Assembly: GCA_949710005.1 (NCBI GenBank) | Contig: OX453274.1 | Span: forward strand, 32,913,714-32,977,713 | DNA: 64,000 bases | Direction of reading: 5' to 3' | Source: Ricordea florida | Lineage: Eukaryota; Cnidaria; Anthozoa; Corallimorpharia; Ricordeidae | Shown here: piece after piece, positions 1 through 64,000 of the stretch | Position numbering within the stretch: position 1 is the stretch's first letter | How the letters are laid out: the number at the start of each line of letters is the position of its first letter | Notes under the pieces: model-generated | Told to the model about the DNA's origin: nothing | The model's database searches: none | The model's input: only the letters and a program-made list of their open reading frames with translations | Translations under genes and position numbers: made by a program

Positions 1-551
1 GTGCTGCCATATGGCGTATGTGCGTATATGGATGTTACGCCCATCACATACTATAGGGTACTGACCGTGTTGCCATATGGCGTATGTGCGTATATGGATG
101 CTGCGCCCATCATATACTATAGGGTACTGACCGTGTTGCCATGTGGCGTATGTCACGGTATATGGATGCTGCGCCCATCACATACTATAGGGTACTGACT
201 GTGCTGCCATATGGCGTATGTGCGTATATGGATGTTACGCCCATCACATACTATAGGGTACTGACCGTGTTGCCATATGGCGTATGTGCGTATATGGATG
301 CTACGCCCATCACATTCTATAGGGTACTGACCGTGTTGCCATATGACGTATGTGCGTATATGGATGCTGTGCTCATCACATACTATAGGGTACTGACTGT
401 GTTGCCATATGACGTATGTGCGTATATGGATGCTGTGCTCATCACATACTATAGGGTACTGACTGTGTTGCCATATGGCGTATGTGCGTATATGGATGCT
501 ACGCCCATCACATTCTATAGGGCTCCTGGTACTGACCGTGTTGCCATATGG
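1..551. repeat. 66-bp tandem satellite, about 8 copies
   Basis: A 66-bp unit repeats head to tail from the first base of the window (copies begin at 1, 67, 133 and so on). Each unit contains CCATATGGCGTATGTGCG and CTATAGGGTACTGAC. Copies differ at a few positions, and the last is interrupted by a short CTCCTG insertion near 522. Because 66 is a multiple of three, frames on both strands stay open and spell repetitive peptides, but nothing else supports coding. The array continues off the left edge, so its full size is unknown. Confidence 0.95.
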
Positions 552-774
552 TTGCCCCCTTCTCTCACTGAAACGACGTTCCCGTAAGGAGCTCATGTTC
601 TTCTAATTGATTAATTAAGCAATGGTGCTTTTAAAATCCAGATAAACTTCGTACAACACATTCATGACCAATAAAAGAACTGATGTTGTTTTATTTACTT
701 TACGTTCACCTAGGTGACGGTACAACACAGCGAACCGACAGCCAAGTTCAGTTTAATTAACACAGTAGAATGGT

Positions 775-802
775 AATAACAATAATAATAATAATAATTT
801 TA

Positions 803-840
<38 letters not shown>
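775..840. repeat. ATA/AAT trinucleotide microsatellite
   Basis: A nearly pure (AAT)n tract, interrupted by ttttaatagt near 797. It lies in otherwise unremarkable AT-rich DNA upstream of the HOATZ homologue. I see no gene in 552-1371. Confidence 0.95.
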
Positions 841-842
<2 letters not shown>

Positions 843-1371
843 ACTTTATTTGGGTGTCAACTGTATCTAGCACTGACGTACTAATTGAGGACACTGTAAA
901 GCACAAATCAAATCAAATCAAATCGAATGTTGGTTTTTGTGCATGTGGAGAGGGGAAAATCTGAGTATCCGGAGAAAAAACCTCTCGGAGCAGAGTAGAG
1001 AACCAACAAACTCAGCCCATATTTGATGCCGGAGCATCCAATAAACACGTGGCCTGGGACACACCCCGTATCCCGTACTTGAGCACAGGGTCCACTCCTT
1101 CATTGGGGCTTACTTCTGAATGCTTACAATGGCACTCATTTTGATTCGTTAGATTTTGTTCAGAATATAGAAGAATTTGATTTGTTAATGGTTTGTGAAT
1201 TTATAACAAGGCCCAGGAGCCCATTTTTGCAAGCCCTTAAGCTTATTACCGGGTCGAGAGAATGCGGGTCAAATTCTGCGGGTCCGTATGTTCGCGATCA
1301 ACACGACTTTGGTCCAGGTTCTCTCGACTCATTTTCTTACCTTGCATCCCTGGTAACCAAATAACAAAAAA

Positions 1372-3051
1372 ATGGCGGACGTAACAACAGTAGTCTTCTC
1401 TGGAAGTTCGCCTGAAACTATTGAAAATGCCAAGGCCTTCTGGCGATCAGTCGATCCACCTCCCAAACTGAAGTCTTCACTTGTTGTCTCTGGAATAGAT
1501 CATCGCCTGCCAACAGCTACTGAAACTCTAAATAGTCAGTAACATCAGATTTCGATTGCTTCGTTATTAGCCCCATAAATTTTATTTTGAGTAATATTTA
1601 TCAAAAAACAAAAGCAAAGTCTGATGATTATGGTGCTTATTTTAGGGACGAAGCCTTCTGTCGCCAATCATTCAATAAGAGAACTGAAAGAGAAAGAAGA
1701 AAACGACCCAAGTAAGCAATTGATATTCAGTCTGTATGATTAAAAATGACCATGTACACCGAAAAATCAAATTGCTTGTAGAGTTTTACTCTGGCGGCAT
1801 GTGTAATGTTAATCATACGATTTTGAGTTCAATTTGTGATTTATTTGCACAAGTGGGTTTTTCAAAAAGCTCAAACTGCACGAGCCGCTTCGATATAAAA
1901 GTGCAATTTGGGCTTTTTGGAAAAATCACGAGTGTAAATAAATGACAATTATTATTTCGGTAAAAAATCTTGGTTTGTAACTTGTACTTCTGTTACATCT
2001 TTTTGTACTGGTATTACGTAGTGTACACCTTTGCGCTGATGTTGAACTGCAGTGCTCTTAACCAATCACAATCAGGTAATTTTTTCACGTATATTATTAA
2101 TTAGATTAATTAATAATTTGAGTGAACGACATCATCCGTGTTACCAGGACTTGCCAAACATTTGGAAGATGCCCAAAGGAGGAAAGATAAGGAAGAAATG
2201 GAATACATACAAGAAATGGTTAGTCATTAGTGGATGATGGAAAATGGAAGTACTTTACAATATTGTGTGTTTTAGATGCATTTTTGACGCAGCTTTGTTG
2301 ATCATACCTAAAAATCAGAAAATGACTTGAATCAAATTTCTTCATGTACAAGTTTATTAACTCTTCAACTATAATTAAATAAACAAATTTTGCAAATTTT
2401 GCAGATTTCCTTTCGAGAACAAGCACAACAAAGACTTTGTCAACGGAAGGCAGAAAGGTTGAAGGTAGAATACTGGTGGTCAATGAAAGCATGTTTAAAA
2501 GCTTTAAATCATATAATGATTTGTGAAGAAACCATGTAACATCTATGCAAACCTTAATTTGTAGGTTGATTGGTCTTTGTATTTTAAATTTTTATACATT
2601 AGACATACAATGTAAATATCTTTTCTTTCAAGTTACAGCATAACATCTAGGCAAGTTTTGATTTTGTAATTTGATTGGTGTTTTTATTGTATATTTTTAT
2701 GGACATTCTATACAAATCATGTCAATATAATAATTTATTTTCTATAATAATCACAGAAAGAAGAAATTTCACATCAGCAATTTTGTGATCTTGAACTTGA
2801 GTTTTCGTAAGTATATTGATTCTGCAGTTTCAGCCTTTATAAACCTATTACTATGACCCATATCATATGGTATGTGATTTTATGGATCCAACCAGTTTTG
2901 CAGAATAATTATTTTTAGTACGTTTTCTGTATTGCTTTATCTATTTTTTAGAGATCCAAGTGATGAAGATGAAGAAGCAAAGGCAGTCATGGCAGAACTT
3001 GATAAATTTGAAGATATTCTGAAACAAAGAGAGGCAATAAAGCCAGTATAG
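1372..3051 (+). CDS. HOATZ: HOATZ homologue (cilia- and flagella-associated protein), 6 exons
   Basis: Exons are 1372-1534, 1646-1711, 2148-2218, 2405-2464, 2757-2806 and 2952-3051. They join in phase into 510 nt, a 169-residue protein ending in TAG. The N-terminal motif VFSGSSPETIENAKAFW followed by HRLPTA matches the start of vertebrate HOATZ (C11orf88; VFAGSS..AKQFW..QRLPVA as I recall it). The rest is a charged coiled coil (IRELKEKEEND, EEMEYIQEMISFREQAQQRL) with an acidic DPSDEDEE tail, as in that family. HOATZ is known in vertebrates as a small protein needed for motile cilia and sperm flagella. The start is the first ATG, in context AAAAAATGGCG. The donor of exon 1 (GTCAGT at 1535) is weaker than usual and was chosen because it alone keeps frame. 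An old copy of a dispersed hairpin element fills intron 2. Confidence 0.8.
1809..2099 (+). mobile_element. Diverged, shortened copy of the ~480-bp hairpin element
   Basis: It lies in HOATZ intron 2. It begins TAATCATACG, contains GAGTTCAATTTG and the hairpin arms TTTTTCAAAAAGCTCAAA / GCTTTTTGGAAAAATCAC, and ends ACCAATCACAATCAGGTAAT then TATTATTAAT. The same order and orientation occur in the full copy at 40345-40826. The copy at 12701-13180 is inverted relative to both. It is much more diverged than those copies, so it is an older insertion. Confidence 0.75.
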
Positions 3052-4368
3052 TCTAAACTTAGTCTAATCTTGTTCCAAGATTAACAGGTGTGCCACTCAT
3101 CAACTGGAGAGTCTGCAATAATATGACTTAGAAATTACTTTGAACTAAAATTTAATTTTCAGAGAAAAATGTAGCTTTTACAACAAGCTCCAAAAATACA
3201 AACTTCCAAAGCATGTGAATGGATGTATGTGAGTATATTTCAGGGGTGGCCCAGGGGGAAGGGTTCTTCTTGTAGTGAGCTTAAATTCCAATAGCTTAAT
3301 TTTTGGCTTCAAAAAGAATTATGTGGAGAAGAAACTTTGACTTTTTTTGCGGAAATATGAATCCAGCTGGCCTGAGCATTCTCAGTCTTTCATGAGTCTT
3401 TCATGTTTCATCAGAAGAATAAGGACCAGTAAGGAAGGAACTTGTTTGCTTCAAGTTTATTATCATTATCCATTATCACGTGGCTGGTTCCACAAACTGG
3501 CAAGATATTGGGCCCATTTTTGCCTGCTTGAGATTTCCTGCTTTGCCCCTAAAACAAAACAAAACAAAATGTTATGTGGTCAATCTTATAGTGACCATGC
3601 AAGCTCTTGTTTGGTGAAGATGGCTGGATAAACAGCTAGGCCTTTTTCGTCTTTGTTTATCAACCAAATAGTCAATTCAATGGAACTTTTACAAGTGTGA
3701 TTTACCAGTGTATTAAGCTATTGTTTAAGAACAATTATAGCTAGCTACACTTATAAATTACACTTGTAAATGTTTTATTGAATTGACCCCAGGACTATGT
3801 CTTGGTCAATAAAAACACAAAGAAAAGACTGCATGGTGACCAATATAATTGCAACCATCTTGACTGAACAAGATTGTTCAATATAGTATGTAGCGGTTGT
3901 TGTGGATATTTTTGCTTTTTATTTCACTTAGTTTTATTAATTCGTTTTCATTCAGTTTAATGAGTTTAATGGACAATGGACATATTTAATAAGTTAACAT
4001 GTGATCGGGATTAAGTAAATAACTACTATAATTGAAAGGCCAGTCAATCAGTCCACTCGATTCGAGTCAAGGTTAAGTTATCACCAACAGAGTTTTTTTG
4101 AGTTTACGCCGCGACCGCCGGGTCTTCACCCTTCAGGTACGCGTTATTATGTTTTTAATCTTTCATTTGTTGTTTGTTTGATTTGTAGTCTACCTCGAAT
4201 AGAATAATTCTATCGTACATTCAAAAGGCTTACCTTTGGTAGCCCATGTGGTTTCAAAGGTATGAGCGGATTTTTGTGCTTTATTGGAAACTCAGTCTAT
4301 AAATTTTGTTTGATTTCAGAATATTGTTAATTACATTGTTAAAGAAAAAACCTGAGGCCGGTTGCTAG
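3052..4368. other. Intergenic region with a small foldback repeat
   Basis: No convincing exon was seen. A foldback at about 3671-3786 has arms GTCAATTCAATGGAAC and, inverted, ATTGAATTGAC, with a second arm pair TTTTACAAGTGT / ACACTTGTAAA; it looks like a small terminal-inverted-repeat element. The segment around 3500-3580 resembles part of the element at 62446-62751 (cttgagatttcctgctttgcccc, then an AAAAC-rich tract). The 94-codon open frame at 3347-3631 crosses this repeat and has no coding character. Confidence 0.6.
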
Positions 4369-4480
4369 TCATTTTACGGTGGCCCATATAGGACATGAGC
4401 AATTTTTTTTTTTTCGATTGAAATTTTAACTCAAATTTCAGTTACAAAAATTCGTATTGTGTAATTGTCTAAGCGTACAA

Positions 4481-5265
4481 CTCGGATTTATACTAAAAAA
4501 TCTTAGTTGTAAACATCGTTCAATTTACAACTCGGATTTTTACCGAAAAAATCCAAGTTGTTAAATTTCCAAAAACACAACTCGGATTTTTACTGCAAAA
4601 ATCCGAGTTGTTAAATTTCCAAAAACACAACTCGAATTTTTACTGCAAAAATCCGAGTTGTTAATTTTCCAAAAACACAACTCGGATTTTTACTGCAAAA
4701 ATCCGAGTTGTTAAATTTCCAAAAACACAACTCGGATTTTTACTGCAAAAATCCGAGTTGTTAAATTTCCAAAAACACAACTCGGATTTTTACTGCAAAA
4801 ATCCGAGTTGTTAAATTTCCAAAAACACAACTCGGATTTTTACTGCAAAAATCCGAGTTGTTAAATTTCCAAAAACACAACTCGGATTTTTACTGCAAAA
4901 ATCCGAGTTGTTAAATTTCCAAAAACACAACTCGGATTTTTACTGCAAAAATCCGAGTTGTTAATTTTCCAAAAACACAACTCGGATTTTTACTGCAAAA
5001 ATCCGAGTTGTTAAATTTCCAAAAACACAACTCGGATTTTTACTGCAAAAATCCGAGTTGTTAAATTTCCAAAAACACAACTCGGATTTTTACTGCAAAA
5101 ATCCGAGTTGTTAAATTTCCAAAAACACAACTCGGATTTTTACTGCAAAAATCCGAGTTGTTAATTTTCCAAAAACACAACTCGGATTTTTACTGCAAAA
5201 ATCCGAGTTGTTAAATTTCCAAAACACAACTCGCATTTTTACCGCAAAAATCCGAGTTGTTTATT
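4481..5265. repeat. Left array of 50-bp hairpin units, about 16 copies
   Basis: The period is exactly 50 bp over most of the array (ctcgg starts at 4531, 4581, 4631 and so on to 5181). Each unit contains CAACTCGGATTTTT, the 5-nt loop ACTGC, then AAAAATCCGAGTTG, a 14-bp perfect stem, followed by a TTAAATTTCCAAAAACA spacer. The outer two or three units are diverged and the inner ones almost identical, with occasional TTAATTTTCC spacers, suggesting recent homogenisation from the inside. The unit occurs inverted at the right end of the same element. Confidence 0.97.
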
Positions 5266-5329
5266 TCCAAATGCGAAAAACAAAAGATAATGACAGGTCT
5301 ACACGGACTCCCCTCGTGAGTTGTGGTAG

Positions 5330-6990
5330 CGATGCATTTTAGCCTTCAGTCAAATCTTCGCTCTAACGAGCGTATCTTTAAGAGATTTGCCTCTCCTGTA
5401 TGATATAATGGGAGGCTTTGTATAGATGCTTTTCAGCAACGGCTAGTTTTGTATGGCAACCCAGTTTTTCATTAAAATTTTCTTTAGGTCACGCACTGCT
5501 GGGTGATATGTCGTGACAAATGGTAAAACTCTTGTTTGAGTCTTTTTTCTTTGTTGGAGTGCCAACCTTCTGTCTTCGAAGCAGACTCCTGTTAGGGACC
5601 TCTCAATGAATTATTAGGGTATCTCGCGTTTTGAGGCGTAGTTTGAAGCTTGAGAGGCACTCTTCAAATGTAATCTGTGAAGTTTGTGAAGTTTGTTCTG
5701 AGGAGCCGTGTTGCTTCGCCTTTGATAAAACCTCGTTTAACACCCAGAGGGTGACATGAGGTGAAATGCGTGTATTGGAAGGTTTATGTCGGCTTGTAGT
5801 GGGTCCTGATAACCAGGATAGAGTCAGTTTGAAATCTATCCCTTTTGTGTACTATTGTGTCGAGGAAAGTGGTTTCCCTCTCTGATGCTTCAGAGAATAC
5901 ACTGTTGTAACTTTCAACACGTTTATTTGTGTTGCTTACATGTGTTGACACAATATTCGTGAGTTCCAGGAGCCTTTTCTCCAATTCGGCTAGTTTTACA
6001 TTGTCGTTGTTTACGCCGATTGCGACTCAAAACGACTCTGCCTATTTACATCAGTACGTCTTCCAGACGAAAGTAAAGGCTTAGTCCTTAATTTGTTCAA
6101 AGTGGCTATATGCCCGGCAGCCGGGCTCGGTCTTAAATAGACTAAATGCCCGGCAGCCGAAAAATTTTACGGAATTTCCACTGTAAGGTTCTTTTAAACT
6201 TCTTGAGAGTATTAGATGTGTTCAAGAATTGTTGAGCGATTCCAAAAGCCATGTTGATTTTCTAGTTGACGAAATATCTGAACCTGGGCATACCGTAAAA
6301 TCGCTGTGTTGTCGACACTTAGAAAATTTTGGCTCAGCCCGGCATTCAGAAATAGTCACCAAATTCCGGCAGAAAGTCTCATTCAAACCTAACGAGAGTA
6401 TTCGATGTTTGTTAAAGTATGCCAAGCGATTGTAAAAATTATTTTGGTTTTGTAGTGGACGAATTTTCCGAGTTTGTGCATACCGTGAAATCGCTTGTTT
6501 CTCCACACTTAACAGATTTGTGATCCGACTGCCGGGCACGGTCTCAAATGCGCTAAATGCCCGGCAGTCAAAAATGTCACCTCCAAACTATCATATGTCG
6601 ATTAAGAAGTGCTAAGCGATCCTGAAAAGTTTTATAGATCTCAAATCTAATGGTTGGTTTACGCTGAAACGAAATATAGTAGACATTTTTCGGCTGCCGG
6701 GCATTTAGTCTATTTAAGACCGTGCCCGGCTGCCGGGCATATAGCCACAGCCTAATTTGTTTCTAAGGCTTTCAAGCCTTCGTTTGTGGAAGCGCGTGAG
6801 GGCGTTAACAAATGCCTGTTCGGCAGTTTGCTTAATGTCTTTGATTTCCTTCTGGAAAGTAGTATCAGGCGCGATGTTGGCCCGAGCAGAGTACTGCAAT
6901 GATTTCGGACAAGTCCGATTGTTCAAATGTCTTTCCAGTTTAAGGATTGAATCCTCTGTTTTTGCGATTTTTGTCGCTATGGAAAACCAC
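5330..6990 (-). pseudogene. Penelope-like retroelement fragment, internally deleted and interrupted
   Basis: Reading the minus strand from about 6990 down, an open frame encodes an N-terminal region (RTCPKSLQYSARANIAP, then ALTRFHKRRLESLRNKL). It is cut at the TAATTTGTT target by the element at 6098-6752 and resumes at 6097 in the same sense. Further on, FLDTIVHKRDRFQTDS, HYKPT, GEATRLLRTN and PPIISYRRGKSLKD are hallmarks of the C-terminal part of the reverse transcriptase ORF in Penelope-like elements, as I recognise them. The catalytic core between these parts is missing, several stops and frameshifts occur, and no GIY-YIG domain follows. It is a dead copy carried inside the 3-kb element. 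Confidence 0.7.
6098..6752. mobile_element. 655-bp inverted-repeat element with 9-bp target duplication
   Basis: Inverted ends contain TGGCTATATGCCCGGCAGCC and, inside them, TCTTAAATAGACTAAATGCC. TAATTTGTT flanks both sides (6089-6097, 6753-6761). Removing the element and one duplication restores the reading frame of the Penelope-like fragment it split, which confirms the borders. Its interior contains two diverged tandem copies of a ~190-bp segment (around 6205 and 6391, each with GGGCATACCGTAAAATCGCT-like sequence). Nine-bp duplications are typical of Mutator-like elements, so that superfamily is a reasonable guess. No coding sequence is present. Confidence 0.85.
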
Positions 6991-7002
6991 GTGTCTGAAG
7001 TA

Positions 7003-7320
7003 AAAATCCGAGTTGTGTTTTTGGAAATTTAAAAACTCGGATTTTTGCGGTAAAAATGCGAGTTGCAAATTCTGAAATGTTCACAACTCGGATTTTTGCA
7101 GTAAAAATCCGAGTTGTGTTTTTGGAAATTTAACAACTCGGATTTTTGCAGTAAAAATCCGAGTTGTGTTTTTGGAAAATTAACAACTCGGATTTTTGCA
7201 GTAAAAATCCGAGTTGTGTTTTTGGAAATTTAACAACTCGGATTTTTTCGGTAAAAATCCGAGTTGTAAATTGAACGATGTTTACAACTAAGATTTTTTA
7301 GTATAAATCCGAGTTGTACG
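7003..7320. repeat. Right array of 50-bp hairpin units, about 6 copies
   Basis: This is the reverse complement of the left array: CAACTCGGATTTTT, then GCAGT, then AAAAATCCGAGTTG, with spacer TGTTTTTGGAAATTTAA. There are far fewer units than on the left (about 6 against 16), so the arrays have changed size independently. The outermost diverged units match the left end closely, confirming that they are the terminal inverted repeat. Confidence 0.95.
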
Positions 7321-7422
7321 CTTAGACAATTACACAATACGAATTTTTGTAACTGAAATTTGAGTTAAAATTTCAATCGAAAAAAAAATTGCTCATGTCC
7401 TATATGGGCCACGGTATCATTT

Positions 7423-7956
7423 CTCCTTTTGAGCGTCCACTTCAGCGGTCTTGGCATAATGTTGTTACACTACAGAGGGCTTTTGAGTGTTGACCCCAAT
7501 GAAGTCCTCAGCAATAATTTGTTGACCTCAATGAAAGAGTCCTTTTTGAAGAACACTTATTCTCAAGCAATGTTGATTTTTGTGGGGTGGGAACATGTGA
7601 GATTTTATTCTCAGATGATCTAGATTGGTACTCAAGCTCTTATATATAAGGAATACATAGTTGGGCACACCAATGAGGGGATTGTGGTATGAATCATTAT
7701 TATTATTATGAGTACATATTATTATTATATTATTATTATCAAGTTTCATGCATCAGGAGGTTGCATGTCATTGTGCATCATTTGATCTTTAAGGTGCTGG
7801 AGCACATTTAATAATAAATTTTTCCAACTTACAAATTGATGCATTGTTGTCCTTTTTATTTACTTGTTGTTGGAGGGAGAGGAAGGCAGGGAATAATTCC
7901 TGCTCTGTGTACCTGCTGGGTTTTAAGCTAAGCCAGCCCCATCCCCCCCCCCCTTT
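7423..7956. other. Intergenic AT-rich sequence with ATT microsatellite
   Basis: No gene was seen. 7695-7740 is an imperfect TAT/ATT repeat. 7929-7960 has a C-rich run followed by the start of the nested repeat block described next. Confidence 0.6.
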
Positions 7957-8933
7957 CGGGGGATACTCCCATATATGGCACGGTTTGTACAATCTTGAAA
8001 ACGTCATGAATTTTAGCAGGTGTCTTGAAAGGTCCTTGAATTTGCTTAAAGCCCTTCAAAAGTACTTGATTTCTCTACTTGGTCATGAAACGTCCTTGAA
8101 GTTTAGTCTTCCTTATTTGCCCTATCACTTTTCTGGTAATTTTTATGATTTTGTTGAGGAGCTTTTGTCCACCAATGACTTTAAAATAAGAAACAAATAG
8201 CTTAAAAAACCGGTAAACAACGTGAACTCATACATGAAACAAAGTTTAGATCTTTGCCTCAATTTTATGAACCATAACTCTGTTCTTGTATATGAGTTTA
8301 TAGTTTGTTTTGTGTATGAAAAGGGGACAAAGAGTTCTGATTTCATCAATAGGACTCTGTTCTTAAAACTAGTTTTTGTCCTTAAAAAGTACTTGAAACG
8401 TCCTTGAATTTTGTTTTTTTGGAAGTCGTACGAACCATGTATGTGCTATATAGGTATGTGCCGCAGGATAGGGTATGGTTTTTGAGGTTCTCAATCCTTA
8501 GATAAGGTATCATTTTTGCCCGTGTTGGCATCGTGTTTCTGATGTGATCCTTAGGTGGGGTGCCTAAATTGTATCAGCTAAAATAGCAGTGTATAAATAT
8601 GCCCAGTTAGGGGGAAAACAAATGGTCTCTTAAGGTAAAAGTATTAGCAAAGCGATTTTATAAAGGTTGTGTTTTTCCGTGGCGGTTAAGGCTTAATTAA
8701 CAGTCGTCTATACTATGCTTTTAAATGTTAACTTCCAGTAATCTTACAGAAACGAAATAAAATTGACCCGTTCAAGCTATTTTAGTTTTAATTTTTCTCT
8801 TGCATAGGGTGTCATTTTTCAGGTTTGGGCCTTAAATAGGGTATCCATTTCGTTTGCCTCGTCCTTAAATAGGGTCAGGGTTTAAGACCCTTCGCGGCAC
8901 ATACCTATCCGAAATTTATGGGAGTACCCCCCT
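7957..8933. mobile_element. Nest of small inverted-repeat elements
   Basis: The outer pair is GGGGATACTCCCATATATGG at 7957 and, inverted, TTATGGGAGTACCCC at 8916. Between them sit two further elements back to back. One is at 7979-8438, with ends CACGGTTTGTACAAT and (inverted) CATGGTTCGTACGAC and an interior rich in CTTGAAA...GTCCTTGAA; a second copy of it lies at 42986-43491. The other is at 8450-8908, with perfect 15-bp ends ATAGGTATGTGCCGC. Both inner elements appear to have entered the outer one. No coding sequence is present. Confidence 0.7.
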
Positions 8934-10440
8934 CCCCCTCCAGGGCATGGCCCCTTCATGCTCTATGAGTAATTTTCTTCCAGTCGTGTAATGGTTTTAA
9001 GTTATCCTGACGATGTTCCCAGAGGTTTCCTCTTTAGGGTTTTTGTTATTAACGAAGCGGCTATGAAATCGTTCACTACAAAGCGTTAACTAGCACTGTA
9101 CGTTTATTTATAGACTGATATATAAGGGAGAGGTGGGGGTAGGCTGGGACGAAACCCCAATAAAATTATGAATGGAATCTCTTTTTTCTCAATCACTCGC
9201 CGGCTTTTGATTTCAAATGCATGGACATCGCCTTCACCGTGCTCACGGGTTTTCTGATGTCGCGATTCATCCTCGTTGTGGAAATAGAGAGATAGTGGAC
9301 CGTGTAATATTTATCTTTTATTATATGGATAAAAGTGTTTTACCGGAAACTAAAACACTCGTATTTTCCATATTTTCACTCAGTGAAGATATGAAAAAGT
9401 TATATACCAAATGTCCCGAATGTACGCGCGCGTCCTAACAAACTTAATTAAAGGTACTCAGTGTGTGCGTGTGGTTACTCCAAAATGTTAAGGATAAATG
9501 GAAACTCGTTTTTTAAAAGCCTTTTTCATAGTGAAAAAATACAAGTACTTCTTTAACATCCAGAGCAAAGTTGCATATTTCACGCTTAAATAAACACAAA
9601 GGAGCCGTTCACATAATTTGTTTGGAAGTGAACTGTCGCAGCGAAACACGTTAATTAAAGTGAAAATATTTTATCAGCAGTCCAAAGCATGGAATATTTG
9701 CGAAATCTTGTTTTAATCAGTTTACAATCCCAAGGTTTCCCACGGAAGAAAGCGAAATTTCATTCAGACAGATTTTAGTCACGTGCTAGGCAACAGGTAG
9801 TCGCGGAAAGTGTGAGAACATTACTAGTATTGACAGCCGGTAAAATATGAGCCTTGAAAATAAAAAGCCGACAAATTTAGGCCAGATGCCGAAATTTTAT
9901 TTTGAACGCTGATTCATATTATGCGTTTCAAATTTTTGTAGAAGTGAATGTCGATGTTTTTTTTATTCGCGTTCGTCGTTCTGTTGTTTTCTAAACTCTA
10001 AAATTCATGAAATAAATTCTCAGGTATAATTTTAAAATATATTGAATCTTTATTAGATTACCTACTAAAAGTAGGGATCATGCCAGACTTTTGTATAATA
10101 TCTTTTATATAATATCTCTTGGTTTCAGAACTGTTTTCACGTGTCTGCGAAAATCTGAAAAATAATTTTTCTCTTTAATTACCCGGCAGAAGAAACCTGA
10201 AATAGGATTTCGTTAATCGATCAAGTTTTTAAGAAATAACGATCTAAAAGGACATAAAAATGCATTTATTTGCACGCACCGACCTTGGTCTTAGGCCAGA
10301 GACGTCATCCTATTGTGACGTCGCATTCTATTGTTACGGACGGACTCGCTTTGCGCCATGACAAAGTGGTACTCCGTAGGACGGAGTAAGGACGGAGTAA
10401 CCACAAAAATGAAACATAAACTAATAGTTTGCTTTCGTTT
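8934..10440. other. Intergenic sequence with no recognisable gene
   Basis: AT-rich DNA without an exon I can support. The 73-codon frame at 9217-9438 has no family resemblance. A CACGTG at 9780-9785 is followed by CTAGGCAACAGG, but I see no reason to assign it. Confidence 0.5.
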
Positions 10441-10442
10441 GT

Positions 10443-10605
10443 CCATATAATAAAAAGAACATTACACGGTGGCTTGAAGAGATGAATTTTATTTTCTCGT
10501 GTTAAAAACAACATTATACTTGTTCGCTGCGCTCGCTCGTAAAATATTGTTTTCACCACTCGAAAATACAATTCATATCTTCGCGCCACCATGAAATATC
10601 CTCTA
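10443..10605. mobile_element. Small foldback element, copy 1
   Basis: It starts TCCATATAATAAAAAGAA and contains inverted arms CGGTGGCTTGAAGAGATGAA and AATTCATATCTTCGCGCCAC separated by about 80 bp. A second copy with the same left flank and arms lies at 51147-51285 in SAP130 intron 11, which shows it is dispersed. Confidence 0.75.
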
Positions 10606-10783
10606 TTTATTTATTTTCTGAGCGGGCCGGAATCCTAAATCCTCGAATTTGATTGGCTAGTCACGCGCACGTGACCGGTCCAGCTTTTTACAATATGGCC
10701 CAGGGGTCGGATTTTTTCCCGCTATAGCAATTTCCTATCTCTTTTCTTACTTTAAAAAGGAGACATCCAAAAAAAGAGATAAG

Positions 10784-10898
10784 TTATTTACCGCGCAAGG
10801 TCGGTCCGTATAGGAAAAAACTGTGCCCGAGGTCTTGGTACGTACTTAAGACTTCGGGACAGTTTTTTTTCCATACGGACCTTCCACCCGGTAAATAA
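10784..10898. repeat. Foldback repeat with ~45-bp imperfect arms
   Basis: TTATTTACCGCGCAAGG and GGTCCGTATAGGAAAAAACT on the left pair with AGTTTTTTTTCCATACGGAC and CCACCCGGTAAATAA on the right. The centre contains GAGGTCTTGGTACGTACTTAAGACTTC. It lies about 200 bp upstream of the first ZBBX exon, so it is close to that gene's promoter. Confidence 0.8.
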
Positions 10899-11107
10899 TC
10901 TTACATATCGCCAAATGTTTTCCCGCCGTTTTCTTCATAGCAGTTTCCATGACATCAATACATTGATCACGTGACGTTCGTACCCAAAGCCAGCCATGAC
11001 AGAAGCACGAAACATTTGTTAGCCAGAAAAATAAGCCAGTTTTCGGCGGCTGCTAAGCCACACTTAAATTTTTAGGGATCTTTGCTTTTATTTGCGGGAA
11101 TTTTGGA

Positions 11108-14100
11108 ATGACAGTTGATTCAAGGATGTCTTACGACACATCATACGTTAAATCAAGGAAAAAGTAAGTGATAGCGAAACTACTCTTTTGTTCATTTCAT
11201 TTCATTTTCACCAAAGGTAGTTTTCCAACAGTAGTTTTCGTTTAATTTTACAAGCAAACTAGATTTCATGGATCTTAATGTGATGTATCGTGATCTGTTC
11301 TCAAATACCGGGTTTGAATACGTTTATTTCACAAATCTCTGTAAAAAGTTCGGTTCTAAATATTGTATCATAGTAGAGACCAAAGTTAGATGGTACCAAA
11401 GTTTTCACTCTTTGAAGCCAAGATCGATGTGCATAGCTAAATGAAAAGGTTTTTAGACCGTCTTACAATATTGTTTTACAATTTATTGTTGACGATATGA
11501 TATATTGCCTTGACCTCTCTGTCAACATAAATATCCAATTTTCACCATTGTATAATTTTGTGCATTTCCAGTCTATTTATCAACAAGCTCAAAAATTCAT
11601 TTTGTGGATATCAAATACTAACGGAAGACAAAGCTGGATTTTTTTGTTTCCCCTGCGTAAAATCCGTTTCAGCCTCTCGTCATGTGAAACAAATTCCACC
11701 GAAGTTGAAAGAATCCGTAGTATTTATCGTTATGATGTCTTTAAATTGTATTTCTTAGTGAACTAACCACACTTGGATGCATCTGTAAGCGAGCTGGGAA
11801 CCTCAGAAGGTTATATTTTAATTTCCAACTGCATTTTAATTTTGCACAGTTCTGACCAAACCTTTTTCAGTAATTTTCCGTAACTTTTGTTATTTGATCT
11901 TGAAGGAAAAGAAGAACCATTTTTAGGAATTTGTTTTTGGGAACCAGTAGAAAACAAAATGATTTCTACATGTTTCCCCAAAATTTTGACAGTTCTGGGC
12001 ATGAGTGAAGTTTGACCCAAAGAAGTAATTTCTTGGAAGTTTGTCTAATTCAGCCATTCTATCTTAAACCTGATATGAATATATTATTGAATTTTATTGT
12101 TGTTAACAAGCATTCTATCCTATGAAATTTGATTTATCCAGAGCTTTAAGGCAGCTTAAGGTGAACAATGCACAGCAACTTGAAATGGAAACAAAGAAAA
12201 TGGAAGATAGGATTCGGGCTTTAAAGGAACAGATGGTTCGAGAAAAAGAAGAAAGAGAGTGAGCAAACTTGATTTTACACCGTTTTTCTGCTTTATAATG
12301 TAGCCAATACAGTATTTATTAACTTCTCTGGTTTCTATATGTTAAAAACCAGTTATACCTAATTAGATAGCGAAATAAGTGTTTGCTTTGTGTAGACCAA
12401 ACATGCATAAGGAATTGACTGAACTTGAATTTTCTCCCCTAAATTCAAAAATAACTCTGTGCAGTGATTTTAGCTGGGTTTTGTGAGTCACTTTTTGGTA
12501 TTAAAGGCTTCTTACCAGGTTTGAGCACTCAAGAGTATTCCTAAACCATTAAAATGAAAAACAAATCAGTAACATAAAAGCAGCATAATCAATTATTCTC
12601 ATGCACACAGCAATTGGCAAAGTTGCATTAACTAAAGGAAATCATGCCCTATGACAAATTGGTTGAATATCTCATTGGACATAGTTCTTTGTGTTTTTAA
12701 TAATATACATGAAAAAATTACTCGATTCTGATTGGCTTAGAGCAGTGCAGTTCAAGTGTAACACCAGTGCAAAAAGTGTAATACCAGTGCAAAAATTGTA
12801 ACACCAGTGCAAATTACACATCGATTTTCTGGATTATGATATTCTTTATTTTTAAACGAACCGCTTTGAGTTCGTAGCGTTATCAGTTGATCTTCATCAG
12901 CCAATCAGTAAATAAAGTGTCAAATCCGCGTCAAATGCTTACTTCCTGTCCGTCCGCAATGAGATCTTCCGGCACTTCCTCCAGGTGAATTTTTTCATGT
13001 TTATATTATTAATAAGTAATCATACGGCTTTTCTCGTTTAATTTGGAATTAATTTGTACTTGTGAGTTTTTCAAAAAGCTGAAATTGCACTCGCCGAAGC
13101 GGCTCGTGCAATTTCAGCTTTTTGAAAAACTCACTCGTGCAAATTAATTCCAAATTGAACTCGAAACCGTATGATTACCTTTACTAATATTTCTCTCTTT
13201 AATAATGACATACATTCAAAACTTTTAACATGCTGATTGGCTGAGAACACATTAGTTAATCCCAAACAGTGCAGAAGTTTGAAATTGAGTATGGAAATTT
13301 GAAATTAAATTTTTGAATGTATATTATTAGTGATCAAATGTTTTTAGGCCAATTTGGAATAAATGTAAGCACTCGTAAATTTTGCAAAGGCAACAATTAA
13401 TGGCACTTGCCTTAAGGGCTTGTGCAATTTTTTTAGTCCTCGAAAAATTTGCTTGTGTTTATGTATCTCAAATTGCAGTCACAATCATTTCATTACGTGT
13501 ACAAACCATTGGCTGGGGTTATTACTTTGATTCTTGTTTTTACAATAGTCATTAATGAAAACTGCTCTTCAATTTAATTTAAAAAGTGCAGTTCCTAGTA
13601 TCAAAGCTTGTCTCAAGATATTCCACAACAAATATATGATTTAATATATTTCTTGTAGAAAACTTGGTGGAACAAGATGGGCTTCAGGAAAAACAGGCCC
13701 TTTGACCAGCCATGCACAAGATGTACTTAAGAAAAAGGGCTCTAAAACTGAAAAGGTAGCATAAGAAACTACTTGATAAATTATTGAAGGGCTCAGTGTA
13801 AAATTATGCTTAGTGCATTTGGAGGATATTTTTGCACTTGCTCTAAACTTGTTAATATTTTGCATAAGGTAGGCTTGTTGTAACACGTCAGTTCTTGCCC
13901 TCTATTTTGTTTTCCTTGTAAATTTTACTCCTTTGAGGAGTAACCCATTCAGAGGATGCAGTTGGCCTTGAGAGCATGTCTTTGTTTCTTTCAAAGCAGA
14001 AACAAAAGAAACCATTAGGTTCTTTGTTTCTTGAAGTTAACAGAGCAAGACATCTGAATTCAATTTGAAATATCAATATTAATTGCCAACTGTATTTTTT

Positions 14101-17100
14101 ACATTTATTATTTCTCAAGAAAGAATTGGACAGGCAAAACAAAATAGTATATGTGCATGTAAATCACAGGAAAGGTGAAAGAATCGCCTCAAAATGCAGG
14201 AAGTATGATTTTATAGCAAACCCCTTTACAATACATTTATTAGTACTCTAAACATAATAAATCAAATTTACCTGCTGTAGTTGTGAACAGATTGCACTGC
14301 ACAATAATGTTTACCTCAACAGTAAACCAGACTGCAATGTTTGATAATTGCAATTCAATCAAGACCTATGAAATAAAACTTGCAGAAAACAATACTTTAC
14401 AACATGAAATGTTGATTTAAAATTTGAAGTTGTTTCACTTTATTAAACTTTGGCTTTGTAATTGTACGTCCTTTTTGCTTGCAGCCCCAGAGGAAAATAA
14501 AAATTCTTGGTGATGAACCCCTGCGTAAGTACCTTACGACTACTACTTCATGAAAATTTATTTATTATTAGCTTTCTTCATGGTTTTCTGTTAGTATGTT
14601 ATATGATTTGTACTGAGTTGAAATGTATCTCATGTTTTATCAGAGTCGTACATTAAGAAGCCCACTCCTAGGGTACAGACTTCAGAGGTTACCTTTGATC
14701 CTTTGGGGTGTGGTCAATGTGAAAAGACAAAAGCAGCTATGGTATGGACATATTAATTTGTTGTCTACATGAACATCATTAAGAAACATGCAAGTTCTAG
14801 TAAATAATGCTTAATAAATATTACACAAGTTCTGACTGGTTCATGGCTCAGTGTTTGTATCAGACTATGTATATTATGTGGAGGTTTAGTGTCAAATGGT
14901 CTCTTATGATATGCCAGGTTCTGCAGAGGGGGCAAGATGAGACGAATCCTGAGTTCTGATATTCTATCCAAGCGGGCAAGATATTTGGGCCTATCTTGGC
15001 CAGCCAGGATTTTCCACTTTGCCCTGTAAAACAAAACAAACCAAAATTGCCATATGATAAATAGTTTATTGACCTCATTCTTTTTTCTTTTTTTATTGAC
15101 ATCAGCATTCTCTCGGTCAAAAAACGTAAGAGAGAACTTGGGCAATATGCAGCTATCTTGACCTCATACTTTGTCAATAATGCATATATATCTTTGGCTC
15201 TTTACAGAGCTCATACACATATTCACACTTAAGTGTGTCCTATTAATAGTAAATGGCTCTGTAAGATTAATAACATATAAGATTTTGCTGAAAATGTTCC
15301 AATTATGTAATCCGTTTAAAGGTTTGCATTGAATGCTCTGAGAAGTATTGTGTCAGCTGTTTTATGGGGTTTCATCAGAAAGGCGCCCTTAGGAAGCATA
15401 GTACCAAGACTATAGAGCAGGTATATAGTATATTAGTTTCTTATTTCCTTGAGGCCACAGTCTTAATCTTTTAAGTCCCAGTAGTGACCAGTATCCAATT
15501 TCTCATTTCAACATTCTCTGTTCATCAACCATTCAAGTTATGAGAACAACAACAATGATCACCAAAAAAGAGCTGTATTGATCAATGTTTAAACAAACTC
15601 TCCTCACTAGTAACATAAAAAATATGTGAGAGCTTAAGGAGAAAATTTTGGAAGCATGGCATCAACAAGCATTTTCTCATGTGAATGTTGGAAAACAACA
15701 AGAAACATGTTTGCCTGAATCACAGGACTGAATCACAATCAATTTGCTATAATTTTATACTATGCATCATTCTAATATCTCCAGTCTTTGATATTTTTAC
15801 AGTATGAGAAAGAGCAAAACCAGCATAAAGAGTTGTACACTAATAATAACATCAGATACACCAGGCCAGAAGACACTGCATCATCAAGAGTGACCAGGTG
15901 AGAATGGGACAATCACATAACTTTTGGAGGGCATATAGTGTAACATTCTCGCACTAATTTACACTTAGGCGCTTTATTTCATGTAAATTAGGTTCACCCG
16001 TGTCCCACCGGGACAGAGTCTAGTTTGCATAAATTTAGATTTTAAAACCGTTAGCAGTGTGACTACAACGTTCGTTATGTTATTAATTTTGAAGCTATCT
16101 TGCTGGCGATTCGATTCATTGTTCATCCGGGAAAAATTCTGTAAGTTCATGTTCATTAGTTTTCTCTTAGTTTTATTCCGCTAGATTTGTTGTTAATATT
16201 TATTTTGTTGCCTTTCTTTTCCTTTCAGTCAAACTCGTAGTTGTAAGTTGAAAAATAAATGTTGTACGATGTTTGGAGTTCCCGCTGATTATTTCGCTAT
16301 CATAATGCGACGTTAACATATAGTTTAGTTTGTGGCCCGAGTAGCATCATTTGCGCCCAAGCGCGAAGCGCAAGGGCGCAAATAATGCTACGAGGGACAC
16401 AGATAAACTATATGACCGACAAAAGTCATGCGATTATCATTATTATCAATACACAAGGCCAAATCGTACAAATTCATTTAATAAGAAAAAATGTTTAACA
16501 GAGATTTAGCATGAAACTATGGTATGGAAAGTTGTTGCTACAATACGATCAGCTAAACAAGAGCCAAATAAAATTCCTTTTTGTTTACAATAAAATGTCA
16601 AATATAATCTAGTTTTAAAAAGATTGGTAACAATGATTAGCAAAAAGACAGTTTGTATTTAAAAAAATAATAGTCTTCCCGTTCACAGGCAATGGACTCA
16701 GCTGCAGGGCCGTTAATGCATTAACGGCCCGCTAGGAGTCATTTGCGGCCCGCAAAGCGCGTGTTTTCAAGAGGGCGGTTTTCAATTTGGCCGCGTATCT
16801 TGATAATAATGGGTATTGAATGTGTGGGCATCTACATGTAAACCATACAAAGATTACGTTCTTCACTTACTTCCTTGTCTGGCCACTTTCTTGTGCCATG
16901 TCACTTGGTCACATTCAACTGCAACCCCTTCATTCCATGAACTTAACCCCAGATCAGCCCTTTCCATCTCCACAGTTCTGCTCCAAGGCCGTCTTGGTCT
17001 CCCAGGTTTCATTAAGGAACTTTGATATTAATTTTAAACTTTTTGCTTCTTTTTATAACATAGGGTTACAAACCATGCGCAGACAAATTGTTCAGAGGTA

Positions 17101-18817
17101 AGCTTGCAAAATATGAGTTTACACGCAGGTAATTCTCCATTGTTTATTCACTCATAAAAATTTCTTGTTACCAAGCTGCCTGCTTTGTAACAGAGCTTTC
17201 TATGTGAACAACTAGCTTTGAATTCAATACACCTGTCTATTACAATCTTTGCCAACAAAACTTGAATCGATAGACACTCTTTTCTCTTTGAAACAAATGG
17301 CAATCACTTTAATACCACTGCAGGGCTAAAAATTGGCGGTTGCACTGTCGCCAGTGGTGAGTTAAAACTGACCAGGGCTACCAAGAGTCAAGGTTTGAAG
17401 GCCCGATGTGCGACTATGCTACAGAATTTCGAAAAGTTGCAATGTAAATTTGCGAAGTACAAAGTTAAAACTAAAACTCAACATGTAGTTTACTACTGAA
17501 TTTTTAGTTCTGAAGTGGAAATTCCGAGCCATTTTAACAGCGATTTCACGAGCAATCCACGTTCACAACATAAAGACGCCATTTTGATTTTGTGATTGCC
17601 ATGTTACTCTGAAAAAATAATAATAATCGAGGGCTACTTCATTTTGGGATGGGCCACTAAGAATTCAAGGTAACTGGCCCGACTGGCCACCAAGCACTGG
17701 AGTTAATTTTTAGCTCTGCCACTGCTTGAGGAGTTGGTGGTGTGTAAGCTTCCCAGTACTTCCAAAAATTTGTAAGAAAACAGCGAATCCTTTCAATTGG
17801 TGCAAGGTATCTTGGCAAAAATTGTGGTTAAGTGAAGTTTTGTATAAATGTCTTTTTCTTGCTTTAATGTGCTGCATGTGCATTATTAAATGCAACCGAT
17901 TCATCATAACCTCTATAGACAGCAGATCCTCCCAAGCAGAAAGGTGGAGCCCTCTTGCAGGGAATGTACAATGAAAAAGAAAGTGCACAGTCCTTTGCTG
18001 AGGCATTAAAAGCCTGGAGGAATGCTGGTCAAGAGGAAAAAGTCTGGATTAATCCTGCTGATAATAAAGGTACTGCATATATTATGTCAGTTTTCTTACT
18101 TCTGTGAGTGGTTTGAACCTGCAGTTCTATTTGTTACTTCTGTGAGTGGTTTGAACCTGCAGTTCTATTTGTTGTTTTCTTACAGTTTTTGTGAATACAA
18201 GGAGATCCCTCACCCCCTTTAATTATTGTTGGGTTGTAGTTCCAAGCACAATACCTTGGGGATAAAAATAACATGGTGTTGTATCAGCTACCCCAGCATT
18301 GAGAGGGAAACTTGTTTTAAAGAGAAAAAAGTGCTTGACGATGCAAGATTTTTGGTAAAGGCTGTAGGAGTCTCAGTAGTTGTCTGTTAAGTTCAACTGG
18401 CCAGATGTATGTAGTTCTAAAAGGATCTTTTGTTGATGAAAGGTGTATTTTTCAGCAAACTCAAAAAAGGATATCCAAGTTCCCCTCACAGGACTCAACC
18501 CTACTATACATACCTTGCAGTAAATTACCGTACTGGTTTGGACGCGCTATCACTGATCTATTAGAGACCATTAACCCTTTAAGCACCAATATTAATATTT
18601 GTTTACTCCTAACTGTTCTCATGTTTGTTATGGTACCAGTGAGGAGAATTTGTTAAGTGTGAACTCTTTTTGGTGATCATTTTCGTTATTCTTATAGCCG
18701 GAATGGTTGATAAACAATCAATATTGTAATGAGAAATTGGATGTTGGTCACTACTGGGACTTAAAGGGTTCATTAAGCAATGTTCAGGGGAGAAACATCC
18801 CGCATACTGCCAGGATC

Positions 18818-18854
<37 letters not shown>

Positions 18855-20563
18855 GGTCTTATTGTTGTCCTGTATGTAGTATTTACTGATAGTAAGATTG
18901 ACATGTGATGATTTCTTTTAGAGGACATTATACTTTTACGTTGTAGCATTGTTCGTCCCTTCTTTCCTCATGCCACCAGCCAATGGCCTTAGTTTGGGGA
19001 CCTAACTTACCAAAATGAATGTTTGTTACCTGTTTAGCAAGCCACTGTGACTCAAGCACAGCCCCTGAACCAACCAAACCACTGGAATTAAAGCTAAACT
19101 TTGGATCTAACAAGTCACTAAGTTACCTGGAGCGGATGTTACTCAAGAAACACCACAATAACGCCAAGGTCACTCACCAGCCGCCACCCTCAAGCGAAAC
19201 GAAAAACGAGTCTGCTGCTGGGCTACTGCTGCCTCCCGACATGGAGGACTCGCAAGGAAGTCCACGGCTAGATAGTAATGAACTTGGCGTAAACTACCGG
19301 GAAATTTTTCAGAGTCTTGGGACTTCTTGTGCAAGACAAAATATTCAGGAAAACGGTGCTGTGGTAGCGAACCATTCCAAGAACGCTGTTGTTATTGAAG
19401 AAGTCAACGAGGAAGACCACTTCACAGCGGATGAGAGCGCTGCTTGTATTGTGGAGGAGATTACTCCGACCCTCCCCTCTCAGACACGGCCCACCTCTCG
19501 ACAGGGGAGGGTCAGTATCATGTGTATGACCCCCACGGGAAACTTCGCCCCTGATACTGACACGGTTTTATTGGAGGATGTTTCCTCGGTGTCCTCGGAG
19601 TCGAACAGTCCTGTCACTAAGTCTGCACCCATGGCAAAAGTAGGTGGAAGAGTGAACATCCAGACTAAAATCAGACCAGGAAAGACCAGGATATGGACTC
19701 CCGAGCCGTGTTTTGTTGGTCTCTCTGAGTTCTTTTTGGCTGGAGTCCAAGGCGACCCACCATCAGGAAGAAAATCCCAAAGCAAAGTTAGATCGGTTAG
19801 TCCAAGTATCGTATCCGTTTCACCGGACAAAATTAGCCAAAGTCTCTTAACGCAGAATGTTTGGAAACCTGAAGAAAGCGTTTGCCCCTCAAAGGAGGGT
19901 GAAGACGTGGAAACGAACGAAGCAGAGTACAGCAGAACAGCACGCACAGAAAGCCCACAACCCATTATACCATTAGTAAATGAACCAGCCCTGTTGGACT
20001 ATACTGTGGACAGACCTGACTCCAGATCAACCTCTCTCCCTACACAGTTTGAAAACGACACAGAGTTTGGTGACCATAAACAAATTCACGACTTTGGGAT
20101 TGTAGATTTTCTGAAGGCACCTCCGTGTCTTCCCGCTGGGTTTGCAGACTACAGTCAAGTCCACCGCGTGTCCACAGTATCCCCTCTCACTCTTAGTCCC
20201 AATCCTCCTCTTTTCCATTGGTCAGACGACAGCGACGACGAATTCCTGGAACATATCTGTTCTGGTGTCAATAAAGAAGACGAGAAAGAAGACCAGGAGG
20301 CTGATGACCGCGCAACTTTGAATGACTTAGCCTGGGAACTGGCGTCGACCACGGGCCGATTGACCCAGTGCGATTTGGATGACGAGGAAGGGGAGGGTGA
20401 GGAGGATTTTGATGTGGATAGTATTGAGTCCAATGATCAAGGATCAGGCCTTAGTTCGAGCGAGGATGAGATTTCAGGAGATACTTACAGTGCTAATGTT
20501 GAAAGAATTGTCAAGAAAGACGAAAACACACTGGCACAGGAAGAAGTACATGCTTTGAAGTAA
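11108..20563 (+). CDS. ZBBX: ZBBX homologue (B-box zinc-finger protein), 10 exons
   Basis: Exons are 11108-11163, 12142-12258, 13659-13755, 14485-14524, 14644-14741, 15322-15420, 15803-15897, 17064-17097, 17919-18069 and 19038-20563. They join without a phase error into 2313 nt, 770 residues, close to the ~800 of human ZBBX. A coiled coil (about 20-60; [20 protein letters not shown]) is followed by [20 protein letters not shown]-box-type zinc-binding region at about 125-165 shows CGQC, CIEC and CVSC pairs plus [24 protein letters not shown] and [13 protein letters not shown] are further family blocks as I recall them. The last exon (two thirds of the protein) is Ser/Glu/Asp-rich and probably disordered. 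ZBBX is expressed in ciliated cells of vertebrates and its molecular role is poorly known. Introns hold several transposons. Confidence 0.82.
12701..13180 (-). mobile_element. ~480-bp hairpin element, full copy, in ZBBX intron 2
   Basis: One end is TAATATACATGAAAAAATTA followed by CTCGATTCTGATTGGCT. Then come three short repeats of GTGTAACACCAGTGCAAAAA type. The other end is a long palindrome whose arms include TTTTTCAAAAAGCTGAAATT and its complement, closing with CGTATGATTACC. The full copy at 40345-40826 is its reverse complement over the whole length. No open frame is present, so it is non-autonomous. Confidence 0.9.
13208..13326. mobile_element. Short foldback element in ZBBX intron 2
   Basis: ATACATTCAAAACTTTT at the left pairs with AAATTTTTGAATGTAT at the right, 119 bp apart, and TAAT/ATTA-like sequence flanks both ends. 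It lies just after the hairpin element. It is a small inverted-repeat element with nothing coding. Confidence 0.6.
16317..16414. repeat. 98-bp foldback in ZBBX intron 7
   Basis: CATATAGTTTAGTTTGTGGC pairs with the inverted right arm ending AGATAAACTATATG. Inside, GAGTAGCATCATTTGCGCCC pairs with GGGCGCAAATAATGCTACG around AAGCGCGAAGCGCAA. Nearly the whole length can form one hairpin, as expected of a short inverted-repeat transposon. Confidence 0.85.
16707..16730. repeat. Perfect 24-bp palindrome
   Basis: The sequence reads GGGCCGTTAATG and then its exact complement. It is followed by CCGCTAGGAGTCATTTGCGG, itself partly symmetrical. It lies in ZBBX intron 7 and is probably the remains of a foldback element. 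Confidence 0.85.
17321..17718. mobile_element. CAGGG-type inverted-repeat element with 6-bp target duplication
   Basis: The ends are CAGGGCTAAAAATT and (inverted) CAGAGCTAAAAATTAA. CCACTG flanks both sides (17315-17320, 17719-17724). It lies in ZBBX intron 8. The termini and duplication length match the elements at 33845, 45784 and (7 bp) 51457. This end style is hAT-like, although hAT elements usually make 8-bp duplications. No coding sequence is present. Confidence 0.8.
18571..18783. mobile_element. piggyBac-like miniature element (AAGTCCCAG family), copy 1
   Basis: It starts TTAACCCTTTAAGCACC and ends CTACTGGGACTTAAAGGGTT, in ZBBX intron 9. A full copy with TTAA on both sides is at 52471-52680, and a 3' fragment is at 34563-34607. 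The TTAA site and CCCTTT ends are those of the piggyBac superfamily and match the degenerate transposase copy at 41059. The right TTAA here has decayed. Confidence 0.8.
18819..18866. repeat. TTG trinucleotide microsatellite
   Basis: About 15 uninterrupted TGT/TTG units in ZBBX intron 9. The Cys-rich open frame across it is a by-product. Confidence 0.95.
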
Positions 20564-20586
20564 AGATTGGAGTCAAGGTTCTCTTC

Positions 20587-20592
20587 AATAAA
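20587..20592 (+). terminator. ZBBX polyadenylation signal
   Basis: A canonical AATAAA lies 24 bp after the ZBBX stop codon. A second hexamer-like AAAATAAAAC lies at about 20767. This is the obvious 3' end signal for that gene. Confidence 0.6.
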
Positions 20593-20937
20593 TTAGCTTT
20601 GTTTGGTAAAATATCTGAAGACCTTCAGCTAATTGGAACTTTGTTGCTGTATTATACGGACTGTATAAGATTGTTAGCAAATGGTGTTCTGTTCGTCATA
20701 TTTTGCTTGCACAAGTCCGAAGAGGTCCATTTTGGACGTAATGTATCAAACATGAGATACGGTGTTAAAATAAAACACCGTTGAAAGTTGAAAATCTGCC
20801 ACACAGTGGAGTATTTTTGGCGAAATTCGAGGTCTTTGGTATGTGATGAAACACATATATCGAGGGTTTGGTATGGCTTCTCGAACGAAATAATTTAGAA
20901 GGAGAAACTAACAATGCTAACACGAGCCGTAGTTTCA

Positions 20938-21090
20938 TCAGATATCCAAACACGTACAATGCTTGATTTCCTTTCTTTCCTTTATGCATTATTAATGAGT
21001 TTGAGAAGTACTTTTCAGATATCCAAACACGTCACGTTGCTTGATTTCCTTTGTCTTTCCTTTATACATTATTGATGAGTTTGAGAATTC
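20938..21090. repeat. Direct duplication of ~75 bp
   Basis: The segment CAGATATCCAAACACGT through ATTAATGAGTTTGAGAA occurs twice in a row, the second copy with small changes (CACGTTGC for ACAATGC, CTTTGTCTTTCC for CTTTCTTTCC). It lies downstream of ZBBX in non-coding DNA. Confidence 0.85.
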
Positions 21091-21182
21091 CCTCCGAGGA
21101 CAGCGTTGTACAGTAGTACCTCGGGAATACGTGTTTGAGTCAGACAGCGTTGGCGTTAGAAATTGGGATTATCGAACAAGTT

Positions 21183-21560
21183 GATAAGTAATGGTAACAG
21201 GACTGAGTGGAGTCCAATTCGGTCTGTAATCATACGAATGATAAACAAAATCTGACGACCGGGTAGCAGGAGTCCGATCTGTTTAATTGGACGAATTGGA
21301 CGACACGAAGTCTTATTAGCAATTAATTATAACTTTAACAAAATTTGTAATATACAAACTTCTTTTTTTAAAATAAAAAACACATGAAATTTTTACTAGC
21401 AGTGAAAAAAAAAACGCCATTTAAGCTCGCGCGTGATGGCGCGTACTGTCCAGTTACTCGGGCATGACGCGTACTGTCCTATTTAACTGTCCTATTACAG
21501 CTGAAATCAGGGCAGTTGATAGCCAATCAGATTTGAGAAATATGTTATAGTTATGATTAA
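21183..21560. repeat. Dispersed repeat, copy 1 (second copy 50385-50775)
   Basis: It contains GGAGTCCAATTCGGTCTGTA, GACACGAAGTCTTATTAGCA, GATGGCGCGTACTGTCC and TGATAGCCAATCAGATTTGA in the same order and spacing as at 50385-50775. There is no clear inverted end and no coding sequence, so the class is unknown. Confidence 0.75.
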
Positions 21561-21594
21561 GTAAGTTACATAGTAAGGTAAAAAAGGAGGTTTT

Positions 21595-22188
21595 TTTACC
21601 TTTCGATGGTATCACTCACTTTATCAAGTAGTTTGATAATCGCAATTTCTTGTGTTTTAATTCCCCACCGACGCAGCACCAGTTTCTCTAGAAACTTTAA
21701 TGCCATAGGCGTACGGGCAATAATTTGCCAGGGGGGGGGGGGGTGAACCATTTGCCCAACAATTCTCGCAAGTTGCCCAAATTTTTGCGAAGCAGTCGAA
21801 AAGAAACGAGGATCATATGATGCACTAACATAGGCCTACATATGAAACTATCATATAAGCTCATAAAACACGTTAAGTAAGCGTCGGTAATAACCCGCTA
21901 TCGTCGCGGGTCAATGGAGCGTGGGTGCGACTGAACGTCTTTGATGAAAGCGGCGGTTAGTGGTGATAACTCGAGAATTATCCCATGTTTGGTTAGGCAC
22001 GCGTGGTTAGGCAGAGTCTGTTTTGAAAGGAACACTGCTCTTTGGTGCTCTTGTAAACGGGTACCAAATTGACGTTTTGTCTTTCCGATATATCCCTGAT
22101 TACGGTCGTTGCAAGGGATGGAACAAATGGCGTCTCTCTTTTGTTCCTTCGGTATAGGATCTTTGGGCTTGTGAAAGATACGACTCAA
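21595..22188 (-). pseudogene. Penelope-like retroelement 3' fragment: GIY-YIG endonuclease and terminal repeat
   Basis: On the minus strand, 22188-21898 encodes KRDAICSIPCNDRNQGYIGK, then TKRQFGTRLQEHQ and NHACLTKH. This is the GIY-YIG nuclease region of Penelope-like elements (here SIPC and GYIGKT, then the R and E/H positions). Between 21700 and 21595 the same strand carries the terminal-repeat sequence (GAAACTGGTGCTGCGTCGG, CACAAGAAATTGCG, AGGTAAAAAAACC). A GC-rich dispersed repeat with GGCGTACGGGCAATAATTTG sits between them. The reverse transcriptase is absent, so this is a 5'-truncated dead copy. Confidence 0.8.
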
Positions 22189-22189
22189 C

Positions 22190-23796
22190 GTTAAGAAGGG
22201 TTTTTGGGCAACTTATCTCGGATCACAAATCCAAATCCGGATCATACCAAGGGAACGCGCCCACAGACTTCATGATCAGCAGTCATCAGTGAATGGGGGT
22301 GATCACAAGCATTGGGCGATTTTTCCCCGTTGTCTCTTACTCATCTTCTGCATGTGACCAACCGAAAAGAAGGTGATTAAATTGTGCCATATCAACCATA
22401 GAGGGGCGCACTTTGCACCTCAGAAACATTTTTTTTTGTAATAAAGGCTTACTTAACAGAACGTGCATGATATTTGAAGATTTTGTTTGATTATTACAGG
22501 ATGTAACGTCTGTATGTGATTTCTGTGTGGCTAATTGGCTTCTCATTTAGATTACTATCAAACTTAGTTCCTGTTTACTCTTCTATTAGTTTTTCTGTCT
22601 GAAACTGATTTTCTGTGGATTCAAAGAAAAAATTCCTTGCTAACGAAACCTGGTATCCTGCGCTTTCTCTGGCCTGATCTTCCCAACTGCTTAAGATGCA
22701 TCAAGAGAACATAAGGAACAGAGAGGGTCACTCAGGGCATTGCCTGGGATATGTAAACTTTCATAAAGTTATCTATAGAGAAGGAAGTACGTTTTTTGAG
22801 AGGTCAGCATGACTCCACTGACCGCGCGCGGCTCTTGAATATGTATGACTTTCTCTAATTATGGATTATTCAGGCGGAATTTATAAGCAAGAGTCCCACT
22901 CGGTACGCCATGAGCATCCACGACCTTCAGAATGAGGCAAGTGGACCTCTCGGGAAACAGACTTCCGTGTCCAAAAATATCTTTTCTGAATTTTTCATAT
23001 CCCAAAGGCTACACTGGGAGTGTCTCTCTTTGTCCCTTATGCTCTCTTGGTTGTATATGGGTTGGTTCAATTTTATCATTGGTTTGAATTTAATTTCTCC
23101 TGTTTCAAACTTATCATACATTAACATACATTACCATACCAAAAAACAACGGAAAATATAATTTAAACCAAGGAAAAAATTAAACCACAACATATACATA
23201 AAGGCATTGATCTTCCATTTGTTTTAACTTAACACGTTGCATGACACGACAAATCTTGTTGTCTCGTCGCCCTTCCCTCCTTCTAACTGCAAAAAGGCTG
23301 ACATTTTTCATAGTGGAAGATAATAAAAGGATGAAGAAGACTAACGACTTCAAAGTGGAATTTGAGGCACTAGACAATGGATACAAATTTTTTTCGATCT
23401 TCACTAGATTCTAACGGCGCAGTTTATTATTGTATTATTATTAATTAATGAATTAATTAATTTATTGTTATTGTATTACCATTTCATGCTTCTCCATGAC
23501 CGAGACATTCGCCGGTCGGACGATAGGAAACGGAACATGTGGGAACTGGTCACTAATAACAAAACACCTGTGACGGTCAAAGTTTTGTAATAAAAAAATT
23601 TTATTAAAACGAAAATAAATAAAAATGAGAAAAATAAATAGTAGAAATTAATAAAAAAAAAATAAAAAATCGAACCGTACATATAAAACAAATAAAAAAA
23701 ACAAACTATAGAAGGAAAAAAAGAGAACAACTTTGAAAATTAACATTAAAAACAACTTTCAAAATCAACATTGAAAACGACTTGGAAAAGAAATTA
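22190..23796. other. Intergenic sequence with no recognisable gene
   Basis: Mostly AT-rich. 23400-23470 is an ATTA/TTAA low-complexity stretch and 23590-23720 an A-rich stretch. The open frames here are low-complexity artefacts, and no splice-consistent exon was found. Confidence 0.5.
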
Positions 23797-24135
23797 TGAA
23801 TCGTTCAATTTTCCTGTAATCATCCCGTCGGGGCATACACCCGGCCGAGGATTTGCAAGTTTTTAATTTTTTGCTGGACTATTTACCATCCCCGGAACAA
23901 CGATCGCTGAATGTTTTTTCGACTTTAAATATCTCCTGGAAAGCTTGAAACGAAGAACTCAATTTTGAGGAGTTGTTATTTGTTCAGAGAAACTATTTTC
24001 AATTCGTTTCACGCCCTACCCCGGGGACAGACCTGCCATAGACAATTCCCCATCCCCGGACCCGAAAGGCTGGACTTGTCCCCGGAATTGCCCCGGGAAG
24101 AGGGGGGATGGTAACAGGGAAAGTTGAACCATGCA
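23797..24135. mobile_element. Inverted-repeat element (ACCATCCCC family), copy 1
   Basis: The ends are TCGTTCAATTTTCCTGTAAT and, inverted, ATGGTTCAACTTTCCCTGTT. The interior contains GGAACAACGATCGCTGAATG and GGACAGACCTGCC. The same features appear, better preserved, at 60371-60734, establishing a dispersed family. Confidence 0.75.
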
Positions 24136-24140
24136 ACTTT

Positions 24141-24640
24141 AAGTATAAATACTCAGGTGACTATACAAAATCGCGCGCTCTGATTGGTTGGCTATCTCGG
24201 ATTAGTATCACCCAACTAGTGGACTAATGCAAATGCCGCAATCTGATTGGCTACGCTACTAGAGGTCTATTAGTAATAGTCCTCGAGTAGCGAAATTCGT
24301 GGCGCTTCCTTTTCTTTTATTCCCAAATAAATCTTTCTTCAACTTGCATTTGCTAACGTTGTTATTGCTTCTTCTGTCCGACTAGTTGGGTGATACTAAA
24401 ACAATTAGACCCTTCGCCCTCAAGGGCTACAGGTCAATAGCCCATTCGGCTTCGCCTCATGGGCTATTGACCCGTAGCCCTTGCGGGCTACGGGTCTAAT
24501 TGTTAATTATCAGCCGACTAACAAAATGGCTGGCAGTCGTTCGCGTGCTTTTGATGAAATAATTTTTTTGTGTGTGTTGTACAATGCTTTTTCTTTTCTT
24601 TTATTGAAATAATCACCTGTGCATTTACTATTATTCGTCT
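24141..24640. mobile_element. AGTATAAATACTCAGGTGA-family element with two nested inserts
   Basis: Both flanks (24141-24202 and 24505-24640) align with the uninterrupted copies at 49552-49838 and 52120-52409: AGTATAAATACTCAGGTGA, TCGCGCGCTCTGATTGG, ATTATCAGCCGA and CAAAATGGCTG. The middle is replaced by an element at 24203-24398 with perfect 18-bp ends TAGTATCACCCAACTAGT, directly followed by a 105-bp near-perfect foldback (24400-24504; AACAATTAGACCC ... GGGTCTAATTGTT). It lies about 260 bp upstream of the EPSTI1 start codon. Confidence 0.75.
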
Positions 24641-24902
24641 GACGGTGACTGTTCACCGATTTCATTTTCAGTTTTGTTTGGCTATGAGAACGATGGGCCA
24701 TCATGCTAAGCCTCGCTATCGTGTTTGTGGGCGAAAACAAACGGGAAATTGAAGAAAGCGAAAGTGCGTTCAGGGTGAAATACGCTTCTGTCAGCGAAGC
24801 TGTTAGGCGGCTTCGCAGTGTGCACCTTTTTCTGAGGATCCTTTGTAAACAAGGAACCAAGGTTTTTCTCAATCTTTGCGAGTCACTTGTATAAACTAAA
24901 GA

Positions 24903-27732
24903 ATGAGTTACTCAAGGACGTACGGAAACCACAGACAAAATCCCAGCTATGCACGTAACCAAACAAACCCTAGTACACAGCCCGGAAGTAGAAATGAAGA
25001 AGGACAACAGAATCAAGAAAGTGATATATCACGCCAACAAAGGTCTATACGATAACATCAAAATAAGCTTTCATTTTGCTAAAAATAATTTGTCAATGTT
25101 TTCTTTTGCTTATATGTGATAGGAGAGTTGGATATACCCTATTTACACCCGACGAAAGGAAGCGTTCTCGCTTGCAAGAAGGTTTGTAATGGCGCACACA
25201 TACTACTCGTTATCGCTGGTTCCCCCCAAAAATATAGTGATTTGCGAAATCAAAGCTTTAGCTGGAAAGCGAAGTAGTACATATGTCCCATTTTATTTCA
25301 TGCATTTTGTACAAACTGTCCACAGTCTACAAACTTAAGGATGGTTAGGTATACATCTTAAATCAGTTTATGAGAAAAGGAATTGAAACACGTGTAAAAA
25401 TCAAATAAGATAACAGAGAGAAAACTGATTTTAATTTTCATTGCTTCAACGATGATGTCTCTCTAATTTGAGAAGTTTTGTTCTCGGTAAAACAGTGATG
25501 TTACACTGTTATCTTTCAACTTTAATATCTCAAGTTAGCTTACTATAGTAACTGCAAAGGGGGTGGGGCCGGGTGTTTGGGCATGGGGTGTAGGATTTGT
25601 AGGGGATACTCTGATTTTTACAGTTAAAGTTAAGACCACACGTTAGTAATAAGAATTGCCTAAATAATACCTAGACCAGAAAATCTCCATGCTGTGTGCA
25701 TTTGACTGCCTAAAATACCTCTGGCTAGATCAAAATATGCTCAAATTTATTACAGAACCTGACAAATTTCCCTAACCAAACAAAGCATGGCACAGTTCAT
25801 TAGAACTTCCTACAGCTATTTTGGAACAACTCCTTGACATTCTAAGCTAATGCCTGTAACCTACCTTCTCCTACAAAAAAATGTGTTGCATGTTTTTATT
25901 AAATCCTTGAATTTACTCTCAAAAGTGCATCTCTGATCTGTCTCTCTAATATACATTTACAGTTTTATTTCGTCAGGTCATTTGTTTTTGAGAAAAGGGG
26001 GATACCCTGATAAAACCCTTTCTTCTGGGGTTGAGTACAAGTCCATCTATTGATTTGATTTCTCAAACTTTGTCTCAGTGGCAAAACGTGAAATGGATGA
26101 AGCTTTAGCACGACAGGAAGCCAGAAGACCAATAACGGTTTGTGAAAGACCGCAGAGAGTGGGTGGCACAGTAGCTCAATCCACAGCTGTTCTTCAGAAA
26201 CAAAGAGATGTTGCCAAAGCAAACAGTGGTTTGGAAATGAAGGTAACTGGATTACTAACAAAGGGCAATTCCCAAAACTTATTACATACTCCAGAGATCC
26301 AAGTAGTAATGCCACACAATGAGTGATTTGCAAATTTTCCAGCTCTTTACAAGAACCTTATTTACTATTTATCAAATTTAAAATGTTTCCTGTCCTCATT
26401 ATGAGTTTCAAAATATTGTCATGGGATGTTATTTAGTCCAATTTAACAGACAAGTGATGAAAGTTAGGCATAAATAGTATTTCCCTTTTTTCCCGTTCCT
26501 TCAAGCTACTTTTTTCCAATTTGTCTAGCTCTTAGTGATACGCTATTTTAGCACAGTTAACGACAACTAAGTGGTAGTAAACAATTTAAATCATTATTAT
26601 TATTATGATTTACTACCAGTGGCTGCACCTTCCACCTAAAGGAGGTAATAAACATCTTTTTCTCTTTTAGGTGAGAGGGAATGGCTACTGATCATGGATT
26701 AACTACCAGAACACTTTTTAACCCGTTAAAAGTTTCTAGTCTTCATTTGTTCCTTCATCAGTAACAGGAGTTCCTCTTTTTAGAAAAAGCGTGAGCAATG
26801 GCAAAGAGAAAAGAGGGAGAAAGAAAGAAAAGAAATTGAAGAGAAAAAAGCAAAGGCCAGAGCTCAGGTATTTTTGAAATGAAGACACAAAGTCTCAAAC
26901 AGAACAAAATTATAGAAGTTTGTTTGCTTTCTTCAGTATCTAAAGGGTGTGGTTCCTTCAGCTGACTTAATTAGCCTCTGTTTTGTTTTTTTCAAAGGCT
27001 GAAAGAAATGCAGTACTTGAAGCTGTGAGGGAGAGTGAACGAAGAGAGAGACAAAGAGAAGAACACAGACGGTAAGGCAGTCTATGTTCACCACAGTAAC
27101 TACAACAAGAACACACTGAAACTATAGGAACAAAAAGGTTGGAATTATCAAGACTAACTTATCTGAGTTCTACCGCCGAACCCTCCAAACAAAAAAAAAC
27201 AAAAAAAAAAACACCAAAAAAACTTACCATACCTAGCAGTTCAGGAGACACAGACCCTAACTATAAAAGTGAAACTGAATTCAATTAGGTCTTATAAGGA
27301 CGCACTTCCAAATCCTCAGGATAATAGTTGTTAGTAGTAAACTTAAATACACAGTGATATGTTTTCATTGAATTTATTGACAGGAAAAACAATGCATTCT
27401 TGGATAAGCTAGAATTTGGTATGTATTTTAGCAATGAATAAAACACATACCACATACATGCACATAAAAAGAACCAAGCTTTAGGATGGCAGGAGGACTT
27501 TTGGATGGTGCAGCTTTACGCTACTAGTGAATATAAGTTCATCTGTCAGATTATCAATCTAAAGCGTAAATCTATGGCCAGCAAGGGGAGTGGTGCAGTA
27601 TCATTTTTTTCATCCCATTTTCATGATTCTTAACATATGATGAACAGCAAATGAGGAGACTAGATTTGTTTATTAAAGATGCATTGGTCGATTTGCTTTA
27701 ATTAACTGTTATTTTTATCCTCAGGTTATTAA
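24903..27732 (+). CDS. EPSTI1: EPSTI1 homologue (epithelial-stromal interaction protein 1-like), 7 exons
   Basis: Exons are 24903-25042, 25123-25181, 26079-26242, 26784-26867, 26998-27071, 27384-27418 and a last codon piece at 27725-27732. They form 564 nt, 187 residues. If the exon-6 donor is not used, the frame runs on to a TAA at 27439, giving about 192 residues. Family blocks as I recall them from vertebrate EPSTI1 are VGYTLFTPDERKRSRLQE, ARRPITVCERPQRVGGT (human RRLGG-type), a long charged helix (KKREQWQREKREKER...) and EHRRKNNAFLDKLE, matching the human EHRR.NNAFLDRLQ end. In vertebrates EPSTI1 is interferon-inducible and implicated in macrophage and tumour biology. Its biochemical role is unclear. 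The protein is predicted to be almost entirely helical/coiled coil. Confidence 0.8.
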
Positions 27733-29747
27733 CCGTAAGTCAATAGATGTCAAGTGAAGGATCACAAATTCCTGGAACAAAAATATTTGTTGTGCTCATA
27801 ATACACATTTTACTTGCACAAATTACACACAGAAGTGCAGCAGGCTATGATGTTTTATATTAAAAATTTCATGATTTGGATTGCTTGCAATTTGGTTTGT
27901 TGTATGAGAAGTGTTCGTAAGTGAAAGAAAATTTTGAAACAAGCTCCTGTTTTCCCAGTGGGATGTTCAGTAAGGAAATTTGTCAGAATTTGTTTCCGAG
28001 TGTGATATATGTGGAAACTAGTCAGTACCTTTATGCAACAAGCATAAATCAGTCATATGGGTTGTCTGTTTCTTCACACGATGTTATTGGCAATAACAGA
28101 GACTGTGCAGTCTTGTTGGTGTTGTTGCAACAGGAATACTTGGAAAAATATATGTACTAATAAAAATTAACAAAACAGTTTCGCCAATAAAAATAAAAAC
28201 AATTTTCCACCCTAAGCAACAGTTCCAAACCTCAGGGAAACGTTTAAAAATGAAGAAAACTTCCCAAGAGTCCCCCAAGCTTGCGCATATTTATCAGTCC
28301 AACAAATTTACTTGTGCTCAGTCATTCCAAACTGCATTCAAATCCATTTGATTAGTTATACAAATGCCACATTAAAAAAAAAAAAAGAAAAACAACTGTT
28401 ACACAGATACTGTAATAATTATTACACATCAGAAATGAAATAATTTCATAAAATTTTCATTTCATATCATGTATTTCAAGGATCAGATAAAGCAAAGAAA
28501 ATCTACTATCTAACAGGATTGCTAGCTACATACAAATGTGTTTCACTGCCTTTTTCTTATATATTTTTGTTGCAGAAATTTGAGAAAAATTTGAAAAAAA
28601 CTAGTAAACACATGTCTACATCAACATCAAAAAGAACTTCAATTTGCCTACATAGTCCATTCAGAGAGAGCAAATATTTTATTTACAGCATGTTGTCTTT
28701 CCCACACATGCATGGGCATAGAGATTTCTTGCATTCACTGGATTATGGCTTTTTATGAATCAGTCTCCCAAAAACATCAGTTTTGAGCCAGCAGTAAAGA
28801 CCACGTTAAGCACAAGACATCATAGGTTGGGATTGTGAACCGTAAAAGCCACAGACCTGGTACAAAACATAAGGATAAGCCATTATTAGAGGAGAGAATT
28901 ATAAAATCAAAGAGAGAGTATGGGTGTTGTGATATAAAGGCAATAGTTGTGTTTAATTGTGGCCCATACAGCCCCACACATGCTTGTGTTGAAAAACATG
29001 AAAAAAATCCTTGTATGAGGGCCATACACTGTGACATGAACAGGGCTGTACAGAGTTCTCCATAAGCTCCAGCGACCGGCGAAATTCGCCGTCTAGTCGT
29101 CCCTGGCGCGCCAGCTACTCAAAGTAAATAATAATAAGTTAATAACCACACCACGTCTTTCTATCGGCATTGTTCGCCGCCTACTCAAAGTTATTCTCCC
29201 TCTACTTCAAATTTTTGGGAGAATCCTGCTATAAAAGGTGCACACACGTGTATGGCTCCCACAAATGCAGCCACTGCAAAATGGCCAAAAGACAAAAAGA
29301 GTGGCAGCCATATGGTAAAATGCCTATTGACTTGGTTAGGTCAGGCTCTCAGTCACAAAACAAAGACCTTGCTGCACTAGCTCCATACGTCATGACCTTG
29401 AGCCAAATATTTTCTTCTCAGGCCCTTCTACTAACTTGCTTTTAAAACTGCCTTTTAGAACTGCTATTTATTAGGAAGCTGCCAACAGGACAGTGCTGTT
29501 TTGTAGACAGCTGAAATGACAGTTAAGAAAGAGAACCTACCAACTGCGTTTGTACAGGCTTATACAAGTACAAACCTTAGTGCCTTGGGAGAATTCTCAA
29601 GAAGTTTAAGGGGGGTTTTATTAAAAGTGCATGTTAGTAGAGAAGTCAAAACAGGAAGGCTTCCACTGTATTGCTAGTCACCTCACTTATAATGTGACTA
29701 CATATCATTCTTTCAATAAGGTGTCTTTCAATATTACTTAAGAAATA
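27733..29747. other. Non-coding region between EPSTI1 and SELENOT (convergent)
   Basis: No exon could be supported. It probably includes the EPSTI1 3' UTR (an AATAAA overlaps the alternative stop at 27437-27442) and the distal SELENOT 3' UTR; minus-strand AATAAA hexamers lie at 29466-29471 and 29617-29622. 29054-29110 resembles the GCCGGCGAAATTCGCCG core of the CAGGG-type elements at 45784 and 51457, as an isolated fragment. Confidence 0.45.
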
Positions 29748-29912
29748 GAAAACATTTTCTTTGTGTCTATATCAAGTTATAGAAACATGAGTCGAAGTTT
29801 GGGGGAATGAGAAATGCTGTGTTTCCGCAGCTTTTTCGAGTTCTCACAAACTTTCATGAGTGTTTCTATAACTCAACAGAAACACAAAGAAAATATTTTC
29901 TATTTCTTTTAG
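29748..29912. mobile_element. 165-bp foldback element
   Basis: GAAAACATTTTCTTTGTGTC and TATAGAAACATGAGT on the left pair with CTCATGAGTGTTTCTATAAC and AAACACAAAGAAAATATTTTC on the right. A third, partial arm lies at 29930-29960 (TTTGTGTTTCTATCGAGTTA). It is downstream of SELENOT and probably within its 3' UTR. Confidence 0.75.
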
Positions 29913-30067
29913 AAAATAGCCCATGACAACTTTTTTGTGTTTCTATCGAGTTATAAAAACACGATTTTTAACCGATCAGAGTGGGTACTTTCCTTGGGAT
30001 ATTTTCTAAAAATATATATTGTAGGGGTAGTTTCTAAAGAAACTGGTACTGCATCTGTAGTGAATTG

Positions 30068-30289
30068 AAACACAAGAAATTGGGATAATCAAATAATTTG
30101 ATAAAGTAACTTATACCTCCATAAGGTAAAAAGAGGTGCTAAAACTTTGAGAGGTAGCCATTCGTCAGAGCAAATGACAAATTCCCTCTGATGAAGGGCT
30201 AACGCTCTAAATGTCAGCACCTCTTTTTACCTTATGGTGGTATAACTTATTTTATCAATTTGTTTGGTAATCCTAATTTCTCGTGTTAC
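30068..30289. mobile_element. Penelope-like terminal repeats in inverted (head-to-head) pair
   Basis: CACAAGAAATTGGGATAATC ... CATAAGGTAAAAAGAGGTGC on the left is mirrored by GCACCTCTTTTTACCTTATG ... AATTTCTCGTGTT on the right. The inner ends carry hammerhead-like motifs: 30188-30220 on + has CTGATGA, stem GGGCTAACGCTC, then AAATGTC. The unit starts only about 57 bp after the SELENOT stop codon, so it sits in that gene's 3' UTR. Similar pieces occur at 39956, 51735, 52430, 60825 and 63023. Confidence 0.75.
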
Positions 30290-30345
30290 AAAAATACAGT
30301 ACAACCTACATATTGATTAATCTTCACAAGAACCAGAATACAAAC

Positions 30346-31365
30346 CTAATGAGCAGGACTAAACTTCAGTTGATTTTCAATGATTTGGTGAAGTTCATTT
30401 GGGTTTGGAAGGCGACCTGATTCCAGTTTAGACCAAATAGGCATATCTGAAAAATTACAATATTTACTGGTTATATATTAACATATCTATTAACAATTAA
30501 CCACCTTCCAAAGAATTTGGGCTGAAAAACAGAAATAACTCAAGGACTGTAAATGACTCAAGCCCAAGAGCCTTGGGAAATTCAATGGTCAGGATGTAGG
30601 TAGCTCTGAAAAGAACTTCTCTTAACATTAATTGATGAGGCCATGATGTCAACGGCTGCGAGGACTCAAATGTGATTGGTGAGTTTTTTTTTTTTCAAGA
30701 TAATAAAGTTAAAAATTATTATACTGGTAGGACTACATACCATTAAATGAGACCTCAAATGCTCCTGTAGATATAAGCTGACCTTCAATCATGTTTGTGG
30801 TGAAGAATACCAAAATACAGGCATACATCTGAAAAAGAACCAGACTTTCAACATATGTTTGCAATGAGGTATACTGGAAAACAATAACAATCACTTGATT
30901 TAAGTATCAGTGTAATATATTGTACTGCTGTACTAATTGGGGCATCATGAAGAGTGAAAAATACATTGCAAGTAGAACATTAATGTTTATCTATTTATTG
31001 ATTAAAAAATAAATGATTTTACCATATTTTCATTACTTACATAACAAACTAAAATTATTACTTTACGACACAAACACTTCCTTATACCTTACAAAAGTGA
31101 GTATTACTCTACATAATACAAACACACATAAATACACACAAAAAATAATTAAAAAAAGACTAGCAAAAATAAGTAAATAAAATAAAAAAGGCATTTGGAT
31201 ACACTGTTAATTTTTTTTTATTGAAATGAAAATAAACAAAAGGGAATAGGAAGGGAGCTTTCAGAAAAGTATTTTCAGGAGTTCCACTTCTTTGTAGGGG
31301 TGCTTCCAGGCTTATTCTCAATTGTATAGACTGATTTAACCCTTTAACTCCCAAGGGGTCTCCAT

Positions 31366-31406
<41 letters not shown>

Positions 31407-31479
31407 GTAAAGTCACTCTTGGGAGTGAAAGGGTTAAGGGAGATAGTTTTTAACCCTTTCACTCCCAAGGGGTCTCCAT

Positions 31480-31520
<41 letters not shown>

Positions 31521-31593
31521 GTAAAGTCACTCTTGGGAGTGAAAGGGTTAAGGGAGATAGTTTTTAACCCTTTCACTCCCAAGGGGTCTCCAT

Positions 31594-31634
<41 letters not shown>

Positions 31635-31723
31635 GTAAAGTCACTCTTGGGAGTGAAAGGGTTAAGGGAGATAGTTTTTAAGGGAGATAGTTTTTAACCC
31701 TTTCACTCCCAAGGGGTCTCCAT

Positions 31724-31764
<41 letters not shown>

Positions 31765-34700
31765 GTAAAGTCACTCTTGGGAGTGAAAGGGTTAAGGTAT
31801 TGTAAGAAGCCTTCTACTGAAGGGGTTAGAACATAAACATTGGTAAGAATCCCAGGTGGGGGAAAGCACACCATTTGGCTATTTAGCACTCAGGATGACC
31901 GTGTTACAAATCCAGCTAGTTGTTGGGATGGGAGTTAAACCTGGCACAACTGTATTTCAAGTCCAACATTCTAAACACTTGGCCATGCTGCCTCCCAGGC
32001 ATAAGAGACTCCTACTAGATAGAATATCAGCCTCTTTTCATTAGACTAGAGGACATAAGCCAACTGAAAGTTATGCTCCCATTATTGAACTGGAGTGCAA
32101 GAATTAAGCAATCTGCAATTTTTATGGTCCAGGGGGAAACATTCTTTAATAGAACCAGGGGTGCATTTCCAGAGAGACTGGAAAAATGTTCTGGACCTTC
32201 AAACCCTATAACTATTACAAAAGCTGGCCAAAATTCTTCTATGAACCTGGTCTCTGAACATGTTCTTATTAAAGGTACAAACAGTGACAGCTAGAGACCT
32301 TAATTTTCAACCATGGTCAAACTATGATTTGAAATACTGTGCCTAAAATTAATCTGAAAAGTTTATGGCTTGCAATGTTCTAGAAGATACATGAATCCAG
32401 TCTGTAGTTAAAGTTAATCAGTAGTCAATTCTTAAGAACAGAGTTAAACATAGTAGTTGCTTTAAGACTTCGTCAGGCATTGCTGAGCATTTTGCAGGCT
32501 AAAATGGGCAATTTGGAAGCCTAACACGTACTTTTGGCCACTAAAATAAATCACTGAAAGTGAGAATCAAATGTTTGTTAATTTCAACACTTGCAAAAAA
32601 GCTCTCTCAAGCATTAATTTCATGTCTTTTACAATTTTTGAAAACCCAAAGGGCAAGATTTTGTAACTTCTAGCCAGCTTTCCTGGATGGTGTATTTCAT
32701 TACGGGAAAAATAAAAGCCATGCAACATGTTAACATTTGCACAATTGTTTGGACTGTTTTGCTGCCAGATTTCTCATTTTTTATTTTCTCAATACACTCA
32801 AAAGTGATAACAATAGTAATTTACAGTTTATGTTCCAGGGCATGAATGAGTTTCAGGCCCTCCTCGGAGATCATTCTAACCCTTAACTAGTGGCTCAGGC
32901 TAAAATGAGTCCGAGTCAGGCCCAAAACATATTTATGCATATGAACATATTCTCTATTGTTTAATATACTATACCTTGTTCTGTGTTGCCCAAAGATAGG
33001 CTTGTGGTGGAGCAATACCCAGGTTTTCCCACAGCTGCAGTCTATCACCAAGAAGAACTATTCCCATTACAGCTAACTTTAGCATGCTAATCAGACTGGC
33101 CAGCATCTGACGGGGACGGGGTGGGGGATAGTTGTCGCCTTCGATGAGGAGTGAGGGGAAGTTTTGGTGTAAGAAGTGGGAATACTCTTCAAACACCTTG
33201 CGGTACCCTCAGGAGTAACTATAAACATAGGATGGAATCGCATCAGATACCTGTATTAGTATGTGTAATCAAATGGTGATGAGTGAAATTAGGGAATAAT
33301 TTCACGCGTGTTTTGTCCATATCCTAATAATTTCCCGAGCCTTTATTATGGGTGACGAATTACGTTAGCAATCGTGGATTTTTGACATGTACCGGTATAT
33401 CCTGGATCGTATCGATCGAGAACTCTACTCTCTCAAATGTTCAGACCTTAAATTTGGCTTTAAAGTTCAGAATTTTTCAGACTTTTTCGGCAAAATACCT
33501 GTTAGAATCCTTCTTGATGTTCTCTTGTGTGTTCAGGTTTTCTAAAACGTCTTTTTGAGCCCTGACATCTTCATTCACTGCATTTTAAAACTTCGTCGCC
33601 ATCTTGACACTGAGACGTACGGAAGGGTTGCTATGGCAATTTTGTAATTTCAAATGTGAAATTACAAATTAACGCTGAAATTTCACGCCAAAATTAAGTA
33701 ATTCGTCACCTATTATATTATGAATAAAATACCACGACCATCAACAAAATAACTGCTGGAAAATGGATCAAAAACCTCAACAACAAGTTTACTACTGTGT
33801 CAAACCTGCTATCCAGACAGAAGTGCTCATACCAATAATACTAGCAGGGCTGCAAATAACGGCCGGTCACCGGACAATGTCCGGTCAAAAATAGGTGTTG
33901 TCCGGTCAGATCCTAAGATGGTCGGACAATTTGTCCGACCGTTTACGCTGGTAAGGAAAAACCTTAGAGTTTCAAGTTTTACATATTTAAAGGTTCAATA
34001 TTATTGTCGTTTGTGAAAAAGGAGGGGAAAAGACAGATACTTAACTACCAGACCAGGAACTTTTGATAAATGATTCGTAATAGTCATAAAATGTCCGGAT
34101 GTCGTTGCACATTTTCGCTTTGTCACTCTCCAAGTCGTCTTGCAAATACTAGCGTGTCTTACAGTTATGTACCGGTCATGGGTGTGAATTACTTAAGTAT
34201 TAGTCCGTGTGAGTTTTCTACACATCATGTGAATCGCACTTTTATAGCGATAAGACGTAATCGATGTTTGTCCAGCCAAAAATGGGATGTGTCCGAGCAA
34301 AAATAGGTTTGACCGGACAATTTGACCGGCACCAGCTGGGAAATTATTTGCAGCCCTGTACTAGGGAAACAGAAAATTGGAGGTGTTGGTTTTTATGAAG
34401 GGAGGAAAACCAGAGAATCTGTAGAAAACCCTGACTGCAGGAGTATAGACTCAGGTCCCAGAAGAATGGCGCAAGTGCTTTGAACCACTGCGCTGATCTT
34501 ACATAATTCTCTGAACCTTAAAATTTCACTAGTAAGCTGTCAGAATTAATCATTTGGATTTGCATAGATATGAAATTGGATGCTGGTCACTACTGGGACT
34601 TTAAGGCTTAAATCTACAGTTAAATAACTGTATTATGCCATATTGCATTATGCATGCTACTGCTGAATTGTTTAGGATAGTGAATGCGTAAACATGTTTT

Positions 34701-35660
34701 TGAAGCATGAAACATCACTGTCTACAATGTTGAAATGCCTTAAGAGATTTTTTCATCTTAATGATGGAAAATTAGAGTCAGTGATAATGAATAGTAATCT
34801 GTCAAGTACATTATCAGAAATATCGACACGGTTCCTTTGCTAAAATCGGAATGATTTCCGCACAGGTCCCTACTTCATTATGCATGCTGAAGCTGTCTTG
34901 TTTGGTGTAATGCACGTGCAAATATTTCTTGTGTTCGCAGAACGAAATAGTATAGTTACAAAATGCGTAATGAAGTAGGGACCTGTGCGGAAATCTTACC
35001 CTAAAATCTACTTAGAAGAATTAAGGTCCCTCGGTCTAATTAGCTGGAGATTTCCTCCGTAGAATATGCCAGCAGCCATTAGTCTTTAATAACTTCTAGA
35101 AACACAAAGGTACGTAGTACTGTAATGTTGAGAACTACTGTAATGTATCATTTCAAAATCATTTATACGGCTCTTTGTTGACAAGTAAAATCCCAACGTA
35201 TTATCACTAAAAACATCTGATAAACTCTGACAGGAATAGAACAATATTGCGTTTCGTTTTGATCATTCTCCATTTACTTTTCTTAATATTGTGTAAGTTA
35301 TCATTATCGCTAGTAAATATCAAAGAACGCTCACGTAAACTGCAATAGAGCTATGGAGGAAAATCCTACGTTTCCATTCTCATGAACTTAATTTTCTTTT
35401 TGCAGAAACGCTCGACGGAGGAAAGTGTCATCGCACACCGTTTTACTTTGACTATGAAATCTAGAACGCACATGCCATATATATCCAACTTACCAATAGA
35501 GAAACTTGATCGTCGGTCCTGTAAATACCGCTGCTTTTTTTATTCTTTCCATGTTATCTGCATTTGCTCCTTGAGCACTGGTCGGAAACATGATCTCTTT
35601 TACTGTTAAAAGTGAGCAAATGGACAAAACCCCAACAATCAAGTAAAGATTCGACGCCAT
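30346..35660 (-). CDS. SELENOT: Selenoprotein T, 4 exons, in-frame TGA for selenocysteine
   Basis: Exons on the minus strand are 35660-35494, 33218-32975, 30828-30741 and 30446-30346, 600 nt or 199 residues counting Sec (human about 195). A hydrophobic signal/anchor (residues 2-20) is followed by GPTIKFLYC and the redox motif C-Y-S-U at 56-59. Then come GYRKVFEEYSHFLHQNFPS, IEGDNYPPPRP, the long hydrophobic segment of SelT (MLKLAVMGIVLLGDRL), QNKMYAC, NMIEGQLISTGAFEVSLND and MPIWSKLESGRLP. SELENOT is a thioredoxin-fold ER-membrane oxidoreductase involved in redox and calcium homeostasis. The start ATG has context CAAGATGGCG. The TGA falls five codons into exon 2, right after the exon 1-2 junction that splits the motif Cys. 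Introns 1 and 2 are full of transposons. Confidence 0.93.
31337..31797. repeat. Tandem array of a piggyBac-like miniature element, 4 copies
   Basis: Copies start at 31337, 31451, 31565 and 31695. The period is 114 bp, plus a 16-bp duplication of AAGGGAGATAGTTTTT before the last copy. Each copy is TTAACCCTTTCACTCCCAAG ... CTTGGGAGTGAAAGGGTTAA, so each has its own inverted ends and TTAA. A related diverged single copy is at 47554-47655. The array lies in SELENOT intron 2. The termini equal those of the transposase-bearing copy at 41059-42597. Confidence 0.93.
33209..33211 (-). promoter_or_regulatory. Selenocysteine (Sec) UGA codon
   Basis: Minus-strand TGA in frame between TCC and GGG, in the motif C-Y-S-U-G-Y-R. 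A conventional reading would end the protein at residue 58, yet conserved SelT sequence continues for 140 residues. I could not confidently place the required SECIS hairpin in the 3' UTR. Confidence 0.9.
33845..34358. mobile_element. CAGGG-type inverted-repeat element, 514 bp, TACTAG duplication
   Basis: Perfect 15-bp ends CAGGGCTGCAAATAA with TACTAG on both sides (33839-33844, 34359-34364). Subterminal GGCCGGTCACCGGACAATGT pairs with ACAATTTGACCGGC near the other end, and GTCCGGTC-type motifs recur internally. It lies in SELENOT intron 1. No intact transposase is present. Confidence 0.88.
34853..34995. mobile_element. 143-bp inverted-repeat element (GATTTCCGCAC family), copy 1
   Basis: GATTTCCGCACAGGTCCCTA plus CTTCATTATGCAT are matched by the exact inverted sequence at the other end (about 33 bp each, one or two differences). 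A second copy is at 50038-50170 in SAP130 intron 11. It lies in SELENOT intron 1. Confidence 0.92.
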
Positions 35661-36314
35661 CTTGAAGCGGCATCCGCAAATCAACTATGACGTTACCTTG
35701 TAGCTGATGATCACATGACCCTTTGTTGCCAGTAACATCCCTGTCATTGCTCTTTTTTCTTTTTCTTTCCCTTCTTTTTCCATTTTCTAACATGACAAAT
35801 TGTTGTCTTAACATGCAAAGGGAGTCCCTAGCCGTTATCCCCTTCAAAAAATTGCAGTTTCTACAATCCACTGAAGGTAATACTATTAGCACTGAAGTAC
35901 TGGGAGCCAAAAAAGACGCGCTCCTAAAAACATGTCATATCTTGATGCCAGGAGCCGATGCTTTGTCCAGGTTCATCATCCTTACCTCTTAAATCAATTA
36001 CCATTCATTTTGGAATCCATTTTGGTCACTGTGAGTTTTCTTACAAAACCGCTTGGGAAGTCTGAACAAAGCGAAAAAATCTGACAGTTGTTGAGCCCGC
36101 GTTTGCCCGGAAGTCAGGTTTCCCAAAAAATGTGCACATGGCATGCGCCTACCTCGCGCGAACTAACGTTCGGAAAAATCCACTGGTTTCGTTTGATTTG
36201 CCCCCGATTTCCTCAGAACTTCATTGTTTTCCTTGCAGTTCCCCAAATTTCACGAAAAACCAGAAAGTGTTAACACCCAGGAATATCCAATGTGAAATTC
36301 TTGCGGGTGAAACG
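35661..36314. promoter_or_regulatory. Head-to-head SELENOT / SAP130 intergenic region
   Basis: Only 654 bp separate the SELENOT start codon (minus) from the proposed SAP130 start codon (plus). This is presumably a shared or bidirectional promoter plus both 5' UTRs. No TATA box stands out. A long in-frame extension exists upstream of the SAP130 ATG (from an ATG at 36132), so the true SAP130 start could lie further 5'. Confidence 0.5.
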
Positions 36315-39300
36315 ATGAGCTACCCTTCAGAGGATCGACACGAACGGGATGTCCCGAGCGTGCAGACACGAAATCCTTCACAAGAGATGGAAAGACATGA
36401 AAAATCAAAACTTATGGGTGGTACTGCTGGAGGTATTGTTGTTTTTCTTGTAAATTTATGGAATAACTCCTCGTTTACGGTAATCTGTTATACGCTGTTT
36501 TGAGTAGACCCCCGTAAAAATTCTTCGGATACATTTGTTTTCGTATTAGCGTTATGCCCTGTATGTCTGACTTGATTAAGCTTATCGCTCATGCGATTTG
36601 AATTCGTAATTGCTTAATTTCCTTTGCATGGTTTTCATGTTCATATTCGTACATGTAAATCGTGGTAAACTTATAGCGCTAGGTCTCATTTAGGTCTTTT
36701 GAGGTGACTTTCCCGCTACTAACAAGTAAACAGTGAATCAACCTCGGCCCGTTACACTGTAGTTTAGATGCTGTTTCCTAAAAACGTGAATGTAACGCAA
36801 CAGCTCTATTGCCAAAGGCACTGAGAGCATTGTTTAGGCAACTGCATGGTCATCGCCTTAATTAAACACAGAATTCTTGTTTGTTCTTTGCAAATAATGT
36901 TTCTAAATTCAGCTGATGTTTAAATTTATATTTATTGGTTTCCGTTTCCATATTTTATGAACAAAGTTTACTGTTTGGAATTTTAGACGGACTAGTATTT
37001 CCGTTGTACATAGTGTCCTTAACTCTTTGCATCAAATCCATCATTCTGGTTAATCGTTGTAAAAAAGTCTGCTAATGGAAGTACATGTAAGTATTAATAG
37101 ACTGATTTTGTATTTTTCTCTTCTGTTTTGGTTACTTTGTCGATGAATACAGTCCCAATAGCCATGCAAGATAGTGGAGCTTTCCATAGACAGCAGATAG
37201 AACAGGCTGCCCTTAAGGTAAGGCATTTGACTATCTTTAAATATTTGTGACAAACAGCAGGTTTTTAAAAGATCTTGTAATTTTTACCATTACATCAGTG
37301 GTCAATATAGCATTGAATTTTTGAAGAAGCTTGTTTTACAGTATGTTGGGATTGAAATGCAGGTTTTAGTTTAAGCCACTGTATCATTGCACCTAGCACT
37401 TAAACTTGACTCATTTATAAATACTCTTACTAACCGAGTTCAAGGTCTGCACTGTAAGTTAAGGACCAAATTTTTTCCGCTTGGATTTATGGCCCAAGTG
37501 CAAAGCGCACAGGCTGTAAATCAGAGGGGAAAAAAGAGGATCCGTAACTTACAATACAGATCAAGAAAACGAGGTTTCTAAGATATTTATTATATCTCTG
37601 GAGACATTTTGGTAACCAAAACAAACTTTTGAATTTAGTGGGCCGTACTTCACTGTACGGCCCACTAAATTGACCAATCACAACGCGCTGATAGAGACTG
37701 AGAGGTATAATAAGAACTAATATTTTTGTGATAAGTTTTTTTTATTAGTCAATGAAATAGTCTGACAGAATTGAGAATGCTTGCAATTTGTAGAATTTTA
37801 AGAGAAACTTTGATATGTTTCTGAGTGAGTATAACCCTTAATATATGAATAAGAATTAACTCTACCTTGTAAGTACTATAAATTATACATTTTCTTGTAT
37901 GGCTGATTGCTTTCCTTAAAATGACAAAACATTTATAAAATATGCAAAACAGAAAAATGTATATGTTGTTGGTTAAATTGTATTTCAGGTCAAAATGCTT
38001 CCAAACTAGTTTGACTTGCTTTTTCCCTTGTTTCAGATTAATGGAGGATTATGGAAATTAACCTGAAACAAAGGAGAAAACAAATCAAACTATTTTGACC
38101 TAAAATTCATTTTAACCTACAACATATACAAAGTAATTTTTGCAATGTGCTAGTCATGGGAGAAATTTGGATGGCCCTGAATTCTTTAAACAAAAAAAAG
38201 TAATAGAGAGATAGTACAGAATATTTATGTCAGCTGTATTTGTAAGTGCAGTTTTACTTATTATTTTTCAAAGATGAACTGCATCCCTTTTTCACTGTAG
38301 GCTGGTAAACCTCTTCAGAACCGTCCAATAGCACCAGCATCAGGTAGCATTGGTGGTATACTTCCTGGTCACTTGGTGCCAGGGGGTTTGCCTGGATTTG
38401 GAGGTGCACCAGTGCCTGGACACCCACTGATAGCATCAGCACCCATACCACTGGCGTCAATGATAAGGGTTGCTCAACCAGCATTTTCTCATGTCCCAGC
38501 TGGAGCTGCTGCAGGGGCTCTTGCTGGGGTGACACCCAGGAGCGCCACAGCCTTGCGCACCCCAGCAGTACCTCCTGTCAAACCACCAGGTCATACAAGT
38601 CAAAGCCATTCTGCTCATGGGCAGTCCCAATTACACACACCAGCAACAACAACTGGTTCATCCCACCCTTCCTCTCCAGGCCCAGGGACAACTCCTCTCG
38701 CCACAGTGGCAGTATCTACTTGCCTGCATCAGCAAGTATCTGAGCTTAAGCAGAGTGATTTACGAGAAGCAAGGCCTGGTATAGTGCCAGAAATAACAAG
38801 AAGAGGAGCATCTCCTCACTGCTCATCACCTGTAGTACAGTCCACAGGTCCTTCCCACCCATCTGCTTCTACTGGAAGTAAAATCATCCCTGTTGCATCG
38901 TCAGCACTTTCACAAGCCCATCCAGGGCAGAAACCAACTTTATCCATGTTACCGTCACACCTTCACTCCAGTTCTGTACATGGCAGTATTCCTGCTACAG
39001 TAGCAGGGTCCTCCATTAGTAGTACTATGTCACTCATGCCTACGATGGCTCATGCAATGGCAGCCCACACACAGCAAACAAAGATACCTCCTAATACTCT
39101 CAGTGTCATACCAGCTGCCATGGCTGCACAGGGAAAGGTTTATACGCATCCTCACCACCTAGCATTTACTGCACCAAGACAGACTACCATTCCAAGCTCA
39201 GATACGGTAAGTCAAGCTACATGTAGTGAAGCACTGTATATGTCCTTTACCCTTCTTAAACCCAGAAAAGAGTGCCATGCATTTCTCCTTCCAATACACT

Positions 39301-40767
39301 CACAAGGAAGCAGGTATTGGAAGTTTACAAGTTGTCAACTTTAAGGAGACAAATTGAGCTGCATGTACTGTAACTACCAATTCTCCAGGCTACAACCAGT
39401 TGCAACATAAACATGCCTGATTAAGGAGACCTTTTCATGCTTGAAAAATTCCAACAATGACCTAAATCTATGTAATGACATTAATTGATCATCGTTCAGG
39501 CCTGAGTTTTTTTTTTTCAGGCTTTAATTTCACAGCTGCTTAAGTTGTGTACATAACTGCGATGATCAGTTAATGTCATTACATACCACTCTGCAGTTTA
39601 AATATATGATCTTTCATATGTTCATTTGCATCGACCTAAATCTATGTTGTTTTATATCCCTGACTCTTTCTCCCCATTTCAGTGTTGTTTGGTGTAGTCA
39701 AGTAACCATTCAGTAGATCTACACTGGTAGTAGTTTGTCTTAGAATATGCCTGTTTTCATTGTTTTGTGTTGGCACAGGTTACTGGATATTTAAATGTCA
39801 TCCTGAGCAAAATATTTATTTCCAGACAGACAATCAACATTGCTTGTCTTTTCCCTGCATTTTTGCCGAGGGATTTTTGTGGCTAAGCATGGCAACAATT
39901 TAACTATATTTGTTGGTTTGAGCTTTGCTTTCAAGCTTACAATCTTGTACTGACTACACAAGAAATTGGGATAATCAAGTAAATTGATAGAGTAAGTTAT
40001 ACCATCATAAGGTAAAAGGGAGGTGCTGACGTTTCAAGCGTTAGCCCTTCGTTAGTGCAAATGTTTCTTTAGAAACTATCCCCACAATACTTGTACTGAA
40101 TAGTTCCCATTGTTATTGTTGCTTTCTTTCATTGCAGAATGCTTCAGACCATTCTCGGTTAAGTAAAGCGAATGGATCAGCTTCCCCAGCAGCTGTGTCA
40201 ACTCTTCATACCAGCACTGTTTCTGCAGTGTCTCACCTTGGAGCATCTCTCAACTCAGGTATTTTCTGCACACTTTTTATCACTCTCAACTTTCACTGGC
40301 TTGTTTGTCAGCATCAACCCTTGCATCTACATGTATTTAGTAAAGGTAATCATACGGTTTCGAGTTCAATTTGGAATTAATTTGCACGAGTGAGTTTTTC
40401 AAAAAGCTGAAATTGCACGAGCCGCTTCGGCGAGTGCAATTTCAGCTTTTTGAAAAACTCACAAGTGCAAAGTAATTCCAAATTGAACGAGAAAAACCGT
40501 ATGATTACTTATTAATAATATAAACATGAAAAAATTCGCCTGGAAGAAGTGCCGGAAGATCTCATTACGGACGGACAGGAAGTGAGCATTTGACGCGGAC
40601 TTGACACTTTATTTACTGATTGGCTGATGAAGATCAGCTGATAACGCTACGAACTCAAAACGGTCCGTTTAAAAATAAAGAATATCATAATTCAGAATAT
40701 CGATGTGTAATTTGCACTGGTGTTACACTTTTTGCACTGGTATTACACTTTTTGCACTGATGTTACA

Positions 40768-40800
<33 letters not shown>

Positions 40801-43800
40801 GAGTAATTTTTTCATGTATATTATTAAGTTTGGTAATGTTCTTGTGTGTTTGTTTCCTATGGCATAACAGGTATCAGCTAAAACAAAGTATATCAAGCAA
40901 TACTTTCCCATGTTGTCGATGCATTAAATCGTGAATTTGGGTGTTGTTTTCAATACAGACTCTCACAACTTTTACTTTATGTTGTTCTGTGTTGCATCGG
41001 TTTATTTTTGTGTTCATATTTTTATTTTGAACTGTAATTACAGTGTTAACATATCCATCCCTTTCACTCCTGTTTACGTCAATTGACGTGACGCTCGTGT
41101 CACGCGAAAGTCCGATTTACGTCAAGCGACGTTTCTTTGGGGTAGCTCAGTTCAACAGCTCTTTTCTCCTTATTGGTTAATGCTGAGGTCATGTGACCTT
41201 CAGTAAAGAAACCAGCACGTGCCAAATAGAAATTTTCTCATACACGACTTCCCCGTGAAACGTCGCTTTCACCGAGAATTTTGAAGTTAAACTTCGCGAT
41301 TTTTTCGCTGTTATCGAAAAATGGCGTCGCTGTTCGATGACTCTGATAATGAAGGTGACTTTCTCGGCTTTAGCCGAGAAGAAGTAGAAATGTTTCGCCA
41401 AACGCGTAAAGATTTTGACTACGGTGACGAAGTGTCACTTGAAGAGGAAATGGAAGACGAAGAATCATCGGAGGAAAGCGATGAAATTCAGTGGAATGAA
41501 AGCCCCGAGAACGTAGAAACACCTGAGTTTACCGAACATGTTGGCCTTGTAAGAAGAATGCCTCTGTATTTGTCCGTTCTAGATTATTTCTTGCCTTTGT
41601 TTACAGCGGACCTGTTCGAAATTATCACATAACCACAACAACAGTTACACGGCTGAAATCAACCTCAACCGAGAAGAAATGCTACGCGATTTTTTGCCTA
41701 CTTCTGTGACAGGAATCAAAGCATCCCTTGGCGTTCTGATTTTGATGGGAATTATAAAGTTGCCAAATATTTTCCCTTATTGGTCTTCGCCTGAGCGGTT
41801 CCATCAGACAAGCATAGCGAAAGTTTTCTTTCGGGACAGATTTCTCGAACTAATGCGATATATATCTTCACATCTCAGACCCAAGAACACTACCAGCACC
41901 GAATCATCCAGAGCACAAACTCTACCGATTAAAGCTTGTTATTCAACGAAAGCGTGCTGGCCGTCTACGAGCAGAACCTGTCCTTGCGGATTTACTGGAT
42001 CATATATATGATCGAATTGTTCAAAAGAATAAGAAAGCGCTGCTCTGTGAAGCCTGCAAGGCCAGAAGTCTCAGGCTTAAAAAAGCGAACAAAAAGGGCG
42101 ATGGGCCTCGCCAATCCCGAGCTGGCTGCCGCGGGTGCAAGGTCATTCTTTGTAAGGGAAATTGTTTCGCCGAATGGCATAGCATTCTTCGCCCAGAGGG
42201 TGAAAATAACGGTTCAGACACTGACAGTTAGACATTATTTTATTTCTTTGACAATTTTTTGTACCTTAAATTTGTATTTAGAAGTTTTCCTGAGCCTCAA
42301 AGTAGATTTGTTTCATTCAGAGCCGTGAATGGACAACAGCATGGCGCGGGAAATTCAAATTGTGCTAATTAAAAATATAGTTTTCTTATTTGTTAGGCGT
42401 TTGTATGTAGACCGATTTGACATGTGCGATAGCTTATTCTCTTGACTACAACTTTTCTTTTAGGTGCAATAGGGTTTTTTCTAGTATTTTAAAGTTATTA
42501 AGGTGAAATAAACAGTACTTCATAATTATGTGATGTAAGCCTAATTAATTCAGGACCAAGGTGATATTTGAGTCCAGACAAGGTAGGAGTGAAAGGGTTA
42601 AAGAACAAATACTGGTACATCATGTTATGCCTCAAATGAGTCTGCTCCAGAACAAGCTGCAGTATGTTGGAAATTATTGATTGATTTGAGTGTACTCGTG
42701 CAAACCTGTTTCCTATTTGTGTTTTTCTTTGTTTTTATTTTGTTTTGTTTTGGTTTTACTCTGCAGTTGCTGGTGGTGAAAATCGACTGGAAAGGTAAGA
42801 AAAAAACTCTGAAGATGCAATAAAGAAATGATGTGTTTATTTTAGTTTATCTCTCCATACTAATGTTTGCTTTGCTCTGTTAGGACACATCAGGCTTTAC
42901 CAGTTCCCAGTCAGTTTCCTTATCACCATGGAATGGCAGCAGGCTTCCTTTATCCTGATGCACTTTCAGGTACAGTATAGAGTAACCATGGTTCGCACAA
43001 TCTTGAAAAGGTTGTATTTTAGCCAGTGTGTAAAGGACCTTGAATTCATTTAAGGTCCTTGAGAAGTAGTTGATGTCTCTACTTGGTCTTGAAAAGTCCT
43101 TACAGTTTGATCTTCCTTATATGGCATATCACTCCTCTGGTAAATTTAAAGATTTGGTTGAGGAATTTTTGTCCACAAGTGACTTTTGAATGGGAAAGCA
43201 ACTAGCTAAAAATGCAGGTAAACAACCTGAACTAGTGCATGAAGCAAAATTTGGATCTTTGCCATAATTTTATGCACCAGACCTCTTCTGTGGGGATGTT
43301 TCATCACCGAAGGTTGAACTATTTGGCATTGCAAATGACTTACTTGATTGTGTTACATATGAAAAGGAGATAATGACTTTTGATTTTTTCAATAAAAATC
43401 TGTTCTTGAAAACTAGTTTTTGTCCTCGTAAGTCATAATAGTCCTTGAAAAGTCCTAGAATTTTGTTTGTTGGAAGTTGTATGAATCATGGTACCGTATT
43501 TACCCGTGTATAATACGCGGCCATGTATAATATGCACCCTATATTTTCGACCATAATTTGGAAAAAAAGTTCTGAGCCAACAAAACCAGTAGTTGATCTT
43601 CGTTAAATCATTTACTGAAAGAAAAATGGCTTGTTTTGTTATTTGAACATAGCCTGTAGAGCAGGCGTTTTGTGGTGTACGAATACTAGTGCTCGTAATA
43701 AACTTCGATCATACTTGGCTGTCATGTTAGAAATGCGTCAAATAGTGCTCGTCCCAATCCACTCTATGTAATATCAACGATCTGGTTTGCACAACACTGT

Positions 43801-46800
43801 CGGGATTGCCTGGAACGCGTAACAAAAAAGCAGGCCTTACGGTTTTTGGTTAAAAATCATTAAGTTGTCCGTCTTCTCAGCACACCACCCACTGTCACTT
43901 GGTTCTTCTCATTCCTTAAACTTTTGATTGCTTGAGATAGACATGTTGTTTTGTTGTTCTTGTTAAATGTTTCGTTTCAAGTCATTTAAATTCCTTCACA
44001 GACCGAAATGGAAAACGTTTTAGTCGTCGTGACTTGACTTGTAGTCATTAACAAACAGTTACATTTAAGCTTTTGTTTTGTTGTTTAGAGTATGCTGATA
44101 TGAATGTTTCTAAACAATGGGTTCCGTGGCTGTAATATGCATCGTAAATTCGAACTATAACTTCTCTGTAAAAAAGTGCGTATTATACATGGGTAAATAC
44201 AGTACTAACATAACATAACATAACATGATGTAGTTGTTTGTTGAGTTTGATCATTTGGGTATAAGTAGTTCTGAGAAGAACTGTTCAGTAATATTGATTA
44301 CTTTGACTGCCATAAAAGGTTTTAACTTATACCTTTTTGCCTTATTTTCTAGTACATCCACATGCTGCCAGCCTTCATGCACAGTATCACCAACCAGCCT
44401 ATGGACCCTTATCATCCCTCGCAAGGACACAGCAAGGCGTTGCTACTTCTGCTGCTGCAGCTGCTGCCCAGGTGGCTGCCGCAGCAGCTGCAGGGGTGAA
44501 CTCAATGCATATAGTAGATCCTTCAAGGATTCTATTCCAGCAAGCTGCTTTGGGTGTTGGAGGTAATGAACACACAGTGATCACTGCTTTGAGTTATTTT
44601 TGTGTTTGAGTGAAAGTGGATGGCTGTGCTAGTTTGTCCTTTTGCTCAAGTCACAAGGGGCTTCTATAGGTATGCCTTCAGCAAATTTTGAATTCTAGAC
44701 AATGAAAAATACCATTGCAGCATTTCTTGACAAAACATCTTGAATTGTTTCATCACATTGTTTCATCACATTGTTGACATACATCGAGTTATAATTTACA
44801 AGTGGGTCTCTGGATTGTGTTCATTTTATCAAGGATTTTGTTAAATCGAGATTTATTATATAGAGGTTCTGTTCCATACATTTTACCGTAATTTTGGCAG
44901 GGCTAATGAAAATCGTAAGTTAAACCAAGTCTGGCAGGCTAACCACTACACTACCATGTTTTCACCTTTGTTATATAGAGGGTCATTAAATTGAGGTTCC
45001 ACGGTACATCTTTTGGAAATACCCAGTGTGAACATTTACCATCTTCATTATTTTTTACTAGGTTTGAAATTGGCACTATCTTGTTTCCCTAGACTTAAAC
45101 TCTTCAAAGTTGCCCCAGTTTGGTGTTTCCAGGTAAATGGGTAGCAGTAAAATAATGTTTGGAGTAACCAACCAGGCCGAGAGGGTATTTCCTTTCATTA
45201 TGAGTGCAATCTATCTTTGTCTTTCCCAGCTTCAGGGATAGGAAGTCTAGGTGGAATGGATACACCTGTAACAGGGGGCATGATGGATATCAGCGGCGCA
45301 ACAGCTGGTATCTATAGTGTTCCCCTTCTCACTGTCCCCCCGTCTGCCAGTATTCAAGCTCAACTATCTGCTCAGAATCCAAATGCCACATCACCACGGC
45401 CAAGTATCCTGCGGAAAAGAACTATAGAAGGGTATGTAACATGCAAGGTTAGGTACTTGTAGTTTAGACTTGTAGGGGACGTAGTTCCCAGTGTTGTGGT
45501 CTATCTCTGATGGTCAAATGCTCGGAGATGTTACCTGCATTAGCTACTCTAAAATCCAAGGGTAAATAAAGTAATGTATGTGTGTATGTAGACTTTCATA
45601 AAAAAGAATGCCGTTAAAAGTAACTAAAGGTAACATGTACACATATGCATAAGCTGTATTTACAACTTCTCTTGCACTTGCTTGCACTTTGTTTCTTTTT
45701 GTTGTTTTGTTCTGTTGGATGTGTTATATCACTTTAGTTGCTGAAATCAATAAATGTATTGCAGAAAAAAAGGAATGATTGCTCAGGGTTCTCAGTAGAA
45801 GCCGGCAACCGGCAAATTCCGCCGCCTGTGAAGACGAAATTAGCTGCCTGTTCTGGCTATGAAATTTGCCTTTGTGTGCCATTTTTTTAAATAAAGTATA
45901 AATGGGCATGCAAGGAGTGTTCTCGAATTTTCCGCTTGTTTGGAGGAACCCACTAACGCGCTTTCAACTTGAGTCTACTACAGACTGCTCCTGTCGTAGA
46001 TTGTTCTACGGTTGTTACGATCAGCCTGCAGGGAACGCATCCAAATATAAACAGGCAACCCAATCAACGGAAACGGGCCGATCAATTTTCCGATGGCTTG
46101 GAATCGGTGCCGATTTGTGGCCACTAGATGCCGTTTCCGATATGATAAATAACTTTGCCGATTCAATCGGAGTCAGATACATTCCGATGTGAATAATGGG
46201 GTATCATATTTATCTGATAAGAATGTGATCCTGTAATTGTGTCACGAAACCAAGTAATGAAGGAGTCACTTCACTCAAAACAATGTTTACAAACTTGCTT
46301 TGTTCTCCATTGTAAAATAATCATAGCAATACTTTCGTGGATGTTTTTTTTTTGGCTTGTTAAAATTTGTTCGAAGATTGCTTCAAGGCTATTCGGTAAT
46401 TGCTTAGGTGTACGGTCGTTTCGCTACAAAGTCATTTTGCTACTAGTCCGTTAGTCGTTTCGCTGCATATCGAGGTCGTTTCGCTACATACAAAAGTCGA
46501 TTCACTGCAACTTCTTGTAAGTCTTGTAAACGTCTTGTAAATATACCTTGTATTATGAAATATTAGCTTCGGACTGAAACGTCGTGTTTTAAAACTCTTC
46601 ATATAGCGCGTGTGATTTCAGCCGAATTCTCGAGTTATGTAGCCCGAACGAAACTTGTTGTTTGTGGACAGTTATCATTAAAAGTCTCATTCAGACAGTT
46701 CTTGAAGACGCAGAGGCGAACTAGTGTGCTAGTTTGCTTTTCTTCTCACTGAATAGCGTTTGCAGTATGCGCTTCGTAGCCGCACTGGGAATAGGCAAAC

Positions 46801-49800
46801 TGAGTGATTCTGCGTTCTATATAAATATGTGTCCAAAACAACTAGTAGTGAAACCACTCTGAAGGGAAACGACCGTAAACCATGTGGCGATAAGCAGTTG
46901 GTCTTACGCAGCCTATTTGTGCATCAAAGAAACAATCATTCACGCTTTGCTTTTGCTAACATAAACTCAGTATTTGAACGTAGCGTGACCGACTATTTCA
47001 ATGTCAAACTGGTAAAGTTCATTTTCTGCACCTGTTCTAGTCTAATTTCGTAAGTTAATCCACTTACTTAAATGCAAACGTTGGTGCACCAAAAATGCAG
47101 GAAAACCTATCTCTGCGAACCTAGAATTTCAAAATTTTCTTGGGGGGGCATGCCCCAGACCCCCCTTGTAGCTCACCCCTTCGGGCCTCGCCTCAGCCCT
47201 ATGGGCTGAAGTTAAGCCGCCTATAAGTAATTCTGGGCCGTCTGACAAAAAATCTACTGAGAACCCTGATTGCTATTCTGCTGTGAGAAAAACTTCTGTC
47301 CTCTAAGGAGGATTTGTCAGTGTTATGAGAATTTAAACACACTGAATGGCAAAACCTGTGCTTTTTCCAAATTTTATTTCTTGGAACTGCAATGCAAAGC
47401 AGGAAAAAAAATTTAATGCTGTGTCGTGAAGTCAAACACATATGATATGAAATTTGCCAGGTCCTGAGTAATGTTCAGTTTTCAGCAGATTTTGCCCATG
47501 CCCTTGTTGCTCTGACCCCATAATAATTAATCTTTTCCTTGCTAACATGTTAATTAACCCTTTAACCCCTAAGGGGTCTCCCTGTGATGCGTAAAATTGT
47601 CTTATGTTAACCACAGTAAAATCTGTAAAGACACGCTTGGGGTGTAAAGGGCTAAATCATAATCTGCTGTCCCACAGGGTACGCAAACCTACAACTCAGG
47701 TGCCCTACAATGAAGTATTGCCATCAAACCAGACAGAAGCCGCAGCAAGCCCAAGATCTGATAGCACATTATCAGCTTCACATTCAACGCAGAACTCACC
47801 CAAACCACCCAGGTTTGTTTGTCTAGCCTTTAACATATTTAATTCAAGGCTCCAAAGCTATGCAATTATATCAGATGATTGGGTCAGTAAATGTATTTCT
47901 CTTCTCCTTGATTCATTTGTAAATTTTGTTGTGCCATCGATTGATGTGCAGCAAATTGACTTTGTAGCGAAATCACCATAGAACTCTCTCTGACTATACT
48001 GTGGAATGATCTGACTATGTCGTGGAACAATCTGACTTTTATTTTGGAACAATCTGACTATACTGTGGAATGATGTGACTTGGAACACAGGTGCGTAGCT
48101 ACCTGTACGCCAATATGCCATGGCGTACCTGGAATTTTATAGAAATATATTGCTTGGACAATCATAAATCGCCCGACGAATTACTCGAACTATCTGACCA
48201 TGGAGCGAAAAGACCAGATACCTTCAAAGAGTATGGTCCATCATCACAGATGTAAAAGTGTGAGGTTTTTTTAAGTTCTTCTCTCACCTTCTGTTTTCTT
48301 GAGAGTGTATTGCTGTTGTAAGGAGAAATTGATATTGATCACTTCTGGGGCTGGGGTTGGTAAAAGATTTAATAAGTATGAACACGCGAGTCAGTGTATT
48401 ATTTGATTTAGTGATGCTGGGAGTCAGCAGCCTTCTGAGCCTGCAGTAACAACAGCCAGCTTCACTACAGCAGATGTGCAACCTGTCAGTCAAAGTGTGC
48501 CAGCTTCACCAATCAAAATCAAGAGCGAACCACCCAGTGAAACGCCAGTGTCCACGGTCACTAATACAGCAATGGTCAACGATAGTGCTAGTTTACCTGC
48601 AAGAGTTACTGCTCTTGTTTCAAAGGTTTTAACGGCTAGCAGTGAAGCAGCTTCTCCAAGGAAGAAACCAAGAAAGCAGAACGTGTAAGTCTTGTATTGT
48701 GAAATAATGAAAATGGTAGAGGTCGAGCAGAGTAATGTAATGTATTTTTCAGCACTGTTGCAGGTCAACCCTGGAAAAGATAATCTGAGTTCTCCCAATA
48801 GGAGTTGACTCTATGACATTCTGATTGCTAGTTCAGATGCATCATTTCCTAAGATCAGGCTTTTGAATCACATTATATTGTTTTGATTTCTTTCCTTTTT
48901 CTCTCTTGTGCCAATATTAGATTTGATTTGTTTGATTCTGTGTCATGTATCTTGCTACTATAGTAACCTGTGATAATGTTTTTGCTACAGGAAGTCAATA
49001 TTTGTATTTAGAACAGTATTGTGATTTCCCCATTTACAAGAGGTGTGATCATGATATTTGTTGTGATTCTAACATCAGTATTTTATACCCTTGTATCTGC
49101 ACGTGATTTCTGAATGTTTTCCCACTAAGCTCTCAGTTAGACACAACCCTTTTCCTTTCACTTTTGCTTCCAACTTTTTGTACAGATTAATTTATATCTT
49201 GATCTATTTTGCAAGTTATCTATCAGTATTGTTTGCATTAACCGTCTATAACAGAGTGCATTTGTGGTAGTGCAGTCTGTTTTGACATAACTAACTATGC
49301 CGGCATGATGCTTTCACTACTGTGTGGTTTGTACTACATGTAGCTGGTAACAAGGGTCTTCGTTTTTTTTGTTTTTTTTTACATTACAGTGTGGCCACAG
49401 AAGACAAATATGGAAGCAATGTATCGATGGGACCAGATTCACCCACTAACGAAGAGGTGAAAGCCAAACAAGATGAAGGTAAACGTTGAACATTGTAGAA
49501 TTACTCTGTTGTTAGAAACTCTGATTTTGTTTTCATCCATGTCCAATATTTAACAATTATTCGCTGAAGGCGAAGTGATTATCGGTGAATATTCACCGAT
49601 AATCTCTGAGCCTGAGGCGAATAGTTGTTTTAGTATAAATACACAGGTGATTACTCAAAAAAAAAATAAATAAGAAAAGAAAATGTATTATACAACACGA
49701 GCAAATTTTATTTCATCAAAAGCGCGCGAACGACTGACAGCCATTTTGTTTGTCGAGGTGATTATCGGCTGATAATCCGAGATAGCGAACCAATCATAGC

Positions 49801-50655
49801 GCGCGATTTTGTATAATCACCTGAGTATTCATACTAAACTCCATTAAATTCCAGTGGAGACACATCGAGTCCACAGCAGTTTCAGGACGTCTAGATGTAA
49901 AACACCTCGTCCTGGTAGCCATGACCCGAGACAAGCACGCTACATGTGTCATACTGTGTAAACCTGAGACAAGCACAGGCGTACGGGCAATTTTTTGACA
50001 GGGGTGGCGGTGAAACATTTGCCCAAAAATTCGGCAAGATTTCCGCACCGGTCCCTACTTCATTATGCATGCACCAGATGAATTGTTCACATGTAAACAT
50101 TTTTTGTTATTGCAGAATGATACAGTATCGCTACAGCATACATAATAAAGTAGGGACCTGTGCGGAAATCATTCCAAAAATTCTCGCAAGTTGCCCAAAT
50201 TTTTACGCAACAGTCGAAAAGAAACGAGGGTCTATGTTTGTTAGTTTTGCTATATGATTGTTCAAGGGAAAGTCTAAATATATAACAAAACACTTAATAC
50301 ATGGTCCCTGTAGAAACTAGTTAGTTTGATTAGAAAGTGCTGCCTCTGTTATGACATCTGTAAATGGTTAGTCTTCTCGGATAAGTAATGGTAATAGGAC
50401 TGAGTGGAGTCCAATTCGGTCTGTAATCATACGAGAGATAAACAAAATCGGACGACCGCGTAGCGGGAGTCCGATTTGTTTAATCACGAGTATGATTGCT
50501 GGCCGAATTGGACGACACAAAGTCTTATTACCAATTAATCATAACTTTAACAAAATTTATGATGCATAAACTTCTTTTTATAATCAAAACACATGAAACT
50601 CCAAGATTTTTTATGCCAAAAGTGAAAAAAAGCCATTTAAGCGCACGCATGATGG

Positions 50656-50690
<35 letters not shown>

Positions 50691-53600
50691 TGTCCTATTT
50701 GACTGTCCTATTAAGGCTGAAATCAGGGCAGTTGATAGCCAATCAGATTTGAGAATTTTGTTATAGTTATGATTAGGACGATAAACTGTAGGTCCCGACT
50801 CACAACTCATCATAATTGATTCTGTGGGACGTAAAAGAACTCACATAGTGTTCGGAAAGAGTAGGGGACGTAGTTCCGGTTTTGTGGTCTGTCACTCATA
50901 CGATGGTTAAATGTTCGGAGATATTAGCTGCATAAGCTACTCTTAAATCCGAGGGTAAATAATGTGATGTATGCAATGTAATGTTACTGGGAATTACACC
51001 ACTCGTAAAATTCATACGAAACTACATCCGGGATCGCGTGGCATATTTTCCATATTCTCACTGGCGAGGATATCTATGACGTCATTTCCCGCCTTGCACG
51101 ATTCAGTTTGTGTACAAAGCTGCCAAACGAACGTCTTAATGTCTATATAATAAAAAGAAAATTACACGTTAGTTCGAAGATATGAATTAATTTTTAAGTT
51201 CACAATATCTCATTCGTTCGTGAGGTATTGTTCTTGCCACTCGAGCATAAAATTCATATCTTCTCGCCACTGTTTAATATCGTCTGTATATTTTTAATCG
51301 CAGATGAAGACTTAAAATTTATATTGCTCAAGAGACCCAAGATCTCCATTGTAGGAGGCTACAAAATTAACACAAAAGCAGCACACAACCATTTCCAGCG
51401 GTACTCTGATGTCAAAGTTAAAGGTGAGAAATAAACTTGGCAGCGCTTTGTTACACCAGGGGTTTCAATAAGTTCTGAAGTAGGCGGCTGACCATATTAA
51501 AGTAGGTGGCTGTAACAGGTGAGAAATTCTGTGACTCAAGAAACTCAAGGGACCAAAAAGAAATTTAATGTTAGAAAGTAGGTGGCGACAATTTGGGAAG
51601 TAGGTGGCGAAATTCGCCGGTTGCCGGCTTCTATTGAAACCCCTGGTTACACGCTTGGAGTTACTGCTTTTAAGGATACCTGTTGGGTCTACACTGTCTC
51701 TAATGCTTGGCTTACCTTTGGTTTTCACCAAAAAGTGATTCATCAAATTAGTTATAGAGATACGTTTTACCCCCGTAATATTTAAGGGTTGCTGACGTTT
51801 CGATCGTTCGCCCTTCGTCAAAACGAATGGTGGGAATGTGATATATGTGTAGTTTATATAGGAAATTTGTTGGAGTCGTTGCAATGCTTAAGTGGAAGTG
51901 AATTACATGAATGAAAAGCGTTTATTAATGCTGTAGGGATTAACAATGGTGAATTGGAAGATACGTAGAAGCTGTTGTTCTCAGGTTTGTCGGTTTTCTG
52001 TGTTGCCCTGATGTACTGAGGGACGGGCCATTTATAGACAAGTTTTTAGTGCAACGGTCAGGCATGTGAAAGTGGCCTACAACTCTATTGGGGGCTTTTT
52101 TCTTCTTTTTAAGGACATTTAGTATAAATACTCAGGTGATTATACAAAATCGCGCGCTCTCTGATTGGTTCGCTATCTCCGATTATTAGCCGATAATGAC
52201 CTCGACGAACAAAATGGCTGCCAGTCGTTCCCGCGCTTAAATTTTCTCGTGTTGTACATTGCTTTTCCTTTTCTTTTATTGAAATGATCACCGTTATATT
52301 TATACTGAAACAATTATTCGCCTCAGGCTCAGTGATTATCGGTGAATATTCACCTCGACTTCGTCTCGATGATCACCGATAATCACTTCGCCTTCGGCGA
52401 ATAATTGTTAAATATCACATTCCTACCAGTTGTTCTGACGAAGGGCTGAGGCTCGGAACGTCAGCACCCCTTAACCTTTAAGCCCCAATATCAATATTCA
52501 TTTTCTCCTAACTGTTCTCATACATTTGTTATGGTACTAGGGAGGAGAAATTGTTTTAAATGTCAGTACAACTCTTTTTGGTGACCATTTTCGTTATTCT
52601 CATACCCTGAATGGTTGATAAACATTGAATATTGTAATGAGAAATTGGATGCTGGTCACTGCTGGGACTTAAAGGGTTAAACGTTTTGTAGTAAAAGTTA
52701 CTTTATCAACTTGTTTGAGAAACCGTAGTTATTTTGTGTTTCAATTTTCCACCGACGAATCACAAGTTTCTTTAGAAACTAATTTCTTTATACTTTTGGT
52801 TTGCCAGAGGAAAAGAAGCCCTCGATTCAAGAGATCGCCAGTCAAAAAGGGATTGTACAACGGGCTAATGGCTGGCGGATCCAACACATCGCTGGACAAA
52901 TGGATGAACTGGTAAGCAAGAATCACTGAGCGATAATCTATTCACAACGCTAAAAAAAAAACAATTAGAAGATTGGACGCGAGCGAAAAATCAAGGAGCG
53001 TGAAGTGGAGGGGGGGGAAGGGGGAGTGCGAGGAACGAGATCTCAGGGGAGTAGCTAGGGGGAGTCCTGGGGTGCCTGTGACCCCTCCCCCCTTTGTGAG
53101 ATAATTGTTTTATGTCCCCAAAATTCAGGTGGAGAAAAACGGGTATCCGAAGAATCAACGTGCAATTAATTTTTTCCAGTGCTAGATAGTTACATTTAGT
53201 AAAACATGGCGTGGATGTTGACATGCCAATCTGGTGAGTACCCTGGGTGTGACACAGTGTGACCCCTCCCCCCCCCCATCCTTTGAAAAAGTCCTAGCTA
53301 CGCCCATGGATCTTTCTCTCCCTTTCCACTCTTGTGTTTATAGTACTTGTCGTGATTAATGCTCCTTTGGTATAGTTTAAGTTGAGAAAAAGGAGAGGCT
53401 GTGAAATGTTTTACTGTTGCTCTGCTAGGCATCGCTGTTTCCAAGACAATAGGGACCTTAAACAACGACGCACACGACGACAACGTCGACTACAACGGCA
53501 CCAAACAATAGTCAAACAATAGCCAAACAATAGTCAAACAATAGCCAAACAGTAGCCAAACAATAGCATTGATGAAGGAAACAGTGAAACTGCACGTGCA

Positions 53601-56600
53601 AAATACAGTCTGGTAGATTTCTTTGCTGTCCTCTGCAAAACAACAACGTGAAATGACCATTTTTCAGGTTTTCTGGAAATTGCGAGTGCTCAACGACAAA
53701 ATTGCCAAGAAAAATTGGTAGTGAACTGTGAACGGGTTAAGTTGGAAAAATTGGCGGTTTAAAAAGTTATGGAAAGAAAATGAAACAAGCCTGCCGCCAT
53801 TGATACAGGAGAACAAGAAATCCATTTTTTCGAACGTGCCGTCCCCGGCGGCGTCGTCGTCGTCGTCGTTCTTGTTTAAGCTCCTTAGTTTTACGAAGCA
53901 CACGCGGTGACACAAGAGCCAGCGGGTTCTGCGAGCAACTAGGATCGTGTAGCAGCTGTCGTAAGATCCTAAGGCGGGATATACTTCATGCCAGTATGCC
54001 ATATAGTCTACCGCGCCCATCACAATGGTGCGGGACACTATATGGCATACTTGCATGAAGTATAAATCCCTGAGGCAATTGGTTCGCTACCCAAACCCCC
54101 AAACAATGTTAAAACAATAGCGACGATTGAAATCTATTGTCTTAAGTATCCAATGAGAAGAGACCTTAGGAACAGCTGCTACAGAACTGAGCAACTACAG
54201 GATTTGTAAATCGAGATGTTTGCACCGAAATGTTTCCTTGGAATTTTCGCAAGAAACAAGTACATTTGGCAAAGGGTGAAATAGAGAATTTACTCTGAGT
54301 GTAAATTTTAGTGCTACAAATCACTTACTGTGATTTTCACTGATCGTTTGCCCTACATGTAGTCTTAAGAATAAAAAGGACCACATAAGACAAATGAAAA
54401 TCCCATTGAACTCGGAGGAAATCGAACCCACGAGGTACGGTAGATTTGTTTCGGAGTTCAGAGTTAATTCTCTGTTACACTTTTTATTATGTGTATAGCG
54501 TTATGCGGCGTATATTCGACTCAAACAGAATCGGTAGTCGAGTTTACTCGTAACTGCTTTATGATTTTCTTGCTTTTGTTTTTAGGTATCAGCCGAACAA
54601 GACGTATTGAAAAAGATGGGAGAATTGAGGGATAGAATACCCAAAGTGAAACCTGGTCAGAAAACAAAGTACCAGGATGAGTTAGTGATGCTAAACGAAC
54701 TCCTTCAGGTGTGTTAAGACTCAGTTATCTCGTACTGTGGGTGTGTTAAGACTCAGTTATCTCGTACTGTGGGTGTGTTAAGACTCAGTTATCTCGTACT
54801 GTGGGTGTGTTAAGACTCAGTTATCTCGTACTGTGAGTACGCGCACTGACAAAGAAAAAAGACTGCTCGCCGTCTAGGCTACCTGCAACCAGTTATTCAA
54901 GTTTTTCCAGCAATTAAATTTTTCATGTCCAGATGCTCAAAGACAGGATATCGTTATCCATATGATACACACTAGCTATAGGATAAGAACTGAGGTGTAG
55001 GTGTGAATGGTAACAAGATACATCATAGCCTTCAGTGCAGGCGTATTTTGGGCGCGGGAGTGCACATTTTCGTTTTCGTATTAGGCCGCCATCTTGGATT
55101 TGCTTGCCTCTGCACCAAATCTCTACCGGTCAAGCATCCAATTACAAGCTTCCAAGATGGCGGCATCGCAAACCTGGTTTATCGAGCGCTCTTAACCAAA
55201 ATAACGTCTGCACTGCAGGCTAGATACATCGTGTCCCTTATCCTTTGACAGGGTAATATTCAGCGATCTCAGCTGGTTGTTGAACAGCTCGGAGACTCAA
55301 GGAAGTCAATGGTAAAGGTTAGTTGAATAAGTAAGGATCGTAAGAAAGTAGTATTACCTGAGTTGACTCACCCATCTTCAGTTTTTGACTCACCCATCTT
55401 CAGTTTTTGACTCACCCATCCTCAGTTTTTGACTCACCCATCTTCAGTTTTTGACTCACCCATCTTCAGTTTTTGACTCACCCATCTTCAGTTTTTGACT
55501 CACCCATCTTCAGTTTTTGAATCACCCATCTTCAGTTTTTGGCTCACCCATCTTCAGTTTTTGGCTCACCCATCTTCAGTTTTTGGCTCACCCATCTTCA
55601 GTTTTTGACTCACCCATCTTCAGTTTTTGGCTCACCCATCTTCAGTTTTTGACTCACCCATCTTCAGTTTTTGAATCACCCATCTTCAGTTTTTGGCTCA
55701 CCCATCTTCAGTTTTTGACTCACCCATCTTCAGTTTTTGAATTACCCATCTTCAGTTTTTGGCTCACCCATCTTCAGTTTTTGACTCACCCATCTTCAGT
55801 TTTTGGCTCACCCATCTTCAGTTTTTGGCTCACCCATCTTCAGTTTTTGGCTCACCCATCTTCAGTTTTTGACTCACCCATCTTCAGTTTTTGAATCACC
55901 CATCTTCAGTTTTTGACTCACCCATCTTCAGTTTTTGACTCACCCATCCTCAGTTTTTGACTCACCCATCTTCAGTTTTTGACTCACCCATCTTCAGTTT
56001 TTGACTCACCCATCTTCAGTTTTTGACTCACCCATCTTCAGTTTTTGAATCACCCATCTTCAGTTTTTGGCTCACCCATCTTCAGTTTTTGGCTCACCCA
56101 TCTTCAGTTTTTGGCTCACCCATCTTCAGTTTTTGACTCACCCATCTTCAGTTTTTGGCTCACCCATCTTCAGTTTTTGGCTCACCCATCTTCAGTTTTT
56201 GAATCACCCATCTTCAGTTTTTGGCTCACCCATCTTCAGTTTTTGACTCACCCATCTTCAGTTTTTGACTCACCCATCTTCAGTTTTTGAATCACCCATC
56301 TTCAGTTTTTGGCTCACCCATCTTCAGTTTTTGACTCACCCATCTTCAGTTTTTGAATCACCCATCTTCAGTTTTTGGCTCACCCATCTTCAGTTTTTGA
56401 CTCACCCATCTTCAGTTTTTGGCTCACCCATCTTCAGTTTTTGGCTCACCCATCTTCAGTTTTTGAATCACCCATCTTCAGTTTTTGGCTCACCCATCTT
56501 CAGTTTTTGACTCACCCATCTTCAGTTTTTGAATCACCCATCTTCAGTTTTTGGCTCACCCATCTTCAGTTTTTGACTCACCCATCTTCAGTTTTTGAAT

Positions 56601-57069
56601 CACCCATCTTCAGTTTTTGGCTCACCCATCTTCAGTTTTTGACTCACCCATCTTCAGTTTTTGGCTCACCCATCTTCAGTTTTTGGCTCACCCATCTTCA
56701 GTTTTTGGCTCACCCATCTTCAGTTTTTGACTCACCCATCTTCAGTTTTTGACTCACCCATCTTCAGTTTTTGGCTCACCCATCTTCAGTTTTTGACTCA
56801 CCCATCTTCAGTTTTTGAATCACCCATCTTCAGTTTTTGACTCACCCATCTTCAGTTTTTGGCTCACCCATCTTCAGTTTTTGACTCACCCATCTTCAGT
56901 TTTTGGCTCACCCATCTTCAGTTTTTGACTCACCCATCTTCAGTTTTTGGGGATTGTCACGGCTTATGACAAATTTTGTTTTCTTTGAAAGGTTTTGGAG
57001 CATAGACCGAAAGTTATAGATATAATTCAAAAACAGATGAACAAAAGAAACCCGAAGAAGAAAAATTAA
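36315..57069 (+). CDS. SAP130: SAP130 homologue (Sin3-HDAC corepressor subunit), 16 exons
   Basis: Exons are 36315-36432, 37153-37217, 38301-39206, 40138-40258, 42767-42794, 42884-42969, 44353-44562, 45230-45431, 47678-47812, 48412-48684, 49390-49478, 51304-51423, 52808-52911, 54586-54708, 55252-55317 and 56992-57069. They give 2724 nt, 907 residues, all phases consistent (human about 1050). The first 740 residues are low-complexity, rich in Pro/Ser/Thr/Ala, with an Ala-rich stretch near 473-490 and the conserved SPRPSILRKR and SPRKKPRKQ motifs. Residues 745-907 are the conserved C-terminal region (AAHNHFQRYSDVKVK, IQEIASQKGIVQRANGW, ELLQGNIQRSQLVVEQL, SMVKVLEHRPKV). SAP130 is a nuclear scaffold of the Sin3A histone deacetylase complex; its C-terminal part contacts Sin3. 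The gene spans 20 kb because its introns hold about 15 transposons and two tandem arrays. Confidence 0.88.
37636..37672. repeat. 37-bp palindrome in SAP130 intron 2
   Basis: ATTTAGTGGGCCGTAC and its complement are separated by TTCACT. A probable foldback remnant. Confidence 0.8.
37989..38101. repeat. ~110-bp imperfect foldback in SAP130 intron 2
   Basis: GGTCAAAATGCTTCCAAACT ... CTTGTTTCAG pairs with CTGAAACAAAGGAGAAAAC ... CAAACTATTTTGACC around a short AT-rich centre. It looks like a miniature inverted-repeat element. Confidence 0.75.
39474..39632 (+). mobile_element. tRNA-derived SINE, 5'-truncated with a 5' inversion
   Basis: Flanked by a 15-bp direct repeat GACCTAAATCTATGT (39459-39473, 39633-39647). 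From 39495 it matches the 3' part of the SINE at 62177-62415 (TTCAGGCCTGAG, T tract, TTCAGGCTTTAATTTCACAG, GTACATAACTGCGATGATCA, CTCTGCAGTT). The first 21 bp (39474-39494) are the reverse complement of its own internal segment 39560-39580. It lies in SAP130 intron 3. Confidence 0.85.
39956..40105. mobile_element. Penelope-like terminal-repeat fragment in SAP130 intron 3
   Basis: It contains CACAAGAAATTGGGATAATC, AGTTATACCATCATAAGGTA and AGGGAGGTGCTGACG, then TTTCTTTAGAAACTATCC. On the minus strand a hammerhead-like segment (CTAACGA, GGGCTAACGCTT, GAAACGTCAGC) lies at about 40020-40055 with one core change (CTAA for CTGA). It is the solo end of an element, with no coding part. Confidence 0.7.
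40345..40826 (+). mobile_element. ~480-bp hairpin element, full copy, in SAP130 intron 4
   Basis: This is the reverse complement of 12701-13180 over its full length. It begins GGTAATCATACGGTTTCGAG, followed by a palindrome of about 65 bp per arm (40362-40489) closing around GCCGCTTCGGCG. It ends CCAATCAGAATCGAGTAATT then TATTATTA. The low divergence between these two copies indicates recent activity. Confidence 0.9.
41059..42597 (+). pseudogene. Degenerate piggyBac transposon with transposase remnant
   Basis: The ends are CCCTTTCACTCCT (41059) and its inverse, ending at 42597 with TTAA at 42598-42601; on the left TTAA lies 9 bp further out. The remnant starts at 41321 (MASLFDDSDNEGDF, acidic N-terminus as in PGBD proteins) and runs into the transposase domain (YFLPLFTADLFEIIT; then, after a frame change, ASLGVLILMGIIKLPNIFPYW and FRDRFLELMRYI). 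The catalytic DDD core is missing through an internal deletion. A C-terminal Cys-rich finger follows in another frame (LLCEACKARS, CRGCKVILCKGNCF, WH; about 42045-42185). It is in SAP130 intron 4, same strand, and not functional. Confidence 0.9.
42986..43491. mobile_element. CTTGAAA-rich inverted-repeat element, copy 2
   Basis: The ends are CATGGTTCGCACAATCTTG and (inverted) CATGATTCATACAACTTCC. The interior aligns along its length with 7979-8438 (TCTCTACTTGGTC, TGGTTGAGGAATTTTTGTCC, CCTGAACTAGTGCATGAAGC). It begins 16 bp after the exon 6 donor of SAP130. Confidence 0.8.
43492..44204. mobile_element. 713-bp inverted-repeat element with TACYGTATTTACCC ends
   Basis: Left TACCGTATTTACCCGTGTAT followed by AATACGC; the right end is the same inverted, with TACTGTATTTACCCATG. 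A TA-type target as in Tc1/mariner-pogo elements is plausible. It directly follows the element at 42986 in SAP130 intron 6. No transposase frame is present. Confidence 0.85.
45784..47268. mobile_element. CAGGG-type inverted-repeat element, 1.49 kb, ATTGCT duplication
   Basis: Perfect 16-bp ends CAGGGTTCTCAGTAGA; ATTGCT on both sides (45778-45783, 47269-47274). Subterminal CCGGCAACCGGCAAATTCCG resembles the element at 51457. A cluster of GTCGTTTCGCTAC motifs (46405-46510) and a GC-rich tract (47140-47220) lie inside. It is in SAP130 intron 8. Open frames inside show no transposase motif. Confidence 0.88.
47554..47655. mobile_element. piggyBac-like miniature element, diverged single copy
   Basis: TTAACCCTTTAACCCCTAAG ... 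CTTGGGGTGTAAAGGGCTAA. The internal AGTAAAATCTGTAAAGACAC matches the array units at 31337-31797. It ends about 22 bp before exon 9 of SAP130, close to the acceptor site. Confidence 0.85.
47975..48085. repeat. Short imperfect tandem repeat (~28 bp)
   Basis: TGTGGAATGATCTGACTATG, GTGGAACAATCTGACTTTT and TTGGAACAATCTGACTATAC follow one another, three to four units, in SAP130 intron 9. Confidence 0.75.
49552..49838 (-). mobile_element. AGTATAAATACTCAGGTGA-family element, copy 2
   Basis: Opposite orientation to 24141 and 52120. AACAATTATTCGCTGAAGGC, a CGGTGAATATTCACCG palindrome, AGCGCGCGAACGACTG, CCATTTTG, TTATCGGCTGATAA, AATCACCTGAGTATTC. It lies in SAP130 intron 11. Confidence 0.8.
49975..50245. 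mobile_element. GGCGTACGGGCAA repeat interrupted by a GATTTCCGCAC-family element
   Basis: 49978-50037 and 50171-50230 together match 21708-21800 (GCGTACGGGCAA, TTTGCCCAA, CTCGCAAGTTGCCCAAATTT, GTCGAAAAGAAACGAGG). Between them, 50038-50170 is a second copy of the element at 34853-34995 with the same ~33-bp inverted ends. This is a clean example of one repeat inserted in another. Confidence 0.85.
50385..50775. repeat. Dispersed repeat, copy 2 (first copy 21183-21560)
   Basis: Same order of blocks as at 21183: GGAGTCCAATTCGGTCTGTA, CGGGAGTCCGATTTGTTTAA, GACACAAAGTCTTATTACCA, GATGGCGCGTACTGTCC, TGATAGCCAATCAGATTTGA. It lies in SAP130 intron 11. A further shared block follows: 50855-50960 resembles 45473-45575 (GTAGGGGACGTAGTTCC). 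Confidence 0.75.
51147..51285. mobile_element. Small foldback element, copy 2
   Basis: TATATAATAAAAAGAAAATT, then arms TTCGAAGATATGAATTAAT and AAAATTCATATCTTCTCGCC. It matches 10443-10605 and ends about 20 bp before exon 12 of SAP130. Confidence 0.75.
51457..51645. mobile_element. CAGGG-type inverted-repeat element, 189 bp, 7-bp duplication
   Basis: CAGGGGTTTCAATA and its inverse, flanked by GTTACAC on both sides (51450-51456, 51646-51652). The interior repeats GTAGGTGGC four times and ends GCGAAATTCGCCGGTTGCCG, like the subterminal part of 45784. It lies in SAP130 intron 12. Confidence 0.88.
51735..51828 (-). mobile_element. Penelope-like terminal-repeat fragment with hammerhead-like motif
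   Basis: Contains TTCATCAAATTAGTTATAGA and GGGTTGCTGACGTTTCG. The minus strand reads TTGACGA, GGGCGAACGATC, GAAACGTCAGC, which is a hammerhead core except C>T at the first core base. SAP130 intron 12. Confidence 0.6.
52120..52409 (+). mobile_element. AGTATAAATACTCAGGTGA-family element, copy 3
   Basis: AGTATAAATACTCAGGTGAT, AAAATCGCGCGCTCTCTGAT, ATTAGCCGATAATGACC, CAAAATGGCTGCCAGTCG, then AACAATTATTCGCCTCAGGC and a GCGAATAATTGTT end. The uninterrupted layout shows what was displaced in the copy at 24141. SAP130 intron 12. Confidence 0.8.
52430..52800 (+). mobile_element. Penelope-like terminal repeat split by a piggyBac-like miniature element
   Basis: 52440-52470 has the hammerhead-like CTGACGA, GGGCTGAGGCTC, GGAACGTCAGC. 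At 52471-52680 a 202-bp element with TTAA on both sides (CCTTTAAGCCCC ... ACTTAAAGGG) interrupts it. The terminal repeat continues at 52681 (AGTTACTTTATCAACTTG, TTTCAATTTTCCACCGACG, TTTCTTTAGAAACT). SAP130 intron 12, ending just before exon 13. Confidence 0.8.
53502..53568. repeat. CAAACAATAGC 11-bp tandem repeat, about 6 copies
   Basis: Alternating CAAACAATAGT and CAAACAATAGC units; SAP130 intron 13. Confidence 0.95.
53979..54069. repeat. 91-bp foldback
   Basis: GATATACTTCATGCCAGTAT plus GCCATATAGT pair with ACTATATGGCATACTTGCAT plus GAAGTATA, around CCGCGCCCATCACAATGG. SAP130 intron 13. Confidence 0.88.
54710..54836. repeat. 32-bp tandem repeat starting at the exon 14 donor site, 4 copies
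   Basis: Unit TGTGTTAAGACTCAGTTATC followed by TCGTACTGTGGG. The first unit begins inside the 5' splice site of SAP130 exon 14 (CTTCAG then GTGTGT), so donor-like GGTGTGTTAAG recurs every 32 bp downstream. Confidence 0.95.
55027..55221. mobile_element. 195-bp inverted-repeat element with ~11-bp target duplication
   Basis: AGCCTTCAGTGCAGGCGT pairs with GTCTGCACTGCAGGCT; AAATCCAAGATGGCGGC-type arms lie inside. AGATACATCRT flanks both sides (55016-55026, 55222-55232; one mismatch). It ends about 30 bp before exon 15 of SAP130. The duplication length suggests a Mutator-like origin. Confidence 0.85.
55362..56949. repeat. 22-bp minisatellite, about 72 units, in SAP130 intron 15
   Basis: Unit TTTTTGACTCACCCATCTTC plus AG, with three main variants at one position (gactc, ggctc, gaatc) in higher-order patterns. 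It fills almost the whole intron between exons 15 and 16. Since 3 x 22 = 66, all frames stay open and give apparent proteins, which are spurious. Each unit contains CTCAC (fits the yUnAy branch-point consensus) and a pyrimidine-rich stretch ending CAG. Confidence 0.97.
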
Positions 57070-57132
57070 CCATCGTCCTGAGGCAAAGAATCACTGATGG
57101 CAGGTTATACAGTGGCTCTGCGATGCTCCATA

Positions 57133-57142
57133 AATAAATAAA
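57133..57142 (+). terminator. SAP130 polyadenylation signal
   Basis: Two overlapping AATAAA hexamers about 65 bp after the SAP130 stop codon. Confidence 0.65.
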
Positions 57143-59972
57143 GTTCTTGGTAAGGAACATGACTTACATTCTACAACAAAGTATGAAATGACTTTGTCTC
57201 TCGTGAAATCTAAAAATGTGTACATTAGTCTGGAAATAATCGAGAAGCCGGTTTTTTGAACCAATAAATTACAAAGAACAGCTGTCAATCAATGTCATTA
57301 TTACCTAATAGCCATAACTTGGCTTGTCACGCAACACTCGTCCACGACTTTACAGTTGTTAAGGAGACTAATTTGTTATAGGCGAATCTTTGTTTACACA
57401 AATCCTCCTCTCATCTCTAGTAGGGTTAACTCTAGGAATTTTAAGCTGGTGGGGTAAGACGATACGCAGGCCTTTCAACGATCTGCTCATTGTTCAAAAA
57501 AGCAGCAGCGGTATTTACCTTACCAACGACACCTCGACACCTACAATTCCCGTAGCTTTGAAAAGAAGGGACCAGCGGGATGTGGTGGTAGAGTGAATTT
57601 GAGAACTTGAAAGAGTTGTAAGGTATTTCCATATTTTTTACCAAAACGATTTTAAAAGTTCGCATATTTACGAAGAAATACATGGGTAACTGTTTCCGAA
57701 AGGTATTAGGGAGCTTAACTAACTATATTGCTTTCAATTTCAGTTTGTACCGTTCAAATTCCATTCCAAATTTCTTCAGGCAATTTTTGCGTTTTACACG
57801 CACGTCTTCTAGAAAACTTGAAACATGGTCATTTTACGTTGCTGGTGTTTGCGGAGAACCGCAAAGAAACCTACCAGACTGAATTTTCCACACGCAGTTT
57901 TATTGCGTCGTTCATTCACGCTATGCTTTGGTTCCATCCTAGTCGACGTCGTGGTCGTGGTCGTGTTTTGCTCCCTAGTATCTCGCCTAATACAACACGC
58001 AAAGAACTGTAAATTTAGTAGTCACTTTTTTGTACCAGCTCTCAAGACTCTCTTAAGTCAGCTTGTATTTACCGAGTCAGGTCGTACATACCGCACTGAT
58101 TTCTGAAAAAGTGTTAATTCTGAAAATGTAAACAGTTACGTCAACAAAGATTCGCGCGTTGCATTATGGTCTCCACATTTCTGCGTACAAAACGTCACAC
58201 AAAAGACCGTCTTCTTTGCGGCCTTTTTCTGGCTCGTCACCCAACGCTTCTCACCACACTAACAGTAATCCCATAATACTAGTGTCACGCAACGCTTCTC
58301 TTGTGGAGAGAAGCGTTACGTGACGGGCCAGGCGAAGGCCGCGAAAAAAATGACTGCATCGTAGTTTTTTTCTTATTAACACTTTATTTAAAAAGTGATA
58401 TAGTGCAAATAAGAACCTTCGTGGTTATAAACTGGGTTACTACTGACCATAACGTGTACTGTAGTTTGCTTCTGAACTGTAATTTCCCAAGATGTAATTA
58501 TCTTGCCACCTTGAAGAGCTTTTTAATCCCCTTGTTGATAACTCGACGCATTCACCAAATCACCCGCACTTGTACATATAATCGTTGTGCGTTAGCTAAG
58601 TTATGGTAGAAACAATATTAAACAAGTGTATCATAGCGTTCATGTCCATTAAAACAAAGCAAACTTTGATTTATATCTTGTTTTTAATGGGAAACCGAAG
58701 GCAGTTTAAGTGAGAATCTTAAACAGATACGGGCGTCTACATCAGTTATCATTTCTACGAACATTACTTTCCTTTTTAATGGGGGAGGAGAGGGGAGAAT
58801 GAGAATCCTTCCTTTTCACTGTTCTCCTTTCGTTGTTTTTTTCGTGTGATGGACTGTTTCTTAGTACTGAAACACGAAAAAAAACACTCGGCCAAAATCC
58901 AGCCATCTGTCTAATCTGTATCACGATAATTCTGCGGTCCCCAACAACGGGAGCGTGCGCAATCAAAGTCTTTGGGGTCTCGGTTTTCGGAACATCTTCA
59001 AACATTGTCAGAACAATGTGCAATTGGGCCTAGGAACACAGTCCTCTCTATGTTCCAATCGTGGTCTTGGCCACTAACTGACGCAATAAAGCCCCTGGGA
59101 CCTCCTTATTCTCCTTATTGGTCACAGGTCAAACAACGTGATTGATTGTGCAATTTGGGCCCTCTTACGCTTTCTTGTTCGGGGTTGGTTGTTGTTTGGG
59201 ACATGGTGCCTCGCACGTGTTGTCAGGGTTACCAGGAAAGCATGGTTTGCAAGCTGACGAATGAAGTGACATTTCCTGCCAAGCAAAAACAACGCGTCAA
59301 AGTTCCCTGCGCACATTGGTGAGTGTAAATTAAGGAATACCATGGGTCGTGGAAAAAATGGGGCGTATTTGCAGTTTGAATTATGTTATATAAATCGTAT
59401 ATTTGAACTGCCAATGGAAATGAAGTTAAGGATTTGACCGTCGCAGTGTTAATAGGGAGTTTAAGATCTCCGAGGGCGACGGTAGATAAAAACGTCACCT
59501 CAAAATATGACTTAGCTCTATCACAAGCGTTTCGCGATTATTCCATCTCGTTCGCGTCCTACAAAATTGGCGAAGTATCCTAAAAATAAATTGGTATGAG
59601 CGGTTTCAAATTGAAAATAGAGAATGAAAGATTCTCTGTTACATGCTGACGTTCTCATCGAAACCTCAAATTTGGTGATTTCACGTCGTCGTTATGCAGA
59701 GGACCGCTAATATACTAGCTAAAATCCGTGCTGCACGTGCAGCACGATTATTTATACTCTTCTAACCAATGATATTATTGTTTTGTGGGGTTGTCGTAGT
59801 CGTAGCCGTCGTCGTTTCTTAAATTCCCTAATGCAATTTTCAGTAACTGCGGTTTAGCCTGAACTAACTGATGAAACCCCCAACCTAGCGAATACTGCCT
59901 CCTATGCTCAATATTTTCTTGCCCGACCGACCAACTCTCGGCGAAAGGTAAGGCAGTGAGAAGCGAAGCATT
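57143..59972. other. Intergenic region between SAP130 and the channel gene (convergent)
   Basis: No supportable exon. An imperfect inverted repeat spans about 58215-58345 (CTGGCTCGTCACCCAACGCT against AGCGTTACGTGACGGGCCAG, with GGCC tracts outside), likely a small foldback element. Open frames of 65-100 codons at 57390-58106 and 58742-59033 have no family resemblance and no splice support. Confidence 0.5.
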
Positions 59973-62900
59973 TTAACGGGGGTGGTCTAAGTACATCAGC
60001 TGCAAACTGACCTCATCCTGTGAAAGTCGAACATAACCGTCTGCTCGTGTAGTTTCATTGTCCTGCAGGGATGGCTGAATATTTGTGAGTAGTTTGTCAA
60101 ATCTGAGCAGCCTGAATAGACGAGATCTGTAAACAAAAAAGCCGCGTATGTTTTGTGGTTTAATTTTTTCCTTGGTTGAAAATTTGATTCCATTTTTTTG
60201 TTATTTTTATTTTTTTTTTTTGGAAGGTAATTATGTATGACAATGAGTTAAAAACAAAATGAAAAATAAATTTTAAACAAAGAATAAAATCGAACCACGA
60301 CAGATACATTTAAAAACCCTATTAATTATATGCAGGCAAAAATACATTTCGCCGCCTAGATAAGCCTTATGCATGGTTCAATTTTCCCTGTTACCATCCC
60401 CCCCGGTGGCAATTCCCGGGACAAGTCCAGCCTTTCGGGCCCGGGAGTGGGGAATTGTCTAAGGCAGGTCTGTCCCGGGGGTAGCGCGAATTGAAAATAG
60501 TTCCTCTTTTAATAAATAACTCCTCGGAAAATAAGTTCTTCGCTTCAAGCTTTCCAGGAGGTATTTAAAGGTTGTCGAAAAAACAATTACACAATTAGCG
60601 ATCGTTGTTCCGGGGGAGGGGAATTGTCCCTTTCGGCCTACCCGGGGTCGGGAATAGACCACCAAAAAATAAAACCTTGCAAATCCCCAGGGGTATGCCC
60701 GGGGGAATGGTAACAGGGAAAATTGAACCATGCATTATAGCGGGCAGTTTGGAGCACACAAGGTGCTTCTTGACCTATATAGAGAGGGGTTGGCTTCTAG
60801 AGAAATTAGCGCCGCGCATAAGGGAAATTGAGACACGTAAAAATGGGTTTATCAAACAATTTTATAAGCTAACTTTTGACACCGTAAGTTCAAAGCGAGG
60901 CTGACGATTCGAGCGCGAGCCATTCGTCAACCATTTTCTCTGACAACTGGTTTTGCAACTTTCTTGGGGATGTAACCGTTATGGACAAGCGCTGTTTTGT
61001 GTAACACTTAAAACAGTTCTGAAGAATTTCTAATGGTATACTTACTTGACGATTGAAACAAATCTGTTGAGAACCAGCGACAGGACCGCTACAAGTATCT
61101 CGTAGAGAAGAACATGATACAAAGACAGATTTACATAGTAAAGAAAAAAGAAGAACGTGGGCGCCGTGAACCAGACCTAGAAAAAAAAAAATGCAAACAT
61201 CATCACAACAAATATGCAACACCTTAGTATATCGATAGAGTGGTTTAAGTTTCCCTGTCGAAAGAAATTTCGCAGTTGTTGCGATAGGTAATTGGTTACA
61301 AGATCCTTCCTGGACCAATCAGACCATGATAAAACTGGAAAGATGTGTCACAATTAGGTCGCACGCGTTTTCCCGCTCTCAGCGCTGACGATATTTATTT
61401 GCTTTGAGTTCTGATGTGTACGAAAGAATCCATTCAGTGAGTGTCGTATGATATAAATTGTGACGGATTTAGGTACTTTAAGTCGAGAATTTTTGCACTC
61501 ATAAAAAGAAATCAAGTTCTTGAGCTGTGAATAGAAAAAGCATTAAAGAATTCGACCTCGCATTATTCCAATAATTTTAAGCTGACCTTCTTCCCTTTCT
61601 CTTTTTTCATTTTTTTCCAAGCAATTATAGACGTTTTACAGTATATCACAACCAATTTACAGAGTATTACCTAGAGCAGTATTGGTTACCATTTATCTGC
61701 TTTTGTGGAGAGGATACCTAGGCGTGACATTCACGATAATCTGTTCTCCACTCAAGGACAATTATATCCGCTCAAAGATCTACTTACCAGCCATTCAGTG
61801 TAGCTGTAAAACACGTCTGCAAAGTAATAGTAATTTTCGCGTTGAAGCCTTAACATGACGATAGTCACAATGAACGAGGCGAAAATAAAACTATAAACTC
61901 CAACCATGAAACGGTCTGCTAGTGTCAACTCCTGTAAAAATAAGAAAAAAAAACAGTAGGGCTGAGTTAGACATGTTAGAGATATTCGAATTTTCCTTTG
62001 GATTTGGAAACTTCTTAGTTCCGGAATTTTTACTTTCCTTAAAACTCTCTGGGGAAACATTTGCGATGCCAATTTCGTTTTGAGAACCGAGGTTGTCGTA
62101 CTGACGAAAGCACTCGTCTCGAGCTCACAGTTCTGTGACTCGGCCTTTTGACATTTGCTTGTCATAGTATATCTACGGGTATATTACGAACTCGCAATAT
62201 GACCAGCTCCCAGTTGGCTTGAAAGCTCAGTTGGTAGAGCACTGCACCGGTATCGCAGAGGTCATGGCTTCGAATCCCGTTCAGGCCTTAGTTTTTTTTT
62301 CAGGCTTTAATTTCACAGTTGCTTAAGTTGTGTACATAACTGCGATGATCAATCGATGCCATTACATATTACTCTGCAGTTCAAAAATATATGGTCTTTC
62401 ATATACATTCACTTGCATAGTATATCTACATTATTGACCAGGTGTGAGGGCAAGATGGCGGCATATTAGCCAAGTTGTTTTCTGCGTCTTGGTCAGTAAA
62501 ATCGCAAAAAAGAACGAGGCCAATAAGCTGCCATCTTGCCACCGACCAAGCTTCGTCAATAAAAGACTTTTCATATGGTAATTTTGTATTGTTTTGTTCC
62601 ACGGAACGAAGCGGGAAATTCCGAGAGGACAAGATAGACCCGTCCCGCTCAGATACCCAATTAGAACTCGTCCCACTCAGATAGCCAATCAGAACTCGTC
62701 CCGCTCAGATAGCAATCAGAACTCGAGATTCGCCTCATCTTGCCCGCTATAGGAACCATGGCAGCCATACAATAAATTCATTTATTTAATGACAACACTG
62801 TACAGCGTCTTACCGGTGTATCAGGAGTCTGCTCACTGACTGTGGCATGAAACATGACAGCGGACACTAACAAGGAACTGCAAAAAGAGAAGACATAAAA

Positions 62901-63768
62901 CAAGTGTGCTCCAACATCAAACACTGGAGGGTACTTCCTATGGTATCCAATAAGGTGAGCCCCCTCCCCAGAAAGAAAATGGAACGAAATAGACTTTTTG
63001 ATCAGGCAAGTTACTTATAAGACCCAAGAAATTGGGAAAATCAAACTAATTGATAAAGCAAGTTATACCACCGTAAGGTAAAAGGGAGGTGCTGACGTTT
63101 CTAGCGTTAGCCCTTCGTCGGAGCGAAGGGCTAACGACGGGCTAACGCTCGAAACGTCAGCAACTCCCTTTTACCTTACGGTGGTATAACTTACTTTATC
63201 AATTCGTTTGATTTACCCAATTTCTTGTGTTTCAATTCCCCACCGACGCAGCACCAGTTTCTTAAGGAACTATCCTCACAATTACTTGTAAGACAGGGGT
63301 GTGTAAATAATTGATGGAAGCCAGGGGCACATTTCTCGATAGTCCCGATAACTTTATGTGCCTGGAGCTCCATTTTCATGTCGGAGTCTACCAGGCTGAC
63401 GTTTTTGGAATTCCACGCGTATAAACCAGCCCAATGAGCGAGTTAACCTGGAATTGTAAGTTGCTTAACCTTGGAAACCAACAGAAATTTAACTTCCTTT
63501 GTAAAATCGTTTACCGGGCTCGATAAGGTGTAAGGTCTTTCGAGAAACGGCGCCACTTCGATCCCATCTCCGTCAAAACCGTTATATATACGACAAGGTT
63601 CAGGGATTAATTTCGGGACAGAGCTTTATGTACAAAACATTGTCCGGCAACAGGGAGAAAGCACCAGAGAGGCGTGAGAATGCGCAGTACTCTGTTATTA
63701 TTGACTTACCCATCAATCCAAAGTCTCATGGAGGCATCATTTGGTGGAATAGAAAAAGAAAAACATAC
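59973..63768 (-). CDS. Cys-loop (pentameric) ligand-gated ion channel, C-terminal half, 5 exons (5' end outside window)
   Basis: Minus-strand exons are 63768-63710, 62877-62814, 61931-61788, 61176-61046 and 60126-59973, 552 nt in consistent phase, ending LQLMYLDHPR then TAA. IPPNDASMRLWIDG leads into a pore-lining M2 helix (SLLVSAVMFHATVSEQ), then TPELTLADRF and M3 (MVGVYSFIFASFIVTIVML). This spacing, with a proline-containing M2-M3 turn followed by LTLADRFM, is typical of Cys-loop receptors. A short loop (QRENYYYFADVFYSYTEW) is followed by a strongly hydrophobic ~40-residue stretch (M4 or two segments) and a 50-residue tail. The extracellular ligand-binding domain and M1 should lie to the right of the window. 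The ligand and ion selectivity cannot be told. The acceptor of the first listed exon is the least certain. Confidence 0.65.
60371..60734. mobile_element. Inverted-repeat element (ACCATCCCC family), copy 2
   Basis: TGCATGGTTCAATTTTCCCT plus GTTACCATCCCC at the left is exactly inverted at the right, about 30 bp. The interior GGACAAGTCCAGCC, GGCAGGTCTGTCCC and GATCGTTGTTCCGG match 23797-24135 in inverse order, so the two copies are in opposite orientation. It lies in the last intron of the channel gene. Confidence 0.88.
60825..60948 (-). mobile_element. Penelope-like terminal-repeat fragment with hammerhead-like motif
   Basis: TTGAGACACGTAAAAATGGG, ATCAAACAATTTTATAAGCT, then on the minus strand TTGACGA, TGGCTCGCGCTC, GAATCGTCAGC. 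Two core positions depart from the hammerhead consensus. In the last intron of the channel gene. Confidence 0.5.
62177..62415 (+). mobile_element. tRNA-derived SINE, full length
   Basis: Flanked by a perfect 14-bp direct repeat CATAGTATATCTAC (62163-62176, 62416-62429). The head contains RNA polymerase III promoter boxes: A box AGCTCAGTTGGTAGAGC (62223) and B box GCTTCGAATCCC (62269). The tRNA-unrelated body follows (TTCAGGCCTTAG, T tract, TTCAGGCTTTAATTTCACAG, CATAACTGCGATGATCA). The short copy at 39474 belongs to the same family. It lies in an intron of the channel gene, on the opposite strand. Confidence 0.92.
62446..62751. mobile_element. GGGCAAGATG inverted-repeat element
   Basis: GAGGGCAAGATGGCGGC at the left and CGCCTCATCTTGCCC at the right are inverted. 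Inside, CTCAGATAGCCAATCAGAAC-type sequence is repeated three times at ~30 bp (62635-62725). Partial relatives lie at 14925-15175 and about 3490-3600. It is in an intron of the channel gene. Confidence 0.75.
63023..63296. mobile_element. Penelope-like terminal repeats in inverted pair, copy 2
   Basis: CCAAGAAATTGGGAAAATCA ... ACCGTAAGGTAAAAGGGAGG is mirrored by CTCCCTTTTACCTTACGGTG ... AATTTCTTGTGTTTCAATTC, with GACGCAGCACCAGTTTCTTA at the outer right. Hammerhead-like sequences face each other at 63090-63155: minus CCGACGA, GGGCTAACGCTA, GAAACGTCAGC; plus GGGCTAACGCTCGAAACGTC. The arrangement is the same as at 30068-30289. In an intron of the channel gene. Confidence 0.75.
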
Positions 63769-64000
63769 CTACAAGGACACGAAACATGGTAACATCAGTG
63801 ACCGTTTTTCAACATGTAATGTTAATTGCCTATATGCTAAAAACGTTAATGGCAATGCCGAGTTTGCAGTTCCTTAAGGCTGGTTTTCACTAGTGACGGA
63901 GTCGGAGTCGTAGTCAGAAGCGTAGAGTAACACTATGCACATCTATTGTGATTGGCTTTGGATTGATAGCTGCTCTACTATATATAAGTAATACCTACCA
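63769..64000. other. Intron sequence of the channel gene, nothing else recognised
   Basis: Upstream (minus-strand sense) of the first channel exon seen. No further exon with matching phase was found before the window ends, so M1 and the ligand-binding domain must be beyond it. Confidence 0.5.

Follow-up and report, generated by a model that had tools for sequence, protein, structure and literature searches.

Excerpted accounts describe IS3EU DNA transposons as having TA..TA termini and usually 6-bp target duplications (PMC10045372), and describe the IS3EU families of rust fungi as having TAYGG..CCRTA tips together with 6-bp duplications (PMC12730594). Foldback-like ends are known from Galileo of Drosophila, where the excerpted text has tandem repeats of variable number that are proposed to contain secondary transposase-binding sites (PMC3573991). 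Here we describe an element of Ricordea florida that links a foldback-type architecture with a superfamily of integrase-type transposons; the palindromic arms of its repeat unit stay fixed while loop and spacer change. The best explanation, to which we give a probability of about 0.7 as a whole, is a non-autonomous IS3EU-type DNA transposon that would be moved in trans and whose palindromes would form arrays of half-sites for transposase dimers.

The element lies in a stretch of 64,000 nucleotides (C3:32913714-32977713; hereafter the window). It is 3,042 bp long (4375-7416), is abutted on both sides by TCATTT, the two 6-bp copies of the target duplication (4369-4374 and 7417-7422, as read from the sequence), and has inverted ends that are 95.3% identical across 424 bp. 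This confirms a preliminary description of a 3.04-kb element with TCATTT on both sides and inverted ends. By end alignment, the terminal inverted repeats outside the arrays occupy 4375-4476 (plus strand, tip TACGGTGGCCC) and 7318-7416 (minus strand, tip TACCG). Repeat finding and unit listing place an array of 16 palindromic units of ~50 bp at 4477-5275 (plus strand) and one of six units, with a further unit cut where it meets the cargo, at 6999-7317 (minus strand). Tandem repeats set within long inverted ends are what characterises foldback-type elements, and they are present here. The interior cargo (5276-6998, minus strand) consists of reverse-transcriptase-like remnants (protein matches at 6983-6708 and 6014-5595) from which the core domain is missing, and transposase is absent from the window copy. 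Nested inside the cargo is a miniature inverted-repeat element (6098-6752, boundaries by eye) with inverted ends GGCTATATGCCCGGC and an apparent 9-bp duplication, TAATTTGTT, at 6089-6097 and 6753-6761. It is also present in another copy, L032, as the alignment of the two cargos spans 6098-6752.

The unit consensus is ACAACTCGGATTTTT-ACTGC-AAAAATCCGAGTTGT followed by a 15-bp spacer, 50 bp in total. Tandem Repeats Finder reports a period of 50 at both ends, with 14.9 copies on the left (4527-5271, 97% matches) and 5.4 on the right (6999-7267, 88% matches); the counts of 16 and six given above come from a fuzzy unit listing, and a stricter unit score returns 15 and six. The preliminary description was therefore right about a 50-bp unit with a 5-nt loop and about 16 left and six right copies, but its 14-bp stem is 15 bp in the consensus. 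The left end contains 52 hairpin starts (8-bp stem, loop of 3-12) and the right end 19, compared with means of 0.39 and 0.18 and maxima of 5 and 3 in 200 single-base shuffles. It had also been noted that outer units are diverged and inner ones near-identical; this holds for the outermost unit, but the innermost unit of each array is diverged too, as is usual at the edges of an array that recombines. A known RNA identity was considered and rejected: at E up to 1, Rfam gave 63 matches on 4300-7500, all under the gathering scores. Most are precursors of plant and animal microRNAs, alongside a few cis-regulatory and small RNAs, and precursor matches are what arrays of hairpins would give. At gathering scores, Rfam found nothing on four further loci (L037, L057, L064, L051). 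The rest of the window holds zero units at 24/35 matches. As separate observations, repeats elsewhere in the window include ~72 copies of a 22-bp unit (55363-56949, 95% matches), a 491-bp inverted pair 27 kb apart (12697-13187 and 40337-40827, 97% complementary, with a 20-bp repeat occurring three times in each member), and a 66-bp tandem repeat of ~8 copies at 1-522, with a 154-codon open frame through most of it.

The preliminary description proposed a search of the host genome for paired inverted ends. A tip pattern that itself required TACSG, with up to 2 mismatches, recovered 65 termini in 537.8 Mb (48 contigs), with 0 in the reversed control, comprising 27 inward-facing pairs and 11 singles. 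TA is present at 54 of 54 paired tips, which read TACGG in 49, TACCG in four (the right tips of the window element and L032, and both tips of L048), and TAATG in one (a tip of L038). Exact 6-bp duplications flank 21 of the 27 pairs. It is important to note that nine copies share one site within a host repeat, and L059 and L060 share another, leaving 18 independent insertions, of which 15 have exact duplications. The chance of an exact 6-bp match is ~3.3e-4 per pair, and the seventh base matches in none of 26 pairs (all except one 15.1-kb pair). The three independent pairs lacking an exact duplication are L056, L061, and the 15.1-kb pair. The flanks of L056 (L056:94-2383) are inverted copies of each other (AACAGCATCAGT and ACTGATGCTGTT) rather than a direct duplication, as if an element end and its flank had been duplicated in inverse. 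The nine copies at the shared GGAAAG site (L034, L035, L036, and L039-L044) represent one short array-only insertion that was copied with the host repeat to nine places and varies in unit number; three of them (L035, L039, and L040) have GGAAAG/GGGAAA flanks. Allowing up to 2 mismatches, the genome holds 378 empty forms of this site with only one GGAAAG; two of the 378 match exactly, and the control gave 0. Common termini and target duplications in further copies thus bear out the claim of a transposon. The unit pattern has 216 matches genome-wide (control 0), and among the 100 listed, 91 are inside pairs, nine are within 2.5 kb of a single tip, and 0 are elsewhere, so a free satellite is unsupported among these matches.

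The TA..TA termini, of TAYGG..CCRTA form except for the five TACCG and TAATG tips, and the 6-bp duplications agree with IS3EU. Because tips and duplications fit this superfamily, the suggestion of an undescribed kind of transposon is not supported. A transposase-encoding relative, which the preliminary description advised looking for, is provided by the 15.1-kb pair on contig C1. Its first 22 bp are identical to those of the window element (the ends diverge beyond that point), it has seven units at one end and ~35 at the other, and it holds transposase exons. Individually, one exon matches the Pfam integrase core rva_4 at 5.1e-8, another at 0.042, and the rest return nothing; joined, the exons match at 1.3e-28. 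Three acidic motifs (HIDGY, RADLGTEN, and RIEAWW) have, by eye, the look of a D-D-E triad. This pair is flanked by ACTTAT/CATTAG, without a target duplication, and its gene may not be intact. A HECT-like stretch near the transposase exons, on the opposite strand (L054:5237-5876, minus; Pfam 0.0056), was set aside because its match misses the cut-off, and a literature search for IS3EU and HECT together found no paper.

There are at least 153 rva_4 matches in the genome (150 of 789 candidates were scored), and the best matches to the joined exons elsewhere in the genome are 50-62% identical. L074, another integrase locus, serves as an independent check: this 3,602-bp element has the IS3EU-type tip TATGG, is flanked by the duplication TACGAA, and encodes an rva_4 protein of 490 aa (5e-78). 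Unlike the window element, it has long ends with direct 21-bp repeats and no hairpins. In the other five of the six integrase loci (L063 and L070-L073), no tip pair following the TA and 6-bp rule was found in the stretches examined, although these may stop short of one or both tips; for L070-L072, which are nearly identical across 4.4 kb or more, the ends may fall outside those stretches. P elements have a P-type transposase and 7-8 bp duplications; membership of the P superfamily, to which Galileo belongs, disagrees with the 6-bp duplications and with the integrase-type enzyme of the relative. As judged from its sequence, then, the window element is a real cut-and-paste transposon without its own enzyme (i.e., non-autonomous), foldback-like and of IS3EU type. 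Its tips would be cut and joined by an integrase-like transposase, probably supplied in trans by one such as that of the 15.1-kb relative.

Sister copies of single insertions preserve a record both of how the arrays have grown and of exchange between the ends of the element. L059 and L060 have the same duplication, and their flanks are identical in the 99 and 101 bp that were compared; one array differs between them by 200 bp, equal to four units. At the shared GGAAAG site, copies of 485, 535, and 585 bp are separated by single-unit steps, and five others are 581 bp with a different unit make-up. Exchange is suggested by the window element and L032, the cargos of which are 98.4% alike. The TACCG tip with its outer units lies on the 5' side of the cargo in the window and on the 3' side in L032, while the inner units keep their side of the cargo; in the right array of the window, the outer units are of one end type and the inner units of the other. 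Such a pattern would be expected if the inverted arrays had recombined with each other or if one end had converted the other. We propose that unequal exchange adds and removes units and that the two inverted arrays may recombine with each other. The preliminary description had the arrays growing and being homogenised independently at each end. Whole-unit gain or loss between sister copies agrees with the growth; independent homogenisation is not supported, as the swapped ends, in this one pair of copies, speak against independent evolution of the two ends.

Such turnover could mean that the arrays are simply a by-product, in which short inverted repeats in the ends expand by unequal exchange and have no role in movement. 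The high variability of unit number among copies and the whole-unit steps between sister copies are what this would predict. Against it, units are present in all 27 paired copies, and the arm consensus of the window element is exactly that of the 15.1-kb copy, whereas loop and spacer differ between the two. We consider a by-product unlikely.

Conservation within the unit bears on what the palindromes may do. In a set of 56 distinct unit cores, drawn from 13 of the 27 pairs, divergence from the consensus affects 6.5% and 2.6% of sites in the two arms and 18% in the loop, with the caveat that units were chosen by similarity to the core, a choice that favours conserved arms. The set omits two cores that cargo or a rearrangement had disrupted, and the outermost unit, which bears an indel, is outside the ungapped count. 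In the spacer, 20% of sites differ (89 distinct units). The arm changes in the 56 cores are 77 one-sided and 0 two-sided, with 1.57 two-sided changes expected if the arms were independent; zero versus 1.57 is weak by itself and not statistically decisive, and there is no sign of re-pairing. Conserved arms with varying loop and spacer, in the lack of compensatory changes, favour half-sites bound by a protein over a hairpin kept for its fold. In detail, the 35-bp palindromes, which recur every 50-51 bp from approximately bp 50-100 inward, would each be a pair of half-sites for a dimer of the DNA-binding part of the transposase, and the array would load many such dimers on each end. Fixed half-sites of this kind would suit a dimer that recognises DNA in duplex form. 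Alternatively, the palindromes may act as secondary structure, as extruded cruciforms or RNA hairpins that are recognised or that trigger silencing. The 15-bp stems with 5-nt loops are indeed well above shuffled expectation, and one insertion has been copied within a host repeat, so array RNA may be made. The arm changes are nonetheless one-sided throughout (although, as above, the zero is not decisive), and we regard this alternative as quite improbable. The preliminary description had left both options standing, binding sites or hairpin structures; multiple candidate transposase-binding sites are the better fit, and the hairpin receives no support from the sequence changes.

The cargo raises a different question, namely whether a retroelement is the engine. 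Leaving the 15.1-kb pair aside, 13 paired copies exceed 1.2 kb, and every one of them contains remnants of a single reverse-transcriptase-like protein. From its motifs we take it to be Penelope-like; Pfam finds no reverse-transcriptase family for the cargo fragments, and a GIY-YIG domain (Pfam) is present inside the 15.1-kb copy. These findings could be read as a Penelope-like retroelement with inverted terminal repeats, moved by its own reverse transcriptase. That reading is largely refuted and very improbable. The 13 shorter copies among the 27 pairs (13 of 26 with the 15.1-kb pair aside) are ends and array alone, yet have the same tips and duplications, and five of them are independent insertions flanked by an exact 6-bp duplication; the window cargo also lacks a reverse-transcriptase core. 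Furthermore, cargos fall into class A (the window element, L031, L032, L052, L053, L056, L061, and L062) and class B/C (L037 and L057-L060), which are only ~65% alike in DNA although the tips are nearly the same. The same class-A fragment also occurs in L051, without arrays, and, with the same retroelement 3' end, in the unrelated long-TIR elements of L064-L066.

Incidentally, these last three (L064:522-3072, L065:522-3072, and L066:533-3083) constitute a second long-TIR family with ends of ~430 bp, tips TGAAGGCCCG.., and TA flanks. Beside the class-A fragment of L051 (L051:2833-6001) are open frames that look virus- or Polinton-like by eye, and at C11:9891196-9903522 the fragment occurs in tandem, with steps of ~1.94 and 4.1 kb (five hits among the matches listed).

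In class A, the tag of the constant retroelement 3' end was found in six of nine copies examined (among them L047, a single-tip copy), and in these six its junction with the array falls at three different positions; in class B/C, five of six copies examined have such 3' junctions, at two or more positions. The class-A 5' end follows a unit loop in six of six copies with the 5' tag, a position common by descent, and several retroelement-array junctions are in or near the unit loop. Several separate landings of retroelements in the arrays are suggested. It is a tentative idea, and one we hold doubtful, that the palindrome arrays double as an amplifiable docking platform for a dimeric transposase and a repeated landing site for Penelope-like elements, with junctions as if primed on opened hairpin tips; if so, the DNA transposon would then spread the retroelement.

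The question of why foldback ends carry repeat arrays becomes testable here, with units that can be counted per end and a relative with transposase exons at hand. The superfamily itself is known, and the element fits IS3EU; the palindromic array with fixed arms is a variant that we did not find in print in a search of limited reach, by titles and the starts of abstracts, for IS3EU elements with palindromic arrays. IS3EU/GingerRoot elements share the TA..TA tips (TAYGG..CCRTA in fungi), the 6-bp duplications, and the integrase-type transposase found here in the relative, and differ in that the excerpted accounts do not mention arrays of palindromic units. In the oyster Crassostrea gigas, the excerpted text has satellite tandem repeats annotated as DNA/IS3EU (CgiSat35, 690 bp; CgiSat47, 129 bp), with other unit lengths (PMC8268682). 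Galileo resembles our element in its long foldback-like ends with internal tandem repeats of varying number but has a P-type transposase and repeats of ~210 bp that are not described as palindromes in the excerpted account (PMC3573991). Tetris of Drosophila virilis, as excerpted, likewise has a flanking domain and a variable tandem array, with alleles one unit apart, but its duplications are 8-10 bp and its 220-bp repeats have escaped into satellite arrays (PMC4079207), whereas the units listed here stay with the element. Finally, the hAT element Hermes belongs to another superfamily and, in the excerpted description, has short motifs with no tandem array; its quasi-palindromic subterminal repeat pair is bound cooperatively by two transposase domains (PMC10368747), and so works like the dimer docking proposed here.
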